A stretch of 64,000 bases of DNA from Algoriphagus algorifonticola (GTDB lineage Bacteria > Bacteroidota > Bacteroidia > Cytophagales > Cyclobacteriaceae). The stretch is from positions 62,001 through 126,000 of the forward strand of contig NZ_VLOG01000052.1 in assembly GCF_007655305.1 (NCBI RefSeq). The letters are read 5' to 3'. This document shows, piece after piece, positions 1 to 64,000 of this stretch; positions within the stretch are counted from its first letter, which is position 1, and each line of letters starts with the position of its first letter. The translations under genes and the position numbers were made by a program. The notes below the pieces were generated by a model. It saw only the letters and a list, made by a program, of their open reading frames with translations, made no database searches and had not been told where the DNA came from.

Positions 1-50
1 GAATTCCTCTATAAGATTCATTAAATTAATGGTTTAGGATAAATCTGCCG

Positions 51-58
51 CAAATATA
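51..58 (-). promoter_or_regulatory. Possible -7 promoter element for a leftward gene cut by the window edge
   Basis: On the minus strand positions 58-51 read TATATTTG, a match to the Bacteroidota -7 consensus TAnnTTTG. A leftward ATG lies at 21-19 and its frame stays open to the window edge (Met-Asn-Leu-Ile-Glu-Glu-Phe), which would leave a leader of roughly 25 nt. No TTTG is seen at the ideal -33 distance, so this is tentative. Confidence 0.25.
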
Positions 59-94
59 CAGCTATTCTGCAAGCAGTTTGAATAACAGCAACTA

Positions 95-799
95 ATGCGT
101 ATGCGTTTACTTTTTGTCAAAGATTTTTTGGATTTAATTTTTCCCCGCAATTGCGAGCTGTGCACAAGGGCTCTTTTCGACTACGAGTTTTGTCTTTGTA
201 CGATTTGTGAAGGCAAACTTCCAATAACTAGCTATCATCTTCGGGCAACTGACAATGATTTGAAGGATAAATTGCAGGGGTTGACAAGGGTTTTAAGAGT
301 TTTGGCCTTTTTGAAGTTTACAAAAAATGGTAAAAGTCAGCGCTTACTTCATCAGCTGAAATACAGAAATAAGCCTCAAGTCGGATATTATTTGGGTAAA
401 AAGTATGGTCAACTACTGTTAAAACAAGATTATTCAAAAAGCTGGGACTGCGTTGTTCCTGTACCCTTACACCGAATGAAACTGAAAAGAAGGGGATACA
501 ATCAAAGTGAGGAATTTGCCAAAGGGCTTGCTGAAAGTCTGGGTATTCAAATGGAGAATATTTTAGAGAGAATAATAGCAACAGAAACCCAAACCAAAAA
601 AAGCAGACTGGAAAGAATGGGAAATGTAGAGGAGGTTTTTCAATTAAAAAGCAATATTTCAGTTCAAAACAGAAACATCTTACTAGTGGACGATGTCATT
701 ACTACCGGAGCAACTTTATGCTCCAGTGCAAATGTACTTTTGGCCAATGGGGCAAAAAACGTAGATTTAGCAACCATAGCCGCAGGAGGCAAAATTTAA
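95..799 (+). CDS. comF: ComF family phosphoribosyltransferase-like protein
   Basis: 234 aa, normal for ComF/GntX proteins, which are linked to DNA uptake or use and carry a PRTase fold. The N-terminus has two Cys pairs (C20/C23 and C35/C38) typical of the ComF zinc site. The central VPVPLH...RRGYNQ segment (about 121-138) and the PRPP-binding loop VDDVITTGAT (198-207) are both intact. The start is the first ATG of an ATG-CGT-ATG-CGT stretch; the second ATG (position 101) is equally possible. It is first in a tight rightward operon, with the next ATG 5 bp after its stop. The family is clear; the physiological role in this organism is inferred. Confidence 0.9.
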   Translation: MRMRLLFVKDFLDLIFPRNCELCTRALFDYEFCLCTICEGKLPITSYHLRATDNDLKDKLQGLTRVLRVLAFLKFTKNGKSQRLLHQLKYRNKPQVGYYLGKKYGQLLLKQDYSKSWDCVVPVPLHRMKLKRRGYNQSEEFAKGLAESLGIQMENILERIIATETQTKKSRLERMGNVEEVFQLKSNISVQNRNILLVDDVITTGATLCSSANVLLANGAKNVDLATIAAGGKI

Positions 800-804
800 A
801 CCCT

Positions 805-1347
805 ATGATTGATATAGAGCATTTAAAGTACCCTATCGGAAAATTTCAGTTTGATCCTGAATCTGCCGAGGAAAATCTCAAAGAGGCGATCGAACAGATA
901 AAATTACTGCCCGAGAACCTAAATAAGGCATTGAGAAATCTCAATGAATCTCAAATAAACACTCCCTACCGGCCTGGAGGTTGGACTGTTCGTCAAGTGG
1001 TCCATCATATTGCTGACAGTCACATGAATGCTCTTATCCGTTTCAAATTGGCTTTGACGGAAGATAACCCTACTATCAAACCTTATGATGAGGCTGCATG
1101 GGCCAAAATGTCTGATTATGATCTTGCAGTAAATCCTTCTTTGGATTTGATACGAATCATACATTTCAAATGGGTAGTACTTCTGGAAAAAATGGAGCTG
1201 AGCGATTTCCATAAAACCTATTATCACCCGGAAAATAAGAGGCAACAAAGCCTTTTGGAAGTTGCTTTGATGTACAGTTGGCACTCCCAACACCATCTCG
1301 CTCATATTCAGCACTTGGCCATTCGGGAGAACTGGGTTACAAAATAA
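805..1347 (+). CDS. DinB/YfiT-type metal-dependent protein (putative bacillithiol S-transferase)
   Basis: 180 aa. The open frame extends upstream into comF, but the ATG at 805 (5 bp after the comF stop) gives the normal family start. The PGGWT segment (57-61), HH at 67-68 followed by Asp71, and the HSQHH motif (160-164) place the three metal-binding histidines of the DinB four-helix fold in the expected order. YfiT/BstA relatives transfer bacillithiol to electrophiles or hydrolyse unknown substrates, and Bacteroidota generally make bacillithiol. The fold is well supported; the substrate is not known. It is second in the comF operon. Confidence 0.85.
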   Translation: MIDIEHLKYPIGKFQFDPESAEENLKEAIEQIKLLPENLNKALRNLNESQINTPYRPGGWTVRQVVHHIADSHMNALIRFKLALTEDNPTIKPYDEAAWAKMSDYDLAVNPSLDLIRIIHFKWVVLLEKMELSDFHKTYYHPENKRQQSLLEVALMYSWHSQHHLAHIQHLAIRENWVTK

Positions 1348-1359
1348 TATTTTGCTATC

Positions 1360-2118
1360 ATGAACATTTCTCTAAAAAACCAAAGAATATTGGTCACAGG
1401 TGCTTCCAGAGGCATAGGAAGAGCTATAGCTCGTCAACTTTCTGAATCTGGAGCTGAAGTAATCGTCCATTTTAATTCCAATGCTGAGGAAGCAGAGTCT
1501 TTGTTGAGTCAATTCAAAACTCCAGGATTCATGGAGTCTTGTGATTTATCGGATTCCGGAAAAGTAGTGGGTTTTATTCCTGCATTAATAAAAAAATATG
1601 GGCCATTAACCGGATTGGTGAATAATGCCGGGGTTTCTATTCCTGCAAAAGATACTTTGCCTACCGATGAATGGCTGAAAATTTGGGAAAAAACCATGGC
1701 GATTAATTCCACAGCAGTTGGAATTCTTTGTAAAGAGTTTGTTGATCAGGCTAAAAGCCAGCAGAACGGTCGGATCATTACTATTTCTTCTAGAGCAGCT
1801 TTTCGAGGAGATACTACCGATTATCTGGCCTATGCGGCATCCAAAGGCTCCTTGGTAAGTTTGACAAGGTCAATTGCACGGCATTATGGGAAAATAGGCA
1901 TTAAAGCCTTTTTAATTGCTCCAGGGTTTACCAGGACAGACATGGCAAATGAGATTTTATCGGAGTACGGAGAGGATTTTGCGCTAAATGATATTGCCTT
2001 GAACGAGCTGACTCTCCCTGAGGACATTGCTCCTATGGTCACCTTGCTTTGTTCTGGATTGGCTGATCATGCTACCGGAACTTCAATTGATATCAATGCA
2101 GGATCTTACGTGAGATAA
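1360..2118 (+). CDS. SDR family NAD(P)-dependent oxidoreductase
   Basis: 252 aa, classical short-chain dehydrogenase length. The nucleotide-binding TGASRGIG motif is at 13-20, NNAG at 88-91, and the catalytic set is Ser143/144 with YAASK (Y158, K162). The C-terminus DINAGSY resembles FabG-type 3-oxoacyl reductases, but SDR sequence rarely gives the substrate. It lies 12 bp after the DinB-type gene and 7 bp before the PLP decarboxylase, so it is probably co-transcribed with both. Not called fabG because the essential copy normally sits in a fatty-acid cluster. Confidence 0.88.
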   Translation: MNISLKNQRILVTGASRGIGRAIARQLSESGAEVIVHFNSNAEEAESLLSQFKTPGFMESCDLSDSGKVVGFIPALIKKYGPLTGLVNNAGVSIPAKDTLPTDEWLKIWEKTMAINSTAVGILCKEFVDQAKSQQNGRIITISSRAAFRGDTTDYLAYAASKGSLVSLTRSIARHYGKIGIKAFLIAPGFTRTDMANEILSEYGEDFALNDIALNELTLPEDIAPMVTLLCSGLADHATGTSIDINAGSYVR

Positions 2119-2125
2119 AAACCCT

Positions 2126-3541
2126 ATGGATAAGCAGGAATTTAGAAAGAGAGCCCATCAGTTAGTTGATTGGATGGCAGATTACTTGGAGGAGAAGGAA
2201 AAATATCCGGTTACACCCAATACAGAGCCCAAAACTATATACAATCAGCTTCCTAAAAATGCCCCTGAAAAGGGAGAATCATTCGATCAGATTTTTGAGG
2301 ATTTTGAAAAAATAATTCTTCCTGGAATGACGCATTGGCAGCATCCCGCCTTTTTTGGCTACTTCCCGGCGAATAATTCAGAACCTTCCATCTTGGCAGA
2401 AATGCTCATGTCAACATTGGGTGCTCAATGTATGTCTTGGTTGACCTCGCCCGCAGCCACGGAATTGGAAGAAAGAGTTTGTGATTGGTTGAGGGATGCC
2501 AAAGGAATAGATTCATCCTGGAAAGGAGTCATTCACGATACTGCGAGCACCGCTACCTTAAGCGCTATATTAACGGCAAGAGAAAAAGCCAGTCATTATC
2601 AAATCAATGAAAAGGGCTTTGTTGGGGATATGGTTTTTCGGGTTTATTCATCTTCCCATGTTCACTCATCAATCGATAAGGCGATAAAGATCGCAGGTTT
2701 AGGTGTTCAAAATTTAGTTCGAATCCCTGTAAATCAGGAATTTGCCATGATTCCTGAGGAATTGGAAAAAGCGATAGTGGAAGATTTGAAAAATGGCTTT
2801 TATCCACTTTGCGTGGTTTCTGCTTTGGGTACCACCAGCTCAACTGCCGTTGATCCAATCGATGAGATCAGTAAAATCACGCAAAAACATGGCCTATGGC
2901 ATCATATAGACGCTGCTTTTGCAGGTACAGCCTTACTTTTGCCAGAATATCAGCATTTGATGAAAGGACATGAAAAAGCGGATAGCTATGTGTTCAATCC
3001 TCATAAATGGATGTTCACTAATTTCGACTGTACCGTCCTATTCTTAAAGGAGCCTCAATACTTGGTCAATACATTTTCTCTCACACCCGAATACCTGAAG
3101 ACTCAACTGGACAATGAAGTTAACAATTACCGAGACTGGGGCATACAACTAGGTAGACGATTTCGGGCTCTGAAATTGTGGTTTGTCTTGAGAACTTATG
3201 GATTAGAAGGAATTCGGGAAAAACTCAGAAATCATTTAAAACTGGCAAAAACAGTTGAGGGATGGATAATCAAGCAAGATAACCTGGAGGTTTTGGCTCC
3301 AGTTAATTTCAACACAATCTGTTTTCGATATACTCAGGCAGATTTATCAGTAGAAAAGCTAAATGCTATCAATGAAAAGTGGATGAATGAAGTCAATGCT
3401 AGTGGAAGGGCATTTTTTTCACATACTAAACTCGAGGGTAAATTTGTCATTCGCTGGGTAATCGGGCAGACCGATGTGGAACAAAAACATCTTGAAAGTG
3501 CATGGGTTTTATTAAAAGAAAAGCTTCTAAGCATTGTTTAA
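2126..3541 (+). CDS. Pyridoxal-dependent decarboxylase, aromatic amino acid decarboxylase type
   Basis: 471 aa, matching group II (DDC/TDC/GAD-like) decarboxylases. The PLP lysine is K294 in NPHKW; Asp262 (HIDAAF) would bind the pyridine nitrogen, and H178/H180 (SHVHSS) are in the ring-stacking position. The N-terminal PGMTHWQHPAFFGYFP block is typical of aromatic L-amino-acid decarboxylases that make tryptamine, tyramine or phenylethylamine. The substrate cannot be fixed from the sequence. It lies 7 bp after the SDR gene in the comF operon, an unusual location for an amine-forming enzyme. Confidence 0.9.
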   Translation: MDKQEFRKRAHQLVDWMADYLEEKEKYPVTPNTEPKTIYNQLPKNAPEKGESFDQIFEDFEKIILPGMTHWQHPAFFGYFPANNSEPSILAEMLMSTLGAQCMSWLTSPAATELEERVCDWLRDAKGIDSSWKGVIHDTASTATLSAILTAREKASHYQINEKGFVGDMVFRVYSSSHVHSSIDKAIKIAGLGVQNLVRIPVNQEFAMIPEELEKAIVEDLKNGFYPLCVVSALGTTSSTAVDPIDEISKITQKHGLWHHIDAAFAGTALLLPEYQHLMKGHEKADSYVFNPHKWMFTNFDCTVLFLKEPQYLVNTFSLTPEYLKTQLDNEVNNYRDWGIQLGRRFRALKLWFVLRTYGLEGIREKLRNHLKLAKTVEGWIIKQDNLEVLAPVNFNTICFRYTQADLSVEKLNAINEKWMNEVNASGRAFFSHTKLEGKFVIRWVIGQTDVEQKHLESAWVLLKEKLLSIV

Positions 3542-3553
3542 TCTTATCTATGT

Positions 3554-4117
3554 ATGGCTGCAAAAGATCCTGTTTTAACTCCTGAGTTACTGAAAATCAT
3601 CAAAATATTCGGAATAGCTTCCATTTTGCTGGTTTTGGGTCTTTCCTTTTTCAATTCAAGAAGAGCCAACAATACGGGTGATGACCTAACCTTTCGGATG
3701 AGTGATGCTGCTAGAATCTATTTTTTAAATATGAAAGCCATCAATTATGATAGAGAAATCCGTTCAGATGCAGGAATGACTTTGTTCAGACATGAAGATC
3801 TAAGTGTTGGAAATGAAGACCTGGGAATTCAACTTGTACTTATTTTAAATCCGCCCAAAGATGAGGCTTACCTTTACCTTGAGCCCCAAAATTTTGATTG
3901 GCCCATTCAAATCAAATCGGGCGGAGAAACTTTCACTTTTAAAAATGGAAATAAATCAGATCATTTGTCAGCAATAAATCAACTAAAGGCTTTGATTCAA
4001 GGTGGAAAAATGATTTCTTTAGTCCAAAATGAAATAGAAATTCCGATTTGGAAAAAAAAATCAGAAAAAGAGGCGCTCAAGCAAGTATTTGAAGACTACG
4101 CACGCTTGATGGAATAA
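3554..4117 (+). CDS. Hypothetical single-pass membrane protein
   Basis: 187 aa, not recognised. After a short cytoplasmic stretch there is one hydrophobic helix at about residues 17-34 (IFGIASILLVLGLSFF), then a soluble domain rich in acidic and aromatic residues with no Cys motif or known catalytic motif. The start ATG is 12 bp after the decarboxylase stop, so it is probably the last gene of the comF operon. The short gap and sustained protein-like composition support a real gene. The function is unknown. Confidence 0.7.
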   Translation: MAAKDPVLTPELLKIIKIFGIASILLVLGLSFFNSRRANNTGDDLTFRMSDAARIYFLNMKAINYDREIRSDAGMTLFRHEDLSVGNEDLGIQLVLILNPPKDEAYLYLEPQNFDWPIQIKSGGETFTFKNGNKSDHLSAINQLKALIQGGKMISLVQNEIEIPIWKKKSEKEALKQVFEDYARLME

Positions 4118-4211
4118 AGTTTTGGTTCATTGAGTTTAGAGTTTATCACAAAATAATGTTCATACCTCTTTATTTTTAAACTTTTAAAAAACAAAAAAAT
4201 ATTCTTAATTA

Positions 4212-4667
4212 ATGGAAAAAGAGTCAAAGGCATTGCAATTATTTCTGTCTCTTGTGGGTAAAACCTTGGATCAAACTCCATCAGCAGCAGGTAACTGGTT
4301 GGCTGGTACATTGAAAGAAGTAAGTGAGAAGCATATCAAGGTGGCTTACACTGTAAGAGCGGAAATGTGCAATCCTGCCAAAATCCTTCATGGTGGAGTA
4401 GCCTCGCTAATGCTGGATGACGTAATTGGAATGGGAAACTTTGTTACAGGCTCCGAACACCTGATGACGAGTATCAATTTGAATGTGGACTTTTTATCTC
4501 CTGCTCAAATTGGAGAAGTCTTAGAGGTAAGTGCAGAGTTAATCCGTTCGGGCTCAAACCTGAACCATTGGGAAGCAGTGATCCAGAAAGACTCAGGCAA
4601 GATTGTGGCAAAAGCAAGTTCAAATATGATCAAAACCCACGTTAAGCTGAGTGATTTAGGTTTTTAA
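4212..4667 (+). CDS. PaaI-type hotdog-fold thioesterase
   Basis: 151 aa. The signature HGG (60-62) followed by LMLDDVIGMG (D69/D70) matches the PaaI/YdiI acyl-CoA thioesterase active site, in which an Asp or Glu acts after HGG. The C-terminal half contains the second hotdog strand region with NLNVDFLSPA. It probably hydrolyses acyl- or aryl-CoA; the substrate is unknown. It stands alone, with 94 bp of AT-rich sequence before it and 184 bp after. Confidence 0.85.
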   Translation: MEKESKALQLFLSLVGKTLDQTPSAAGNWLAGTLKEVSEKHIKVAYTVRAEMCNPAKILHGGVASLMLDDVIGMGNFVTGSEHLMTSINLNVDFLSPAQIGEVLEVSAELIRSGSNLNHWEAVIQKDSGKIVAKASSNMIKTHVKLSDLGF

Positions 4668-4793
4668 TATCAAATACAATTAAATTTTAATCAATTTAAA
4701 TAAAGCCTTTAGAATTCAATTGGAATGATTCTTCTGGCATATCCTTAAAAACTACTATTACATGAAATCGAGCATCGGGGAACCTGTGCGAGA

Positions 4794-4818
4794 TTGTCCC
4801 GAATCAAGTTCGGGACAA
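4794..4818. repeat. Perfect 10-bp inverted repeat (TTGTCCCGAA / TTCGGGACAA) with 5-nt loop
   Basis: TTGTCCCGAA at 4794-4803 and its exact reverse complement at 4809-4818 enclose TCAAG. There is no T run after it, so it does not look like a terminator. It lies 33 bp before the ATG of the next gene. Similar GTCCCGA/TCGGGAC hairpins are common intergenic repeats in Bacteroidota, so a dispersed REP-like element is the likely reading. A leader hairpin affecting translation is an alternative. Confidence 0.7.
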
Positions 4819-4851
4819 GCTATATGGCCCTTTAAAAACAAATTATATCAT

Positions 4852-5268
4852 ATGAAAAAAATTTTACTGACGCTTATTTTTTGCGTTTCCTTTGCATTTT
4901 TGTCTCAGGCCCAATGGACTGTTTCCTATCATCAGAGTGATCTACCCTTTTTGGGAATTAATAAGCAGCTAGGTGAAAAATGGATTCCGGAGTTTCGCCT
5001 AGGGGCCAATAATTTCACACGATTTCTGAGTTTGGAGCTAGTTGCGAACTATATGGTCAAATCTGATGAGGACCTTCAGATTTACCTGGGATTTGGAGGA
5101 AGAGCTAATTTATTTCCGGGACTTGTTTTTCCTGCCGGGATTAATTACTACCCATTTGCTAAAAAAGAATTTGGTTTTCATTTTGAAGCGGCACCTTTGG
5201 TTTCATTCCAAAATGGAGCCTTGTTAAGAGGATCTTTAGGCTTTAGATATCGCTTTCTGAAAAACTGA
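4852..5268 (+). CDS. Small secreted or outer-membrane beta-barrel-like protein
   Basis: 138 aa from ATG 4852. The open frame extends 30 codons upstream, but that part runs through the inverted repeat and lacks a signal, whereas residues 1-20 from 4852 (MKKILLTLIFCVSFAFLSQA) form a clear signal peptide ending in Gln-Ala-Gln. The mature part has alternating hydrophobic strands, many Gly and aromatic residues, and ends in FRYRFLKN, consistent with a small outer-membrane barrel. No family was recognised. It converges with the methyltransferase at 5285. Confidence 0.65.
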   Translation: MKKILLTLIFCVSFAFLSQAQWTVSYHQSDLPFLGINKQLGEKWIPEFRLGANNFTRFLSLELVANYMVKSDEDLQIYLGFGGRANLFPGLVFPAGINYYPFAKKEFGFHFEAAPLVSFQNGALLRGSLGFRYRFLKN

Positions 5269-5284
5269 TCGGAGTTGGGGGCTT

Positions 5285-5824
5285 TTAGGAATCGAAAGCC
5301 TCCAATTTTACCATCAGATCCCAGACTGCAATTCCCAAGGAAACAGAAATATTCAGGGAATGCTTTGTGCCAAGTTGAGGGATTTCCAAGACTTGATTGC
5401 AAGCTTTCAAAACTTCCTCCTCTACTCCAAAAACCTCATTTCCGAAAATCAAGGCATATTTTTTATTAGGTTCTGGCTTGAACTCGTTTAGAAGTATGGA
5501 TTGGTCAACTTGTTCTAAGGCGCAAAGCTGATAACCTTCCGCCTTCAATTTGTGAACAGCCTCCATGGTATTCAGACAATATTCCCACTCTACAGACTCT
5601 GTGGCTCCCAAGGCAGTCTTCTGTATATCACGATGAGGAGGAGTTCCAGTAATTCCACAGAGATAAATCTTCTCCACTCTGAATGCATCCCCGGTCCGAA
5701 AGGCCGATCCTACATTATTCAGGCTTCTTACATTATCCAAAACCAGAGCAATGGGTGATTTTTTGGTTTCCTTAAACTCTTCAACGGAGAGCCTTTCCAA
5801 CTCTTCCATACTTAATTTCTTCAT
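5285..5824 (-). CDS. TrmH/SpoU-family RNA 2'-O-methyltransferase
   Basis: 179 aa. All three SPOUT motifs are present: NNVGSAFRT (36-44) with the catalytic Arg43, FGNEVFGV (127-134) and IPQLGTKHSLNIS (148-160), which form the knotted SAM site. The ATG at 5824 gives the usual family start MKKLSMEEL; an in-frame ATG at 5860 would add 12 residues. The short length fits the TrmH/TrmL-like group without an N-terminal substrate-binding domain. The RNA target (tRNA or rRNA) cannot be assigned. It is divergent from mutS with less than 80 bp between them. Confidence 0.88.
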   Translation of the reverse strand: MKKLSMEELERLSVEEFKETKKSPIALVLDNVRSLNNVGSAFRTGDAFRVEKIYLCGITGTPPHRDIQKTALGATESVEWEYCLNTMEAVHKLKAEGYQLCALEQVDQSILLNEFKPEPNKKYALIFGNEVFGVEEEVLKACNQVLEIPQLGTKHSLNISVSLGIAVWDLMVKLEAFDS

Positions 5825-5903
5825 CTTTTTTGATCTCCCTTGCTTATAGGCTATTTTCAAACTTAATTCGTTCCCCCAAATTTAAGAGAAATTAGCCGAA
5901 CCC

Positions 5904-8507
5904 ATGAGTAAATCCAAAGATGGAAAAGAAACCCCGCTGATGAAGCAGTATAATGCGATCAAAGCGAAGCATCCTGGTGCCTTGCTTTTGTTTCGTGTGG
6001 GTGATTTTTATGAGACTTTTGGTGAAGATGCAATAATTGCCAGTAAAGTTTTAGACATTGTTTTGACTAAAAGAGCCAATGGTGCAGCTTCACATATAGA
6101 ATTGGCGGGTTTTCCACACCATTCATTGGATAATTACCTTCCCAAATTGGTCCGAGCAGGAAATCGTGTCGCAATTTGTGATCAGCTCGAAGACCCCAAG
6201 TCGGTCAAAGGAATCGTGAAAAGAGGGGTTACAGAATTAGTAACTCCGGGCCTTTCCTACAATGACCAAGTTCTGGACACCAGAAAAAATAATTACTTGG
6301 CATCCATCCACTTTGGAAAGGATAAACATGGAATCGCCTTTTTGGACGTTTCAACGGGGGAATTCATGTGTGCTGAAGGGAATTCCAGCTATGTAGAAAA
6401 GCTTCTGCAAAGTTTTGCACCTGCAGAAATTATTTTTTCGAAAGCTGCCAAAAAAACAGCTCATGACTTGATCAAAAACGACTACATCACTTTTCACTGC
6501 GAAGATTGGGTGTATCAGTTTGATTATACTTACGAAAAGCTCAAAACCCATTTTGAAACTGCCAACCTCAAAGGTTTTGGAATAGAGGAACTGGAGATGG
6601 GCATAGTGGCAGCCGGAGCGATTCTGTTCTATCTTGAAGAAACTGAGCATAAGGAAATACAGCATATCTCAGCAATATCAAGGATTGCTGAAGAAAAGTA
6701 TGTGTGGTTGGACAAATTTACCATCCGAAACCTCGAATTGGTATTCCCACAGCATGATGGAGGCGTTCCGTTGATTCAAATTTTGGATCATACGGTAACT
6801 CCGATGGGTTCGAGAATGATGAAAAAGTGGATGGTTCTTCCTTTGAAAGAAAAAGCTCCTATAGAAGAACGCCTTAATGTGGTTGAATTTTTCCATGAAA
6901 ACGCAATCCTGATAGACGAAATATTGGCTCATTTGCGCCATATAGGTGATTTGGAAAGATTGATTTCTAAGGTGGTGGTCGGAAGGGCCAATCCAAGGGA
7001 AATGAATCAGATCCGTCGGGCCCTGAAAGCGATTTTGCCTGTAAAAACCCTTCTCAAGGAACAGCAAAACCCCACTCTAAAGAGATTAGCTGATCAAATC
7101 CATCCATGTGAATACATTTTGGAGAAAATTGAGAAGGAGCTTCAAGAGGATGCGCCGATGCTGGTTCATCAAGGAGGCGTGATCAAAGATGGCGTAGATG
7201 CAGAATTGGATGAATACAGAAACTTAGCAAATAAGGGCAAGGATTTTCTGGTGCAAATTCAGCAAAGGGAAATCCAGAATACAGGAATCAGTTCTTTAAA
7301 AATTGCCTTCAATAAGGTTTTTGGGTATTACTTAGAGGTCACCCATGCGCACAAGGATAAGGTGCCTCAAGAGTGGATCAGAAAACAGACTTTGGTCAAT
7401 GCGGAAAGATATATTACCCCCGAGCTCAAAGAATATGAGGAAAAAATCCTGAATGCAGAGGACAGAATGATTGCTTTGGAGCAAAAATATTTTCAGGAAT
7501 TAGTTACTGAGACAGCTCAATTTGTCACTCAAATTCAACAAAACGCCAGAATAGTTGGCACATTAGACGCGCTATTGTCTTTTGCACAGGTTGCTCTAAA
7601 TAATAATTATTCCCGTCCGAAGGTATCCGATACCGAAACTTTGGAGATTAAGGACGGAAGGCATCCGGTGATAGAGAAGCAATTGCCAGCTGGAGAAGAA
7701 TATATTCCGAATGATATTTATCTCGATCACGACAGCCAGCAAATAATAATCATTACAGGGCCTAATATGGCTGGTAAATCGGCCCTGCTAAGACAAACGG
7801 CCTTGATTGTTTTGATGGCTCAAATGGGTTCTTTTGTTCCTGCTTCTTTCGCAAGAGTTGGAATAATTGACAAAGTGTTTACCCGTGTTGGAGCTTCTGA
7901 TAATTTATCCAAAGGTGAGTCAACGTTTATGGTTGAAATGACCGAAACGGCTAGCATTTTGAATAATTTGTCAGATCGCAGTTTGGTATTGATGGATGAA
8001 ATCGGGCGAGGAACTTCCACTTACGATGGAATTTCCATAGCCTGGTCTATTGTCGAGTACCTTCATAATCATCCTACTTTCAAGGCAAAAACCTTGTTTG
8101 CAACTCATTACCATGAGTTGAACCAGCTTACTCAGGATTTTCCTCGCATAAAAAACTTTAATGTTGCTGTAAAAGAAGTGGGAAATAAGGTGATTTTCAT
8201 GAGGAAACTGAAGGAAGGTGGCAGCGAACATAGCTTCGGTATTCATGTAGCTCAAATGGCCGGAATGCCAAACCCTGTTGTCTTGAGAGCGGCAGAGATC
8301 ATGTCCCATCTTGAAAAGGATAAGGCCATGAACCAGGGCAAAAAGTCACTTAGTTCTGTCCCAAAAAATAATTATCAGCTTAGTATGTTTGAGATGGATC
8401 CTAAATTCAAAGAGGCAAAAGAACTTTTGGATCAAATAGATATAAATTCTATTTCTCCCATAGAAGCACTGCTAAAGTTGCATGAAGTGAAGAAAACTCT
8501 TGACTAA
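5904..8507 (+). CDS. mutS: DNA mismatch repair protein MutS
   Basis: 867 aa, full length for MutS1. The N-terminal mismatch-binding FYE (F35-x-E37, in VGDFYETFGEDA) is present and separates it from MutS2. The C-terminal ABC-type ATPase has Walker A GPNMAGKS (619-626), Walker B LMDEIGRGTS (D698/E699) and the ATHYHEL switch. It recognises mispairs as a dimer and recruits MutL. The gene is intact with no sign of frameshift and is probably transcribed alone from the short divergent region shared with the TrmH-type gene. Confidence 0.97.
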   Translation: MSKSKDGKETPLMKQYNAIKAKHPGALLLFRVGDFYETFGEDAIIASKVLDIVLTKRANGAASHIELAGFPHHSLDNYLPKLVRAGNRVAICDQLEDPKSVKGIVKRGVTELVTPGLSYNDQVLDTRKNNYLASIHFGKDKHGIAFLDVSTGEFMCAEGNSSYVEKLLQSFAPAEIIFSKAAKKTAHDLIKNDYITFHCEDWVYQFDYTYEKLKTHFETANLKGFGIEELEMGIVAAGAILFYLEETEHKEIQHISAISRIAEEKYVWLDKFTIRNLELVFPQHDGGVPLIQILDHTVTPMGSRMMKKWMVLPLKEKAPIEERLNVVEFFHENAILIDEILAHLRHIGDLERLISKVVVGRANPREMNQIRRALKAILPVKTLLKEQQNPTLKRLADQIHPCEYILEKIEKELQEDAPMLVHQGGVIKDGVDAELDEYRNLANKGKDFLVQIQQREIQNTGISSLKIAFNKVFGYYLEVTHAHKDKVPQEWIRKQTLVNAERYITPELKEYEEKILNAEDRMIALEQKYFQELVTETAQFVTQIQQNARIVGTLDALLSFAQVALNNNYSRPKVSDTETLEIKDGRHPVIEKQLPAGEEYIPNDIYLDHDSQQIIIITGPNMAGKSALLRQTALIVLMAQMGSFVPASFARVGIIDKVFTRVGASDNLSKGESTFMVEMTETASILNNLSDRSLVLMDEIGRGTSTYDGISIAWSIVEYLHNHPTFKAKTLFATHYHELNQLTQDFPRIKNFNVAVKEVGNKVIFMRKLKEGGSEHSFGIHVAQMAGMPNPVVLRAAEIMSHLEKDKAMNQGKKSLSSVPKNNYQLSMFEMDPKFKEAKELLDQIDINSISPIEALLKLHEVKKTLD

Positions 8508-8555
8508 TTAAAAATCAGTTTTTTAGTATATTGACTGCAAAAAGAGAGATGTTCT

Positions 8556-9353
8556 ATGGATAAGGTGTTACTAAAGGACCTTAAAAAACAAGATAAGTAT
8601 ACTAAGTTCTTCCAAAATTGGGCGGAGCAGGAGTTTAAAGCTCATCCCAACGAAAGAAGACTATTAGAGAATCTCGAGGCATTAAGCCAAAGTATTGGCA
8701 TGAACGAGGGGCTTTTGATAGCTTGTTTTGATTATAGAAATCTAAAATTGGCTTTTTTTACTGGGGAGGTTGAAAAGCTTACAGGGTATCCGGAGGAGAT
8801 GTTCCGCAAAAAGGGGATGGAAACTTCTTTTACCATGGTGCATCCTGATGATCGGGAGGAGCTGTTTAAGTTCCAAAAGATTGTTTTCGATGCCTTTCAC
8901 AGTTTAAGTTTGAATGAGAGACATTCTTTTGAATTTTCCTATATCACGCGCTGGGTTCATCGAACCACCGGTGAAGTATCTTGGATGATGGCCAAAGTAA
9001 GACCTTATTTGATTGATAAGGATGGCAATTTTGCCATGGACTTACATATTATCGTGAAGCTGTTGACACCACCTAAATTCAAGGGTTATGATTGGAACTA
9101 TTCTTACACTAAAGATGATGGTACCCGAATCATTGTATCTAAAGATTCTCCAAATGACAAGGAGGTCAAGTTAACGAAGAAGGAAAAAGAGGTGGTTGAG
9201 TTGATGCTGGAAGGAATGGAATCAAAGGATATTGGGGAGAAATTAAATATTTCTATCAATACAGTCGGAACCCACAGAAAGAATATTCTTCGAAAGCTGG
9301 GAGCGAAAAATGTGGCTGAGATGGTTAAAATCTTGGCCTCATATGAATTTTAA
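8556..9353 (+). CDS. PAS domain-containing LuxR-type transcriptional regulator
   Basis: 265 aa. A PAS_3-like fold covers about residues 50-170, with the characteristic LTGYPEEMF and MVHPDDREELF blocks. A LuxR/GerE helix-turn-helix follows at 206-262 (LTKKEKEVVELMLEGMESKDI). There is no receiver domain, so the signal is probably sensed directly by the PAS domain or passed from a partner. No ligand-coordinating residue can be assigned. It begins 48 bp after mutS and may be transcribed separately. Confidence 0.85.
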   Translation: MDKVLLKDLKKQDKYTKFFQNWAEQEFKAHPNERRLLENLEALSQSIGMNEGLLIACFDYRNLKLAFFTGEVEKLTGYPEEMFRKKGMETSFTMVHPDDREELFKFQKIVFDAFHSLSLNERHSFEFSYITRWVHRTTGEVSWMMAKVRPYLIDKDGNFAMDLHIIVKLLTPPKFKGYDWNYSYTKDDGTRIIVSKDSPNDKEVKLTKKEKEVVELMLEGMESKDIGEKLNISINTVGTHRKNILRKLGAKNVAEMVKILASYEF

Positions 9354-9420
9354 AAATTGCTGAAAATCAGTGTGATCCTTAAAATTCCTGAGATTATTAA
9401 AAAAATTCCAGTCAGAATTA

Positions 9421-9450
9421 TTGTAAAAATCAAAGAGGAACTTACCTTTG
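9421..9450 (+). promoter_or_regulatory. Bacteroidota-type promoter of the tRNA-Gly/tRNA-Leu unit
   Basis: TTG at 9421-9423 (within ATTG), a spacer of exactly 19 bp, then TACCTTTG at 9443-9450, matching TAnnTTTG. The start of transcription would fall near 9457, about 37 nt before the mature 5' end of tRNA-Gly. Confidence 0.7.
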
Positions 9451-9493
9451 CATCCACAATTCGCTCAGACAAAGGTCTGGGATATTGAAATAA

Positions 9494-9566
<73 letters not shown>

Positions 9567-9650
9567 CAGATCAAGCCCTTGAAAGAGGGCTTTGTTGTTT
9601 CAAGCCATAGCTTTAACAAGCAAAAGACAGCCTATAATTTTATAGGTAAT

Positions 9651-9734
9651 GCCGGGATGGTGGAATTGGTAGACACGCAAGACTTAAAATCTTGTGTCCT
9701 TTTGGACGTGCGGGTTCAAGTCCCGCTCCTGGTA
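9651..9734 (+). tRNA. tRNA-Leu (anticodon UAA)
   Basis: 84 nt class II tRNA with a long variable arm (TGTCC..GGACG). Acceptor GCCGGGA pairs with TCCTGGT using two wobbles. The anticodon stem CAAGA/TCTTG encloses CTTAAAA, giving UAA. CCA is not encoded. Its segment from the anticodon loop through the downstream terminator is duplicated after the GIY-YIG gene, so this tRNA appears to have served as an insertion site. Confidence 0.95.
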
Positions 9735-10017
9735 CATAAAGCCTCACAGAAATGTGAGGCTTTTTGTTTATATTCCTAGGTGTTCACCGTTTATGCCATT
9801 TCAAGTATTTCAAGGAAATATGTTTATGTTGGACTGACTTCCGATTTAGAGGCAAGGCTTCACAGGCATAACTCTGGATATGGGCGAACTACCAAGCCTT
9901 ATATTCCATTTGAGCTAATTTTTCAAAAAGAATTTTCGACAAGATCAGAAGCCAGGGAGTTTGAGAAATATCTTAAAAAAACGAATAATGGTAAACGAAG
10001 ATTTTTGGGTTTGAGAT
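9687..10017 (+). mobile_element. 331-bp GIY-YIG cassette inserted at the 3' half of tRNA-Leu
   Basis: The 28 bp at 9687-9714 (tRNA-Leu anticodon loop and variable arm) recur without mismatch at 10018-10045, immediately after the GIY-YIG stop. A further 20 bp of the tRNA 3' end (9713-9732) recur at 10132-10151, and the tRNA terminator hairpin recurs at 10177-10203 with one change in the stem. The unit between repeats is tRNA 3' half, terminator and one endonuclease gene. This is the layout expected when an element carrying a tRNA 3' end inserts and restores the intact tRNA. No integrase is present; the nuclease itself may drive mobility. The mechanism is inference. Confidence 0.65.
9741..9765 (+). 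terminator. Rho-independent terminator of the tRNA unit
   Basis: GCCTCACA (9741-9748), loop GAAA, TGTGAGGC (9753-9760), then TTTTT. A perfect 8-bp stem with a U tract, 7 bp after tRNA-Leu. Confidence 0.9.
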
Positions 10018-10019
10018 AA
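9780..10019 (+). CDS. GIY-YIG nuclease family protein
   Basis: 79 aa from a GTG start at 9780; there is no useful in-frame ATG and the GTG gives the usual N-terminus M-F-T-V-Y-A-I. The GIY half is VYAI (4-7) and the YIG half YVYVG (14-18). R26 in LEARLHRHNSG and the acidic cluster around E57-E62 fit the single-metal nuclease fold. The length equals the bare catalytic domain of the UPF0213/YhbQ group, with no DNA-binding extension. It sits between a full tRNA-Leu and a displaced copy of that tRNA's 3' half, which suggests a selfish or homing role; it might instead act in repair. Confidence 0.85.
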   Translation: MFTVYAISSISRKYVYVGLTSDLEARLHRHNSGYGRTTKPYIPFELIFQKEFSTRSEAREFEKYLKKTNNGKRRFLGLR

Positions 10020-10151
10020 ATCTTGTGTCCTTTTGGACGTGCGGGCCTGCCTGTTATCGATTCACAGGTCTTCCTGTTGCTTGGTTAGATAGTCCTCAAT
10101 TTGACTAATGGGCGATGTAGAAATGCAGACAGGTTCAAGTCCCGCTCCTGG
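10018..10151 (+). pseudogene. Displaced 3' half of tRNA-Leu, split by an 86-bp insertion
   Basis: Positions 10018-10045 copy tRNA-Leu from anticodon loop to variable arm, and 10132-10151 copy its T arm and acceptor. Between them 86 bp (10046-10131) start CCTGCCTGT and end GCAGACA followed by GG, giving imperfect terminal inverted repeats (CCTGCCTGT against CCTGTCTGC) and a possible 2-bp GG duplication. The 5' half of the tRNA is missing, so it cannot be functional. The insertion resembles a REP-like element. Confidence 0.75.
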
Positions 10152-10176
10152 CCTCCTAAGGGAGGAAAATCCAAAA

Positions 10177-10203
10177 GCCTCACAGAAATGTGGGGCTTTT
10201 TGT
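10177..10203 (+). terminator. Second copy of the tRNA-Leu terminator
   Basis: GCCTCACA, GAAA, TGTGGGGC, TTTTT: the hairpin at 9741-9765 with one A-to-G change that leaves a G-U pair. It probably terminates the GIY-YIG transcript and is part of the duplication. Confidence 0.8.
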
Positions 10204-10269
10204 ATTTATGCCAATGGCTTTAAAATCCTGTCCTTTTTCGTATTTTGAGGAAAATCAAAAAATAGGATT

Positions 10270-11121
10270 ATGAATAGCCTTAACATTTTTCAAACAGATT
10301 GGGAGGGAATAGAATCACTATTAAAGACTATTGGCCTTTCTTTAGCTATCCTTCTCGCCTTTTACTTTTTGGCAAATATCCTTCAAAAGTTTTTGAAAAA
10401 GCGATTGCTCGTCAGAATGGATGATCCTCTTCTAGCCAATTTCTTATCCGTGGTCTTTAGGTTGATCATTATTCTGCTTGGATTTTTATTGGTTTTTAGA
10501 ATAATAGGACTGACAGGCTTGGTATCAGGGCTTCTCGCCGGGGCTGGAATCACAGCTTTTGTAATTGGTTTCGCCCTGAAAGATATCGGTGAAAACTTTC
10601 TGGCCGGTATCCTCTTAGCCTTTAAAAGACCTTTTCGGGTAGGAGATATTGTAGATATCAATGGAATGGGAGGGGTTGTTTTGACCTTAAACCTGCGAGA
10701 TACTCAAATCAAAACTTCTGATGGAAAAGACGTTTTTATTCCCAATGCTACCATCATTAAAAATCCTTTGGTCAATTTTACCATAGATGGATATCTGCGC
10801 TATGATTTTATTGTTGGTTTGGATTATGGCTCCGACTACCAAGCCGCAAGAGCATTAATTCTTGAAGCTATTCAAAAAGTACCTGGAGTGTTATTGGATA
10901 CTAAAACCCCGATGGTTTGGGTTTCAGACCTGGCAGAAAGCACTCTGAATTTGCAGGTGACTTTTTGGGTAGATACTTTCGATAGAAAAATTGCTGACCT
11001 GGAAGTGAAAAGCCAAGCTATCATCCAAGTATTGACTACATTAGAAAAGGCCGGATATAATCTTCCGGCCCGTGTATTGGAAATCAAAAACTATAGGGAT
11101 GAGCCTATTAAAAGTTCCTGA
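10270..11121 (+). CDS. Small-conductance mechanosensitive channel, MscS family
   Basis: 283 aa with three N-terminal membrane helices (about 17-38, 52-77, 80-112). The pore-lining third helix is rich in Gly and Ala (LVSGLLAGAGITAFVIGFAL), followed by the conserved IGENFLAGILLAFKRPFRVGD transition and an SH3-like beta domain with DGKDVFIPNATIIKNPLVNF-like residues (about 155-175). The length equals E. coli MscS. It gates on membrane tension during osmotic downshock. It converges with the MazG-like gene with no spacer. Confidence 0.92.
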   Translation: MNSLNIFQTDWEGIESLLKTIGLSLAILLAFYFLANILQKFLKKRLLVRMDDPLLANFLSVVFRLIIILLGFLLVFRIIGLTGLVSGLLAGAGITAFVIGFALKDIGENFLAGILLAFKRPFRVGDIVDINGMGGVVLTLNLRDTQIKTSDGKDVFIPNATIIKNPLVNFTIDGYLRYDFIVGLDYGSDYQAARALILEAIQKVPGVLLDTKTPMVWVSDLAESTLNLQVTFWVDTFDRKIADLEVKSQAIIQVLTTLEKAGYNLPARVLEIKNYRDEPIKSS

Positions 11122-11589
11122 TTATTTTTCAATAATTTTCTTTAAATCAGCTGGGGAGTAATTAACGGATTTCAAAGTTTTTCTGTCTCCTTCTCTGAAA
11201 ACTAAATATAAATCACCCTCTTTTTCATAAAAACAGTCAGTTCCTTTGAGTTTATAATGCGCCACAGTAGCCTTGGCCTCTTCCTCTGTCACGCAGGCTT
11301 TGCTCATGTTTGATCTTTGAACTTCATCGAAAAGCTCTTTGAATTTTTCCCCCAACCCAAATTCAAGCACAGCCCCGGAAAGCACGTATTGCAGATCGCA
11401 AAGCGCATCCGCAATTTCTACCAAATCCTTATCTGCAATGGCTTGTTCTAGCTCTTTCAACTCCTCTGCAAGCAAAGAAACTCTCAATTTGCAGCGGGTT
11501 TCTGAAGGAATGGTAGGTTCTGGTAATACAGGGTGCTTGAAAGTTTGATGGAATAAAGCTACCGAAGTGAGGGATTTTGGATCTTGCAT
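11122..11589 (-). CDS. MazG-like nucleoside triphosphate pyrophosphohydrolase
   Basis: 155 aa. The all-alpha NTP-PPase metal motif EExxE...ExxD is seen as E42-E43-x-x-E46 with E58-x-x-D61, inside LLAEELKELEQAI and EIADALCDLQ. It resembles the PRA-PH-like/HisE-fold family that hydrolyses (d)NTPs to monophosphates. The C-terminal extension after residue 110 contains a YKLKGTDCF segment of unknown role. The substrate is not known. Its stop abuts the stop of the convergent mscS-type gene. Confidence 0.82.
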   Translation of the reverse strand: MQDPKSLTSVALFHQTFKHPVLPEPTIPSETRCKLRVSLLAEELKELEQAIADKDLVEIADALCDLQYVLSGAVLEFGLGEKFKELFDEVQRSNMSKACVTEEEAKATVAHYKLKGTDCFYEKEGDLYLVFREGDRKTLKSVNYSPADLKKIIEK

Positions 11590-11621
11590 AGGTATTAATC
11601 TAGTTGGAATCCGAAATAAAG

Positions 11622-11646
11622 AAAAAAGACCGGAAAACCCGGCCTT
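11622..11646 (-). terminator. Rho-independent terminator after the leftward lipoprotein gene
   Basis: Read on the minus strand: AAGGCCGG, short loop, CCGGTCTT, then a T-rich run. The stem has one mismatch. It lies 28 bp past the stop of the gene ending at 11674. Confidence 0.7.
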
Positions 11647-11673
11647 TTAAAACTTTAAGATCTAATAATGTGC

Positions 11674-12441
11674 TTAGTTTCTCTTTTTCAAAGTGACGGC
11701 ACTGTCAATGTTGCTCATGATTCTGGAATAAAGCAAGGTATTGCCATCGACCCCGTTTGGACCGATTTCAATTTTACCATCTGCATTTCCATCTACTGCC
11801 AAAGAAAAGTCAACTCCTGCAAATAGCTTGGTCATATCGAAATCCAAAACCATTTCGCTTTGGCCTTCCACTTCTACCCCATTGCTACCCTCTGCCATTG
11901 CACGGATTGTTTTTTCAGTTTCAGACCAAACAATAGCCTCTGTGTTGTTGACTTGACCTTTAATCCACATTGATTTGTTGAATTTTGGATCTGAAGAAGC
12001 TACGGTGGTGTTTTTCTTCAACTTAAACTCTGCTTCTGCATAGTTTCCTTCAGGAGTTTCTCCTTCAGCAATCAAAGCTGCTCTACTATCACCATTGGCA
12101 ATAATGGTCAGTGATTTCGTTTGTGCAGCGGAAGTCTGTAGGCTGGAGTTCACATTTGTTTTCAAAGTAATGTTACCCAGATTAATTCCTGCTTGAATGT
12201 CTGCTTTTGCAGCATACCTCAATTCCATGTCTGCAGTGGCCACAGTGAATTCTGTGGAAGAGAATCCATTGACGATTACTCTGGAATTGCTACCACCAGA
12301 AGAACCTTCGCTGGCAGTCGCAAAAAGCCTTGCATTGGAATTCCCTTCAGAAGGCATTTGGTCTTCGTTTTCTGAACAAGAACTCAAAATAATTCCGGCT
12401 GAAAATGCAATCATTGCGACGTTTACAAAATTTTTGATCAT
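11674..12441 (-). CDS. Hypothetical secreted lipoprotein
   Basis: 255 aa from ATG 12441; an upstream ATG at 12489 adds 16 polar residues that would mask the signal. Residues 1-22 form a type II signal with lipobox LSSC (C22). The mature part is rich in Ser, Thr, Ala and Asn and looks like a beta-rich surface protein. It ends with two segments naming a barrel-like sequence (VDFSLAVDGNADGKIEIG). No family was recognised. Transcription runs leftward into a good terminator. Confidence 0.75.
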   Translation of the reverse strand: MIKNFVNVAMIAFSAGIILSSCSENEDQMPSEGNSNARLFATASEGSSGGSNSRVIVNGFSSTEFTVATADMELRYAAKADIQAGINLGNITLKTNVNSSLQTSAAQTKSLTIIANGDSRAALIAEGETPEGNYAEAEFKLKKNTTVASSDPKFNKSMWIKGQVNNTEAIVWSETEKTIRAMAEGSNGVEVEGQSEMVLDFDMTKLFAGVDFSLAVDGNADGKIEIGPNGVDGNTLLYSRIMSNIDSAVTLKKRN

Positions 12442-12551
12442 GGTAATTTTATTTTGGTTTACTTCTATTTGATCCAATTGAGATGCCAATCGGATATCCA
12501 GAAAAAAAAACGAAGAGCAAAACGTAACTGGATTAGCTAAGAAATGGGTAT

Positions 12552-12581
12552 AAAAAAACGCCGAACTGAATAGTCCGACGT
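12552..12581 (-). terminator. Rho-independent terminator after the superoxide dismutase gene
   Basis: On the minus strand ACGTCGGAC (81-73 of this block) pairs with GTTCGGCGT through nine pairs including two G-U wobbles, with a 6-nt loop, followed by TTTTTT. It lies 25 bp after the stop of the gene at 12606. Confidence 0.85.
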
Positions 12582-12605
12582 CTTATATTTATTTAATTTT
12601 CTGAA

Positions 12606-13361
12606 TTAAATGGCTGCATTATAGCGTTCAGCCACTGTTTTCCAGTTAATTATATTCCAAAAAGCAGAGACATAATCCGCTCTTCTGTTTTGATAATTGA
12701 GATAATAAGCATGCTCCCAAACATCCAGACCTAGTAAAGGAATTCCTTTAAAATCGGAAATGTCCATGAAAGGATTGTCTTGGTTAGGTGTAGAACCTAC
12801 GGACAATTTGTTGTCCTCTCCCACCACCAACCATGCCCAACCTGAACCAAATCTAGTCTTAGCAGCAGCTTCAAATTGCTCAACAAATACCTCGAAACTT
12901 CCAAAAGAAGAATTGATAGCCTCTGCCAAATCCCCCTCTGGTCTTTCGGCAGCATCTGGAGTCATGATTTGCCAGAATAGTTCATGATTATAGTGGCCGC
13001 CACCATTATTTCTCATTTTCGTACTATAATTGGAAATCTTAGCCAATACATCCTCCAAAGGTTTGTTGGTGTCTACATTTTCCTCTCCAACTGCCTCACC
13101 CAGGTTTTTTGCATATCCGGCTGCATGTTTGGTGAAATGGATCTCCATAGTCATCGCATCAATATGAGGCTCCAATGCTCCAAAATCAAAGCTTAGCGGA
13201 GTTTGCGTAAAGCTGGTTGCTAAAATTGCCTGTGCATCACCTTTGGCCTCATTGGAGCAAGCACTTAAGATTCCCGAACCAACCAGACCTACAGCAAGTC
13301 CTGCTTTGGAACTGTTTGATAAAAACTTTCTTCTGGATATGGGGTTTTCTGTGAGTTTCAT
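12606..13361 (-). CDS. Fe/Mn superoxide dismutase with Tat-type lipoprotein signal
   Basis: 251 aa from ATG 13361; an upstream in-frame ATG at 13415 is rejected because residues 1-35 from 13361 form a twin-arginine signal (SRRKFL, R10-R11) ending in a lipobox LSAC (C35). The mature enzyme has the normal order of metal ligands: His in EIHFTKH, His in GGHYNHELFW, and Asp/His in LDVWEHAYY. The usual KHH is KHA here; the first His (the ligand) is kept. It removes superoxide outside the cytoplasm, probably anchored to a membrane. Metal preference cannot be told by eye. Confidence 0.92.
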   Translation of the reverse strand: MKLTENPISRRKFLSNSSKAGLAVGLVGSGILSACSNEAKGDAQAILATSFTQTPLSFDFGALEPHIDAMTMEIHFTKHAAGYAKNLGEAVGEENVDTNKPLEDVLAKISNYSTKMRNNGGGHYNHELFWQIMTPDAAERPEGDLAEAINSSFGSFEVFVEQFEAAAKTRFGSGWAWLVVGEDNKLSVGSTPNQDNPFMDISDFKGIPLLGLDVWEHAYYLNYQNRRADYVSAFWNIINWKTVAERYNAAI

Positions 13362-13474
13362 AAATAAATAACTGATTTCTAGTTTCAATGTTAAAAGATA
13401 CCTGAAACTAACCATTCTTAAGCAGAATTGAAATTGCTAATCAGACATTAAGTCCGATTTTCTGACAAGTTGGT

Positions 13475-13482
13475 TATGTTTG
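13475..13482 (+). promoter_or_regulatory. Possible -7 element upstream of dapF
   Basis: TATGTTTG matches TAnnTTTG and is followed by GCATCC, as often seen at Bacteroidota starts. It lies 47 bp before the dapF ATG. No TTTG is seen at the ideal -33 distance. Confidence 0.4.
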
Positions 13483-13529
13483 CATCCAAAGTTTTGCTTG
13501 GTTAGGTTTTTGACTTTCTAAAAGTTAAG

Positions 13530-14312
13530 ATGAATAAAATGGTTTTTTATAAATATCAGGGCACTGGAAATGATTTTGTGATGATCGATGATCGGGAGAA
13601 TAAATTCGATGATCAAAATCTCGACTTGGTTTCCAGAATCTGTGACAGAAAGTTTGGTATAGGTGCTGATGGATTGATTTTAATACGAAATCATCAAGAC
13701 TATGATTTTGAAATGATTTATTTCAATGCTGACGGCTCCCAGAGTATGTGCGGAAATGGTGCCCGATGTGCAGTCGCCTTTGCGGGTTTTTTGGGCATTA
13801 TTAAAGAAAAAACTAATTTTTTGGCAATCGACGGCCCTCATGAGGCAGCGTTAAGCCAAGATGTAGTAGAGCTAAAAATGGGCAATGTAAAAGGAATTAT
13901 ACCCAAAGACGGAGATAGCTTTGTAAATACAGGTTCACCACATCATATAAGAGTGGTTGAAGATGTTCATAACTACCCTGTTTTTGAGGAAGGCAAAAAA
14001 ATACGATATAGAGAAGATTATGCTCCTGGTGGAACCAATGTCAATTTTATAGAGGCTTTGGGCGATGAAGAGATTTTTGTCAGAACTTACGAGCGGGGAG
14101 TTGAAAATGAGACTCTGTCCTGCGGGACAGGTGTGACAGCAGCGGCCATTGCTTTTGAGCAGGAAAAATCTGATGCTGAGGTGAAAATCAAAACCTTGGG
14201 AGGAAATCTTTCCGTACGATTTCATAGAAATGAAGATGGAAGCTTGGACAACGTTTGGTTGATTGGACCAGCCAAACAGGTTTTTTCCGGAAAAATGGAA
14301 CTTTCAAATTAA
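13530..14312 (+). CDS. dapF: Diaminopimelate epimerase
   Basis: 260 aa. Both catalytic cysteines are present: C74 in SMCGNGARC and C198 in LSCGTGVTA. The N-terminus KYQGTGNDFVMID is the family signature. It interconverts LL- and meso-diaminopimelate for lysine and peptidoglycan synthesis. The start at 13530 gives Met-Asn-Lys-Met; the Met at residue 4 is an alternative. It precedes secA by 93 bp, too far to be sure of one operon. Confidence 0.95.
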   Translation: MNKMVFYKYQGTGNDFVMIDDRENKFDDQNLDLVSRICDRKFGIGADGLILIRNHQDYDFEMIYFNADGSQSMCGNGARCAVAFAGFLGIIKEKTNFLAIDGPHEAALSQDVVELKMGNVKGIIPKDGDSFVNTGSPHHIRVVEDVHNYPVFEEGKKIRYREDYAPGGTNVNFIEALGDEEIFVRTYERGVENETLSCGTGVTAAAIAFEQEKSDAEVKIKTLGGNLSVRFHRNEDGSLDNVWLIGPAKQVFSGKMELSN

Positions 14313-14405
14313 GAAAGGCACACAAAGGCCTCTCTAGTTTAATTATCAATTGTAATAAAAAGGGCTTAATTTTAAAGCCTGATTTCAGAATCACATACGA
14401 CAAAC

Positions 14406-17400
14406 ATGTTAGATTTTATAGCAAAAGGATTAGCCAAAGTTTTTGGAACCAAATCCGACCGAGATATCAAAGAATTACTTCCGAAGGTTAAAGAAATAAA
14501 TGACATTTTTTCTGGTCTTCAGAAATTAAGTGATGAAGAGCTTCGTGCCCAAACTGCACAAATCAAAGAAACCATCAATAGCCATTTACAGGAACTGGAT
14601 GATAAGATTGCTGGATTCCGAGCAGAAATTGAAGCCCTTCCTATTGATGCCATCCACCAGAAGGATAATCTGTTTACCCAAATCGAACAGGTAGAAAAGG
14701 AAAGAGATGAGGCATTGGAAGAGGTTCTGGAAAAAGTCATGCCTCAAGCTTTTGCAATTGTCAAAGAGACGGCCAGGAGATTTAAAGAAAATGGACAATT
14801 GACCGTAACGGCCACTCTTAAGGACAAGGAACTGGCGGCCACTAAGAAAAATGTGGAGATTGACGGTGATAAGGCCATTTGGCACAACAGCTGGCTTGCT
14901 GCAGGAAACGAGGTAGTTTGGGACATGGTGCACTATGATGTGCAGCTGATCGGGGGTATGGTTTTGCACAAAGGTAAAATCGCCGAGATGGCGACGGGGG
15001 AAGGAAAAACGTTGGTTTCCACACTTCCTGCATACCTCAATGCTTTGGCCGGAAGAGGTGTTCATATTGTTACAGTAAATGATTACTTGGCAAAACGTGA
15101 CTCGGAGTGGAATGCACCGCTTTTTGAATTCCATGGCCTTTCTGTAGACTGTATCGATAAATATCAGCCTAATTCAGCAGGAAGAAAGAAAGCTTATGGT
15201 TGCGATATCGTGTATGGTACCAATAACGAATTCGGCTTTGATTACCTACGGGACAATATGGCACGAGACTCTGATGATTTGGTGCAAGGAAAGCATCATT
15301 TTGCCATGGTCGATGAGGTTGACTCCGTGTTGATTGATGACGCACGTACTCCATTGATTATTTCAGGACCAGTTCCTAGAGGTGATGTCCATGAGTTTGA
15401 TCAAATGAAACCTAGGGTATCAACCTTGGTAGATGAACAGCGAAAGTTAGTTCAGGGATTTTTGTCAACTGCCAAGAAGCTGATTTCAGAAGGCAACGAA
15501 AAAGAAGGGGGACTAGCATTGTTCAGAGCATATCGAGGTATGCCGAAATACAAGCCTTTGATCAAATACCTTTCTGAGCCAGGAATTCGCGTGGTTTTAC
15601 AGAAGACTGAAAATTTTTATCTCCAGGATAATAAGCGAAATATGCCTGAGGCAGACGAACCGCTTTTGTTTACAATTGATGAAAAAAGCAATGTGGTCGA
15701 TCTGACTGATCGTGGTATCGAAACCATGACCACTAAAAATGAAGACCCTAGCTTCTTCATTATGCCGGATATCGGAATTGTGATTGCTGATCTTGAAAAG
15801 GATGAAAGCATTGATGAAAAAGAAAAGCTTGTAAGGAAAGAGGAGGCGATCAAGGACTACGGGGTAAAAGCTCAACGTATTCATACTGTCAATCAGCTCT
15901 TGAAGGCTTATTGTATGTTTGAGCGTGATACGGAGTACATCATTGTGGATGGAAAGGTGAAGATTGTCGATGAGCAAACAGGTCGTGTGATGGAAGGCAG
16001 AAGATATTCTGACGGTTTACACCAAGCGATTGAGGCGAAAGAAAATGTGAAAGTGGAAGACGCTACTCAGACCTATGCGACCATCACCCTTCAGAATTAC
16101 TTTAGAATGTATCACAAGCTGGCTGGTATGACCGGTACGGCAGAGACTGAAGCTGGAGAATTTTGGGAAATCTATAAGTTGGATGTGGTGGTAATTCCAA
16201 CCAACAAACCTATACAAAGAGACGACCGAGAGGATAAAGTTTATAAAACGGTAAGAGAGAAATTCAATGCTGTTGTAGACGAGATCAATGAATTGGTTGC
16301 CCAGGGTAGACCAGTCTTGGTGGGTACCACTTCAGTTGAAATTTCAGAGGTATTGAGCAGAATGCTGACTCTGAAAAAAATCCCGCATCAGGTGTTGAAC
16401 GCCAAGCAACATGCGAAAGAGGCTGATGTAGTGGCTGAGGCAGGAAAAGCAGGTACGGTTACCATCGCTACAAACATGGCGGGTCGTGGAACAGATATCA
16501 AGTTGAGTCCAGAATCCAAAAAGGCAGGCGGTTTGGCAATTATAGGTACAGAGCGTCACGAATCCAGACGTGTGGACCGACAGTTGAGAGGTCGTGCAGG
16601 TCGTCAAGGAGATGTGGGTTCATCCCAATTCTTTGTCTCCCTGGAAGATTCCTTGATGAGACTTTTCGGGTCTGACAGAATTGCCAAACTCATGGATAGA
16701 ATGGGGCTGGAAGAAGGAGAGGTAATCCAGCACTCTATGATTACCAAGTCCATTGAGAGAGCTCAGAGAAAAGTGGAGGAAAACAACTTCGGTACCCGTA
16801 AGCGTCTATTGGAATATGATGACGTGATGAATTCCCAGCGGGAAGTGGTGTACAAGAGAAGAAGAAATGCCCTCAAAGGGGAGCGTTTGGAACTAGATAT
16901 TTTAAATATTCTTTACGATGTATGTGAAAGCATTGTGGAGATGGGCAAGTCTACAGAAGACTTGGAAAACCTCCGCATGAATATTTTCACCTCTTTGGGT
17001 CTTGACTATCAAATTTCTGACAATGATCTAAAGTCCAAAGATGCCTCCACTTTGACACAGGAGCTGTATGAGGCTGCTTTTGAAAGTTACCAAAAGAAAA
17101 ATCAGCAGATCATTACCACTGCTCTTCCAATTTTAAGACGGGTGCAGGAAGAAAGAGGTGCTACTGTGAAGGATATCATGGTTCCTATTTCTGATGGCAT
17201 TAAGCAAATCGGAGTGGTCGTGAATCTGGAAAAAATGCTCAGTTCAGAGGGAAATGAGTTGATCAGGTCTTTGGAGAAAAATGTCACTTTGGCCATTATT
17301 GATCAAAACTGGAAAGAGCATCTACGGGATATGGATGACTTAAAGCAGTCCGTTCAGAATGCCGTATATGAACAAAAAGATCCATTGTTGATTTATAAGT

Positions 17401-17786
17401 TTGAGGCATTTGAGATGTTCAAGCGATTTATTGGCAAATTGAATGAAGATATGGTTTCATTCCTGACCAGAGCTGATCTGCCAAAGCAAGATCCTTCTCA
17501 AGTTCAGCAAGCACAGGCTCAAAGAGCACCTGAACCACAAGTTCAAGCTTCCAAAGCTGAGGTTTCCAGCTCCTTGAATCCAGGAGCAAATAGGGCTGCT
17601 GCCGCAGCAGCTTCTGCGGGAAGACAAGCCCCTCAAGCTGTGGCTCCAAGAAAGTCTGAAAAGACTTATGGAAGAAATGATCGTGTGACTGTTCAATACA
17701 CGAACGGAACCCTCAAAGAGGATGTCAAGTATAAAAGTGTGGAACAGGATGTGCAGGAAGGAAAATGTGTAATCATCGATAATTAA
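14406..17786 (+). CDS. secA: Preprotein translocase subunit SecA
   Basis: 1126 aa, longer than proteobacterial SecA (about 900) but usual for Bacteroidota, which carry extra sequence in and around NBD1. Walker A ATGEGKT is at 196-202, Walker B is DEVDSVLIDDARTPLIISG-like, and the IRA/second RecA half holds GRAGRQGD. The end (QASKAEVSS...NRAAAAAASAG) is a low-complexity linker followed by a short basic segment with no CxC...CH zinc motif. It drives protein export through SecYEG. It is followed after 5 bp by the SPOR-like lipoprotein. Confidence 0.97.
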   Translation: MLDFIAKGLAKVFGTKSDRDIKELLPKVKEINDIFSGLQKLSDEELRAQTAQIKETINSHLQELDDKIAGFRAEIEALPIDAIHQKDNLFTQIEQVEKERDEALEEVLEKVMPQAFAIVKETARRFKENGQLTVTATLKDKELAATKKNVEIDGDKAIWHNSWLAAGNEVVWDMVHYDVQLIGGMVLHKGKIAEMATGEGKTLVSTLPAYLNALAGRGVHIVTVNDYLAKRDSEWNAPLFEFHGLSVDCIDKYQPNSAGRKKAYGCDIVYGTNNEFGFDYLRDNMARDSDDLVQGKHHFAMVDEVDSVLIDDARTPLIISGPVPRGDVHEFDQMKPRVSTLVDEQRKLVQGFLSTAKKLISEGNEKEGGLALFRAYRGMPKYKPLIKYLSEPGIRVVLQKTENFYLQDNKRNMPEADEPLLFTIDEKSNVVDLTDRGIETMTTKNEDPSFFIMPDIGIVIADLEKDESIDEKEKLVRKEEAIKDYGVKAQRIHTVNQLLKAYCMFERDTEYIIVDGKVKIVDEQTGRVMEGRRYSDGLHQAIEAKENVKVEDATQTYATITLQNYFRMYHKLAGMTGTAETEAGEFWEIYKLDVVVIPTNKPIQRDDREDKVYKTVREKFNAVVDEINELVAQGRPVLVGTTSVEISEVLSRMLTLKKIPHQVLNAKQHAKEADVVAEAGKAGTVTIATNMAGRGTDIKLSPESKKAGGLAIIGTERHESRRVDRQLRGRAGRQGDVGSSQFFVSLEDSLMRLFGSDRIAKLMDRMGLEEGEVIQHSMITKSIERAQRKVEENNFGTRKRLLEYDDVMNSQREVVYKRRRNALKGERLELDILNILYDVCESIVEMGKSTEDLENLRMNIFTSLGLDYQISDNDLKSKDASTLTQELYEAAFESYQKKNQQIITTALPILRRVQEERGATVKDIMVPISDGIKQIGVVVNLEKMLSSEGNELIRSLEKNVTLAIIDQNWKEHLRDMDDLKQSVQNAVYEQKDPLLIYKFEAFEMFKRFIGKLNEDMVSFLTRADLPKQDPSQVQQAQAQRAPEPQVQASKAEVSSSLNPGANRAAAAAASAGRQAPQAVAPRKSEKTYGRNDRVTVQYTNGTLKEDVKYKSVEQDVQEGKCVIIDN

Positions 17787-17791
17787 TCCAT

Positions 17792-18331
17792 ATGAGAGTT
17801 GTCTGGTTATTTGTGCTTTTGATTGTTGCAGTTTCTTGCAAAACATCTAGCTCTGCAGTAGATAGCGCATCTTCTTATGAAAACTACTCTGAAGATTTGA
17901 CCTCATCGCTGCCTTCCTATCCTAACTTTGAGGAAAGGAAAGAAGCACAAAAAGCAACTGAACCAGCCACTTCTCCTCAGGCGATTGACAATCAACTGGA
18001 GCAAATAGCCAAGCAGCAATATGAGAAGAATAAATCCGAACCGTATTTCAATGGTTACAAGGTGCTGGTTTATTCGGGCTTGGATAGGGATTTAGCTTTC
18101 AAAACTCAGGAAAAAATCAGCATGCTTTTCACTGACGTTAAGCCAGCCATTCAATATGAGCAGCCCAGGTACTTGGTGAAAGTAGGAAAATATGCCTACA
18201 AGGTGGAAGCATTAAAGACTTACCATCTGATCAAAACTGAATTCCCATCGGCGCGGATTATTCAAGATCGAATCTTGAGGAAAGAATTTACTGTGCCAAG
18301 CCAAACCAATGATGTTGAAGGACAAAATTAA
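17792..18331 (+). CDS. SPOR-like lipoprotein
   Basis: 179 aa. Lipobox VAVSC with C16 follows a short hydrophobic signal. A Ser/Pro/Glu-rich linker covers about 17-95. The C-terminal 70 residues (YKVLVYSGLDRDLAF...YLVKVGKYAYKVEALKTYHLI) have the beta-alpha-beta layout and VKVGKY strand of SPOR peptidoglycan-binding domains. It probably binds denuded glycan at the envelope. It starts 5 bp after secA and its last 23 bp overlap the next start, which suggests translational coupling in a secA operon. Confidence 0.75.
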   Translation: MRVVWLFVLLIVAVSCKTSSSAVDSASSYENYSEDLTSSLPSYPNFEERKEAQKATEPATSPQAIDNQLEQIAKQQYEKNKSEPYFNGYKVLVYSGLDRDLAFKTQEKISMLFTDVKPAIQYEQPRYLVKVGKYAYKVEALKTYHLIKTEFPSARIIQDRILRKEFTVPSQTNDVEGQN

Positions 18332-19502
18332 ATCGCTTGCCAAAGCGTATAAAGAGGAAGTAATTCAAAATAGACGTCATCTCCATTCCCATCCGGAATT
18401 ATCCTATCAAGAGTTTGAGACAGCAAAATTTGTCAAGTCTAAACTGGAAGAAATAGGAATCGAAAGCTTGGAGCAAAAAGCGACAACGGGATGGACTGCC
18501 TTGATCAAAGGAAAAAACCCGGATAAAAAAGTAATTGCTCTTCGTGCGGACATGGATGCTTTGCCTATTATTGAGGCAAATGAGGTTTCTTACAAGTCTC
18601 AAAACCCTGGAGTAATGCATGCTTGTGGGCATGATGCACATACAGCTTCCTTATTGGGTGCTGCCAAAATCCTCAACGAGGTAAAGGACCAATTTGAAGG
18701 TACCATCAAGCTTATTTTTCAGCCGGGAGAGGAAGTTGCCCCGGGAGGTGCATCTTATATGATCAAAGATGGAGCCTTGAATAATCCACGTCCCAATGGT
18801 ATAATAGGTCAACATGTGATGCCTTTCATTCCAGCAGGAAAAGTTGGGTTTCGTCAAGGCATCTATATGGCTTCTGCAGATGAGCTTTATGTCACTGTGA
18901 AAGGTAAAGGAGGACATGGAGCTATGCCGGAAACGCTAATCGATCCGGTATTGATTGCTTCCCATATGATTGTAGCTTTACAACAGGTGATCAGCAGAGC
19001 TGCAAGCCCTAAAATCCCTTCGGTACTTTCATTTGGTAGAGTGGAAGCTTTAGGAGCTACTAATGTGATTCCAAATGAGGTGAAAATTCAAGGCACTTTT
19101 CGAACCTTGAATGAAGAATGGAGAGCGAAGGCTCACCAAAAAATGCTTCAAATCGCAAAAGGAATCGTGGAAGGCATGGGTGGAGAAGTTGACTTCGAAA
19201 TAAGAAAAGGCTATCCATTTTTGCAAAATGACCCTGAATTAACCGCAAGAGCTACAGAAGCAGCTAGAGAATATTTGGGAGAAGAAAATGTGATAGACTT
19301 GGATATCTGGATGGCAGCAGAGGATTTTGCCTATTATTCTCAGGAAATTGACGGTTGCTTTTACCGCCTTGGAACCCGAAATGAAGCCAAAGGAATAGTA
19401 TCAGGTGTTCACACACCTACTTTTGATATCGAGGAAGATGCTTTGGAAATTGGTGCCGGATTGATGGCTTGGTTGGCTGTGGCAGAACTCCAGAAAGCTT
19501 AA
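18309..19502 (+). CDS. M20 family amidohydrolase (hippurate/N-acyl amino acid hydrolase type)
   Basis: 397 aa. The di-metal site is visible: HACGHDAH (104-111) with C106/H108, QPGEEVAPGGA (E141/E142), and His in GVHTPTFDIEEDAL near the C-terminus. The MHACGHD and DMDALP blocks are those of the AmaA/HipO/N-acetyldiaminopimelate deacetylase group. The start may be either of two adjacent ATGs (18309 or 18312); both overlap the SPOR-like gene. DapF lies nearby, but a role in the acetylated DAP route is not shown. Confidence 0.9.
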   Translation: MMLKDKIKSLAKAYKEEVIQNRRHLHSHPELSYQEFETAKFVKSKLEEIGIESLEQKATTGWTALIKGKNPDKKVIALRADMDALPIIEANEVSYKSQNPGVMHACGHDAHTASLLGAAKILNEVKDQFEGTIKLIFQPGEEVAPGGASYMIKDGALNNPRPNGIIGQHVMPFIPAGKVGFRQGIYMASADELYVTVKGKGGHGAMPETLIDPVLIASHMIVALQQVISRAASPKIPSVLSFGRVEALGATNVIPNEVKIQGTFRTLNEEWRAKAHQKMLQIAKGIVEGMGGEVDFEIRKGYPFLQNDPELTARATEAAREYLGEENVIDLDIWMAAEDFAYYSQEIDGCFYRLGTRNEAKGIVSGVHTPTFDIEEDALEIGAGLMAWLAVAELQKA

Positions 19503-19603
19503 TACTGAGTTGACATTTTAATCATTTAGCTTAGCTAAATTTGAATGTAAAAATCAGTTTCTACAGGTTTCATTGAAGCGAAAAAACAAATACTCATAAA
19601 AGA

Positions 19604-20377
19604 ATGAAAAGATTCAAAATAGTAGGTATCATCCTGCTTTTTTCCTTAGTATCTACCCAAAGCTTTGCCTGGGGTCAGTTGGGACATTATCTGATTGGCC
19701 TAATGGCCCAGAGGCAGATGAAAGAATCCACCGTGAAAAGGGTGGAAAAAATTATTTATCCGATGTCCATAGCTCGTAGTGGCACTTGGATGGATGAAAT
19801 CAGGTCAGATAGCACGTTCAATTATGCCACTACCTGGCATTATTTGACCAGCAAAAACGGAGAATATGACCCTGCACATCAGGAAAAAGGCGGAGATGCT
19901 TACGAGGCAATTCAGCGCTTGAAAAATGAATTGAAAGCAGGTGGATTAACTCCGCAGCAAGAAGCAGAAAAGTTAAAAATGTTAATTCATATGGTGGAAG
20001 ATATCCATCAACCACTTCATGTAGGTACAGGGGAAGACCGTGGAGGAAATGATGTGAAGATTGAATTTTTCGGGAATCCCACTAATCTTCATGCACTTTG
20101 GGACAGCGGAATGATAGAAAGACAGGGCATGAGTTATTCTGAAATAGCCAATGAACTATACAGAAGAATCACTCCTGAATTGCAAAGACATTATCAGTCT
20201 GCAAGCATGCAGGATTGGTTGAAGGAAGCGGTAAGCTTAAGACCTATGGTGTATGATTTGCCGGAAAATAAAAGAATCAGCTATAGCTATATGTATCAAT
20301 ATTATCACGTAGCTGAAGAAAGGATGGTCGCTGCAAGTGTGAGATTAGCGCAGATCTTAGAAGAGATATATGGCTGA
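19604..20377 (+). CDS. S1/P1 family zinc-dependent nuclease, secreted
   Basis: 257 aa. The signal peptide is residues 1-22, ending ...QSFA, so that W23 becomes the mature N-terminus. In S1/P1 nucleases this Trp binds zinc through its backbone. The rest of the trinuclear site follows: H28 (GQLGH), WMDEIRSD, HYLTSK, IHMVEDIHQPLHVG and GGNDVKIEFFG, with LHALWDSGM. It cleaves single-stranded nucleic acids outside the cytoplasm. It ends at a strong terminator at 20402. Confidence 0.9.
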   Translation: MKRFKIVGIILLFSLVSTQSFAWGQLGHYLIGLMAQRQMKESTVKRVEKIIYPMSIARSGTWMDEIRSDSTFNYATTWHYLTSKNGEYDPAHQEKGGDAYEAIQRLKNELKAGGLTPQQEAEKLKMLIHMVEDIHQPLHVGTGEDRGGNDVKIEFFGNPTNLHALWDSGMIERQGMSYSEIANELYRRITPELQRHYQSASMQDWLKEAVSLRPMVYDLPENKRISYSYMYQYYHVAEERMVAASVRLAQILEEIYG

Positions 20378-20401
20378 TCAAAAGTCTGATTAAAGCTTTT
20401 A

Positions 20402-20437
20402 GCCTTTGATTCTTAGGAGTCAAAGGCATTTTTTTTA
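20402..20437 (+). terminator. Rho-independent terminator after the S1/P1 nuclease gene
   Basis: GCCTTTGA (20402-20409), 10-nt loop, TCAAAGGC (20420-20427), then A and a run of eight T. Perfect stem. Confidence 0.9.
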
Positions 20438-20463
20438 TATTGAAATACTATTTATTAGTTTTT

Positions 20464-22326
20464 ATGCGAATAATTTTTCTATTACTTCTATCCTTTATTT
20501 CTATTGACTCTTTCAGCCAAAATAAAGAACTGAAAAAAGAGTTAGGGAGGATTTATTCAAACCTGGATTCTGCTGATAATTATTTAAAGGAAGCACAGCA
20601 TAAATTAAAGTCTAAAGCTGACTCAGGGATTTACTTTTATTTCGAAGCGGAGAAACTTAACCTTCAGGGTAAAAATATTGAGGCTAAGCGTGCTTTTTCA
20701 AAAAGTATAGAGTTTATAGACCCATCGCTGAACCCTGAATTAATTTCTCTAGCATATATCCGACTGACTAGAATAGATCAGGCAGCGGGCCAATTTGATC
20801 TCGCCTTGAATCATGCGCAGGATGGAATTGACTTTTCACTGGTTTCCGCTGATTCCAATAATTTGGCTTATCACCTTTTGGATATTGCAGTAATTCATCA
20901 TGATATGGAGGATTATTCCAAAGGAGTGGAATATGGAAAAAGGGCCATTGAAATTTTAGATCAATATTCTAAAGCGAACCCAATTTACAGAGCATTCGCG
21001 CTGAATAGTATAGCGATCAACTTTGACGATTGGAGCAAACCTGATAGTGCTTTATTCTACCACTTCAAAATAATTGAGGATATGGAGAATTTGGACAGCA
21101 TGCGTGTCATTTTCACTTTCAATAATATTGGTAACACCTTCATTAAGCAGGAAAGGTACGATGAAGCCAAAAAGTGGATAGAAACTGCCTTGAAACTCAA
21201 TCAGAAAGATGGGTATCCTGCATACGGATTAGCTACCAATTACACCAATTTGGCCAACATCGCTTATAATTTAGGGAATTATAGTGGAGCTCGCTCCTTG
21301 ATGGACAGTGCAGCTTACTATGTGGCACTAAGTGGATCGACGGAGAAGAAAAGAGATTATCTGTTTGAAGAATATAGATTTCATAAGGCGAAGGGAGACT
21401 TGCCCAAGGCTATGGACTTTTTGGAACAATACAGTGCCCTAAAAGACACCATCTTTCAGGAAGAAAGGCTGATGGCAATGAGTGAGATGGAAGCTCGGTA
21501 CGAAGTAGAGCAAAATGAAAGGGCTTTAGCTGAATCAAGAGCTGCTTTGGCAGAAAATGAACTAATAGTCGAAAATAGGAATAATCAACTTTTGTTGCTT
21601 TTGGTGTTTTTATTACTGTCTTTGGGGATAGGCTTTTTTATCTACTATAGGCAAAAGACAAAAAATCGTCACCTCAGACAGGAAGCAAAATTGCAAGCCA
21701 TCTATGCAGAGCAGGAAACGCAAAAAAGACTGAAGACACAAAGGGATGAAATTGCTTCGGATCTACATGATAATATCGGTTCCCAGTTGACCTTTATCGT
21801 GTCTTCTTTAAGCAACTTGAAATTTGTCGATTTGCCGAAAGAGAAAATGGCTCAAAAAATTGATCAGATTTCAGGGTTTACTGTGGAGACAGTCAATGAG
21901 TTGAGAGATACTATCTGGGCCATGAACAAGGATAGTATGACCATTGAAGATCTGCGAGGCCGTGTTTCAAATTTGATAGCCAAGGCCAAGAAGGCTTGTC
22001 CTGACACAGACTTCGAATTAATTATAGACGAAAATGTGGATGCGGGTCATCGATTAAATTCTTTGGAAGGCGTTAATTATTATAGAATAATTCAGGAAGC
22101 ATTGAATAATGCGATTAAGTATGCTCAAGCGAGCAAGGTGCAGATTCAAATCATTCAAGGCATGGATAAGGTCCGCCTAGTGGTCAAAGATAATGGGTCT
22201 GGAATCAGTGAGACCAATCCTTTCGGAAATGGACTTGGCACCATGAAGACAAGAGCCAGCAGAATCGGTAGATCTATGAAAGTAAATACGGCCCCTGATA
22301 AGGGCACAGAAATAGTGATTGATTAA
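20464..22326 (+). CDS. TPR-containing sensor histidine kinase (HisKA_3 type)
   Basis: 620 aa from ATG 20464, which starts a signal peptide (MRIIFLLLLSFISIDSFSQ). A TTG at 20440 would add eight residues and is less likely. The periplasmic part (about 25-350) consists of tetratricopeptide repeats (for example NNIGNTFIKQERYDEAKKWI). One membrane helix is at about 376-396. The dimerisation and phosphoacceptor helix has H435 in SDLHDNIGSQL, and an HATPase domain holds DNGSGI and GNGLGTMKTRA. It pairs with the response regulator 10 bp downstream. The stimulus is unknown. Confidence 0.9.
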   Translation: MRIIFLLLLSFISIDSFSQNKELKKELGRIYSNLDSADNYLKEAQHKLKSKADSGIYFYFEAEKLNLQGKNIEAKRAFSKSIEFIDPSLNPELISLAYIRLTRIDQAAGQFDLALNHAQDGIDFSLVSADSNNLAYHLLDIAVIHHDMEDYSKGVEYGKRAIEILDQYSKANPIYRAFALNSIAINFDDWSKPDSALFYHFKIIEDMENLDSMRVIFTFNNIGNTFIKQERYDEAKKWIETALKLNQKDGYPAYGLATNYTNLANIAYNLGNYSGARSLMDSAAYYVALSGSTEKKRDYLFEEYRFHKAKGDLPKAMDFLEQYSALKDTIFQEERLMAMSEMEARYEVEQNERALAESRAALAENELIVENRNNQLLLLLVFLLLSLGIGFFIYYRQKTKNRHLRQEAKLQAIYAEQETQKRLKTQRDEIASDLHDNIGSQLTFIVSSLSNLKFVDLPKEKMAQKIDQISGFTVETVNELRDTIWAMNKDSMTIEDLRGRVSNLIAKAKKACPDTDFELIIDENVDAGHRLNSLEGVNYYRIIQEALNNAIKYAQASKVQIQIIQGMDKVRLVVKDNGSGISETNPFGNGLGTMKTRASRIGRSMKVNTAPDKGTEIVID

Positions 22327-22336
22327 CCCATCAATT

Positions 22337-22987
22337 ATGGCCATTAGAATTGCAATAGCTGAGGATAATTCATTTTTGCTGAAGGCGATTTTGGAAAAAC
22401 TATCCTTTTATCCGGATCTTGATGTAAAGTTTTACGCTTCAGATGGTGAAGAGTTTTTAGAAAAACTGGATAAAAACTCCAATATCCACCTTGTCTTAAT
22501 GGACATTGAAATGCCTAAAAAAAATGGTATTGAAACTGTGGAGATCCTCTCGAAAAAATTTCCTCAAATCAAGACTATTATGCTGACGGTTTTCGACAAT
22601 GATGAAAACATTTTTAAGGCAATTCAGGCAGGTGCTAATGGATATTTTCTCAAAGAAGTGAATCCACCGGAACTCTATCAGGGAATAATCGACACCTTGG
22701 ATGGAGGGGCAGCGATGACTCCATCCATTGCTCTAAAAACTTTGAAATTGTTGAGAAATCCTCCTCAGTTTGACGATAAAAATATAGAGGCCAAGCTAAC
22801 AGCCCGGGAAACAGAAATCTTAGAGCAAACTGCTAAAGGGTTGAATTATAATCAGATTGGGGAAAATCTTTTTATTTCTCCGAAAACGGTTAGAAAACAT
22901 CTGGAGAATATTTACAGCAAACTGCAGGTACACAATAAAATGGAAGCAGTTCAAAAAGCGCTTAAAAACCGAATTATAGAAGGCTAA
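22337..22987 (+). CDS. NarL/FixJ-family response regulator
   Basis: 216 aa from ATG 22337 (MAIRIAIAEDN); an ATG at 22319 would overlap the kinase and add six residues. The receiver has acidic D10, phosphoacceptor D56 in LMDIEMPKKNG, and the Thr/Lys switch (MLTVF, FLKEV). The LuxR-type HTH is at about 150-212 (LTARETEILEQTAKGLNYNQI). It is the cognate partner of the TPR kinase. Its stop codon abuts that of the convergent RNA methyltransferase. Confidence 0.93.
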   Translation: MAIRIAIAEDNSFLLKAILEKLSFYPDLDVKFYASDGEEFLEKLDKNSNIHLVLMDIEMPKKNGIETVEILSKKFPQIKTIMLTVFDNDENIFKAIQAGANGYFLKEVNPPELYQGIIDTLDGGAAMTPSIALKTLKLLRNPPQFDDKNIEAKLTARETEILEQTAKGLNYNQIGENLFISPKTVRKHLENIYSKLQVHNKMEAVQKALKNRIIEG

Positions 22988-24367
22988 TTAGAGTGTCCGA
23001 ATTCTCCATTCTTTGGGATAGTAATTATTGCTTCGCCCGCCCAGGTTTTTGATCCAGCCTAAAGGCAGACCTTGATAACAAATCAGGACCCAGCCCAAAG
23101 GAATCTCTTCGATCTCCAAATCTTTTTTCCTCAAAAAATCCAGCGCTTGTTCCAAAGAGGCATTGAGCAAGTTGAAGCCATTTTTGGGTAATGTGGATAA
23201 AGCCCACTCTGCAGATGGGATCCAGTCGTTTTTCTGTTTTTTCCCTAATTCAACGCCAAAATATCGGATGCTTAAATGTTGGCTTATTTTTTCAAAATAG
23301 GGCTTCCAGGTAGCCTCAATTCTAAAATAAGAGTCATTTAGCTGATAGTATTGTCCTGATGGTTGAAAACCTAATTCCTCATCCAAAGCCTGAGATTCTT
23401 TTGGACTGACTTCCTTCAGAAAAGGATGCTTGAAATCTTTGATTTTTCCAGGCGAAAGAGAAAAAGCATCTCCTGGCCTCTTGAAAACTGTGATAAAAAA
23501 GCCTTCTCCTTCTACTAAATGGGGAAAAAATCGATATCCGTAAAAAGTCCCTTCTTCGGTTTCTACTTGGCTTTCCCGGATATTCCAGTTCTCATCAAGA
23601 GGGATTCTTACTGGTTCGTAAGAAAACTCAGACACCATAAACCGGATTAAATCTTCATTTTCCGACTCATTAAAAGTACAGGTACTATAAATCAAATAGC
23701 CATCAGCTGCTGTGAGTGCACCGGCTTTGTCCATGATTCTTCTTTGCCTGGATGAGCAAAGTTGCACATGATCAGGGGACCACTCTGTTCTAGCCTGTGG
23801 ATCTTTTCGAAACATCCCCTCTCCAGAGCAAGGGGCATCCACCAAAACGAGGTCGAAAAATCCTTCCAGAGGCTCAAAGTGCTCGGGATCATTATTGCTA
23901 ACCACCGTATTACCCAAACCCCATTTGATGATATTCTCTTTCAGAATTTGAGAACGGCTTTGTAGGACTTCATTGGCAACCAACAGCCCCTCATTTCCAA
24001 GATAAGTGCTTAATAAGGTGGATTTTCCTCCTGGTGCGGCAGCCAAGTCCAGGTAGATTCCTTTAGGTATCTGTAGGCTATGTAAAATATGTTCGATAAA
24101 CATAGAAGATGCTTCCTGAACATAATAAGCTCCGGCGTGAAAACTGGGGTCTAAAGTAAAGGAAGGGCGCTCTTCCAAAAAATATCCATGCTTGGACCAG
24201 GGAACAGGCGAAGCTTGATATCGAAGCTTGAATTTTTTGAATGGGTTGAGGCGAATAGAACTTCTACTATCCTGATCAATGGCCTTTTCGAAAACGTCAT
24301 ATTCTTCGTTTCCGAGTAACTCTCTCATTTGAGTTTGAAATGCGGGAGGAAGTTGAAGTTTATCCAT
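22988..24367 (-). CDS. RsmB/NOP (RsmF-like) RNA 5-methylcytosine methyltransferase
   Basis: 459 aa. SAM motif LDLAAAPGGKS (107-117), motif IV catalytic site DAPCSGEGMF (C180) and the second cysteine STCTF (C230) mark the NOL1/NOP2/Sun family. The C-terminal 150 residues match the RNA-binding extension of RsmF/YebU-type enzymes rather than the N-terminal NusB domain of RsmB. It probably methylates rRNA. It is transcribed towards the response regulator and its ATG is 101 bp from the divergent DUF1304 gene. Confidence 0.9.
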   Translation of the reverse strand: MDKLQLPPAFQTQMRELLGNEEYDVFEKAIDQDSRSSIRLNPFKKFKLRYQASPVPWSKHGYFLEERPSFTLDPSFHAGAYYVQEASSMFIEHILHSLQIPKGIYLDLAAAPGGKSTLLSTYLGNEGLLVANEVLQSRSQILKENIIKWGLGNTVVSNNDPEHFEPLEGFFDLVLVDAPCSGEGMFRKDPQARTEWSPDHVQLCSSRQRRIMDKAGALTAADGYLIYSTCTFNESENEDLIRFMVSEFSYEPVRIPLDENWNIRESQVETEEGTFYGYRFFPHLVEGEGFFITVFKRPGDAFSLSPGKIKDFKHPFLKEVSPKESQALDEELGFQPSGQYYQLNDSYFRIEATWKPYFEKISQHLSIRYFGVELGKKQKNDWIPSAEWALSTLPKNGFNLLNASLEQALDFLRKKDLEIEEIPLGWVLICYQGLPLGWIKNLGGRSNNYYPKEWRIRTL

Positions 24368-24467
24368 ATAATTCAGGTCTCAAAGATAGGCAATTGATTT
24401 TACTCTGATTTGGATTCAAGCCTTCCTGAATGCTCCAAAATATCTGTAAATTCAGGAAAAAACGGAT

Positions 24468-24827
24468 ATGCAACTCTTAATCTCCCTATTAATCAGTTTG
24501 ATAGCAGTCGAGCATTTATTTTTCTTTTGGTTGGAGTCTATTGCCTGGGAAAGATATGGCCGAAAGGTTTTCGGAGGATCTAAGGAGTTCTTCAAAACCA
24601 CCAAGTCTCTTGCCGCAAATCAAGGTTTATACAACGGCTTTGTTGCTACTGGCCTTATTTGGACCTTTTTTCTGGAAAATGAGCTGTCCATTTCTGTTCG
24701 AATATTCTTTCTGGGATTTATCGTAGTTGCAGGAATTTTCGGGGCATACACCGTTTCTAAAAAAATCTTTTGGTTTCAGGCCTTTCCTGCTTTCATTGCA
24801 TTTATTCTGATTCTCAGCTTTTCATAA
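24468..24827 (+). CDS. DUF1304-type small membrane protein
   Basis: 119 aa with about four hydrophobic helices. The pattern HLFFFWLESIAW near residue 16, NQGLYNGFVA at 51-60 and GIFGAYTV at 90-97 matches the DUF1304 family of predicted inner-membrane proteins with no known activity. It starts the small rightward group that includes the FAH-family gene 15 bp downstream. Confidence 0.8.
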   Translation: MQLLISLLISLIAVEHLFFFWLESIAWERYGRKVFGGSKEFFKTTKSLAANQGLYNGFVATGLIWTFFLENELSISVRIFFLGFIVVAGIFGAYTVSKKIFWFQAFPAFIAFILILSFS

Positions 24828-24842
24828 ACCTATAGCCTAACT

Positions 24843-25685
24843 ATGAAACTATATAAATTAGCCTCGGCAACCCTTTTAGAAGTAGATCAAGCGTTTTTGC
24901 TAGGCCCAGAATTAGACTGGGATCATTTATTAGGTAGAGAAAATTTAAAATCTCTCTTGAATAATGAGTCCAAAAACTGGGAAAGTATCTCCTCATCCAA
25001 AGCAGAGGAGTTATTAATTGAGGAAATCTTGGCTCCATTGGGAAACCAGGAAGTTTGGGCTGCCGGTGTCACCTATTACCGAAGTCGAACTGCAAGAATG
25101 GAAGAATCTCAAGATTCAGGTGGGGCTGATTTTTATGATAAAGTGTATGCAGCCGATAGGCCAGAACTTTTTTTTAAAGCTACTGCATCGAGGGTTTCTA
25201 ACCCCGGTTCGCCCGTGAATATCAGAAAAGACTCCTCCTGGGATGTTCCCGAACCTGAATTGACCTTACTTTTAGCTCCTTCCGGAAAAATCCAGGGCTT
25301 TACAATCGGTAATGATATGAGCAGCCGGAGTATTGAGGGAGAAAATCCACTCTATCTACCCCAAGCTAAAGTTTATCAAGGATGTGCTTCCATAGGGCCA
25401 TGTATTTGGATTGGAAATAAGTTGGAGGAGGAAACTGAAATTAAATTGGAAATTAAAAGAGGAGGAAAAACCCAGTTTGAAGGAAAAACCAATTTGACAC
25501 AATTAAAACGGAAACCACAGGAATTGGCCGATTGGTTATTCAGAGCAAATACATTTCCTATTGGTTGCTTTTTGATGACAGGCACTGGAATAGTTCCTGA
25601 TAATTTTACGCTGGAGGATGGAGATCAGGTTTTGATAAGTATTGAACCTATGGGTGTGTTAGTCAATTCAGTGAAAAAGATCTAA
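24843..25685 (+). CDS. Fumarylacetoacetate hydrolase family protein
   Basis: 280 aa. The metal-binding acids PEPEL (E137, E139) and D158 in GNDMSSRSIEGENPLYLPQAK match the FAH fold, with GCASIGPCIW following. Family members hydrolyse or decarboxylate beta-diketo acids or 2-keto acids, as in sugar acid or aromatic breakdown. The closest relatives by pattern are 2-keto-3-deoxy sugar acid or dehydratase-like FAH proteins; the substrate is unknown. No catabolic partners lie next to it. Confidence 0.85.
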   Translation: MKLYKLASATLLEVDQAFLLGPELDWDHLLGRENLKSLLNNESKNWESISSSKAEELLIEEILAPLGNQEVWAAGVTYYRSRTARMEESQDSGGADFYDKVYAADRPELFFKATASRVSNPGSPVNIRKDSSWDVPEPELTLLLAPSGKIQGFTIGNDMSSRSIEGENPLYLPQAKVYQGCASIGPCIWIGNKLEEETEIKLEIKRGGKTQFEGKTNLTQLKRKPQELADWLFRANTFPIGCFLMTGTGIVPDNFTLEDGDQVLISIEPMGVLVNSVKKI

Positions 25686-25738
25686 TGACTGTATCAGATT
25701 AGAGCTTAAAAGCGTAATGACTTCATAAATAGATTATC

Positions 25739-26212
25739 ATGAATAAATTCTGCTGTTTTCTCCTGACTTCATTGTTTGCCCTTTCTTCTTGCACTGAAGC
25801 GATCAATCCTGACAAGTCTGATTGGGAGGAATGGGCACTTACAGAATCTTTTTGCAACTTTTGCCTCAATCCCGGAGATGTAAAGACCTATGATCAGGCG
25901 GACACAACCTATGTTTACCGATTTATGAAAGACAGTTCTTTTGTTAAAAACATTGGTGATTATGTGCTTTCCGGTAAGTTTCAGGTCGAAGAGAATAATG
26001 ACAATTTATTTTTATTGTTGAATTATGACGAAGAGTCCGTGCTTTTGAGCCGTGACAATCCTAGTAATAGGCAACTGATCCACACCTGTTTTTCAGGTCA
26101 AGAGTATTTTTCCTGGGATTCCGAAGGAAGGTTATTGGGTTCATGGGGAGCATGCGATGGGCCCACATTGATATTTGAAAAGACGAGCGATACCCAAAGC
26201 ATATTTTTTTAA
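25739..26212 (+). CDS. Hypothetical lipoprotein
   Basis: 157 aa. A type II signal with lipobox LSSC (C18) is clear. The mature protein has four or more Cys residues, including CNFCLNPG around 38-45 and one at HTCF, and short beta-rich stretches. It resembles the small META/lipocalin-like lipoproteins common in Bacteroidota, but no family can be named with certainty. It is 9 bp upstream of the YjbQ gene. Confidence 0.7.
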   Translation: MNKFCCFLLTSLFALSSCTEAINPDKSDWEEWALTESFCNFCLNPGDVKTYDQADTTYVYRFMKDSSFVKNIGDYVLSGKFQVEENNDNLFLLLNYDEESVLLSRDNPSNRQLIHTCFSGQEYFSWDSEGRLLGSWGACDGPTLIFEKTSDTQSIFF

Positions 26213-26221
26213 CTTGCCGAT

Positions 26222-26650
26222 ATGAGTCAGTTTTTTCAAAAAAAATTACGTTTGCCCAGTTATCCACAAGGCTATCATTTAATTACTGAAAAAATAGAGG
26301 CTGCCATTCCTGAAATTGAACAATTTCAAGTCGGTTTTTTGCAGGTTTTTATTCAGCATACCTCAGCTGCCCTGACTATTAATGAAAACGCTGATCCTAC
26401 TGTCAGAAAAGACTTCCAAACCTTTGTAAATGAATTGATTCCCGAAACTTATCCACGGTTTATCCACACTTATGAAGGTCCGGATGATATGCCTGCTCAC
26501 ATTAAAGCCAGTTTTTTCGATTCCAGCCTTCAAATTCCGATTTCTGGTGGAAAACTATCCTTGGGAATTTGGCAGGGAATATATTTATGTGAATTTAGGC
26601 GAAATGCAGGCTCCAGAAACTTGGTGCTGACTGCCTTTGGTACTCGCTGA
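26222..26650 (+). CDS. YjbQ family protein (secondary thiamine-phosphate synthase type)
   Basis: 142 aa. The UPF0047/YjbQ signature HTSAALTINENADPTV (46-61) and the C-terminal LSLGIWQGIYLCEFR are intact. Weak thiamine-phosphate synthase activity has been reported for the family; the real role is unsettled. There are no thiamine genes near it here. Confidence 0.9.
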   Translation: MSQFFQKKLRLPSYPQGYHLITEKIEAAIPEIEQFQVGFLQVFIQHTSAALTINENADPTVRKDFQTFVNELIPETYPRFIHTYEGPDDMPAHIKASFFDSSLQIPISGGKLSLGIWQGIYLCEFRRNAGSRNLVLTAFGTR

Positions 26651-26713
26651 AAAACGATAAGCATCACATCTTACCATTTGTAAAATTCTCAGAGTCAAAG
26701 CTTCAAACAATTC

Positions 26714-26721
26714 TAATTTTG
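26714..26721 (+). promoter_or_regulatory. Possible -7 element upstream of the DUF5916 gene
   Basis: TAATTTTG matches TAnnTTTG, 16 bp before the ATG at 26738. The nearest upstream TTTG (26677-26680) is too far for the usual 19-bp spacing. Confidence 0.35.
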
Positions 26722-26737
26722 TGGCATCGACTAAACC

Positions 26738-28942
26738 ATGAGAATAAGCCAAACTATTATTTTGTTTGGGTCCTTGCTGCTATGCTCTGCTGCATATTCT
26801 CAGCAAGCTCCCAATGCCTTCGCTTTCAAAACCAGTGAACCCATTGTCTTGGATGGAATCCTCGATGAAGAAATCTGGGGTCCTGAGGGTTGGAACTCTA
26901 ATTTTACCCAATATTTTCCTTCCGATACCAGTCAAGCTCAAGCGCAAAGCAGAGTGAAGATCGCATTTGATGATCAAAATATATACATAGCTGCGGTCAT
27001 GGAAAATACAGGTCCTCGCAAATATGTTTCTACCTCTTTGAGGAGGGACTATAGAGGAGAGCAAAATGATGGGATCAGCTTTGTATTTGATACCTTCAAT
27101 GATAAAACCAATGCCTTCCAATTTGGTGTCAATCCTTACGGGGTACAAAGAGAAGCTCTTTTGGCAAACGGTGGAGCTAGAGGTGACGATCTAAACTTGG
27201 CTTGGGATAACAAATGGTATGCGAAGGCAACAATTTTTGAGAACCATTGGCAAGTAGAGGCAATCATTCCTCTTTCCACATTGAGATTTCAGGATGGTGC
27301 CCAAAATTGGAATGTCAACTTTTACCGGATTGACAGTCACTTGGGAGAAAGAAGTACTTGGGCGCCTATTCCGAGAAACTTCTCTATTATATCCACAGCA
27401 TTTAGCAGAAAGCTGATATTTGAAGAACCACTTAGCAAAAAAGGAGCGAATATTTCCATAATTCCTTACACGGCAGCCCGAACTGCCAAGAATTTTTTGG
27501 AAGGAACAAAAGAGAGCTTGACCCCTGCAGTTGGCGGGGATGCGAAAGTTGCCATTGGACCTGCCCTGAATCTGGATCTAACAGTTAACCCAGATTTCTC
27601 TCAGGTAGAAGTAGATCAGCAGGTAACAAATTTGGATAGATTTGAGATATTTTTCCCGGAAAGAAGACAGTTTTTCCTCGAAAATGGGGACTTGTTTGCC
27701 AGTTTCGGCCATCCTCTAGCCAGACCGTTTTTCTCCAGAAGAATTGGGGTAGACAGGGATGAAAATACTGGACAGAATGTTCAGAATAAAATTCTGTATG
27801 GTGCTAGGCTCAGCGGGAAAATTACTGATGACTGGAGGGTAGGCCTGATGAATATGCAAACAGCCAACGATGAGCAAGCCGGGATTACCGGGAAAAATTT
27901 TAGCGTTCTTGCCTTGCAGAAAAAAGTTTTCAACCGATCAAATATTGGTTTGATTGTAGTTGATAGAGAGTCTTTGGCTTCAGAAAATGAACAGGGCCTT
28001 TTTAATCCCAATGATTATAACCGCCTGGTAGGTTTAGAATATAATTTGGCATCGGCTGATAACAGATGGACTGGGAAAGCATTTTACCATAAGACATTTG
28101 AAAAGGGAGTAAGTGATGAAACCGGAACTTTCAATGCCTACATTTTATACAATGATTTGCACTGGAATTGGAGCTTCAGTTTCCTGGATATTGGAGAAAA
28201 TTATAATCCTGAAGTTGGCTTTACGCCAAGGACAGATTATAAGCGTTTGAATCCGGACCTTTCGTACAGTTTCTTCCCTAAAAGCAACATTATTAATAGG
28301 CATGGTCCTAAAATTGATTTTGAATATCTGTGGAATGATGGATTGGGGATGACTGATAGAGATATAGAACTGAGTTATGAAATTAGATTTCAGTCCCTTG
28401 CGCAGCTGACTTTTTCCAACACCTATAGTTATGTCTATCTTTTCAGTCCATTTGATCCTACTCGAACAGGTGGAGAAAGACTTGCTGCAGGCACTGATTA
28501 CAGTACCCAGAGATTTGGGATTGATTTTAGAAGTAATCCGAGATTGCCCTTTAATTTTTCTCTTCGAAGTGAGTTTGGAGAATATTTTACAGGAAATATT
28601 GCTTCCATTCGAAGTGAGATGGCCATCAGAATGGGTTATACAGCAAATATCTCTATGAATTTTTCTTACAATCAGATTCGTCTTCCGGAACCACAAAATG
28701 ATGCGAATTTGCTTCTAGTGGGTCCAAGAATCGATTTGACATTTAGCAAAAACCTATTCTGGACAACCTTTATCCAATACAACAACCAGATTGATAACCT
28801 GAATATTAATACTAGGTTACAGTGGAGATATGCCCCTGTTTCCGATTTCTTTGTGGTGTACACCGACAATTATTTTCCGGGAGATTTCATCCCTAAGCAA
28901 AGAAGTTTGGTGTTGAAGTTGAATTATTGGTTGAATATGTAG
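26738..28942 (+). CDS. DUF5916-type outer-membrane protein with CBM9-like N-terminal domain
   Basis: 734 aa. After the signal peptide (cleaved near AAYSQQA) an N-terminal domain of about 200 residues carries the CBM9-like pattern LDGILDEEIWG and SRVKIAFDDQNIYIA. The rest alternates short polar and aromatic strands up to a terminal YWLNM, as in an outer-membrane barrel. The FPERRQFFLENGDLF block is characteristic of DUF5916 proteins. The role is unknown; carbohydrate binding is suggested only by the domain name. Confidence 0.85.
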   Translation: MRISQTIILFGSLLLCSAAYSQQAPNAFAFKTSEPIVLDGILDEEIWGPEGWNSNFTQYFPSDTSQAQAQSRVKIAFDDQNIYIAAVMENTGPRKYVSTSLRRDYRGEQNDGISFVFDTFNDKTNAFQFGVNPYGVQREALLANGGARGDDLNLAWDNKWYAKATIFENHWQVEAIIPLSTLRFQDGAQNWNVNFYRIDSHLGERSTWAPIPRNFSIISTAFSRKLIFEEPLSKKGANISIIPYTAARTAKNFLEGTKESLTPAVGGDAKVAIGPALNLDLTVNPDFSQVEVDQQVTNLDRFEIFFPERRQFFLENGDLFASFGHPLARPFFSRRIGVDRDENTGQNVQNKILYGARLSGKITDDWRVGLMNMQTANDEQAGITGKNFSVLALQKKVFNRSNIGLIVVDRESLASENEQGLFNPNDYNRLVGLEYNLASADNRWTGKAFYHKTFEKGVSDETGTFNAYILYNDLHWNWSFSFLDIGENYNPEVGFTPRTDYKRLNPDLSYSFFPKSNIINRHGPKIDFEYLWNDGLGMTDRDIELSYEIRFQSLAQLTFSNTYSYVYLFSPFDPTRTGGERLAAGTDYSTQRFGIDFRSNPRLPFNFSLRSEFGEYFTGNIASIRSEMAIRMGYTANISMNFSYNQIRLPEPQNDANLLLVGPRIDLTFSKNLFWTTFIQYNNQIDNLNINTRLQWRYAPVSDFFVVYTDNYFPGDFIPKQRSLVLKLNYWLNM

Positions 28943-28991
28943 TAAGGTTTTTTCAAAGAACCATAAGGAAAAACAATTGGTTTTTTTGGTC

Positions 28992-29987
28992 TTATGGTAT
29001 TGGTTTGCTAAAAAGACTTTCGACTCTCTTTGTGATTCTTCCCTTTATATATCCTTTCCAAATTTGCTCGATTTGTCCCTCTGGAGAGATAAGAATATAA
29101 GTAGGCCAAATAGAAATTTGGTAAAGATCTGTGACATAGCCAGTCTCATCCCAGAGATCTGTCCAAGTGATCATTTCCTTATGTTTTTTTGCAGCATTCA
29201 GCCAAATTTTTTTGCTATTATCATTCCAGATGCTCATCACGCTGAGTTGGTTTCCATATTGCTCATGTATTGACTTGATCTCTGGAAGTGCGTCAAGACA
29301 GGGCTTGCACCCGGAAAATGAAAACTCCAAAAGCCGATAGCGTCTATCATAATCAGACAGTGACACCATCTCTCCTTCCCGACTTTCCAAATTAAAATCT
29401 CTTGCAAGATCTCCTTCTTTGGCAATGTAATTTTCTTGCTTTAATGATAATTGTGCAACAAAGCGTTTGAATGAGTTGAAGCTTTGTAGGTCTTCAGAAA
29501 CTTGTGAAAGTGCAATCTCCAGCTCTTCCTCTGAAAATGCGTTAGATTTTTTCATTAGCCAATTTAACCCCACTTCCTTGTCCAGATTTTCTAAAATCAA
29601 GGATTTTTGAAGCGAAGTTTCTGCTCCAGCAATTTGCCTAGAGAGCTCGTCATAAGGATGAATGGGTTCGATTTGGAGAGAGGGGATATCATTAATGTTA
29701 CCAGAAATGAGATAATTTCCCTGCCCAATCCAAAAGGTTTTTCTACCCAAGACTTTTCCATTGTTTTTAAGATGCAAAAATAAAATTTGGCTGGGTCTTT
29801 CGAGGTCTACTTCTATAACGCCTTTTATTTCTTCGGTATACTGATATCCTTTGTCTACAAAGCTGGTTTGAATAAAGTCTTTTCCCGATAATTTGCCTTC
29901 GATTTGAAAACTTATTTCGGTTTGTTGGCCAAGAAGAGAATAGCTCAAACCTAAAAAGAGTACTAAACTGCCGTAAAATATTTTCAT
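28992..29987 (-). CDS. TlpA-like thiol-disulfide oxidoreductase
   Basis: 331 aa with a signal peptide (ends near LLGQQ). The N-terminal 180 residues resemble the DUF4369-like domain often fused to such proteins. The C-terminal thioredoxin domain has the active site GCKPC (C227, C230) within EFSFSGCKPCLDALPEI and the cis-Pro in ISIWPTYIL. It probably acts in the periplasm on disulfides, for example in cytochrome maturation or as a reductant. It is followed upstream by the glycoside hydrolase gene on the same strand (45 bp gap). Confidence 0.87.
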   Translation of the reverse strand: MKIFYGSLVLFLGLSYSLLGQQTEISFQIEGKLSGKDFIQTSFVDKGYQYTEEIKGVIEVDLERPSQILFLHLKNNGKVLGRKTFWIGQGNYLISGNINDIPSLQIEPIHPYDELSRQIAGAETSLQKSLILENLDKEVGLNWLMKKSNAFSEEELEIALSQVSEDLQSFNSFKRFVAQLSLKQENYIAKEGDLARDFNLESREGEMVSLSDYDRRYRLLEFSFSGCKPCLDALPEIKSIHEQYGNQLSVMSIWNDNSKKIWLNAAKKHKEMITWTDLWDETGYVTDLYQISIWPTYILISPEGQIEQIWKGYIKGRITKRVESLFSKPIP

Positions 29988-30032
29988 TATAAAAAAGGAT
30001 TTTCTAGAAAAACGGGTTTAACTCATTAAGGT

Positions 30033-32441
30033 TTAGTTTTCCCTTGCTTCAATTCTTGTTTTTTCCCCAGTCATTAAAATTCTACGATATCCATTCTGAG
30101 AATCGCTGCTGACTTCTTTGCCAAGGACTTTTACTTGTTGATAACTCTCAGGAATCTCAATTGAAAGCCCCCACTTTTTCTGGCTTTGATTGACCTCCAT
30201 GATCAGATTCTTTCCTTTTTTCTCATAGGTTACGGTGATCTCATTTTCACCAACCTTTACACGCTCAATTTTGGCTTCTTGCCAATCACTTGGCATTTGA
30301 GGCCTTATGTGGATAACTTTATTTCCGGCATCTGGCTTTATCCCAAAAAACTGGCTGACTATCGGAATGGCATAGCTATACAAGTTCCAAGCCTGGGTAA
30401 ACATTCCATAGTCTGGAGAAACCTCGTAGATTGATCCGGGTAAGGCAAATCCAAAACTTCTTGTCATTCGCTTTAGGTAATCCAAAGCCTGGTCTGGATT
30501 CCCATAATTATTTTCCCCAATGGCAGACACCCCCGTAGGCAATGTCATCACAGCACCGGTGTAGGAGAATACTTTGCTCCCGGTAAAAGAACCATCTTCC
30601 AGCTCAGCACTTTCATCCCTATCTATGCCAGTTACAAATACTCCAAAGGGATTGGTATATTTTCTTCCTGTTTTTAAGGCGGTTTGGGCTTTTTCAGGAT
30701 CGGCCACTCCGACTTCCATAGGAGTATTGACCACCCAATTATGATACAATACAAAGCCCTGTTTTTGATCCTTCGGTAATGTGGATAACTTTGATTTAGT
30801 AGCTTTTAATTCTTCCACAGCCCAAGGTTTATTCAAAGTATCTGCCCGAATAATGGCTCCATCAATCAAATGAATGGCCTCATCTGCAGTTCCAATAAAA
30901 TCGGCATAGCTTCCAAATTCTGGGACCCAAAATTCTGCATTGATTTTTTCAGCCAGCGCATCTGCTGTTTGTTGATAACTTTCAGAAAGGGTTGTTTTTC
31001 CTAAAATTTCAGCCATTTGAGCAGCATCTGCAAAAGCTTTGTAACTGTAAGCAGCCACATCGATCATTTCTGATTCCAGTCCGTGGATTTCCATCATACC
31101 ATAGCCATCAGCTAGTAGATTCCCGTCTGAATCATTCTCCTCTAAAAGCCATTTGAGCCCTTTTTCTACAGAGGGAAAATATTTTTCCAAAAATTCTCTA
31201 TCTCCAGTCCATCGATAAACCTCCCAAATAGTGGATGCCCACTGAGGAGTTTCATTAATATTTCCCGGATTGAATACCACTCCATTGGTGGAGGCTTCAT
31301 GGATAATCCTTCCATTGCCATTGGTTTTTTCTGACAGATTGTGGATAAGTTCTAGGGTGGAATAAACTAATTCTTTTCTGCCAGTAGCAAGCAATCCTTG
31401 TATGGTGTACTCGCTATCTACTCCAAAAAACCAGGGATAATCGGGCAATCCTGCTCCAAATCCCCGACCCATTCCAGGCACTTCCCGCACCAACCAATCG
31501 GTATTGTATTTGGTCCATTCGTAGGCTTTCTGCAATTCTTTGTCAGGTATGTTTATTTGGGAATCTTCAAAAATAGACTGGTACCTCTCCTTCTTCGCAT
31601 ACCAATCATTGGAAAGATTATCTCGTAAATCAGCCAAGGTCTCCATGGCTTTGAGTTCGCTTTCAGTTGATCCTGCAATAAAAATGGGTACCACCAATTC
31701 GGAATTCGCTGGAATCGTAATAGTTACAGCGAAAGCAGCGGATGCTCCCTTCCCCTTGGATTCAAAGGCACAAACGGATTCCTGGGGACTTATTGGAACT
31801 CCAGCTTCTGTTCCCCAAACTGCAAACCAATCATTTCCCTGATCTTTTGCGGTAAATGTACCAGTCAGTTGATTGAAAGAGATTTGATCTTCCTCATCCT
31901 CCATTCCATTTTCTTCCCCCAGCCAAACGGGTCTTAAATCGGCTTGGGCATTCCAAGAAAAATCAAAGCTAGTTTCGGTCTCTCCCGTATTTTCAAAGCG
32001 GTATAAAACCACCACTCCTTCTCGTCCGTCTGGTACAAAATGAAGACGATCTACGATTAGGTCTTTTGCTACTTCCCCAAAATGGACCACATTGCTAAAG
32101 GGGTAATTGGTGAATTTTTGAGCATTTTCAAAGCATTTAGTTTGTCCATTAATGGATAATTGAGCAGCAAAACCATCCATCAATTTAATTGGGTGCAACC
32201 AGATACCGCCCATTTCTCCTTCTACATGCCAGCCTAAATCTGGAAAAGTTCCATCCTGATGCCCAACCAAATACATTCGGTCTCCGGCAGCCACAAAAGG
32301 GGAGTTGAGGTAGTTCTTTTTCCCCTCAAGTCCTTCCTGATTTTCAAGGTCTTGGAAAATTCGGGAAAGAGAATCTGGTTGAATTTGGCAACTCCAGCAT
32401 AATGCTAAGAGCTGAAAAACTAGTAGGCTTTTTCTGAACAT
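30033..32441 (-). CDS. Six-hairpin glycoside hydrolase-like lipoprotein
   Basis: 802 aa. Lipoprotein signal with C18 (ALCWSC). An N-terminal beta-sandwich (to about 300) precedes an (alpha/alpha)6 barrel: GAGLPDYPWFFGVDSEYTIQGL, the NETPQWAS segment, and YKAFADAAQ, with NKPWAVEEL and FTQAWNLYSYAIPI near the end. The pattern resembles glycogen-debranching or amylo-alpha-1,6-glucosidase-like and GH15/GH63-type proteins. The substrate is unresolved. It is exported and lipid-anchored, so it probably works on external glycans. Confidence 0.8.
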   Translation of the reverse strand: MFRKSLLVFQLLALCWSCQIQPDSLSRIFQDLENQEGLEGKKNYLNSPFVAAGDRMYLVGHQDGTFPDLGWHVEGEMGGIWLHPIKLMDGFAAQLSINGQTKCFENAQKFTNYPFSNVVHFGEVAKDLIVDRLHFVPDGREGVVVLYRFENTGETETSFDFSWNAQADLRPVWLGEENGMEDEEDQISFNQLTGTFTAKDQGNDWFAVWGTEAGVPISPQESVCAFESKGKGASAAFAVTITIPANSELVVPIFIAGSTESELKAMETLADLRDNLSNDWYAKKERYQSIFEDSQINIPDKELQKAYEWTKYNTDWLVREVPGMGRGFGAGLPDYPWFFGVDSEYTIQGLLATGRKELVYSTLELIHNLSEKTNGNGRIIHEASTNGVVFNPGNINETPQWASTIWEVYRWTGDREFLEKYFPSVEKGLKWLLEENDSDGNLLADGYGMMEIHGLESEMIDVAAYSYKAFADAAQMAEILGKTTLSESYQQTADALAEKINAEFWVPEFGSYADFIGTADEAIHLIDGAIIRADTLNKPWAVEELKATKSKLSTLPKDQKQGFVLYHNWVVNTPMEVGVADPEKAQTALKTGRKYTNPFGVFVTGIDRDESAELEDGSFTGSKVFSYTGAVMTLPTGVSAIGENNYGNPDQALDYLKRMTRSFGFALPGSIYEVSPDYGMFTQAWNLYSYAIPIVSQFFGIKPDAGNKVIHIRPQMPSDWQEAKIERVKVGENEITVTYEKKGKNLIMEVNQSQKKWGLSIEIPESYQQVKVLGKEVSSDSQNGYRRILMTGEKTRIEAREN

Positions 32442-32733
32442 CGTTCCTTATTTATTTATTCAGTTTTTTCCATTTCAAGGTAAAAAATCTATGTATGTAG
32501 GGTTCTTGTCTGTATTTTATTGAAGTTCAACTCAAATTGTTTTGTATTCATTCACCAATCTAAGGACTTCACTTATTCAATTTAATTTCCTTCTCGATTT
32601 TTAGATCATTAGCCAATAAGGTCTGTTCCCCCTGATTTATGGGGAATCTGATTAACACCATTTTGAATGGTAAAACCTGATAATTAAGAGGAAAAAACAA
32701 TTCTGGGTGTGAACATTCAAGTGTTTTTTAAAA
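32442..32733. other. Intergenic region upstream of the glycoside hydrolase gene
   Basis: 292 bp of AT-rich sequence between two leftward genes. It has a short imperfect hairpin (TTCCCC...GGGGAA around 32626-32646) and no clear Bacteroidota promoter on the minus strand, no tRNA and no coding potential that I could see. Confidence 0.6.
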
Positions 32734-33903
32734 TCAATACATCAACCCAAAATGCCATAATGGAATAGTGTTGAGAAAGCCTACTTCAAGATCGTCTTTG
32801 ACTAGATATCCCTTTTCGGAGCCTTTAAATTGCTTTTCTTTCTTATTTTTTCCCCCTATTTCGAAATCCATGTCATCTATCTTAAAATCAACTACTGTAG
32901 ATGCCGTGACCTCATGCTTAATCTTTACTTGATTGAGAAAAAAGGTTTCTCGGATATTACCCATATTTTTATTTTCACCCGCAAGATCAAATACTAAATT
33001 GGTATTGTCTAAATATATTTTCTCGACCTTTCCTAAGGCCCGAACTCCGGTGGTTTGACTTCTCAATTGGGAGATCATGCCCGCTTCTTCCAAATAGAGT
33101 AGGTAGTCGGCAATATTGTTTCGACTAATAGTTAACATTTCGGCTATTTTGCTCATGTTGGGCTTGAAAGGGACACTTTGTGAAACGATTGCCAATAATT
33201 GCTTTAATTTCCGTCCTGTCGAAACGTTCATTTGGGCATAAGTAGGGATATCCACCTCTAGGGTCTGATTGATTACTTGACGTAATTTTATTTCAAAGTC
33301 TTCTTCCTTCGCAAAAGGGTAATATCCATTTTTCAGGTAATTCCTAAATAGGGGAAGAGGATGTGGAAGGTGAGGTAAATTGACCTGTTGATTCACAATC
33401 TCCTCAATGGAGTAAATTGGCGTCTCTATTTGATGAAATAACCTCAAATATTCACGAAAGGATAAACCTTGCATCGAATAGACCACTGCTCTCCTGCTCA
33501 AGTCAGAACTCCCTTTTTTAATATCAAGAATTGAGGATCCTGAAAATGCTACCTTTAGCTCTTGATGATAATCGTAAATTAGTTTGATTTCTTTAGACCA
33601 ATCAGGGTATTTGTGAATTTCATCAATAAATAAATGTTTGCCTCCAGCTTTTACAAATTCATTTGCTAAATCTAACAAGCGATGTTTGGCGAAGTAAAAG
33701 TCCTCTGCTGTTACATAGAGTGTTTCTTGTGGATTTAGATTTTTCTTGATGTGCTGTAAAATAAGCGTTGTTTTTCCTACCCCTCTGGGCCCAACTAAAC
33801 CGATTAACCGATTATTCCAATTAATCGAATCGTATGCATAGCGAGTAAATGCACTATCAATTTGATTGATTAACTGCCTTGAATAGTGAAACAACTGATC
33901 CAT
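32734..33903 (-). CDS. AAA-family ATPase with DUF4143-type C-terminal domain
   Basis: 389 aa. Walker A GPRGVGKTT (38-46), Walker B LFIDEIHKYP (D94/E95) and the SGSSILDIKKG arginine/sensor region are clear. The C-terminal DUF4143-like domain follows after about 200, with a winged-helix-like LTISRNNIADYLLYLEEAGMI and the conserved KIYLDNTNLVF. These ATPases are widespread in Bacteroidota and archaea; the function is unknown. Two palindromes lie over its promoter. It stands alone between the hydrolase and the deacetylase. Confidence 0.85.
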   Translation of the reverse strand: MDQLFHYSRQLINQIDSAFTRYAYDSINWNNRLIGLVGPRGVGKTTLILQHIKKNLNPQETLYVTAEDFYFAKHRLLDLANEFVKAGGKHLFIDEIHKYPDWSKEIKLIYDYHQELKVAFSGSSILDIKKGSSDLSRRAVVYSMQGLSFREYLRLFHQIETPIYSIEEIVNQQVNLPHLPHPLPLFRNYLKNGYYPFAKEEDFEIKLRQVINQTLEVDIPTYAQMNVSTGRKLKQLLAIVSQSVPFKPNMSKIAEMLTISRNNIADYLLYLEEAGMISQLRSQTTGVRALGKVEKIYLDNTNLVFDLAGENKNMGNIRETFFLNQVKIKHEVTASTVVDFKIDDMDFEIGGKNKKEKQFKGSEKGYLVKDDLEVGFLNTIPLWHFGLMY

Positions 33904-33919
33904 CTCAAAAATTTATGAA

Positions 33920-33927
33920 CAAAGATA
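33920..33927 (-). promoter_or_regulatory. -7 promoter element of the DUF4143 ATPase gene
   Basis: On the minus strand positions 33927-33920 read TATCTTTG, a match to TAnnTTTG, 16 bp before the ATG (33903). A TTG lies at 33952-33950 with a 22-bp spacer, slightly longer than the usual 19. The first palindrome falls between the two elements. Confidence 0.55.
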
Positions 33928-33933
33928 CTGATT

Positions 33934-33952
33934 TTGCACTCTGACAGTGCAA
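33934..33952. promoter_or_regulatory. Palindrome 1 (TTGCACT-N5-AGTGCAA) over the ATPase promoter
   Basis: Perfect 7-bp arms around CTGAC. It lies between the -33-like TTG and the -7 TATCTTTG of the leftward ATPase gene, as expected for an operator of a dimeric repressor. Confidence 0.65.
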
Positions 33953-33966
33953 TTTTTGTCGATTTT

Positions 33967-33983
33967 TGCACTCTTATAGTGCA
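33967..33983. promoter_or_regulatory. Palindrome 2 (TGCACT-N5-AGTGCA), 32 bp from palindrome 1
   Basis: Perfect 6-bp arms around CTTAT, sharing the TGCACT/AGTGCA half-sites of palindrome 1. Their centres are 32 bp apart, three DNA turns, so bound proteins would sit on the same face. Confidence 0.65.
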
Positions 33984-34000
33984 TAATCTAGTGTCAGCTC

Positions 34001-34933
34001 TTATAAAACCTTTCCGATCTCCCGCCAAGTGATCAATTTAATATGCTGTTCTTCCAATAATTTCTTAGCCTGTTCACTGGTGAAAAAGTCATAATCCTTT
34101 TGTCTCCAGGGTGCGTGAAATGCATCATGGCCCGAAGTTACTGCATTCATCTCAGCATCGTCAAAGGCTAAATGTAATAATAGCACATGCACTCCAGCCG
34201 GTAAATTCTTCAATGCATGCGTGTAAAACTCTTCCATACCATTTGCATAAGCTTTTTCATCAGCCATGATAATCTGGTCAATGATGGGAAGCTTTTGGAT
34301 TTCCAAGCCTTCAAATAGTGCTGGATTGGGTTCAATAAATCCTTTATAAATCTCCTGATTAATCATCGCTGGTATATTGTATTCCAAAGCCAGCTTCACA
34401 TAAATCCTCATATATTCTGGACGTCCATAAAACATGCAACCCATATGGGAATCGAGATGGGTGACCTCAATTCCCATGGCTTTTGCACTTTCAATTTGAG
34501 CTCTGACTTCCTTTTCTACTTGTTCGGGACTGGCATTTTGAGCCACCTCTGCACAACTTGGAAACATATGCCCGAGTGGATTGACGAGTCCGGGAACATC
34601 TGTCTTCCCGGCTTCCGGTCCCCAATTATAATGGAGCCATTCATTGGTTAGCGTAATATGAATTCCTATGTCCGTGTTTTTGATGCTTTTGGCCAATTCA
34701 GCTACCTCTTTAGACCAGGCTGCCGGAACCATCATGCTTGTTGAGGTCACCAATCCATTTTGAATAGCTTGAAAAGTTGCCAGGTTTTGTGAATGGGAAA
34801 CGCCCACATCATCACCATGAATGATTAATAATTTGTCTTCCGCAGCATAGCCCAGTTTTTCTTGCAGGCTTTGTGCAAAGTTTATGATTGGGATGAATAC
34901 AAGCAGAAAACAAATGAAGTGGGAGATTTTCAT
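34001..34933 (-). CDS. ChbG/HpnK-type deacetylase, secreted
   Basis: 310 aa with a signal peptide (ends near NFAQS). The YdjC/ChbG fold is shown by IIHGDDVGVSHSQN (D41/D42), the metal histidine region THLDSHMG, and LLLHLAFDD. Relatives deacetylate chito-oligosaccharides or hopanoid sugar intermediates. The exported form is common in Bacteroidota with unknown substrate. It reads leftward and its ATG lies 95 bp from the divergent photolyase gene. Confidence 0.85.
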   Translation of the reverse strand: MKISHFICFLLVFIPIINFAQSLQEKLGYAAEDKLLIIHGDDVGVSHSQNLATFQAIQNGLVTSTSMMVPAAWSKEVAELAKSIKNTDIGIHITLTNEWLHYNWGPEAGKTDVPGLVNPLGHMFPSCAEVAQNASPEQVEKEVRAQIESAKAMGIEVTHLDSHMGCMFYGRPEYMRIYVKLALEYNIPAMINQEIYKGFIEPNPALFEGLEIQKLPIIDQIIMADEKAYANGMEEFYTHALKNLPAGVHVLLLHLAFDDAEMNAVTSGHDAFHAPWRQKDYDFFTSEQAKKLLEEQHIKLITWREIGKVL

Positions 34934-35028
34934 GATGAGTTTAAATTTTCCTGAATTTAAAGAAAATAGAGAGAAATGAATTTTAAAAATACCTCAAACA
35001 CTTGCCTTAAACAGCCTGTTTAACAATC

Positions 35029-36462
35029 ATGAAGTATCAAAGAGCTATAGTTTGGTTTAGAAATGATCTGCGCCTGACGGACAATGAAACCCTTCATCAA
35101 GCTTTGGCCATGGCCAGAGAGGTGATTCCGGTTTATTGTTTTGATCCCAGAAATTTCGAAACTACTAAGCTGGGTTTTTCTAAAACAGGTCCTTTCAGAG
35201 CCCAATTTTTATTTGAATCTGTTTTGGATTTGAGGAAAAATTTAAGAGAAACTGGCGCCGATTTGATTCTTCTAAGGGGGAAACCTGAAGTAGAGTTGAT
35301 CACGCTAGCTAGCCGAATTAAGGCGGACGCTATTTTTTATTCAGAGGAAGTAACTGATGAAGAAAAAAAGGTGGACGAAGCTTTGGATCAGGCTGCTTGG
35401 GGAAAAGGAATTGCTACAGAGTCCTATTGGATCAGCACCCTGTATCATATAGAGGATTTGCCTTTCCCTGTTTCCCAAGTACCGGAAGTATTTACGGCAT
35501 TTAGAAAAGCTGTGGAAAAGATGGCTTCAATCAAGCCTGTTTTTTCCAAGCCCGATAAAATTAATTTTCCAGCAGAAGATTTATTACCCATGTCTGGAGT
35601 ATTGCCAGACCTGAAAACATATGGACTGGAGGAACCTGAGACCGAGCCCAGAGCGGTGATGGAGTTAAATGGTGGAGAGAGTGCCGGTTTAGGGCGAATC
35701 CAGTCCTATATATGGGAAAAAGATCTTCTGAAAATATATAAAGAAACCAGAAATGGATTGATTGGAGGAGATTACAGTTCTAAGCTTTCCCCTTGGCTAG
35801 CTTTAGGCTGTATTTCTCCTAGAACCATTTTTGAAGAAGTAAAGCGCTACGAAAAAGAGCGCAAAAAGAATCAAAGTACCTATTGGTTGATTTTTGAATT
35901 GATCTGGAGAGACTATTTCCGGTTCATTAGTAAAAAGCATGGGAATCAAATATTTCAAATTGGAGGTATAAAAAAACAAGAGGACTCCTGGAGAAGAGAT
36001 AGTGCTCTATTTGAGCGCTGGTGTGAGGGGTTGACAGGAGTCCCTTTTGTGGATGCCAATATGCGGGAATTGAAAAATTCGGGATTCATGTCCAACCGTG
36101 GAAGGCAAAATGTCGCCAGTTTTTTGGTCAATGATTTGGGAATAGATTGGACTTGGGGAGCCAGCTATTTTGAAAGTATGTTGATAGATTATGACGTTTG
36201 CTCCAATTGGGGAAATTGGATGTATGTAGGCGGTGTTGGGAATGACCCCAGAGAAAATCGCTATTTCAATATCCTTCGACAAGGCAAAAACTATGATCGA
36301 AATGGGGAGTATGTTCGGCTATGGATTCCAGAGCTAAAATCCATTAATGGTTTCGACATTCACCACCCTTGGGAAATGACAAACAAAGAATTGAGGGAAT
36401 TAGGGATTTCTTTGGGAGGGAGTTATCCACACCCTTTGGTCAAAATGCAGAGTTATTCTTAA
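35029..36462 (+). CDS. DASH-family cryptochrome / photolyase
   Basis: 477 aa. N-terminal photolyase fold starts WFRNDLRLTDNE (9-20). The FAD-binding half has the DASH-like block MSNRGRQNVASFL, DWTWGASYFESMLIDYDV and SNWGNWMYV, and ends LWIPELKSINGFDIHHPWEM. The DASH class repairs cyclobutane pyrimidine dimers mainly in single-stranded DNA, using blue light. Its presence fits an organism exposed to sunlight. It is single-gene, reading away from the deacetylase. Confidence 0.92.
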   Translation: MKYQRAIVWFRNDLRLTDNETLHQALAMAREVIPVYCFDPRNFETTKLGFSKTGPFRAQFLFESVLDLRKNLRETGADLILLRGKPEVELITLASRIKADAIFYSEEVTDEEKKVDEALDQAAWGKGIATESYWISTLYHIEDLPFPVSQVPEVFTAFRKAVEKMASIKPVFSKPDKINFPAEDLLPMSGVLPDLKTYGLEEPETEPRAVMELNGGESAGLGRIQSYIWEKDLLKIYKETRNGLIGGDYSSKLSPWLALGCISPRTIFEEVKRYEKERKKNQSTYWLIFELIWRDYFRFISKKHGNQIFQIGGIKKQEDSWRRDSALFERWCEGLTGVPFVDANMRELKNSGFMSNRGRQNVASFLVNDLGIDWTWGASYFESMLIDYDVCSNWGNWMYVGGVGNDPRENRYFNILRQGKNYDRNGEYVRLWIPELKSINGFDIHHPWEMTNKELRELGISLGGSYPHPLVKMQSYS

Positions 36463-36482
36463 CTAGGAAAAGTGTGGATAAG

Positions 36483-36749
36483 TCACTCTTTTTTTTGATG
36501 CTTATTCCTGATTTTTTCACGATAAGAGGGGTTGAGCCTCCAAAAAATAATATATGAGAAGGCCATCCACCCAACCCAGTAAAAACATACGATTGGGATT
36601 GTCATAGGATCATAAAGAAACCCCCAATCTATTCCAAACTTTAGTCTATAATTTCCTAAGCTTACTATAGTTTGGCCAATTGCCACTACAAGCGCATAAA
36701 TTGAATAATGCCTGAAGAATAACTTTCCTTCTATCAGTTTAAATTTCAT
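36483..36749 (-). CDS. Small hypothetical membrane protein
   Basis: 88 aa with two hydrophobic helices (about 16-34 and 48-70) and a strongly basic tail (REKIRNKHQKKE). No family was recognised. Its ATG follows the stop of the beta-lactamase-like gene by 1 bp, so it is probably the last gene of that leftward operon. The position and membrane profile support it as real. Confidence 0.55.
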   Translation of the reverse strand: MKFKLIEGKLFFRHYSIYALVVAIGQTIVSLGNYRLKFGIDWGFLYDPMTIPIVCFYWVGWMAFSYIIFWRLNPSYREKIRNKHQKKE

Positions 36750-36750
36750 C

Positions 36751-37992
36751 TTAATTATTGATATAAATCAATTTCAAGTCAGACCAATCTGGATTGATTC
36801 CTTTTTTTCTCTTCAACTCCATTTGATAAAGGTATTCCCCAAGTTCTGTGAAAAACGGAAGCCCGATTTCATCATACTCGTATTGATCATCATTCAGCGT
36901 TTCATCATTATTCACATAAATAATGGCTGAGACGATGAATTCTACATTGTTTTCAAAATCTGCGAAATAACTTCCATCAATCAAATGTCCATAAGCCCAT
37001 CCAGTCTTATTGAAAATCCGGAATTGTTCAGGAATGGGTTTTTTGTCTGTTCCAAATTTGAAAAACTTGGAATAGCTATCATAATATTCTTCCCCTTGAT
37101 AGCTTGGAAAATCCGACTCTCTGGGTAGCATACTCATATATTTCAGAATGAATTTTCTGTGTTCCTCATTGAGTTGAAATCGCTCCGGTTCCAAAAAGGC
37201 CTGTGGAAAAACTATCCGCTGAATGACTCCATGTAGATCGCTGAGCGCAAATTTATTTTTAAACGTAAATTCCATTCCAGCATTGATCAGAGAATCTCCG
37301 GAGTAATAAGCTCTTCCAATTATTGGTTTTTCAGGATTTGAATAGATAGCCTTACTTTCCCTTTCTGGTAATTCGAGAATGATATTTCCGCTTTTATCCA
37401 CAAATTTGATTGGGTTGAAATAGCGGTTTTCAATTTCATTCGCCGGGAAGCTCAATCGGTGGTTGATGAGAGTATGATTGAGTCCCTTTTCCGCTAATTT
37501 TTGATTGATGTAATCTTGGCCTAATAGCTCATAAAGTCTATTGTATGCGTCATTATCAGAAACCAATAAGATCTTCTTGATGTAATGAGCTATGCTTGGA
37601 AGAGAGTCTTTGGACGACTTATCCACATAAGCTGGCACTTGAGAAGGTCGCACTGAATCGATTAGCATGATGCTGTTCATATCCAAGTTATCCACATCCT
37701 GCTCTTCTAGCCACTCCAAAGCCAAAATGGCTACCGGCAATTTTACGGTTGAGGCAGGATAGAAATACCGTTCATCATCCAAATTGAATTCATGCGTGTC
37801 AAACATGGGAACTCCATGTTCATTTCTGTCAATTTTGGAATAAAGAATTTGAACTTGGTATTTATCGGCAGAGTCTAATACTCTTTTTAAAATTGGATAA
37901 TCAGAAAGATCTCCCTGAAAAGGTTGATTGTGTTGTTTGCCGCAGGAACTTAGAAAAATTGATAGTATGATTAGATAAAATAGTTTTTTCAT
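36751..37992 (-). CDS. Class A beta-lactamase-like serine hydrolase lipoprotein
   Basis: 413 aa. Lipobox LSSC (C17). The three active-site motifs of the class A fold are in order: SxxK as S81-T-V-K84 (PASTVKLP), SDN 145-147 (VSDNDAYN) and KTG 329-331 (NKTGWAYG). The length is about 130 residues greater than typical class A enzymes, and the SDN-KTG interval is long. It may be a true beta-lactamase or a PBP/serine hydrolase-like enzyme of the beta-lactamase2 family. It overlaps the BioF-like gene by 4 bp (ATGA). Confidence 0.85.
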   Translation of the reverse strand: MKKLFYLIILSIFLSSCGKQHNQPFQGDLSDYPILKRVLDSADKYQVQILYSKIDRNEHGVPMFDTHEFNLDDERYFYPASTVKLPVAILALEWLEEQDVDNLDMNSIMLIDSVRPSQVPAYVDKSSKDSLPSIAHYIKKILLVSDNDAYNRLYELLGQDYINQKLAEKGLNHTLINHRLSFPANEIENRYFNPIKFVDKSGNIILELPERESKAIYSNPEKPIIGRAYYSGDSLINAGMEFTFKNKFALSDLHGVIQRIVFPQAFLEPERFQLNEEHRKFILKYMSMLPRESDFPSYQGEEYYDSYSKFFKFGTDKKPIPEQFRIFNKTGWAYGHLIDGSYFADFENNVEFIVSAIIYVNNDETLNDDQYEYDEIGLPFFTELGEYLYQMELKRKKGINPDWSDLKLIYINN

Positions 37993-39050
37993 TCCTTTTG
38001 GAGTTGATAAAGTGTATTGACAAGATAAAAAAGATCATCGAATTCATGAAAAGCTGAAATGACGATGCGGTTGATATGTGGACTGCTTTGGGTGGGATAA
38101 GGAAAGGAGGATATGATGATGCCTGCATTTTCAAGTTTGGATACCCAATCAGCTTTATCAATGGTGAATGCCGGAAAATTTCTTGAGCCTTTTATGCCTT
38201 TGAATCTTGAAATTTCCTGAGCAAAAATCCCACAATAATCTTGTAATTGGCTTTTGGATTTTTCATAAATGGATTGGGTTTCCATGAAGGTAAGAAGATG
38301 CGCAGGAGATCCGGGAGATGCCCCCCCATATAAGGGTGTTGACTTGATCGCTTCTATGCTCTCTTCACTTCCCAAAATAATTCCTGCCGGTAAAGCAAGT
38401 GCTTTTCCAAGCGACCCTGAAACTATCAGCTTGATCCCTGGATCTTTCCACTGGGAATAGGTTCCAAAGACACCTCTGCCCACTACACCAAAAGCATGGC
38501 TATCATCTATGAGTAGACTGATTGAGTTTTTTTCTGCTAAATCCTTTACCCAGGAATAATCGTGGATTTCACCCAATAATGGATCCACTGCATTTCCAAT
38601 CAATAAAATCCTCTTACCATTTGATTGACTGGCTTGTTCTTGACAAGCTAATTTCCATTGATTAAAATTTAATTGAGTATTACTAGAATATCCATTGGGA
38701 ATCACGGCTGCATGGGTATTGGGAGCGATCCAGATTTCTTCGGCCAATTCCGCCAAATGTTGAGTTGCTGCAATTCCTGCCAAATAGCCGGAACTGAGAA
38801 CGGCTGATTTTGGGGCTTTGGCTTCTTGGGCAAAAAACTCTTCGAATTCATCAAAGATTTTGAGCCGGATATTATTGACCCGGCTTTGCCCGTGATTGGC
38901 CCCTAAGTCAAACAGGTTTTTAGCTAAAACTTCCAGAAACTCCACATTCTGCCCAATTCCCAAATAGGAGGTGCCACTGAAATAAAGGTAAGATTTACCC
39001 TCTATTTCAATGACTCGATCGATTCCCTTTTGGATATATTGTGGCTTCAA
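37989..39050 (-). CDS. BioF-like PLP-dependent aminotransferase/acyltransferase
   Basis: 353 aa from TTG 39050, 5 nt after the stop of the VOC gene; an ATG at 39116 would overlap the VOC gene by 61 bp with a frame unlike the family. The PLP site is intact: K216 in SGSLGKA (numbered from TTG), and IDDSHAFG with D182/H185. The fold is that of alpha-oxoamine synthases (8-amino-7-oxononanoate synthase, KBL, SPT). The neighbouring genes are not biotin genes, so the product is unknown. Its stop overlaps the next ATG by 4 bp. Confidence 0.85.
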   Translation of the reverse strand: MKPQYIQKGIDRVIEIEGKSYLYFSGTSYLGIGQNVEFLEVLAKNLFDLGANHGQSRVNNIRLKIFDEFEEFFAQEAKAPKSAVLSSGYLAGIAATQHLAELAEEIWIAPNTHAAVIPNGYSSNTQLNFNQWKLACQEQASQSNGKRILLIGNAVDPLLGEIHDYSWVKDLAEKNSISLLIDDSHAFGVVGRGVFGTYSQWKDPGIKLIVSGSLGKALALPAGIILGSEESIEAIKSTPLYGGASPGSPAHLLTFMETQSIYEKSKSQLQDYCGIFAQEISRFKGIKGSRNFPAFTIDKADWVSKLENAGIIISSFPYPTQSSPHINRIVISAFHEFDDLFYLVNTLYQLQKE

Positions 39051-39055
39051 ATCTC

Positions 39056-39478
39056 TTATTTGGCAAAAATTTGTGATTCGTCCTGAAAGGATTTGAATTC
39101 TAGGGCATTGCCGCAAGGATCCAGGAAAAACATGGTCGCCTGCTCTCCCACTTCACCTTTGAATCTGATATAGGGCTCAATAACAAACTCAATTCCATGG
39201 TTTTTTAATTTGTCTGCCAGTGCATGCCATTCATCCCAAGGCAAAATTGCACCAAAGTGTCTTACGGGTACATTTTTCCCATCTACCTCATTGGTCTTTG
39301 CATTTGCCAACTCATCCGGCTTGATATGAGCAGAAAGCTGATGACCAAAAAAGTTGAAATCTATCCATTTATCGGTACTTCTGCCGATATCACATCCCAG
39401 TAAATCACCGTAGAATTTTCTGGTTTCTTCTATATCCCGAATAGGGAAAGCCAGGTGAAAGGGTTTAAATTGGCTCAT
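39056..39478 (-). CDS. VOC (glyoxalase-like) family protein
   Basis: 140 aa. The betaalphabetabetabeta module starts with [22 protein letters not shown] (H8) and ends with [15 protein letters not shown], giving the usual His/Glu metal ligands. The vicinal oxygen chelate family includes glyoxalases, dioxygenases and resistance proteins; the substrate cannot be told. It is the first gene of the operon that continues with the BioF-like and beta-lactamase-like genes. Confidence 0.85.
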
Positions 39479-39518
39479 AATGTGTACTTTCGTTCAGTAA
39501 TTTTTATACCCTAAAGAT

Positions 39519-40421
39519 ATGGCAAAAAAGAAGAAAGTTTCACTGGTTTTGAGCAGCGGTGGAGCTAGAGGATTAGCGCATGTGGGGGTGATTGAAGAGT
39601 TGGAAAAAAGAAATTATGAAATTGCTGAAATAGCAGGTTGCTCTGCCGGCGCTTTGGTGGGGGGAATGTATGCGGCAGGCAAGATGGAGGATTTTAAAAA
39701 TTGGATCTGCAATCTGGACCGGATTGATGTTTTTTCTTTGATGGATTTTACCTTTTCCAGTCGTGGATTTATCAAAGGAGAAAAAGTGTTTTCGGCTTTA
39801 AAAAATGTGGTGGAGGATTGTCAGATTGAAGATTTGAATCTTCCTTTTTCCTGTAATGCGGTAGAGGTGCACTCAGGCAAGGAAATCATTTTTAATAGCG
39901 GAAGTTTGTATACAGCCATAAGAGCTTCTGGAAGCATTCCTTCAGTTTTTGTTCCTGCAGTAGTCGAAAAGCAAATTTTGGTAGATGGAGGAGTTTTAAA
40001 TCCTATTCCTCTTTCACTGATCAGAAAGCGGGAAGACACCATTTTGATGATTGTGGATGTGAATGGATTGGATCAGGATTATGTTGCTCCTCCTAAAAAG
40101 GATGCTGAAGGGAACCGTTTCATCACCTTACCAGCCTGGCTGAGAGAGTATAAAAATAAAATGAGTCAATACTTTCCGGAGGAAAAACCTGAAGATAAAG
40201 AAATCAGCTATTCTACGCTCAATTTGGTCAAGCGCTCTTTCGACTTGCTTCAGGATAGGTTTTGTGAACTCTTATTGGAAAAACATGCTGTGGATATTCA
40301 GGTGAAAGTGGCCAGAAAACAGGCTGGAACTTTGGAATTTCACCGCTCTGCTGAATTGATTGAAATTGGAAGGGAAAAGGCTCAAAAGGCTTTAGATGAT
40401 TGGGAGCATGGAAATCAATGA
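39519..40421 (+). CDS. Patatin-like phospholipase family protein
   Basis: 300 aa. The Ser-Asp dyad is clear: oxyanion loop SSGGARGLAH (12-21), nucleophile elbow GCSAG (S42), and DGG (D156) in LVDGGVLNPIP. It probably hydrolyses acyl chains of lipids. It has no signal peptide, so it acts in the cytoplasm. The 3' end overlaps the methyltransferase gene by 14 bp, so the two are likely co-expressed. Confidence 0.9.
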   Translation: MAKKKKVSLVLSSGGARGLAHVGVIEELEKRNYEIAEIAGCSAGALVGGMYAAGKMEDFKNWICNLDRIDVFSLMDFTFSSRGFIKGEKVFSALKNVVEDCQIEDLNLPFSCNAVEVHSGKEIIFNSGSLYTAIRASGSIPSVFVPAVVEKQILVDGGVLNPIPLSLIRKREDTILMIVDVNGLDQDYVAPPKKDAEGNRFITLPAWLREYKNKMSQYFPEEKPEDKEISYSTLNLVKRSFDLLQDRFCELLLEKHAVDIQVKVARKQAGTLEFHRSAELIEIGREKAQKALDDWEHGNQ

Positions 40422-41022
40422 GCTAAATCGTTTATTGGGGAATGTGGATATCTACCTACTGGATCAGATATTGAAAGGTAGATTTACCAAGGATATGAAA
40501 ATTTTGGATGCGGGTTGTGGGGAGGGCAGAAATACAGTCTACTTCGTCAATCAGGGATATCAGATTTTCGGAATTGACCCTGATGAGTTAGCGATTCAGT
40601 ATTGTCGCTTTCAGTCAAAAAGCTTAAAGAAAGAGTATGATGCCCATCGATTTCAAATTGGGAGACTGGAAGAAATTCCTTTTCACGCTGAGGCATTCGA
40701 TGTAGTGATTTGTTCGGCTGTTTTACATTTTGCCAAAAATGTGGATAACTTCAGGCAAATGATTTCCGAAATTTATCGGGTTCTAAAACCCGGTGGGATT
40801 TTCTGGTTTAGAATGTGTACCGGCTTTGGGGGAATTCTAAATTCCGCTAAAGAAATAGGAAATGGGTTTTTTGAATTGCCTGACGGGTCAGAGCGATTTG
40901 TTTTGCAGACTAAGGACTTGGAACAAGTACTTGATTTAGGCTTTGAATATGTGGAAGAGCCTAAAACAGTGTTGGTCTTAGATCAGAGAGAAATGGGGGT
41001 TTTTGTAATGAGAAAAATATAG
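40408..41022 (+). CDS. Class I SAM-dependent methyltransferase
   Basis: 204 aa from ATG 40408, which overlaps the patatin gene by 14 bp; another ATG at 40396 would add four residues. Motif I is ILDAGCGEG (32-40), motif II has FGIDPDE, and VICSAVLHFAKNVDNF and LKPGGIFWFRMC follow. It belongs to the Methyltransf_11 type (small molecule). The substrate is unknown. Confidence 0.85.
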   Translation: MEINELNRLLGNVDIYLLDQILKGRFTKDMKILDAGCGEGRNTVYFVNQGYQIFGIDPDELAIQYCRFQSKSLKKEYDAHRFQIGRLEEIPFHAEAFDVVICSAVLHFAKNVDNFRQMISEIYRVLKPGGIFWFRMCTGFGGILNSAKEIGNGFFELPDGSERFVLQTKDLEQVLDLGFEYVEEPKTVLVLDQREMGVFVMRKI

Positions 41023-41170
41023 CAGGTTTTTGTTTCCTGAATTTCCACAGTCATGCCTTTTAGGATCTTTTCTTAACTGGCTAGAAGACATTAGCGTCAG
41101 GATTCTGATCTTTTAATCTGATCCTACCTTATATTTTTTACTTACTCGCTGAATTTCGGATGTACTTTTT

Positions 41171-43639
41171 TCATTTAAGAGAAACTTTCCTCTTCGAGTA
41201 TTCATCTACAAATTCGGAAATATGGCTAACAACTAAATCACTATATTTTTCCGATAGGCCGTCCAAATGATCTCCTTGTATTTTAACCAAATCAAATTTA
41301 TCCCGGCAGATATTTTTCCAATTAGCCACGCTCTCTCTAGAAGTCATTACTGATGCGGTTGAATAAAAATAAAGAAGGTTTGGAATCATCTTTAAAGGTT
41401 TTGTTTGGGCTAAAAATTCATGGATACTTTTTTCAAATGGGCTTATAGGTGCTTTTTCAAACTGTACTTTTTTGGAGCCAAACTGAAGTGCTAGTTTCCA
41501 AACTTTACTTGAGGCTTCTCTGAATGGCAAGCTTTTAAATTGATGAATAATTGGATTTATTCGATTTATTAAAGGTATTTGATTTTTATTTCCTATGTGA
41601 TACCAAGGAGTATCAAAGAAGATACCTGCACCATCATTTAGTTTTTCTAAGATCTTGGAAGCGACAAAACCATTAAAACTCGTGGCAATAAGAATGGGGT
41701 TCTTATAGGGTCTCAAGATTTCAGTCAATTCTTCTAAAATAAATTCCTCCTTAAACCCATTCAGTATTTTGAATTGGTCAACTCTTAAATAAGCTAGGTT
41801 AACCTGATTTTTAAGAAAATTATTTTTTAGTAAGACATTATAAGAATAATAAAGGCCTGTTTCTATCAAAAATATGGAGGGCTTTTTGGGATCGTAATCA
41901 GAGTGGATCCAATGAATATGGGGAAATTTTTGTGAAACATTTGAATTTAGATAATTGGCCAACTTTAGAATACTTCGGTATTGAAATATTGCTTCGTCTT
42001 CAATCTTTTGATTGAGAGCTATTTCCAGTTCATCAACAATTAAAACACTCTGTAAAGAAGACCCTCCTAAATCTTTAAAAAAATCGGCTTCTAAATTGGT
42101 AATTGTAATCCCCAGATGGGTAGACCAAATTTTATGAATAGTTTTTACAAGTGGATCTTTAAGCTTAGAATTAACGAAGTCAAACTCTTTTTCTTGACTC
42201 ATTTGAAGTAGTGAGTCTGTATCTACCTTTCCATTAAAATTTAAAGGGAAGTTGCTTACTTGAAGGTAGCTTCTTGGCCAAATATCTAAATCTTTTATTT
42301 TCGTTAATTTATTTAGAAGCTTTTCTTCAGGTTCAATTTTATTCATTTCCAAACAAGCAATCACATATTTATTCCCATACATATCCGTACGCGTGATAAT
42401 TTTGCAAGAAATCGCATGTACAGCTTGTTGTATTTCACTTTCAAGTAACTCCAAATCAACCCACTTTCCATTGATTTTCTGTAAAGAATTGACTCTACCG
42501 GTAAGAACTAGATATTGACCCTCTGAAATAAAACCTCTGTCTCCTGTTTTGTAAATTCTATTTTGGCCACTTTTTGAGTGAGCTTGTATTTCTTTATTGA
42601 TGAAATAACCCAAGCTTATGTAAGGTGAATAAATCACAACTTCACCTTCTTCCAAAGGCTTGCAGTTTAGTCCTTGAGCATTAATTATTTTAACCTGTTT
42701 GTTTCTTACTGGAAATCCATCGTGTATTTGAAAAGAAGATCTGGATTGAATTTTATGTTGGCTTATTGTCCTTGTTTCTGTACTTGCATATGCGAGTTGA
42801 AGTATACAGGAACTTGGGAAATTTTTACAGAATAGCTGAAAATCATTGGCTAAAACCGGCTCACCTGAAAGGCATAAAAATCGAATTGACTTAGTATAAT
42901 CAGAAAGTTCAAATTTTTGAATTTTACAAAGAGTTCGAAATGCTGAGCAAGTTAGGGTAGCAAAACTTACTTGATTTTTTCTCCAAAATTCCGGGATTTT
43001 GTCAAGGCTTTTATCGTTCAAGCTATAAACAGCTATGCTAGCACCACTTATCAAGGCCGGGAAAATGCTGGCCAAGGAGGAACTAAATGATGGTGCAAAA
43101 ACAAAATCTAGGGTATCACTTTCAGAAATATGATTCTCTTCTTGTTGTCTTAGGGTGTCTTCAATAATAGACTGGTAATCATGGACTACAAACTTGGCAG
43201 AACCTGTACTGCCCGAAGTAGCATAGACGCAAAATAATTGTTCCTTAAGATCTGTGTTTTTCCACCAAGAATTAAGTTTCCCAGGCCTAGATTCAAAGAA
43301 TTCGGGGAATCTTAATCTGGGACATTTAAAGTTTTCTTGCAAAGAATCAGAGATTAACAATTTCACCGGAACATGATCTACCCATTTATTTTCTGGATCT
43401 GGGGGTATAAAAAAAAAGTAATTGTTGGAAAGCAGTACTCCAAGACAAGCAATGATACTATCGGATTTTTCATTTAAAGAAATACCTATGCATTGCCTTT
43501 GAATTCCTATTGATTGAATTAATGAGGCAATAGATTTAGCTTTTCTTACAAGAGTTGAATAGTTAATAGTTTCCGATTCTGATTTAATAGCAACTTTTAC
43601 AGGAAAAGATTCACTGATTTGAATAATTTCAGACAGCAT
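41171..43639 (-). CDS. NRPS-like protein: adenylation, carrier and thioesterase-like domains
   Basis: 822 aa. The adenylation domain covers about 1-490, with A3 core TSGSTGSAK (141-149), YASTET and TGDRGF. The carrier domain has the attachment site LGGSSL with Ser528. The rest (about 590-822) is alpha/beta-hydrolase-like: IATSFNG with the expected nucleophile Ser654, but the last Gly of GxSxG is Asn and the first is Ala. There is no condensation domain. It may activate one amino or hydroxy acid and release or transfer it. The AT content looks higher than that of its neighbours. It overlaps the GNAT gene by 11 bp. Confidence 0.85.
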   Translation of the reverse strand: MLSEIIQISESFPVKVAIKSESETINYSTLVRKAKSIASLIQSIGIQRQCIGISLNEKSDSIIACLGVLLSNNYFFFIPPDPENKWVDHVPVKLLISDSLQENFKCPRLRFPEFFESRPGKLNSWWKNTDLKEQLFCVYATSGSTGSAKFVVHDYQSIIEDTLRQQEENHISESDTLDFVFAPSFSSSLASIFPALISGASIAVYSLNDKSLDKIPEFWRKNQVSFATLTCSAFRTLCKIQKFELSDYTKSIRFLCLSGEPVLANDFQLFCKNFPSSCILQLAYASTETRTISQHKIQSRSSFQIHDGFPVRNKQVKIINAQGLNCKPLEEGEVVIYSPYISLGYFINKEIQAHSKSGQNRIYKTGDRGFISEGQYLVLTGRVNSLQKINGKWVDLELLESEIQQAVHAISCKIITRTDMYGNKYVIACLEMNKIEPEEKLLNKLTKIKDLDIWPRSYLQVSNFPLNFNGKVDTDSLLQMSQEKEFDFVNSKLKDPLVKTIHKIWSTHLGITITNLEADFFKDLGGSSLQSVLIVDELEIALNQKIEDEAIFQYRSILKLANYLNSNVSQKFPHIHWIHSDYDPKKPSIFLIETGLYYSYNVLLKNNFLKNQVNLAYLRVDQFKILNGFKEEFILEELTEILRPYKNPILIATSFNGFVASKILEKLNDGAGIFFDTPWYHIGNKNQIPLINRINPIIHQFKSLPFREASSKVWKLALQFGSKKVQFEKAPISPFEKSIHEFLAQTKPLKMIPNLLYFYSTASVMTSRESVANWKNICRDKFDLVKIQGDHLDGLSEKYSDLVVSHISEFVDEYSKRKVSLK

Positions 43640-44396
43640 ACTGATAGACTAAAATTTCTTCAGAAAGAGACATTCCTGATTTGATCATATTTTGATGACT
43701 AATGCTATTTTTATAGGCCCACGAAAAAATAGGCCTATTTTCAAATTGTATCCTTAAATGTTTGATTCTATTGGTAAGAATTACTTTGTGAAGACCCAAG
43801 TTCCGGTAAGATTTTTGGATTGCTGCTACTGATAAAATGGAAAAAACAGGATCAAAATAAGTACCCGTTATGCCAACAAACTTGTCGTCATAAACAATAA
43901 AATAAAATTGTATGCCTTCGATTTTTAATTTTTGTCTAAAATTCTCTTCAACTGATTCGGCATGTCTGTTTTCGGCCTCAAAGCATTCAAGATAAAGCCA
44001 TGAAAACCTGTCTATTGACTCTGCAGTAACTGGTTCAAGTCTTACTTTTTCATTATGAAAAAAAACCGGTTCTTCATGATGTTCAAGCTTCATAATGGCA
44101 ATTTTCTCTTTCAATTGATATTTTGATTCTCCTTCCAAAATATTTTGAGAGAAGGTGTCCTTGGCATCAATTAAAATTTGATACTTTTTATCATTCGTAT
44201 CTGCGTAAAAACTCTCAATTAAATTCAGAGCTTCCAAACTAATAATCTTCCCAATGCAATAGTTAAAATAATTGACTTGATTGAATTTTAATAAAGTCAA
44301 TTCCCCATGTTTATTAATGGCGATTTCATTTTTTACTGATTCATTTTTTTGAAAAGCTGTTAATCTCATTAAATCATAATGGAGAAGTGAATTCAT
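43629..44396 (-). CDS. GNAT-fold N-acyltransferase, partner of the NRPS-like gene
   Basis: 255 aa. The C-terminal half (about 115-250) has GNAT-like features: VRLEPVTAESIDRF, the beta4-beta5 segment FVGITGTYFDPVFSILSVAAIQ, SYRNLGLHKVILTNRIKHLR as the acyl-CoA loop and helix, and a C-terminal ISHQNMIKSGMSLSEEILVYQ. The N-terminal 110 residues are unrecognised. Its 3' end overlaps the start of the NRPS-like gene by 11 bp, which implies joint expression. It may acylate the amine produced or carried by that protein; this is inference. Confidence 0.7.
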   Translation of the reverse strand: MNSLLHYDLMRLTAFQKNESVKNEIAINKHGELTLLKFNQVNYFNYCIGKIISLEALNLIESFYADTNDKKYQILIDAKDTFSQNILEGESKYQLKEKIAIMKLEHHEEPVFFHNEKVRLEPVTAESIDRFSWLYLECFEAENRHAESVEENFRQKLKIEGIQFYFIVYDDKFVGITGTYFDPVFSILSVAAIQKSYRNLGLHKVILTNRIKHLRIQFENRPIFSWAYKNSISHQNMIKSGMSLSEEILVYQYAV

Positions 44397-44756
44397 CTTT
44401 TTATTTAGGTTGGGTGCTGTTAGGGTAACTTGGCCTTGCCATCTTTAGGGCGCTATTTACAATCATTAGGGAGGTTTTCAAAGTAAACGAATGGGAAAGT
44501 ACATCTAGAAAATTATGGTAGTTTAAGAAAAATTGTTTCTTAATGATTGCCATTATAACATACCGATAACATGAATTCTCTTGATGCTGAAATAACGAAT
44601 GAATCAAGACTTCTATCCTCCTGTTGACTCAAGCTGGCTATATAATTGCACAGTCAAATATTCGTAGATTGAATGATCTGAGGTATTATGTTTTATCTAA
44701 TAACTTTCGTTTTCTTACTAGAAGAAAATCGGATATCCATCTAATAGGCTTTAAAA
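44397..44756. other. Divergent intergenic region between the NRPS-like operon and the TRIC gene
   Basis: 360 bp of AT-rich sequence. The minus strand holds a 68-codon frame (44401-44607) ending 4 bp before the GNAT ATG, with weak protein-like character. No clear TAnnTTTG promoter for the leftward operon was found by eye. I see no RNA gene or repeat. Confidence 0.5.
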
Positions 44757-45359
44757 ATGACGCTTCAATACGTTCTTGAACTCGTAGGAACCTTTGTTTT
44801 TGCCATTTCCGGTGCACTTGCCATCCGGGAACGGGAGCATGATATGTTTGGAGCTGGTTTTACTGGTTTTATTACCGCCATAGGAGGTGGTACATTGAGA
44901 GATATTTTGTTGGATTCTTATCCCCTGGTATGGATTGGAGACATTCATTTTTTGTATTCCATTTTATTGGGAGTGATGGCCGCTTTTATATTTCCGAATT
45001 TTCTCAGCCGACTTCGGAAAACCTTTTTTCTGTTTGATACTTTGGGAATTGGCTTTTTTACCGTTTTGGGAGTTGAAAAAGCCTTGAGTTTGGGGGTCAG
45101 GCCTGAAATTGCGGCTATCATGGGAATGTTTACTGCGGTAATGGGTGGAGTGATCAGAGATACCTTAACGAATGAGACTCCGGTACTTTTCAGGAAGGAA
45201 ATTTATGCTTCAGCTTGTCTGGCGGGCGCTGTTTTATATGTAGGCTTGAATTTTTGGGGACTGGAGAGGGATTACAATTTGTTGATTTCTATGTCATTGG
45301 TGATCAGTATTCGCTTGATTGCTATGAAGTATAAATTGAGCTTGCCAAGACTGGATTGA
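44757..45359 (+). CDS. TRIC/UPF0126-type membrane channel-like protein
   Basis: 200 aa with about seven hydrophobic helices in two related halves: AIGGGTLRDILL (residues 41-52) and VMGGVIRDTLTNE (residues 128-140). The repeated GGxxRD pattern is typical of the YicG/YadS family of prokaryotic TRIC channels for monovalent cations. The start ATG follows a 360-bp gap. No operon partners. Confidence 0.88.
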   Translation: MTLQYVLELVGTFVFAISGALAIREREHDMFGAGFTGFITAIGGGTLRDILLDSYPLVWIGDIHFLYSILLGVMAAFIFPNFLSRLRKTFFLFDTLGIGFFTVLGVEKALSLGVRPEIAAIMGMFTAVMGGVIRDTLTNETPVLFRKEIYASACLAGAVLYVGLNFWGLERDYNLLISMSLVISIRLIAMKYKLSLPRLD

Positions 45360-46011
45360 GGGTTGATGTGTAAGTGTGTAATTGATTAATCGAGTAATTG
45401 AAGAAAATCGCTGGTTGAGGTTGGCGACACTTCATTATTCATCATTGGGTGTTCGATGTTCGATATTTTTTTGATCTCCCGCAAAGAGCTGGTCGTCGCT
45501 GCGAGCGTAGTTTACGGAGCGCGGCAGTCTCATTATCTCTCGCGGCGGCACAGCGACGCAGCGGTTTAGATCTCCCGCAAAGTAGCTGAGAGGCAAAGAG
45601 TTTTTAAAGCTATGTTTTCTATAATTCCTTTCTGGTGGAAAAATGTCGAAGAACTGGAGTAGTTAAGAGTTATTGGTTATTGAGTTATTTTCAAACCAAG
45701 TTTTCACCCTTGTTTAAACCTATGTGCGCTATTGTAATTCCTATGTGGTTTAAAAAGTGCTCGCAGCGACGCAGCGGCGCAAAGCTTTTATCTCCCGCAA
45801 AGGATTCAAGAAGCAAAGTGTTTATGAAGCTATGTTTTCTATGCTTGTGTGGTCCACTTCTATTTTTAAACCACATAGAAAAGTAGCCCACGTAGCTTTT
45901 GTCGGACATATTTTTCCCGCAGATTTTCAAAGATTCTAGTCACAGACTTGAACCGATCTCAGTTTCTCCGCAGATAACCTCTTTTGCAACTTGGCTACTT
46001 AGCGGGAGGTT
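45360..46011. other. Gene-free 650-bp region holding the repeats
   Basis: Apart from the repeat region at 45473-45902 nothing recognisable is present. The frames at 45635-45886 and nearby lack protein-like sequence, and no tRNA, terminator or attachment site is visible. Confidence 0.6.
45473..45902. repeat. Degenerate tandem repeat of about 213-220 bp, with inverted arms
   Basis: Shared pieces: GATCTCCCGCAAAG at 45473-45486 and 45569-45582, ATCTCCCGCAAAG at 45790-45802; CAGCGACGCAGCGG at 45551-45564 and 45764-45777; AAGCTATGTTTTCTAT near 45607 and 45827. The offsets between the last two copies are 213 and 220 bp. A 16-bp perfect inverted repeat, CTATGTGGTTTAAAAA (45741-45756) and its complement (45863-45878), spans the second unit. 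There is no sustained coding potential; the ORFs in it are by chance. Confidence 0.75.
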
Positions 46012-47172
46012 TTATTCTGAAATACTCGGCTTTATTCTCACAAATGCCACTTCATCATCTACATTTAAGAAACTATAAAGCATGCCATCTCTTACAAATG
46101 TTTTATAAGCAATCTTATAATCTTTCGGCAGCAGAACTTCTGACACCTGATCAAATTCCTTATTGAAAGCTGTCAACACAGTTTTATAAACAAGGGAATC
46201 ACCTACCATTTTATCCATCTCCGAAGACAATCGCCAATATAGGTTGTTCTTTTTGTCAAACATTAGAGGACCGTATTTCACATACTTTTTAGTTTCCTTG
46301 GCAAGTCGCTCATACTCCTCTTGACTTTCCACTCGCTTTGGAAAATTAATTTTTGCCTCTTGGCTTGTAAATTGGCTTTCGTAGGTTTTTGAGTTCAATG
46401 AGTCGGTTTTCCAACTGTAAAACTTTAATTCATTTTTGGACCTGGTAGAAAGAATCAAGGTGTCATTTTTTACTTGAAGAAGATAACTATCCAAAATAGC
46501 CCCCATAGGATAATCTGGATATTCCGGTAAATAAAGGCTAGTTCTGTATTTTTCCATCTTGGAAATAAATTCCAGAGGCTTATACTGAAATGTTTTATTT
46601 TCCAAGTCAAAAATCACCATGCCGAGTGGAGCCTTTTCCAGTTTTTTATCTGCGTATAAGGCAACCAGTGTTTTACCATCCTCCGATAATGCTTCGTTGA
46701 GATCGACTCTCAAGTCTTCAGGGAGCTTTTCTCCTTCAAAATCATGTTCAGCATAATTCAAATTTTCAAGTTTGGTGCCCTCCAAGTCAAAATGGTACAG
46801 GTCGTAATTATCCGACAGGTAAATAGTTCCATCTTCCATGGCATAAACCTTGTTGAAATAGGAATGTCGAATGGAATTTGGGCCATCTAAGTAAAATGGA
46901 ATTATCCTTTCAAGCTGAAGCTTTTCCAGATTGATAATTTCCAACCCGGGCTCTTTGGCTCCGGTTTGGAAGTTGTACAAGTATTTTTCATCCTTTGATA
47001 AGTCCGAACTGGTCAGACTCCAGTTTACATGGATAAACTGATCACCAGCATCGACAAAAACAGTATCGAGGCTGTAGGTAATTTCTAGCTTTCTAGCTGT
47101 TTCCTTATCAGAATCTTTCTGGTTACATGAAAAAGTCACAAAAAGAATCCCTGCAAAAAGTAATCTTCTCAT
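46012..47172 (-). CDS. DUF4221-like lipoprotein, array member 8 (last)
   Basis: 386 aa. Lipobox FSC (C16). The family marks are DTVFVDAGDQF (about 36-46), a degenerate DGPNSIR, repeated beta-blade-like strands, and an end reading FLNVDDEVAFVRIKP. It is most like member 7 at the C-terminus (VAFVR against FAVFDF in members 3-6). Its start overlaps the stop of member 7 by 4 bp (ATGA). Probably an outer-leaflet or surface lipoprotein with a beta-propeller-like domain; no function is known. Confidence 0.8.
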   Translation of the reverse strand: MRRLLFAGILFVTFSCNQKDSDKETARKLEITYSLDTVFVDAGDQFIHVNWSLTSSDLSKDEKYLYNFQTGAKEPGLEIINLEKLQLERIIPFYLDGPNSIRHSYFNKVYAMEDGTIYLSDNYDLYHFDLEGTKLENLNYAEHDFEGEKLPEDLRVDLNEALSEDGKTLVALYADKKLEKAPLGMVIFDLENKTFQYKPLEFISKMEKYRTSLYLPEYPDYPMGAILDSYLLQVKNDTLILSTRSKNELKFYSWKTDSLNSKTYESQFTSQEAKINFPKRVESQEEYERLAKETKKYVKYGPLMFDKKNNLYWRLSSEMDKMVGDSLVYKTVLTAFNKEFDQVSEVLLPKDYKIAYKTFVRDGMLYSFLNVDDEVAFVRIKPSISE

Positions 47173-48314
47173 TTAATTTCTGGTTTTACTCTTACAAATG
47201 CCACTTCATCGTCAATATTCAAAAACTTCCACAGCCTTCCTTCAAGATAAAATCCAGGTTCGAAAAACAAGACTCCCTCCGGTAAAAGTGTTTCACCCAC
47301 CTGATTTATTTCCGAATCAAAGGCTGTCAGGATATGCTTGTAGATAATGGTATCCCCCGCAGTTATCCGCTCCAAATCACGGTGAACTCTCCAAAATTTA
47401 TTCTGTTCAGGATCATGGATCAACCTACCAAAACTGACCTCTTTGTTTTTTTCCTTCATTGCTGCTCTAAATTCTTCTGGTGAACTTGCCTGCATTGGGA
47501 AATTTCCTTTTTTGCTATTAGAACTCAACTGGCTCTCATAGCTTCGACTGATCAAGCTGTCCTGCTCTAAGATCCATTGCCAGATTTGATTTTTGGCACT
47601 GCTGGTGATCAGAATTTTGTCATCGAGCACTCTGACCCGGTTTTGCTCAGGCGCTTTCGCCATTCCTCCTCCATTCATCTCAAAACTGATTTCAAAGTCT
47701 GAGGTAAATTGCAAAAAGTCAGAGGGGAATAAGCGAAGCGATTGATCACTTAAGTCGATTTTCACTAAACCAAGAATTTTGCTGTCAAAACCCTGGGTAC
47801 CGTAGAATCCATAAAATAGTTTGCCGTCGCGGGTATCCAAACTGGACACATTTATTTCTTCCTCCTCAGCCAATTCATCCCCTTGCCATTCAATTTCGCC
47901 CAATTTGTGAGTAGAGATCTTTTCACCGGACTTAGCCACATGATGAATGCCTACAAAGTCATAAAAAAGCACACTTTCATCCGGAAGTACTTGGATGCGC
48001 ATGATAAAGCCGCCTCCAATGCCATTGGGCCCTTCTTTCTCGTATTGGCGAACCTCTTTCAATTTCAGGTTTTCCAAGTCTATGATTTCCATGACCATCT
48101 CTTGATTATTGAAATTGTAGAGGAGTTTCTGGTCTTTATCCACATCCGACATACTGAGACTATAGCGGACAAAAAAGAAATGATCTCCCGCATCCACCAT
48201 GACCGTGTCGATCTCATAGGAGATTTCTAGATTTTGATTGGAACTTGAATTTTCTGGATCGCCTCCACAGGAAATCAGGAAAAGGATCAAAAAGTAGATA
48301 GGTAGATTTTTCAT
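47169..48314 (-). CDS. DUF4221-like lipoprotein, array member 7
   Basis: 381 aa from ATG 48314 (signal MKNLPIYFLILFLISC, C16); an upstream in-frame ATG at 48374 lies inside the preceding gene and would hide the signal. Motifs DTVMVDAGDHF, EGPNGIG and FLNIDDEVAFVRVKP place it in the same family. It forms a subgroup with member 8. It starts 19 bp after the stop of member 6. Confidence 0.8.
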   Translation of the reverse strand: MKNLPIYFLILFLISCGGDPENSSSNQNLEISYEIDTVMVDAGDHFFFVRYSLSMSDVDKDQKLLYNFNNQEMVMEIIDLENLKLKEVRQYEKEGPNGIGGGFIMRIQVLPDESVLFYDFVGIHHVAKSGEKISTHKLGEIEWQGDELAEEEEINVSSLDTRDGKLFYGFYGTQGFDSKILGLVKIDLSDQSLRLFPSDFLQFTSDFEISFEMNGGGMAKAPEQNRVRVLDDKILITSSAKNQIWQWILEQDSLISRSYESQLSSNSKKGNFPMQASSPEEFRAAMKEKNKEVSFGRLIHDPEQNKFWRVHRDLERITAGDTIIYKHILTAFDSEINQVGETLLPEGVLFFEPGFYLEGRLWKFLNIDDEVAFVRVKPEIK

Positions 48315-48333
48315 AATAGTTGGTTTAAAATGG

Positions 48334-49479
48334 TTAAAACTTAAAATCAAACACCGCAAACCCCAACTCATCATCTACATTGACATAGGACCAGAGTTTG
48401 CCGTCTTTGAAGAATGGGCTATTAATCTTCAAGCCTTTTTCTTTCAGTTCTGCCTCTCCCAAAACATTGAAATTTTGATCATAGGCGAAAAGATAGTATT
48501 CGAATCGCATGGGGTCTTGATAGCTCTCTCCTCGAAAGGTTCTTTCTCCTAGACGGAAATACATTTGACGACTTTCATCCCATAGTATTTCCTGAAAACT
48601 AACGTTTGAGAAAATCTCACTTTGAATATTTCGCACCTCCTCTGGGCTAGACACATTTTTGGGGATCTCTATTTTCATTTCATTGGGGACAGTCTGATGC
48701 TGGATCTCAACAAACTCCAATTTCTCTGTTTCTATATTGAGTCGATAAAACCCGCTCATAGCAGCAGAAGAAACTATAATATCTTTAGGTAGTCTGCTTA
48801 GAAAACTTCTGACGGAATAATAAGCGATCATAGTACCCTTCTCACCCTCAAAAGAAAAAGTGCCCGTATATTTTTCCGCAATTTTCATTTTTAGAAGCGG
48901 AAGGCTTTGTGCGGATTTTGAATCTGGATTTATGATCAATAGCAAATGATCTCCAGCCTCGGAAAATCCAGGATGAGAGTATATTTTTCTCTTCTCGAAA
49001 TTGAAGCTGCTTCTAAAAAATAAGGATTGAAAGCTTTGGGATAGGGCGGAATCTATTCCACTGGGAAAAAAACGTAGGTTTTCCTGTTTTATACCATCCT
49101 GATCAAAAATTCCTACGGTGGAGTTATTTGTCAAATAAATTTTACTTCGAGGGCCTACTTCTAGGCCTGATAAGTAATCCCCTACACCATTGGGACCTTC
49201 AGCCTCAAAATCAGTCTTTTTTATAAGCTGTAACTGATCGAGGTTTACTTCGACGAGTTTAAACGGATTGTATTCAAAAAAATAAATCCTTGATAAATCC
49301 TGAGATAGTCCGTACGGAAAAACCCCACTGGCAAGGTTAAGAAAATCCTCCCCCGAATCTACGATGACCGTGTCTAAGGAGAAACTTAATTTTTCGAAAA
49401 TATTGTCAGGTAGGGTTTCCAACTTTTGATTACAGGAGAAAAACCATGCAAAGCCAACAATCAGAAAAATATTTTTCAT
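48334..49479 (-). CDS. DUF4221-like lipoprotein, array member 6
   Basis: 381 aa. Signal with C16 (WFFSC). Motifs DTVIVDSGEDF, EGPNGVG and SYVNVDDELGFAVFDF. The last 72 bp of coding sequence (48343-48414) are identical to those of member 3 (51826-51897), although the rest of the two genes has diverged. It starts 11 bp after the stop of member 5. Confidence 0.82.
   Translation of the reverse strand: MKNIFLIVGFAWFFSCNQKLETLPDNIFEKLSFSLDTVIVDSGEDFLNLASGVFPYGLSQDLSRIYFFEYNPFKLVEVNLDQLQLIKKTDFEAEGPNGVGDYLSGLEVGPRSKIYLTNNSTVGIFDQDGIKQENLRFFPSGIDSALSQSFQSLFFRSSFNFEKRKIYSHPGFSEAGDHLLLIINPDSKSAQSLPLLKMKIAEKYTGTFSFEGEKGTMIAYYSVRSFLSRLPKDIIVSSAAMSGFYRLNIETEKLEFVEIQHQTVPNEMKIEIPKNVSSPEEVRNIQSEIFSNVSFQEILWDESRQMYFRLGERTFRGESYQDPMRFEYYLFAYDQNFNVLGEAELKEKGLKINSPFFKDGKLWSYVNVDDELGFAVFDFKF
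48343..48414 (-). repeat. 72-bp identical tract, copy A (3' end of array member 6)
   Basis: Matches 51826-51897 base for base. It encodes the FFKDGKLWSYVNVDDELGFA-like end. Members 4 and 5 share shorter near-identical stretches of the same segment, so recent gene conversion or recombination is likely. Confidence 0.9.
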
Positions 49480-49490
49480 CTTCTCAATAG

Positions 49491-50609
49491 TTAAAATTCA
49501 AAAGTGAATACCGCAAAGCCCAACTCATCATCCACATTGACATAGGACCAGAGCTTGCCGTCTTTGAAGAATTGGAATCCAAAAATATTATCCGGAAAAA
49601 TTGCCTCGTGCTTTTGATTGAGGTCCTTATCATATATCGTAACTACCGCTTTAAATACTGAAGAGTCCCCGATTTTCCGGTCTAACTCCCTTGAAAATCT
49701 CCAAAATTTTTCATTAAAGTCATCGTAGTAAAACCTGCTAAAAGTAATCTCCTCGTTTTCCTTTTGAAATGCAGCTCTCATTTCTTCCACACTTTCAAAT
49801 GATGTAATTTCTGGGACTTTTTTATAGTCTGAAGTCAGGCTAGAATGAAAAATTTTATGGGAAATGGAATCCGTTTTTTGATCCAAAATATACACTTCAT
49901 TAAAGTTGGGAGAAGAAATCAAAACTCTTTCACCCGCCTGGTCTATATAAGTAGATTCGATTGTTCGAGTTTGTAATTGTCCATCTTGGTAGAAGCTTCT
50001 CACATAGGGTTGAATTCGGCTATATATTTCTAAGGGGATGGTCTTGAGTTCCAGATTTTGCAAGTTTAAAACGGCTAATCCTTTTTTTGCCTTTTCTTCG
50101 TCATCTGGCCCGTATTCGACGTAGCCCTTTTTGCCATCGTCAGAAAGAGTCAAGTTGAAGCCTAGAGACTCACCCACAGCCAAGTTTTCAAAATTCTCCT
50201 TTCGAAACTTAATGGCCTCCATTGTTTCTAGTGAAGAATCGAATACCCGAACATCTGAAAAGGTCAAAAAGTGAAACTTCCCATCTTGCGAGATGTTCAG
50301 AGCCCTAGGATTACCAATTCCTGTTGGCCCTTCTTTTTCTAACTGGATTCGATTGGAAAGTTTGAGGGATTCTAAGTCAATCACTTCCAGTTGGAAATTG
50401 GTAGGATTTAAATTGTAGAGCAGTTTTTTATCGGAAGAAATAGCCGCGACATTTAGACCAAACTTGAGAAAAATAAAATCCTCGCCGGAATCAACCATTA
50501 CCGTATCCACAGTGTAGGCAAATTGGAATTCTTTTTCTTCGGCGTTATTTCCCTTTTGACTACAGGAAAAGGAAAAAATAGCGATCACTAGTAAACTTAA
50601 ATATCTCAT
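49491..50609 (-). CDS. DUF4221-like lipoprotein, array member 5
   Basis: 372 aa. Lipobox SFSC (C16). Motifs DTVMVDSGEDF, EGPTGIG and SYVNVDDELGFAVFTFEF. Close to members 4 and 6 at the C-terminus. Starts 3 bp after the stop of member 4 at 50613. Confidence 0.82.
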   Translation of the reverse strand: MRYLSLLVIAIFSFSCSQKGNNAEEKEFQFAYTVDTVMVDSGEDFIFLKFGLNVAAISSDKKLLYNLNPTNFQLEVIDLESLKLSNRIQLEKEGPTGIGNPRALNISQDGKFHFLTFSDVRVFDSSLETMEAIKFRKENFENLAVGESLGFNLTLSDDGKKGYVEYGPDDEEKAKKGLAVLNLQNLELKTIPLEIYSRIQPYVRSFYQDGQLQTRTIESTYIDQAGERVLISSPNFNEVYILDQKTDSISHKIFHSSLTSDYKKVPEITSFESVEEMRAAFQKENEEITFSRFYYDDFNEKFWRFSRELDRKIGDSSVFKAVVTIYDKDLNQKHEAIFPDNIFGFQFFKDGKLWSYVNVDDELGFAVFTFEF

Positions 50610-50612
50610 TTG

Positions 50613-51749
50613 TTAAAACTTAAAATCCATCACTGCAAACCCCAACTCATCATTCACATTGACATAGGACCAGAGCTTGCCGTCTTTGAAAAAATACCCT
50701 CTTATGAAATCTGTAACCCCATTGAGTTTGCTTTCACCAACCAACTCGTAGTCTTTATTATAGGCTAATAAATAATAGGTGTATTCATTAGGATCATTTC
50801 GAGTTTCTCCCATTTTGACCTGCGAGGCCAGTCTGAAAAAAAGATTCTTTTTAGAGTCCCACATCAATTTTTGATAAATGATCTGTGAATTGATTTTTGC
50901 CATTTCCTGCCTAAATGCTTTTTCTGTTGTCAGGTTTTGCGTGACTTCTCCACTAAGTCGATTGGGAATCATTTGATGTGTGACTTTTATCAAGCGCAGA
51001 CTGTCTGCGTCCGGGTCATATTCATAAAAATCTCCCATGGCTGAAGTGGATATCAACAGTTTGTTTTGATGATTGAAGAGATAAACGGGTTGCCCTGAAG
51101 ACATATAGTTTCCGTTTTCATTTGCCAAAAGAGTGTATTTCCGAACTATTTCCATTTCTGGAAGAGCTACTGTTCTGGCAGTTTGATTTTTTACATCAAT
51201 GATTACCAATTCCGGATTATTAATTTCTTCTCCTGTTGGCCAAGAGTAAAAAAGGTTTCTTTTAAAATCGTAAATGGAATTTCCATATAGGGAAAAAAAG
51301 TTTTCGGCAAGCTGGGAGTCAATTCCCTTTGGAGTCACTTTGAGATTTTTTTGCTTCTTCCCCGATTTGTCATAAATGCCGATTTGAGGAACACCCAAAA
51401 CATAAACTTCCTCATTGGGACCTATTGACACTTGGGCCACAAAGTTGCCGACTCCATCAGGTCCTTCGGTTTCGAATTCAGTTTTTTGGGTTAATGTCAT
51501 CGCTTCCAAATCCACCTCGACCAAAGCAGGCGGACTGTTTTCAAAAAAGAAAAAGCTATTGTCATTCAAGTCGAAGGTTCGGATTCCAAAGCCAAGGTTT
51601 AAAAGTTCATCTCCCGAGTCCACCAAGATGGTATCAACAGTAAAGGAGAGTTTTTCTAGAATGTTACTTTGCTCCATATTTTCGCTGGATTTTTCCTGAC
51701 AAGAAAAAATAATGGAGGCAAAAAGAAGGAATAAAAGCTGTTTTTTCAT
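50613..51749 (-). CDS. DUF4221-like lipoprotein, array member 4
   Basis: 378 aa. Lipobox IFSC (C17). Motifs DTILVDSGDEL, EGPDGVG and SYVNVNDELGFAVMDF. It shares a 36-bp identical stretch near its 3' end with member 5 (CACATTGACATAGGACCAGA and the bases after it). Starts 7 bp after the stop of member 3. Confidence 0.82.
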   Translation of the reverse strand: MKKQLLFLLFASIIFSCQEKSSENMEQSNILEKLSFTVDTILVDSGDELLNLGFGIRTFDLNDNSFFFFENSPPALVEVDLEAMTLTQKTEFETEGPDGVGNFVAQVSIGPNEEVYVLGVPQIGIYDKSGKKQKNLKVTPKGIDSQLAENFFSLYGNSIYDFKRNLFYSWPTGEEINNPELVIIDVKNQTARTVALPEMEIVRKYTLLANENGNYMSSGQPVYLFNHQNKLLISTSAMGDFYEYDPDADSLRLIKVTHQMIPNRLSGEVTQNLTTEKAFRQEMAKINSQIIYQKLMWDSKKNLFFRLASQVKMGETRNDPNEYTYYLLAYNKDYELVGESKLNGVTDFIRGYFFKDGKLWSYVNVNDELGFAVMDFKF

Positions 51750-51756
51750 GAGTAGA

Positions 51757-52977
51757 TCACAGATTGTTAATTTTTATTTCCCTTTCGGATGGATTTCGTC
51801 GCCCATTATTTTTGGGAACAGACACAAAATCAAACACCGCAAACCCCAACTCATCATCTACATTGACATAGGACCAGAGTTTGCCGTCTTTGAAGAAGGC
51901 GCTTAATGGAGCTCGATCTAATTCCGGGATTTCAGTTTCTCCAATTAGTTTGAGATTTTTATCAAAGGCGAATAAAAATACCTGAGCCTTGAGGGGAGCT
52001 TCTTTATCTTCCCGGGCTTGATAGATTCTTCCAAAACGATAGTATCTCTCAGATTTGTCATCATAAATCAGCTTTTCAAATCCAATCTGAGTTCTGGCTT
52101 TTTCCATCTCAGATTCAAACTCCTCCTGTGAGGAAACTTCATTTCTAATCTGCTTTTCTTTTTTGTTGGGAGCAACAGTAAATTCATATTCGTACAAAAC
52201 CAATGAATCGAGTTCTGGAAAAAACTCATAGATATTATTGGTAGGACTCGTAGACAAAAAATACCTGTTATTGATTCTTTGAAAGTGAATCTCCTCCACG
52301 TATATCATCATGCCATCATTCGAATTAAGAATAATTTGATATTCTGATGCCTTCTCCAAAGCAGGCAGGTCATAAATTTTACCGTTTTTTTCTCTAAAGT
52401 TGAATTTTGCCAGCTTTCTGCTTGCTTTCATGAAGTCACCGGGAAGTGAAAACAGTTTTTCATCTTCAATAGATAAGATCAGTTTGTAGTGGAGGGAATA
52501 TTTGAAATTCTCCTCCATTCCCTCAATATCAAAATCATCACCTTTTAGTGTGTAGTCCTTGATCAATTCGCCCTCCCTATCTATCAAACTGGATTTTTCA
52601 TATCCAGAAAGAAAAAACCTTTCTCCGGGAAAAACATCGAACACTTCTATATACTCACCGACTCCATTAGGCCCTTCTTTTTCAAATGAAAGCTGCTCTT
52701 CCAGTTTTAGACTGTTGAGATTTACTTTATTGATCAAGGAGTTTTTCCCATCCAGTAAATAAAGATGTGATTTAGACTCATTAATTGTATGTGTACCCAG
52801 TCCATAAGGAAGACTGATCAATTCCTCACCCGGATCGACAACCACGGTATCCACGGAAAAGGAAAAGTTAGCTAGAACATTGGTTGAGTCGTTTTCAGCA
52901 GATTCTTTCTCTCCACCACAGGAAAAAGCGAAAGCAACAAAAAGTGCGAGGACAAAGGTTTTTCCTAATTTGTACAT
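51757..52977 (-). CDS. DUF4221-like lipoprotein, array member 3
   Basis: 406 aa. Lipobox AFSC (C20). Motifs DTVVVDPGEEL, EGPNGVG and SYVNVDDELGFAVFDF. Unlike its relatives it has a basic C-terminal extension of about 20 residues (KNNGRRNPSEREIKINNL). It carries copy B of the 72-bp identical tract. Starts 1 bp after the stop of member 2. Confidence 0.82.
   Translation of the reverse strand: MYKLGKTFVLALFVAFAFSCGGEKESAENDSTNVLANFSFSVDTVVVDPGEELISLPYGLGTHTINESKSHLYLLDGKNSLINKVNLNSLKLEEQLSFEKEGPNGVGEYIEVFDVFPGERFFLSGYEKSSLIDREGELIKDYTLKGDDFDIEGMEENFKYSLHYKLILSIEDEKLFSLPGDFMKASRKLAKFNFREKNGKIYDLPALEKASEYQIILNSNDGMMIYVEEIHFQRINNRYFLSTSPTNNIYEFFPELDSLVLYEYEFTVAPNKKEKQIRNEVSSQEEFESEMEKARTQIGFEKLIYDDKSERYYRFGRIYQAREDKEAPLKAQVFLFAFDKNLKLIGETEIPELDRAPLSAFFKDGKLWSYVNVDDELGFAVFDFVSVPKNNGRRNPSEREIKINNL
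51826..51897 (-). repeat. 72-bp identical tract, copy B (3' end of array member 3)
   Basis: Identical to 48343-48414. Flanking bases differ on both sides (ACAC before and GGCG after here; ACTT and TGGG at copy A), so the tract ends are sharp. Confidence 0.9.
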
Positions 52978-52978
52978 A

Positions 52979-54115
52979 TCAATAGGTTAAGGTCATTCTT
53001 ACAAAGCCGGGATCTTCATCTACTGGTCGATAACTGTAGAGCTTGCCTTCGAAGAAAAAGGCTCGTCCAAAGGGATAGGGCAAATCAACTTTTTGCTCCC
53101 CGAGCAATTGCAACTTCTCATCATAGGCAAATAAGTAGACATCTTTCTTTTTAGGTTCGCCAGTTTCCAATTTCCCATTGCTCTTAGATCCAAATCGGAA
53201 ATACAGCTTTCTGCTTGGATCCCAATATAATCCTGAAAATGTCGCTTGCTGGTTGATTTCATCGCCTACTTCTCTTACTCTTTCCTGCGAGTCTACTTTT
53301 GAAGGAAAAGAACCGGTCTTTTTCGATGGAATAAGCTGATGATTGAAAGTTTTAAGTATTAAAGAATCCGTAGTAAAGTCGTATAGGTATAAGTCGGAAG
53401 TACTGCCAGAATATATGACAAGCTGATCCTTAACTTTTTGAATGGATATGAAATCTCCATAAGTAGTGCTTGAATTTTCACTTCTGAAGGTCACTTGGAA
53501 ATTTTTCGTGATTTCCAAAGCAGGAAGTGGGATGAGCTCACCTGTTTTTTGTTCCAAATTCATTTTGGCAATAAAAGCGCTAAAAAGCTCTGAAGGCTTG
53601 TTGGGTGTAGAAAAAGCCAGTTTCTTATCCGGGCTGATAGTGAGATTAAAATAAAGTGCATTCAAATCCTCGTCCAAGCCCTTGAATTCATCAGGCTGTA
53701 TCTCCATAGCCTGAATTTTTTCTGCTTGCTCATTGTAGATTCCCTGAATTCCGTAGTGTGCCAACATGAATTCATTCTTTGGAAGGACGTCGAAGTAATT
53801 GATAAAATTGGGAGCCCGATTAGGCCCGTCTTTTTCAAAGTATATTCTGCGGACCAATTGGAGATTTTGAAGGTTTATTTCATGTACCTCAGGCTCTTGG
53901 TTTAAGGCAAAGTAGACCGATTGACCATCTTCACTTAGCCCAAACTGATAATACATCCCAGGATTAAAAATTTCCTCTCCTACATCGACTCTGACGGTGT
54001 CAATGGTTATACTAAGATTCTCGAGAAGATTTCCTTCTGTAGATGATTCTTGCTTGGCATTTTTACCACAAGAAATAAGAAGGAATAAGAACGCAGTAAT
54101 GGTTAATCTATTCAT
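52979..54115 (-). CDS. DUF4221-like lipoprotein, array member 2
   Basis: 378 aa. Lipobox LISC (C16). Motifs DTVRVDVGEEI, DGPNRAP and an end reading YRPVDEDPGFVRM. More divergent than members 3-6. It starts 3 bp after the stop of member 1. Confidence 0.82.
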   Translation of the reverse strand: MNRLTITAFLFLLISCGKNAKQESSTEGNLLENLSITIDTVRVDVGEEIFNPGMYYQFGLSEDGQSVYFALNQEPEVHEINLQNLQLVRRIYFEKDGPNRAPNFINYFDVLPKNEFMLAHYGIQGIYNEQAEKIQAMEIQPDEFKGLDEDLNALYFNLTISPDKKLAFSTPNKPSELFSAFIAKMNLEQKTGELIPLPALEITKNFQVTFRSENSSTTYGDFISIQKVKDQLVIYSGSTSDLYLYDFTTDSLILKTFNHQLIPSKKTGSFPSKVDSQERVREVGDEINQQATFSGLYWDPSRKLYFRFGSKSNGKLETGEPKKKDVYLFAYDEKLQLLGEQKVDLPYPFGRAFFFEGKLYSYRPVDEDPGFVRMTLTY

Positions 54116-54118
54116 GCA

Positions 54119-55252
54119 TTAGAAGTTAAATTGAAATCTGACAAATCCGGCCTCATCTCCCATGGGCCAATAGCTGTAAAACTCTCCTTTGTAGAAATAG
54201 CCATTATAAGGAATTCTAGTTAGTTCGGGTAAAAATGCCTCACCGATTAAGTTTAAGTCCTGATCATAGGCAAATAGGTAACAGTCGGCTTTTCGCTCCC
54301 TTCCATCCGGAGAGACATAGTAATTTTTGGTAGCAAATCGGAAATAAAGTTTGCGGCTTTCATCCCAATAGAAATTTTCGAATGAGATTTGTTGGCGCAT
54401 TTTATTGGCAATCTCCATCTGTTTTTCTCTGGAATCTACTTCATTGGGAAATGAACCGCTTTTTTGGTTTTCTACCAGTTGATGCTCAAAGGAGATCAAT
54501 TCCATAGAACCCTTCTTGTAGTCATATTTATAGACTTGAGCAGTTGAGTTACAAGTAACCAGTAGTTGATGATTTATCAATTGTAATCCTACCCTATCGC
54601 CATAAAATGAGGCTCCGTTTCCCTGGCGGAAAATCACTTGAAAACCTGTGACTAAATCAAAGGCAGGTAGTTTCAAAACCTTTCCATTCTCATTAACCAT
54701 ATCAAATACCGCAAGGCCGAGAATGGGCTTTCCAAACTCTGCTGGTAAAGAGAAAAAGAAATTTTGCTCTGGGCTGGATTTCAAATAATTAGTAACCATA
54801 AAGGGATTTTCAGACTGAAAATCAATCATATTTTGAAAATCCTGTTCAAATGATTTTAATTTTTTGCCTTCCAGATCATAAATACTTGGAATCACCCCGT
54901 CATAAATCATCAGTTGATCCTCAGGAAGAGCCTGAAATGAGCTAACCCATCCTTTGATTCCTTCTGGGCCTTCCCGTTGGAAGGGATATCTATTGAGCAG
55001 CTTCATTTCCTTCAGGGATATTTCAAAGACCTCGAAGTCTGGCTCATAAAAAGCAAAGACCCGCTCGCCATCCATGCTTAGATCTTCGGAATAGATTCCA
55101 TCGGGAGCAAACACCTCATCTCCTGAGTCTACGACCAAACTGTCAAATTGAAGGCTCAGGTTTTCAAGGACATTCTTGGATTCCTGCGTTGTTTTATCTT
55201 GGTCACAGGAAAAAAGGACCAGTGCCAAAATCAGGGGTAAAAAGCTTTTCAT
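54119..55252 (-). CDS. DUF4221-like lipoprotein, array member 1 (first gene)
   Basis: 377 aa. Lipobox LFSC (C16). Motifs DSLVVDSGDEV, EGPEGIK and YWPMGDEAGFVRF. The gene is first in the leftward array. The 92 bp before it to the TspO gene contain an AT-rich stretch (TATAAACTTTTG on the minus strand) that only loosely matches the -7 consensus. It shares the DxGDE...F and ...GFVRF layout with the other members. Confidence 0.82.
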   Translation of the reverse strand: MKSFLPLILALVLFSCDQDKTTQESKNVLENLSLQFDSLVVDSGDEVFAPDGIYSEDLSMDGERVFAFYEPDFEVFEISLKEMKLLNRYPFQREGPEGIKGWVSSFQALPEDQLMIYDGVIPSIYDLEGKKLKSFEQDFQNMIDFQSENPFMVTNYLKSSPEQNFFFSLPAEFGKPILGLAVFDMVNENGKVLKLPAFDLVTGFQVIFRQGNGASFYGDRVGLQLINHQLLVTCNSTAQVYKYDYKKGSMELISFEHQLVENQKSGSFPNEVDSREKQMEIANKMRQQISFENFYWDESRKLYFRFATKNYYVSPDGRERKADCYLFAYDQDLNLIGEAFLPELTRIPYNGYFYKGEFYSYWPMGDEAGFVRFQFNF

Positions 55253-55344
55253 AACAAAAGTTTATACAGTAAAACTAAATTGATTTTTCTAAAAAGCTAG
55301 TGAAACGACTGTTAATTCGTTTCAATGAACAATAAAATTTGGCT

Positions 55345-55809
55345 TCAATTCAGGCACCAGATAGAAAAATTGAGAAGAGCAGCGAAGCAAACCCAGAGGA
55401 AATAGGGAATCATCAAACCTGATGCCCATGGCGATATTTTCTTAAACTGAAGAATGCAAATAAAGACCAATGCTCCCAAGGGTATGATGACCAACAAGCC
55501 TAAAGCCGGAGATTCCGCTCCAAAAAATGCTGGGGACCAAATCGCGTTTAAAGCAAGCTGAATAAAATAAAGGCTCAATAAAAATCTCTTTTGAGGGTGA
55601 TTGCTTTTCCAGATCAAATAGCAAACCCAACCCATCATCAAATACAATGTCGTCCAGACGGGACCAAACAACCAAGGTGGAGGATTGAAGAAGGGCTTTT
55701 CAAGAGCTGCATACCAGCTATCCGCGCTACTGATGGTAAAATAGGCCCCAGTCAGTCCCGCGGCCTGTGGCAAAATGATGCTGATGATGAGTTTGAGCCA
55801 GTTGGGCAT
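55345..55809 (-). CDS. tspO: TspO/MBR family tryptophan-rich sensory protein
   Basis: 154 aa with five hydrophobic helices. The WYAALEKPFFNPP segment (32-44) followed by FGPVWTTLYLMMGW matches the family ligand pocket. It binds tetrapyrroles or sterol-like ligands in membranes and in some bacteria tunes pigment synthesis or stress. It lies next to the DUF4286-like gene (2 bp) and directly before the carotenoid region on the opposite strand. Confidence 0.9.
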   Translation of the reverse strand: MPNWLKLIISIILPQAAGLTGAYFTISSADSWYAALEKPFFNPPPWLFGPVWTTLYLMMGWVCYLIWKSNHPQKRFLLSLYFIQLALNAIWSPAFFGAESPALGLLVIIPLGALVFICILQFKKISPWASGLMIPYFLWVCFAALLNFSIWCLN

Positions 55810-55811
55810 CC

Positions 55812-56114
55812 TTAAATGATTTCCAAAAGGGTTCGGAAGGCCAAAGCTTTCTCCTGATAACGTTCTTGTGTTTTGGCTCTCAAGGCAGGGGCATGCTTGG
55901 TTTCGTACTCCTGCATTTTGGCAAGGCTCTCAGTGAAGTATTGCACTGCATAGTTGGTACTGCCATCATCCGACTGCTGGATTAACCTTAATAATTTATG
56001 CTCAGTAAAAATACCAGTAGCCATAACTTCCGGAATATGGGTGTCTTTTAGCCATTGAATAAAGTCTTCTTCTATCTCTGGAGCAACATTGATGGTGACG
56101 TTGTATAGTATCAT
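55812..56114 (-). CDS. DUF4286-like small protein
   Basis: 100 aa from ATG 56114 (MILYNVTINV); the frame could start 13 codons upstream but the family begins here. The ferredoxin-like VTINVAPEIEEDFIQWLKDTHI and YAVQYFT strands match the DUF4286 family of small cytoplasmic proteins. The function is unknown. It is the first gene of a pair with tspO. Confidence 0.78.
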   Translation of the reverse strand: MILYNVTINVAPEIEEDFIQWLKDTHIPEVMATGIFTEHKLLRLIQQSDDGSTNYAVQYFTESLAKMQEYETKHAPALRAKTQERYQEKALAFRTLLEII

Positions 56115-56219
56115 TTCGTAGTTTTGTAGGGATTTTCCTTTTTTTAATAACAAATTTGGAACATCAAAGTTAGGAATCCCAAACTTAAAACCTCAATTCT
56201 GCTCACCCAAGCGTCGCTC

Positions 56220-56885
56220 ATGCATAAAGTAGTCACTGAAAACAGCTCCGGGACCAATATAAAAGTAATCATTGCCATAGCAGTAATCATCATTCTCCAT
56301 GGGGTTGGCTTGGTGGGCCTCAGCTTGCCAGAATATAGAGATTGGTTTTTGAGTATGACACCGGCTCAGCTACTGACTTCTTTGGTGATCATTCTTCTAT
56401 TTCACAGAGGTTGGTCTGATTCTTTTCCGATTTTTGCCGCCGCAGCATTTTGGATAGGATTCGGGGCAGAACTGATAGGAATTCACACGGGCTATTTATT
56501 TGGAGACTATGTATATGGTCCGACCTTGGGACCTAAGCTTTGGGAGGTTCCTATTATAATAGGTGTCAATTGGTTTATTTTAGCCTATCTCACCGGACTT
56601 GCCTTTCAAAAAATTCCCAATGATTATTATGCGGCATTTTTAGGAGCTACAGCGATGACTGCGATAGATTATATTCTGGAGCCGGTAGCAGTTGCTTTGG
56701 ATTTTTGGTATTGGAAATTTGACATCATTCCTGTAGGCAATTATCTGGGATGGTTTTTTATAGCCTACATCATCCACCTGATCTTTAGAAAAGCAAAGTT
56801 CGAAAAGCAGAATCCTATTGCACTGGCTTTGCTTTTGACATTAATTTTATTCTTTACAGTGCTCAATTTCACCGTTGTGGAATGA
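56220..56885 (+). CDS. cruF: CruF-like carotenoid hydratase (carotenoid biosynthesis protein)
   Basis: 221 aa, mostly membrane helices. It shows the pattern of the CruF/DUF422 family: FGAELIGIHTGYLFGDYVYG, WEVPIIIGVNWFIL and DYILEPVAVALDFWYWKF with acidic residues for water addition. In the Cytophagales carotenoid route it adds a hydroxyl at C-1' of an acyclic end. It opens the rightward carotenoid cluster. The gap of about 98 bp to crtZ leaves co-transcription uncertain. Confidence 0.83.
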   Translation: MHKVVTENSSGTNIKVIIAIAVIIILHGVGLVGLSLPEYRDWFLSMTPAQLLTSLVIILLFHRGWSDSFPIFAAAAFWIGFGAELIGIHTGYLFGDYVYGPTLGPKLWEVPIIIGVNWFILAYLTGLAFQKIPNDYYAAFLGATAMTAIDYILEPVAVALDFWYWKFDIIPVGNYLGWFFIAYIIHLIFRKAKFEKQNPIALALLLTLILFFTVLNFTVVE

Positions 56886-56983
56886 TTTATGACAGGAATC
56901 ATAAAATATTATTGATGAAAGCTGAAACAAAAGGTCAAATTGCAGCTTATAACAAAACTGTCACTTAATAAGTTGTTTTCGTG

Positions 56984-57430
56984 ATGATTAAAGCTATAGG
57001 ATTTATCTTTCTGGGATTTATCGTAATGGAATTTTCCGGCTGGTTGATTCACAAGTATCTGATGCATGGTCCTCTATGGATGATTCACAAGACACATCAT
57101 CGGCCATCCAAGTCTTTCTTTGAGTTGAATGATTTGTTTTCGTTACTCTTCGGAAGTATTGCAGTAGTATTGATTTTCCTGGGATTGGAAAATCTTGATT
57201 ATCGGTTTTGGATGGGAATCGGAATCAGTTTGTACGGAGTACTCTATTTCTTTTTGCATGATGTTTTGGTTCATCGCAGGTTGAAATGGTTTGACCGACC
57301 CAAAAATGCTTTCCTAAAAGGAATCTTCAAGGCGCATCAAGCGCATCATAAAACCAATCAAAAGGAAGATGCTGTTTCCTTTGGATTGTTCGTAGTACCC
57401 AGAGAATATTTTAAACAGGAAGAAAAGTGA
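56984..57430 (+). CDS. crtZ: Beta-carotene hydroxylase CrtZ
   Basis: 148 aa from ATG 56984 (a GTG codon lies just before). The four His motifs are complete: HKYLMH (23-28), HKTHH (35-39), HDVLVH (92-97) and HQAHH (118-122). It hydroxylates C-3 of the beta ring. Its stop overlaps the GTG start of the carH-like gene by 4 bp, linking pigment chemistry to the regulator in one transcript. Confidence 0.93.
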   Translation: MIKAIGFIFLGFIVMEFSGWLIHKYLMHGPLWMIHKTHHRPSKSFFELNDLFSLLFGSIAVVLIFLGLENLDYRFWMGIGISLYGVLYFFLHDVLVHRRLKWFDRPKNAFLKGIFKAHQAHHKTNQKEDAVSFGLFVVPREYFKQEEK

Positions 57431-58323
57431 GCACTTATTCGATCAAAGATCTAGAGCAACTTTCAGGTATCAAAGCCCATACATTACGTATTTGGGAGCA
57501 GCGTTACAATTTGCTAAGCCCCAAAAGGACTGATACCAATATCCGTTATTATGATGATGCGGACCTGAAACTGATTTTGAATGTCGCTTTGTTGAATGAC
57601 AATGGCTTCAAGATCAGTAAGATTGCATCTATGGAAGAGGGAGAGATTCGTACCGAAGTGATGAAACTGACGGAAAGATCTCTAACCCATGACGATCAAA
57701 TTCATGCATTGACTATCTGTATGATAGAAATGGATGAGGAACGTTTCGATAAAATTCTTTCTTCCAATATCCTTAAACTGGGCTTTGAGCAAACCATGCT
57801 CAACATCATCTATCCATTCATGTCTAAGATTGGAGTGCTTTGGCAAACCGGAGCGATCAATCCGGCTCAGGAGCATTTCATTTCTAACCTGGTCAGACAG
57901 AAACTCATTGTAGCTATAGATGGTCAAGTGGTAAATGGTGGAGGAAAGAAATTTTTACTATTCCTACCAGAAGGCGAACTTCATGAAATTTCCTTGCTTT
58001 TCGCAGCTTATCTGATCAAAAGCATGGGACATAAGGTAATATACTTAGGACAAAGCACCCCTAATGATGATCTCCTTTCCGTTTATAAATTGCATAGACC
58101 TGATTACCTTTTAACTGTGATTACTACCTCACCGAGTTCGGAATATGCACAAGACTATGTGGATGCTTTGTCAGAGCGTTTTCTGGAAGCAAAAATCTTG
58201 ATCACAGGGTATCAAGTGATCGGTCAGGATTTAAAATTCCCGGCCAATGTGCAGCAACTCAATTACATCAGGGACATCAAAGTTATGCTGGAAGAGCTCG
58301 CAGAAGTGACTCAAGAGAAATAG
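57427..58323 (+). CDS. CarH/LitR-like MerR regulator with B12-binding domain
   Basis: 298 aa from a GTG start overlapping the crtZ stop. N-terminal MerR HTH (3-70; IKDLEQLSGIKAHTLRIWEQRYNLL). The C-terminal cobalamin domain retains W139 and E149-H150, the W-x9-EH motif that in CarH covers the adenosyl group, and a GExH-type lower ligand motif GELHEIS (H186; the Gly after x2 is Ser). The layout suggests a light-sensing repressor of carotenoid genes. The divergence at the last motif position is worth noting. It precedes the terminator at 58351. Confidence 0.9.
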   Translation: MSTYSIKDLEQLSGIKAHTLRIWEQRYNLLSPKRTDTNIRYYDDADLKLILNVALLNDNGFKISKIASMEEGEIRTEVMKLTERSLTHDDQIHALTICMIEMDEERFDKILSSNILKLGFEQTMLNIIYPFMSKIGVLWQTGAINPAQEHFISNLVRQKLIVAIDGQVVNGGGKKFLLFLPEGELHEISLLFAAYLIKSMGHKVIYLGQSTPNDDLLSVYKLHRPDYLLTVITTSPSSEYAQDYVDALSERFLEAKILITGYQVIGQDLKFPANVQQLNYIRDIKVMLEELAEVTQEK

Positions 58324-58343
58324 TCTAAAGAATTTAGCAATAA

Positions 58344-58353
58344 ATTAAACAAA
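58344..58353 (-). promoter_or_regulatory. Single TTTGTTTAAT-type half-site after carH
   Basis: ATTAAACAAA, identical to the half-sites in the two dyads downstream. It overlaps the left arm of the terminator, so it may be chance or a spare binding site. Confidence 0.35.
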
Positions 58354-58380
58354 AGGCATTCTACCAAGAATGCCTTTTTT
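58351..58380 (+). terminator. Rho-independent terminator after the carH-like gene
   Basis: AAAAGGCATT, 8-nt loop, AATGCCTTTT (58351-58378), then T residues. It separates the crtZ-carH transcript from the sigma factor operon, which therefore needs its own promoter. Confidence 0.88.
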
Positions 58381-58437
58381 TGTCCATTTATATCCAAATT
58401 CGGCCATAAATCCCAATAAAGAGCGGTCAGGAAATAA

Positions 58438-58471
58438 TTTGTTTAATCTAATTGAAAAAAAATTAAACAAA
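58438..58471. promoter_or_regulatory. Operator-like dyad 1 upstream of the carotenoid sigma gene
   Basis: TTTGTTTAAT (58438-58447) and its exact complement ATTAAACAAA (58462-58471), start to start 24 bp. The dyad ends 3 bp before the -33 element. Its arrangement is repeated 44 bp downstream. Confidence 0.75.
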
Positions 58472-58474
58472 AGC

Positions 58475-58505
58475 TTTGTATTTTGTTTAAGTATTCCTAA
58501 GTTTG
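58475..58505 (+). promoter_or_regulatory. Promoter of the sigma factor/crtI operon
   Basis: TTTG (58475-58478), spacer of exactly 19 bp, TAAGTTTG (58498-58505). This matches the Bacteroidota consensus TTTG-N19-TAnnTTTG at every fixed position. The expected start is near 58512, some 18 nt before the ATG at 58530. Confidence 0.85.
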
Positions 58506-58515
58506 ATTAAACAAA
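58482..58515. promoter_or_regulatory. Operator-like dyad 2, overlapping the promoter
   Basis: TTTGTTTAA (58482-58490; the tenth base is G) and ATTAAACAAA (58506-58515), again 24 bp start to start. The left half-site falls in the promoter spacer and the right one directly follows the -7 element, so bound protein would block RNA polymerase. Confidence 0.78.
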
Positions 58516-58529
58516 AACACAAAGCTACC

Positions 58530-59042
58530 ATGACAACTCTAGAATTCAGTTACTCACTACACAAGCTTTCCAGCACACTGAAACCATTTGCACTGAAGTT
58601 AACCAGAGACATGGATGATGCAAATGATTTGTTACAAGACACCATGGTAAAGGCATTTACCAACAGAGATAAGTTTACAGAAGGTACCAACCTGAAAGCA
58701 TGGTTGTATACCATTATGAAAAACACCTTCATCACCAACTATCAGCGAATGGTCAGAAGGGGCACATTCGTAGACACCACAGACAATCTTCATTACATCA
58801 ATTCCAGCGATTCTCAAATTGAGAATGGCGTGTATGGAAACTTTGCGATGGAAGATATTTACACCGCAATTGACAAACTGGACGATGTATACAAGACTCC
58901 TTTTATGATGCACTACAGAGGATTCAAGTATCATGAAATTGCGGATAAGTTGCAGATTCCAATTGGAACTGTAAAGAATAGAATACATATTGCCAGAAAG
59001 CTGTTGAAAGATGATCTAGCAGTTTATAAGAATAAAAATTGA
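58530..59042 (+). CDS. ECF-type RNA polymerase sigma factor of the carotenoid operon
   Basis: 170 aa from ATG 58530; a TTG at 58503 overlaps the promoter and is rejected. Region 2 is about 10-75 (DANDLLQDTMVKAF...NLKAWLYTIMKNTFI) and region 4 is 115-163 (KTPFMMHYRGFKYHEIADKLQIPIGTVKNRI). There is no anti-sigma gene next to it; instead a CarH-like repressor lies upstream. It is 4 bp before crtI, so it probably boosts expression of pigment genes. Confidence 0.92.
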   Translation: MTTLEFSYSLHKLSSTLKPFALKLTRDMDDANDLLQDTMVKAFTNRDKFTEGTNLKAWLYTIMKNTFITNYQRMVRRGTFVDTTDNLHYINSSDSQIENGVYGNFAMEDIYTAIDKLDDVYKTPFMMHYRGFKYHEIADKLQIPIGTVKNRIHIARKLLKDDLAVYKNKN

Positions 59043-59046
59043 TCCT

Positions 59047-60528
59047 ATGAGTAAAAAGCATGTGGTGGTAATCGGTTCTGGCTTTGCAGGACTTTCAGTA
59101 GCCACCCATCTGGCAGGAGAGAGTTGTTCAGTTACCCTTTTAGAAAAAAACGAAACCCCAGGAGGTCGAGCGAGAAAGTTTGAGCACCAGGGGTTTGTTT
59201 TTGATATGGGTCCCAGTTGGTACTGGATGCCGGATGTATTTGAGGATTATTTTGCCCGATTTGGGAAAAAGCCATCCGACTATTATGATCTGATTCGTCT
59301 GGATCCTTCTTATGCTGTCATTTATGGAGAGCAAGAAGTTCTGGATATTCCTGCCAATATGGATGAATTCAAAGCCATGTTGGATAGAATCGAACCAGGT
59401 GCAGGCAAGCAGCTGGATTTATTTTTAGAGCAGGCAAAATACAAGTACGAGGTAGGCATTCACGATTTGGTCAAAAGGCCAAGCAGATCTCTATTGGAAT
59501 TTGCCTCTCCGGGATTGCTCGTGGATATGGTGAAAATGGATATTTTCCAATCCATGTCTAAGCATGTTCGCAAGTTTTTCAAATCTGAGCAGATTATTCG
59601 TTTGATGGAATTTCCTGTTCTCTTTTTAGGAGAAACAGCTGAAAATATTCCTGCCCTTTATTCTCTAATGAACTATGCGGATATCGCTTTGGGTACTTGG
59701 TATCCTAAAAAGGGAATGCACGAGATTATCCGAGGGATGGTTTCCTTGGCTGAAGAAAAAGGAGTTGAAATCCGCTATGCATCCGAAGTAGAAGAAATTG
59801 AGGTGGAAAAAGGCTTGGCTAAACGAGTTCGTCTAATTTCTGGAGAAAAAATTGAAGCGGATATTGTGATTGCCGGTGCAGATTATCATCACGTGGATAA
59901 GCATTTGCTCAATCCTAATTACAGCAATTATTCTGAGGAATACTGGGACAAGCGGGTTATGGCTCCCTCCAGTTTGTTGTTTTACTTGGGAATTGATAAA
60001 AAACTGAAGAATCTGCGTCATCACAACCTGTTTTTTGATGAGCCACTGGGTCCTCACGCCGACGCGATTTACAAAAATCCAAGATGGCCAGAGAAGCCGC
60101 TTTTCTATGCTTCCGTCCCATCAATTACAGATTCCACAGTAGCTCCTGAGGGAAAAGAAAATATGTTTTTATTAATTCCTTTGGCTCCTGACCTCGAGGA
60201 TTCTGAGGGAATGAGAGAAAAATATTACCACATCATCATGGACCGTCTAGAGAAAATCACGGGTCAGGATGTACGTTCGCATGTGATTTATAAAAGATCT
60301 TATGCCCATTCGGATTTCAAGTCGGACTATCATGCCTTCAAAGGGAATGCCTATGGCTTAGCTAATACGCTTTTGCAAACGGCTATTTTGAAACCTTCTT
60401 TGAAAAACAAAAAGGTTAAAAACCTGTATTATACGGGTCAGCTTACTGTACCTGGACCGGGTGTTCCACCATCCCTGATTTCGGGGCAGGTAGTGGCAAA
60501 AGAAGTGATCAAAGAAAACAATCTGTAA
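59047..60528 (+). CDS. crtI: Phytoene desaturase CrtI
   Basis: 493 aa. FAD-binding GSGFAGL (10-16) and acidic LLEKN, then RARKFEHQGFVFDMGPS, and the C-terminal signature YYTGQLTVPGPGVPPSLISG. It desaturates phytoene to lycopene. The window has no second desaturase (crtD). It lies 4 bp after the sigma factor and 21 bp before crtB. Confidence 0.95.
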   Translation: MSKKHVVVIGSGFAGLSVATHLAGESCSVTLLEKNETPGGRARKFEHQGFVFDMGPSWYWMPDVFEDYFARFGKKPSDYYDLIRLDPSYAVIYGEQEVLDIPANMDEFKAMLDRIEPGAGKQLDLFLEQAKYKYEVGIHDLVKRPSRSLLEFASPGLLVDMVKMDIFQSMSKHVRKFFKSEQIIRLMEFPVLFLGETAENIPALYSLMNYADIALGTWYPKKGMHEIIRGMVSLAEEKGVEIRYASEVEEIEVEKGLAKRVRLISGEKIEADIVIAGADYHHVDKHLLNPNYSNYSEEYWDKRVMAPSSLLFYLGIDKKLKNLRHHNLFFDEPLGPHADAIYKNPRWPEKPLFYASVPSITDSTVAPEGKENMFLLIPLAPDLEDSEGMREKYYHIIMDRLEKITGQDVRSHVIYKRSYAHSDFKSDYHAFKGNAYGLANTLLQTAILKPSLKNKKVKNLYYTGQLTVPGPGVPPSLISGQVVAKEVIKENNL

Positions 60529-60549
60529 ATAAATAGGTATATTATAGCA

Positions 60550-61392
60550 ATGGATGCTAAAGCACTTTTTGACCAAACCACACTGGAATGTAGCCGACTG
60601 ATCACTCAGCGATACAGTACAAGCTTCACGCTAGGGATCAAAACTTTGGACAAAAAGTTTCATCTTCCTATTTATGCCATCTATGGTTTTGTTCGGTATG
60701 CCGATGAAATTGTGGATACTTTTCATGATCAGGATAAGGCGGCTTTATTGGAGAGGTTTAAAAAAGACACCTATGAGGCCATTGATGCAAAAATCTCCCT
60801 CAATCCGGTTTTGCATGCATTTCAACTCATAGTTAATCAATATAAAATTGACCTGGACTTAATTGAGGCCTTCCTTCATAGCATGGAAATGGACCTGGAT
60901 TTCAAAAAATATAATGATTCCAAATACAATGAATACATCTATGGCTCGGCAGAAGTTGTAGGCCTGATGTGTTTGAAAGTTTTCTGTGAGGGTAATCAGG
61001 AAATATATGACCGACTGAAAGAGCCAGCATGTAAGCTAGGAGCCGCTTTCCAAAAGGTCAATTTCCTTCGGGATATCAAAAGTGATTTTGAAGAAAGAGG
61101 CAGGGTTTATTTTCCGGGTGTAGATTACAAGCTTTTCAATCGAGATATAAAAACTCAGATAGAGGAAGATATTCAGAAAGATTTTAATGACTCTCTGATT
61201 GGAATCGAACAGTTACCGGATGGTGCAAAATTAGGGGTGAAAGTGGCGTATCTCTATTACCAAAAGTTATTCGATAAAATCAAAGGTTTGCCTGCCGAAA
61301 CTATCACGCAGCAGAGAATCCGTATTCCTAATTCCAAGAAGATTTCTTTATTGGTTGGGACCTATTTTGGCACCAAACTGGGCATTAGTTAA
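60550..61392 (+). CDS. crtB: Phytoene synthase CrtB
   Basis: 280 aa. Both prenyl-phosphate-binding motifs are present: DEIVD (D52-D56) and NFLRDIKSD (D175/D179). It condenses two geranylgeranyl diphosphates to phytoene. Its stop shares one base with the start of crtYcd (TAATG), so the two are translationally coupled. Confidence 0.95.
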   Translation: MDAKALFDQTTLECSRLITQRYSTSFTLGIKTLDKKFHLPIYAIYGFVRYADEIVDTFHDQDKAALLERFKKDTYEAIDAKISLNPVLHAFQLIVNQYKIDLDLIEAFLHSMEMDLDFKKYNDSKYNEYIYGSAEVVGLMCLKVFCEGNQEIYDRLKEPACKLGAAFQKVNFLRDIKSDFEERGRVYFPGVDYKLFNRDIKTQIEEDIQKDFNDSLIGIEQLPDGAKLGVKVAYLYYQKLFDKIKGLPAETITQQRIRIPNSKKISLLVGTYFGTKLGIS

Positions 61393-62102
61393 TGGAGCAT
61401 TATTTGTATCTGGCGATCAATCTTTTTACCATTTCCTTTCCTTTGGTAAGATCTTTTGAGCCTAAAATCAGGTACGCTACTAAATGGTACGCCCTTTTCC
61501 CAGCGATATTCTTCACTGGAGCGTTCTTTCTGATTTGGGATCACTGGTTTACGGTAATGGGAGTATGGGAATTTAACCCCGATTATTTGGTAGGGATTTA
61601 CTTCTTTCAATTGCCTTTGGAAGAGTGGCTGTTTTTCTTGACAGTTCCTTTTGCCTGTATATTTATCTATGAGGTACTGATTTATTTTTTCCCGAAGGAT
61701 ATTTTCCTTCCTTTTGGAAAGCCTTTTGTCTATATCATGGTCCCATTTTTATTAGGTTTTGCAGTTTGGCACTTGGACAAATGGTACACGTCGGTCAATT
61801 TTTTCGTAGGAGCAATCGCTTTATTGGTGCACTTTCTAGTATTTAATGATAAATATTTAGGTCGCTTCTTATTTGCCTATTTGGTTCATCTAATACCGTT
61901 TTTCCTGTGTAATGGAGTTCTGACAGGTGGGTTGACAGAAGAGCCGGTGGTGATTTATAACAATGCCGAAAATTTAGGTATCCGAATTTGGACAGTTCCA
62001 ATTGAGGATAGTATTTACTCGATGACGCTCTTGTTGATGAATGTGAGTATATTCGAAAGTATCAGAAGCCGAAAAACAATTCATTCCCTGAAAAGTTTAT
62101 AG
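61392..62102 (+). CDS. crtYcd: Fused lycopene beta-cyclase CrtYcd
   Basis: 236 aa, seven or so membrane helices. It joins the two small cyclase subunits in one chain: the first half has FQLPLEEWLFF (PLEEW 75-79) and the second TVPIEDSIY (PIED 203-206), the two active-site motifs of CrtYc and CrtYd. Such fusions are known in Cytophagales carotenoid clusters and can act on one end to give a monocyclic product. It starts on the last base of the crtB stop. Confidence 0.9.
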   Translation: MEHYLYLAINLFTISFPLVRSFEPKIRYATKWYALFPAIFFTGAFFLIWDHWFTVMGVWEFNPDYLVGIYFFQLPLEEWLFFLTVPFACIFIYEVLIYFFPKDIFLPFGKPFVYIMVPFLLGFAVWHLDKWYTSVNFFVGAIALLVHFLVFNDKYLGRFLFAYLVHLIPFFLCNGVLTGGLTEEPVVIYNNAENLGIRIWTVPIEDSIYSMTLLLMNVSIFESIRSRKTIHSLKSL

Positions 62103-62198
62103 GCTATGAATTCAGGCAGGTCAAAAATCTTAAGTCTTAAGACGGTAAATTTTCTGAAAAAAACAGCTTGAGGACTAGTAAAACATAATCCAATTCAG

Positions 62199-63044
62199 AT
62201 GAAAAATCTCCATGTAGAAATTGACAATCATTCTGGCTTTTGCTTCGGAGTGGTCTATGCTATCGAAATGGCAGAGGAGATTTTGGACGAGCAAGGCTAT
62301 CTTTACTGCTTGGGAGATATTGTCCATAATGACGAAGAGGTCAATAGGCTCACCAGAAAAGGGCTAAAAATCATAGATCATTCGGAACTACATCAATTAA
62401 AGGATGAAAAAGTCCTGATTCGTGCGCATGGTGAGCCGCCGTCCACTTACGAATTGTCCATCAAAAATAATTTGACGCTTATAGATGCATCCTGTCCGGT
62501 TGTATTGAAGTTGCAAAACAGGATTAAAAATTCTTTCGACAAAGAAGAGACTATTTATATCTATGGAAAGCATGGTCATGCTGAAGTGATTGGATTGCTA
62601 GGTCAGACCAATAATAAGGCGGTAGTCTTTCAGGATATTTCTGAATTGGATATTCCTAGCCTTCCGAAAAGCCTAACCCTTTATAGCCAGACTACCAAAA
62701 GCACGGATAAATTCTATGAGATCAATGAAATCTTAAGGCAAAATGGAATCACTGTCAATACCAATGACACTATTTGCCGTCAGGTTTCCAATAGGGATAA
62801 AGAGCTTCGTGACTTTGCTGATAAGTTCAACAAAATAGTTTTCGTCAGTGGCACCAAGTCTTCCAATGGTAAGGTGCTATATAACGTTTGTAAAGAGAAA
62901 AACCCCAATACATTTTTTGTATCTAATCCAGATCAAATTGAGGAGAGCTGGTTTGAGCCCAATGAAACGGTAGGAATTTGTGGAGCCACATCAACTCCAA
63001 TGTGGCTGATGGAGCAAGTAAGAGAAAGAATTCTTACCTTTTGA
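62199..63044 (+). CDS. ispH: 4-hydroxy-3-methylbut-2-enyl diphosphate reductase
   Basis: 281 aa. The three [4Fe-4S] cysteines are C15 (SGFCFGV), C98 (IDASCPVV) and C192 (DTICRQVSNRDK); HGE and the TRG-type substrate site are present (RAHGEPP). It makes IPP and DMAPP at the end of the MEP pathway. Its place between crtYcd and crtW ties precursor supply to pigment production. It begins 96 bp after crtYcd, so a separate promoter is possible, though none was found by eye. Confidence 0.95.
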   Translation: MKNLHVEIDNHSGFCFGVVYAIEMAEEILDEQGYLYCLGDIVHNDEEVNRLTRKGLKIIDHSELHQLKDEKVLIRAHGEPPSTYELSIKNNLTLIDASCPVVLKLQNRIKNSFDKEETIYIYGKHGHAEVIGLLGQTNNKAVVFQDISELDIPSLPKSLTLYSQTTKSTDKFYEINEILRQNGITVNTNDTICRQVSNRDKELRDFADKFNKIVFVSGTKSSNGKVLYNVCKEKNPNTFFVSNPDQIEESWFEPNETVGICGATSTPMWLMEQVRERILTF

Positions 63045-63067
63045 GTAGAAAATAGGTCTAAAGTTTC

Positions 63068-63778
63068 ATGCAATTAAATCAGTACTCAATCACCCAAAAG
63101 GTAGATCCCAAAGGTCTATTGATCGCTTGGAGCATTATTTTGCTTTGGGCAGTCTCTTTGGGATTTTGGATACAGCTTGATATATCCTGGACTAGTCCAC
63201 TCACCTATTTGGGTGTATTGATCCAAATGCATCTTTACACCGGGCTATTTATCACCGCTCATGATGCCATGCATGGTGTGGTCTCTTCTCATAAGAAAAT
63301 CAATCACGCCACAGGATGGATAGCGGCGATTCTCTTTTCCTACAATTTCTATTGGAAGCTTTTTCCCAAACACCATCAGCATCATCGCCATGTTGCAACA
63401 GACGAAGATCCTGATTACCATGCTTCCGGTAATTTCCTGATTTGGTATCTCTCATTCATCCGTCAATACGTAAGCATTTGGCAGATATTATTGATGGCCG
63501 TCAGTTTTAATATTCTTAAGCTATGGCTTCCTACCGAAAACCTGATCGTATTTTGGATGCTTCCTGCGATTTTGTCCACTTTGCAACTATTTTATTTCGG
63601 CACATACCTGCCTCATAGAGGGAATAGTGATAATCCTCATCACTCACGATCTCAGTCCAAAAATCATGTTTGGGCTTTTTTGAGCTGTTACTTCTTTGGC
63701 TATCATTATGAGCATCATGACTCTCCCGGGACTCCATGGTGGAGGCTTTGGAGAGAAAAAGAAAAACAAACAGCTTGA
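63068..63778 (+). CDS. crtW: Beta-carotene ketolase CrtW
   Basis: 236 aa, four membrane helices. Histidine clusters of the fatty-acid-desaturase-like ketolases: HDAMH (65-69), HHQHHRH (102-108) and the C-terminal YHYEHHDSPGTPWWRLW, with FGTYLPHRG before it. It adds a keto group at C-4 of the beta ring. It starts 23 bp after ispH, so the two are likely co-transcribed. Confidence 0.93.
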   Translation: MQLNQYSITQKVDPKGLLIAWSIILLWAVSLGFWIQLDISWTSPLTYLGVLIQMHLYTGLFITAHDAMHGVVSSHKKINHATGWIAAILFSYNFYWKLFPKHHQHHRHVATDEDPDYHASGNFLIWYLSFIRQYVSIWQILLMAVSFNILKLWLPTENLIVFWMLPAILSTLQLFYFGTYLPHRGNSDNPHHSRSQSKNHVWAFLSCYFFGYHYEHHDSPGTPWWRLWREKEKQTA

Positions 63779-63860
63779 AAGTCTTGATTTAGGTCAAATT
63801 TTCGGGTATATCCGAAACTTTGTCTTCAGGAATTGATTTTTAAAGTATTCCCACCTGATT

Positions 63861-64000
63861 ATGAAAAAGTATCTCTCGGCACTGATTTGTTTGCTGTTAA
63901 CCCTGCCTGTTTTTTCTCAAGGAGTTTTAAAAGGTAAAATCATTAATCCCGTCAATAATCAGCCTGTGGCTTTTGCCAATGTTTTGATATTGAATACAGA
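63861..64000 (+). CDS. Secreted protein with CarboxypepD_reg-like start (partial, cut by window end)
   Basis: 46 codons visible. A signal peptide MKKYLSALICLLLTLPVFSQ is followed by GVLKGKIINPVNNQPVAFANVLIL, the usual start of the carboxypeptidase-like regulatory (plug-associated) domain found at the N-terminus of TonB-dependent receptors and related outer-membrane proteins in Bacteroidota. The 3' part lies outside the window, so the class is provisional. It is 82 bp after crtW. Confidence 0.7.
   Translation, partial: MKKYLSALICLLLTLPVFSQGVLKGKIINPVNNQPVAFANVLILNT

Follow-up and report, generated by a model that had tools for sequence, protein, structure and literature searches.

In Streptomyces coelicolor, the gene for the CarH/LitR protein LitR adjoins the gene for LitS, an ECF sigma factor that drives the carotenoid genes, and the same arrangement is found at the Algoriphagus algorifonticola locus described here. 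Known CarH operators consist of 3-4 tandem 11-bp direct repeats, each with the half-site nnnnTnnACAn and the core TnnACA, and CarA has been suggested to read direct repeats too (PMC9304148, in the excerpted text). In Pseudomonas, class II LitR controls light-inducible clusters that include folE and an SDR gene (PMC9758184, in the excerpted text). Both CarH and PmlR2 are reported as repressors (excerpts of PMC9304148 and PMC9758184). Chryseobacterium lacus synthesizes carotenoids upon light induction by an unknown regulator, no car or lit genes having been found by the authors (excerpts of PMC7064467). Proteorhodopsin expression has been reported to be constitutive in Dokdonia PRO95, and its regulation in flavobacteria is said to need further work (PMC3587595, in the excerpted text). 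By title and abstract, the open-licence PubMed Central literature returned neither a CarH operator from Bacteroidota nor a link between CarH and proteorhodopsin.

The window, the whole stretch of 64,000 nucleotides that was analysed, contains a carH-like gene (57427-58323, + strand) encoding a 298-aa protein with a MerR-type HTH and B12-binding domains, as judged from Pfam, from the match to T. thermophilus CarH and from motifs. Downstream lies the gene of a 170-aa ECF-type sigma factor (58530-59042, +; Pfam Sigma70_r2 2.8e-13, Sigma70_r4_2 2.4e-11), the first gene of the crt operon. It is followed by genes for a crtI-like oxidoreductase, phytoene synthase, lycopene cyclase, LytB/IspH and a fatty acid desaturase-family protein (59047-63778, +; Pfam, ORFs), which from their spacing and strand appear to form an operon with the sigma gene. 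Because crtI starts 4 bp after the sigma gene, with no anti-sigma gene between them, control of its transcription may be the main control of the sigma factor. The CarH and sigma proteins are 99% and 100% identical, respectively, to those of Algoriphagus ornithinivorans DSM 15282, the two genomes being very close. Elsewhere in the window (51757-55252, - strand), three tandem lipoprotein-like ORFs of 377-406 aa look paralogous by eye; an ORF at 144-1304 of another stretch, L313, resembles them.

The gap between carH and the sigma gene harbors two 34-bp dyads, the outer O1 (58438-58471) and the inner O2 (58482-58515), both of the form TTTGTTTAA-N16-TTAAACAAA and not assigned to a strand. They are defined by sequence and by conservation, strong in O2, across 66 aligned loci. 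These loci are the ones, among 80 carH loci from named records, that have a sigma gene 192-403 bp downstream; the other 14, without a nearby sigma match, were left out, and L097 is cut by a contig end. Each dyad comprises two TnnACA half-sites in inverted orientation, with core centres 24 bp apart. A first-pass annotation had described two identical dyads with this offset. Their positions and the offset of 24 stand, but identity does not, since one arm base and the spacers differ: the left half-site of O2 is TTTGTTTAAG, which has one mismatch to the 10-mer and is identical as a 9-mer, its tenth base being G where the others have T. The 44 bp given as the distance between the dyads is correct for their starts, the facing edges of O1 and O2 being just 10 bp apart. 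The second dyad was also rightly said to straddle the -7 element of a TTTG-N19-TAAGTTTG promoter. The -33 element TTTG (58475-58478, +; from the sequence) lies between O1 and O2, and the -7 element TAAGTTTG (58498-58505, +) lies inside O2, directly 5' of its right half-site. A box of the form TAnnTTT(G/C) occurs within the inner dyad in 66/66 loci, with G in 64 and C in 2.

A fifth half-site noted earlier at 58344-58353 is present. It belongs, as the right arm, to a third dyad, O3 (ATAGTCTAA-N16-TTAAACAAA, 58320-58353, no strand assigned), which is degenerate but likewise has the N16 spacing; the left arm of O3 extends over the carH stop codon. The weakest of the three, O3 is by itself not significant, ten other places in the window being equally good (at most two core mismatches, gap 15-17). 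Near the carH stop, an O3 equivalent with gap 16 occurs in 42/66 loci as a raw count (at most three mismatches, nn free); it has the identical offset in 32/66 and is absent in 24/66 (at most three core mismatches, nn free). At 58352-58381 (+), an inverted repeat AAAGGCATTCT...AGAATGCCTTTTTTT followed by a T run was read by eye as the putative carH terminator. Between 58300 and 58535, O1 and O2 are the only inverted TnnACA cores 24 bp apart. This interval has no cores on one strand at distances of 11, 22 or 33 bp, so the direct-repeat arrangement of CarH is absent here; tandem 11-bp CarH repeats, considered as the operator, were rejected for the same interval.

The half-sites are AT-rich, and the single 10-mer, at most one mismatch allowed, shows no enrichment in the window (14 occurrences against 18 expected). 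Both facts would suit an origin of the repeats as chance or structural features of AT-rich intergenic DNA, such as terminator-like sequences or RNA hairpins. Because the 10-mer alone is not enriched, the signal resides in pairing, spacing and conservation. In the 4.45-Mb A. algorifonticola genome, perfect TTTGTTTAA/TTAAACAAA pairs with gaps of 2-31 occur four times, all with gap 16, and the reversed control pattern gives no pairs. Two of the four lie in the carH-sigma gap, one precedes the operon of rhodopsin, lycopene cyclase (crtY) and Blh (L005), and one precedes an aldehyde dehydrogenase gene (L006). The pattern was matched in 44 of 58 related genomes and the reversed control in 4; among 75 matches counted of 76, the gap is 16 in 57, 17 in 11 and 15-17 in 68. 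Across 295 genomes of the class, searched with gaps of 12-20, it was matched in 93 and the reversed control in 6. Gap 16 accounts for 52, gap 17 for 10 and gaps 15-17 for 63 of the 70 class matches counted, out of 75 listed and 135 in all, a count in which the rows of G000 and G034 are left out and that of G045 is also within the relatives' 75. In a phylum-wide sample, perfect pairs were matched in 14/29 genomes of the class vs. 0/89 of the other classes, base composition being ignored. Among the named genomes searched, 22/24 have a perfect pair, the genomes of L071 and L135 having none. Among 106 unique gap-16 dyads, 25 have the box TAnnTTTG at position 17, one genus supplying many of them; shuffled spacers give a mean of 0.21. 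One match with two mismatches (G000:C22) was set aside as likely chance, the reversed control giving three matches at that stringency. In G120, a genome without CarH, two gap-13 dyads with similar spacers lie 104 bp apart (L246, 1501-1635); they are probably a different element.

The first-pass annotation had proposed to look for the dyads in relatives with the same gene order, and a gap-16 dyad with at most two mismatches is indeed kept in 66/66 carH-sigma loci; it is perfect in 38/66, and two dyads 43-45 bp apart are found in 47/66. In the 66-locus alignment the arms of O2 are strongly conserved except at bases 1 and 2 of the left arm, each T in 55/66, and at one of the n positions in the right core, which is A in 54 and C in 12; the O2 spacer varies apart from TAnnTTT(G/C). 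With TTnnACAAA as the right arm of O1, information content is 1.89-2.00 bits at the fixed T, A, C and A of the TnnACA core, against 0.85 and 0.13 bits at its two n positions. Variation within the half-sites concentrates on the nn of TnnACA, which is the CarH core as published. Taken with gap-16 specificity, shuffles and reversed controls, the conserved arms beside variable spacers make an origin by chance or structure extremely improbable: the spacing and conservation results already refute it, and chance is ruled out by the spacing in the A. algorifonticola genome, the shuffles and the reversed controls. Two members of the genus, G009 and G019, lack perfect dyads, but gap-16 dyads with two core mismatches follow closely after their carH genes (L064, L065). 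In six genomes of other families (G039, with gap 17, G041, G043, G045, G049 and G057) the sigma dyad is kept despite a carH gene elsewhere, so that the dyad is not a mere part of the carH 3' end or terminator. Among three Cyclobacterium species searched, two have a gap-15 dyad before sigma, again with carH at another place, and the third has none.

The 298-aa protein contains a MerR-type DNA-binding domain (PF13411, MerR_1, 1.8e-16) and a B12-binding_2 domain above the cut-off (PF02607, 2.5e-11), PF02310 remaining below it (4.4e-5, 23.7 bits, cut-off 32.1). It aligns to T. thermophilus CarH (5c8d) over residues 3-234 with an E-value of 8e-19. It has the Wx9EH motif, which was found in 149/149 homologous loci scanned, some genomes being represented twice; the ExH pattern also occurs in 149/149 loci, the match in L223 being at a different-looking site. 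We take Wx9EH and ExH, the latter with the B12-ligand His, to be functional motifs of the CarH-like protein. H186 is invariant among 20 aligned homologues, and the HTH DNA-binding domain is strongly conserved in 20 chosen diverse homologues. Where T. thermophilus CarH has a His after the conserved Trp, presumably the second cobalt ligand after photolysis, the A. algorifonticola protein has Gln. Since this His appears to be a feature of one CarH/LitR member rather than of the family, Gln at this place is compatible with membership in CarH/LitR. Against the NCBIfam equivalog TransRegCarH (NF052513) the protein scores 91.9 bits and does not reach the curated cut-off of 400; judged by this score, it is a relative of CarH and not a strict equivalog.

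Among the 295 class genomes, 89 have both the dyad and CarH, 4 the dyad only, 95 CarH only and 107 neither (Fisher odds ratio 25, with phylogeny and base composition ignored), the perfect dyad being absent in 95/184 CarH genomes. Among the 58 relatives, the pattern was matched in 43/51 genomes with CarH and in 1/7 without; in the one relative with a dyad but without CarH, G005 (78% complete), the gap is 17. The dyad-only genomes of the class are of two kinds: G120 (gap 13) and G329 (gaps 18 and 20) have other spacings only, and in G212 and G343 the dyads have gap 16 and stand in front of PTPS-folE. No full CarH turned up in these four by profile search: G212 and G329 gave nothing but short MerR-like stretches, and G343 and G120 gave no match at all. 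That G212, which is 100% complete, has a dyad but no full CarH (G343 being 77% complete) would fit an alternative in which the dyads are the conserved operator of another regulator, such as another MerR, a CRP/FNR or a one-component protein, that shares a light/carotenoid regulon with CarH. The alternative also draws on the direct repeats that characterised CarH proteins read, as far as the excerpted literature goes, and on a co-occurrence table that ignores phylogeny. We nevertheless judge it unlikely, since the half-sites have a TnnACA core with variable nn, the A. algorifonticola genome encodes a single CarH homologue at E <= 1e-10, CarH is encoded in 89/93 dyad genomes, and dyads lie at the start of carH in three genomes.

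These three genomes (G050, G327, G181) have a dyad 3-9 bp before the carH match, which suggests autoregulation. Among the relatives, perfect dyads precede sigma-crtI, PTPS-folE, rhodopsin-crtY-blh and aldehyde dehydrogenase genes as well as carH itself; the aldehyde dehydrogenase dyad recurs in one further genome among them, with gap 17. In A. algorifonticola, a dyad with one mismatch precedes the PTPS-folE-SDR (pterin) genes, beyond which lies a flavin reductase-like gene (L007). This dyad sits between outer inverted arms TGAACAGCAG / CTGCTGTTCA (L007, 3978-4054). Photolyase genes, expected in the PTPS operon, were not recognised in the L007 and L313 stretches, the latter judged by reading without a family scan; a photolyase gene is the dyad target in one case (L176, G046). 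Dyads with gaps of 16-17 also lie upstream of DUF4397-domain genes in five genomes (L148, L248, L251, L252, L256), and three more loci lead into a DUF2867 protein, a peptidase and a TonB-type receptor; all of these targets are without a clear light link. Such dyads may be chance or may belong to a wider regulon, and since the first gene after a class-level dyad was taken as the longest ORF nearby, some of these assignments may be wrong. The earlier proposal that the dyads are a candidate operator of the CarH-like protein is supported by their retention in 66/66 loci, their TnnACA core and the dyads before carH, and proves too narrow in that the element also precedes rhodopsin, pterin and other genes.

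A homologue of the A. algorifonticola rhodopsin is present in 60/295 class genomes, and a dyad (gap 15-17, at most two mismatches) lies within 350 bp upstream in 26/60; shuffled upstream regions average 0.25 loci and never exceed 2. The gaps of pairs upstream of rhodopsin are 16 in 22 cases, 17 in 5 and 15 in 1, with at most three at any other value. Within 350 bp and at most two mismatches, 34/60 genes have no dyad; among the 60, L296 has no upstream sequence, L205 72 bp and L207 106 bp, gene starts having been placed where the extended match reaches query residue 1. Under a looser rule (nn free), 28/60 loci are matched with at most two mismatches and 20/60 with at most one, against 4.85 and 0.5 in shuffles; because the shuffles rise to 4.85, the count of 28/60 adds little. 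In two genomes of other families (G326, G279), the rhodopsin promoter has the -7 box TAnnTTTG at the same dyad position as at sigma; the rhodopsin dyad of A. algorifonticola is without an exact TAnnTTTG. Perfect dyads before rhodopsin are also found in the named species Indibacter alkaliphilus (L332) and Mongoliibacter ruber (L333). At the diagnostic positions, the A. algorifonticola rhodopsin has D-T-E, which we take to be the marks of a proton pump, and M at the place presumed to tune colour. CarH homologues occur in 59/60 rhodopsin genomes vs. 125/235 others, the exception being G343 (77% complete); this co-occurrence may partly reflect that both accompany carotenoid synthesis. In G192, the genes for rhodopsin and a CarH homologue lie side by side in the same orientation, separated by about 220 bp (L293).

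The dyad at carotenoid, pterin and proteorhodopsin promoters of many Bacteroidota is probably the binding site of a B12-based light sensor that switches these genes on in the light. More specifically, we consider it quite probable that the 34-bp dyads serve as operator for the CarH-like B12 photoreceptor encoded next to them, which would hold one light regulon repressed in the dark and release it in the light. Behind this reading stand the element itself, its fixed spacing and conservation, its overlap with the sigma promoter, its target genes and its co-occurrence with CarH; binding, dark repression, light release and B12 dependence of the protein are what we infer. Against it speak the inverted rather than tandem cores, the dyad without a full CarH in G212, the CarH genomes and rhodopsin genes that have no dyad, the targets with no evident tie to light, the score below the equivalog cut-off, the Gln beside the Trp, the constitutive proteorhodopsin expression reported in Dokdonia PRO95 and the light-induced carotenoids of a Chryseobacterium in which no car or lit genes were found. 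In the dark, the CarH-like protein loaded with adenosylcobalamin would bind to O1 and O2 and, by masking the -7 box, keep RNA polymerase out. In the light, the Co-C bond would break and the protein would leave the DNA, so that the sigma-crt operon could be transcribed. The rhodopsin-crtY-blh, pterin (PTPS-folE-SDR) and aldehyde dehydrogenase genes, with the same element in front of them, would belong to this single light regulon.

Classical MerR proteins act as activators from inside the promoter spacer, and the regulated gene here is itself a sigma factor. CarH on the dyads might accordingly be an activator in the manner of MerR, or might act partly indirectly, via the sigma factor at other promoters, an account that partly overlaps with the one above. 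We regard it as rather unlikely. The promoter has an ordinary spacing (N19) and a full -7 box, the inner dyad covers this box and beyond, and CarH and PmlR2 are described as repressors, in the sources as excerpted; the overlap of O2 with the -7 box, the normal promoter spacing and the reported repression point together to dark repression by occlusion and release in the light. Dyads directly at the rhodopsin and pterin genes further argue against purely indirect control.

We somewhat favour a wider proposal, in which a B12 photoreceptor would directly switch proteorhodopsin phototrophy in response to light across much of the class Bacteroidia. A single CarH operator of inverted-repeat type would bring rhodopsin, the synthesis of retinal, carotenoids and pterins, and the carotenoid sigma factor under common control, and whether the proton pump is made would depend on light together with B12 supply. 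Many of these bacteria must take up vitamin B12, and phototrophy in these Bacteroidia would, if the proposal is true, be tied to this vitamin. For the control of proteorhodopsin and of light-induced carotenoid synthesis, there is now a candidate regulator that can be named, together with a precisely defined DNA site and a list of targets. CarH operators, for their part, would gain a further geometry, useful for the design of light switches.

Compared with known systems, the locus is organised like LitR/LitS of Streptomyces coelicolor, which belongs to a different phylum from Algoriphagus and for which we know of no operator of the 34-bp inverted shape and no rhodopsin. With CarH of Thermus thermophilus and Bacillus megaterium it shares a regulator with a MerR HTH and B12-binding domains, the Wx9EH and ExH motifs, the TnnACA core and an operator placed over promoter elements. 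Unlike the tandem direct repeats of these two proteins, the cores are inverted here, with centres 24 bp apart. As with myxobacterial CarA/CarH, a crt operon is predicted to be under light control, and inverted repeats were first proposed for CarA; unlike in that system, the inverted geometry has a fixed 24-bp offset, none being described for CarA/CarH in the excerpted text of PMC9304148. In including folE and SDR genes, the regulon resembles that of class II LitR of Pseudomonas (PplR1, PmlR2), LitR-family regulators of folE, SDR, photolyase and cryptochrome-like genes with paired TGTACA-type sites, as described in the excerpts of PMC9758184. The class II sites are T(G/A)TACA-N12-TGTA(C/T)A, with centres 18 bp apart, whereas those found here are TGTnnA-N18-TnnACA. 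Class II LitR, in the same excerpts, senses light via a LOV partner, whereas the CarH-like protein of Algoriphagus is predicted to bind B12 itself.
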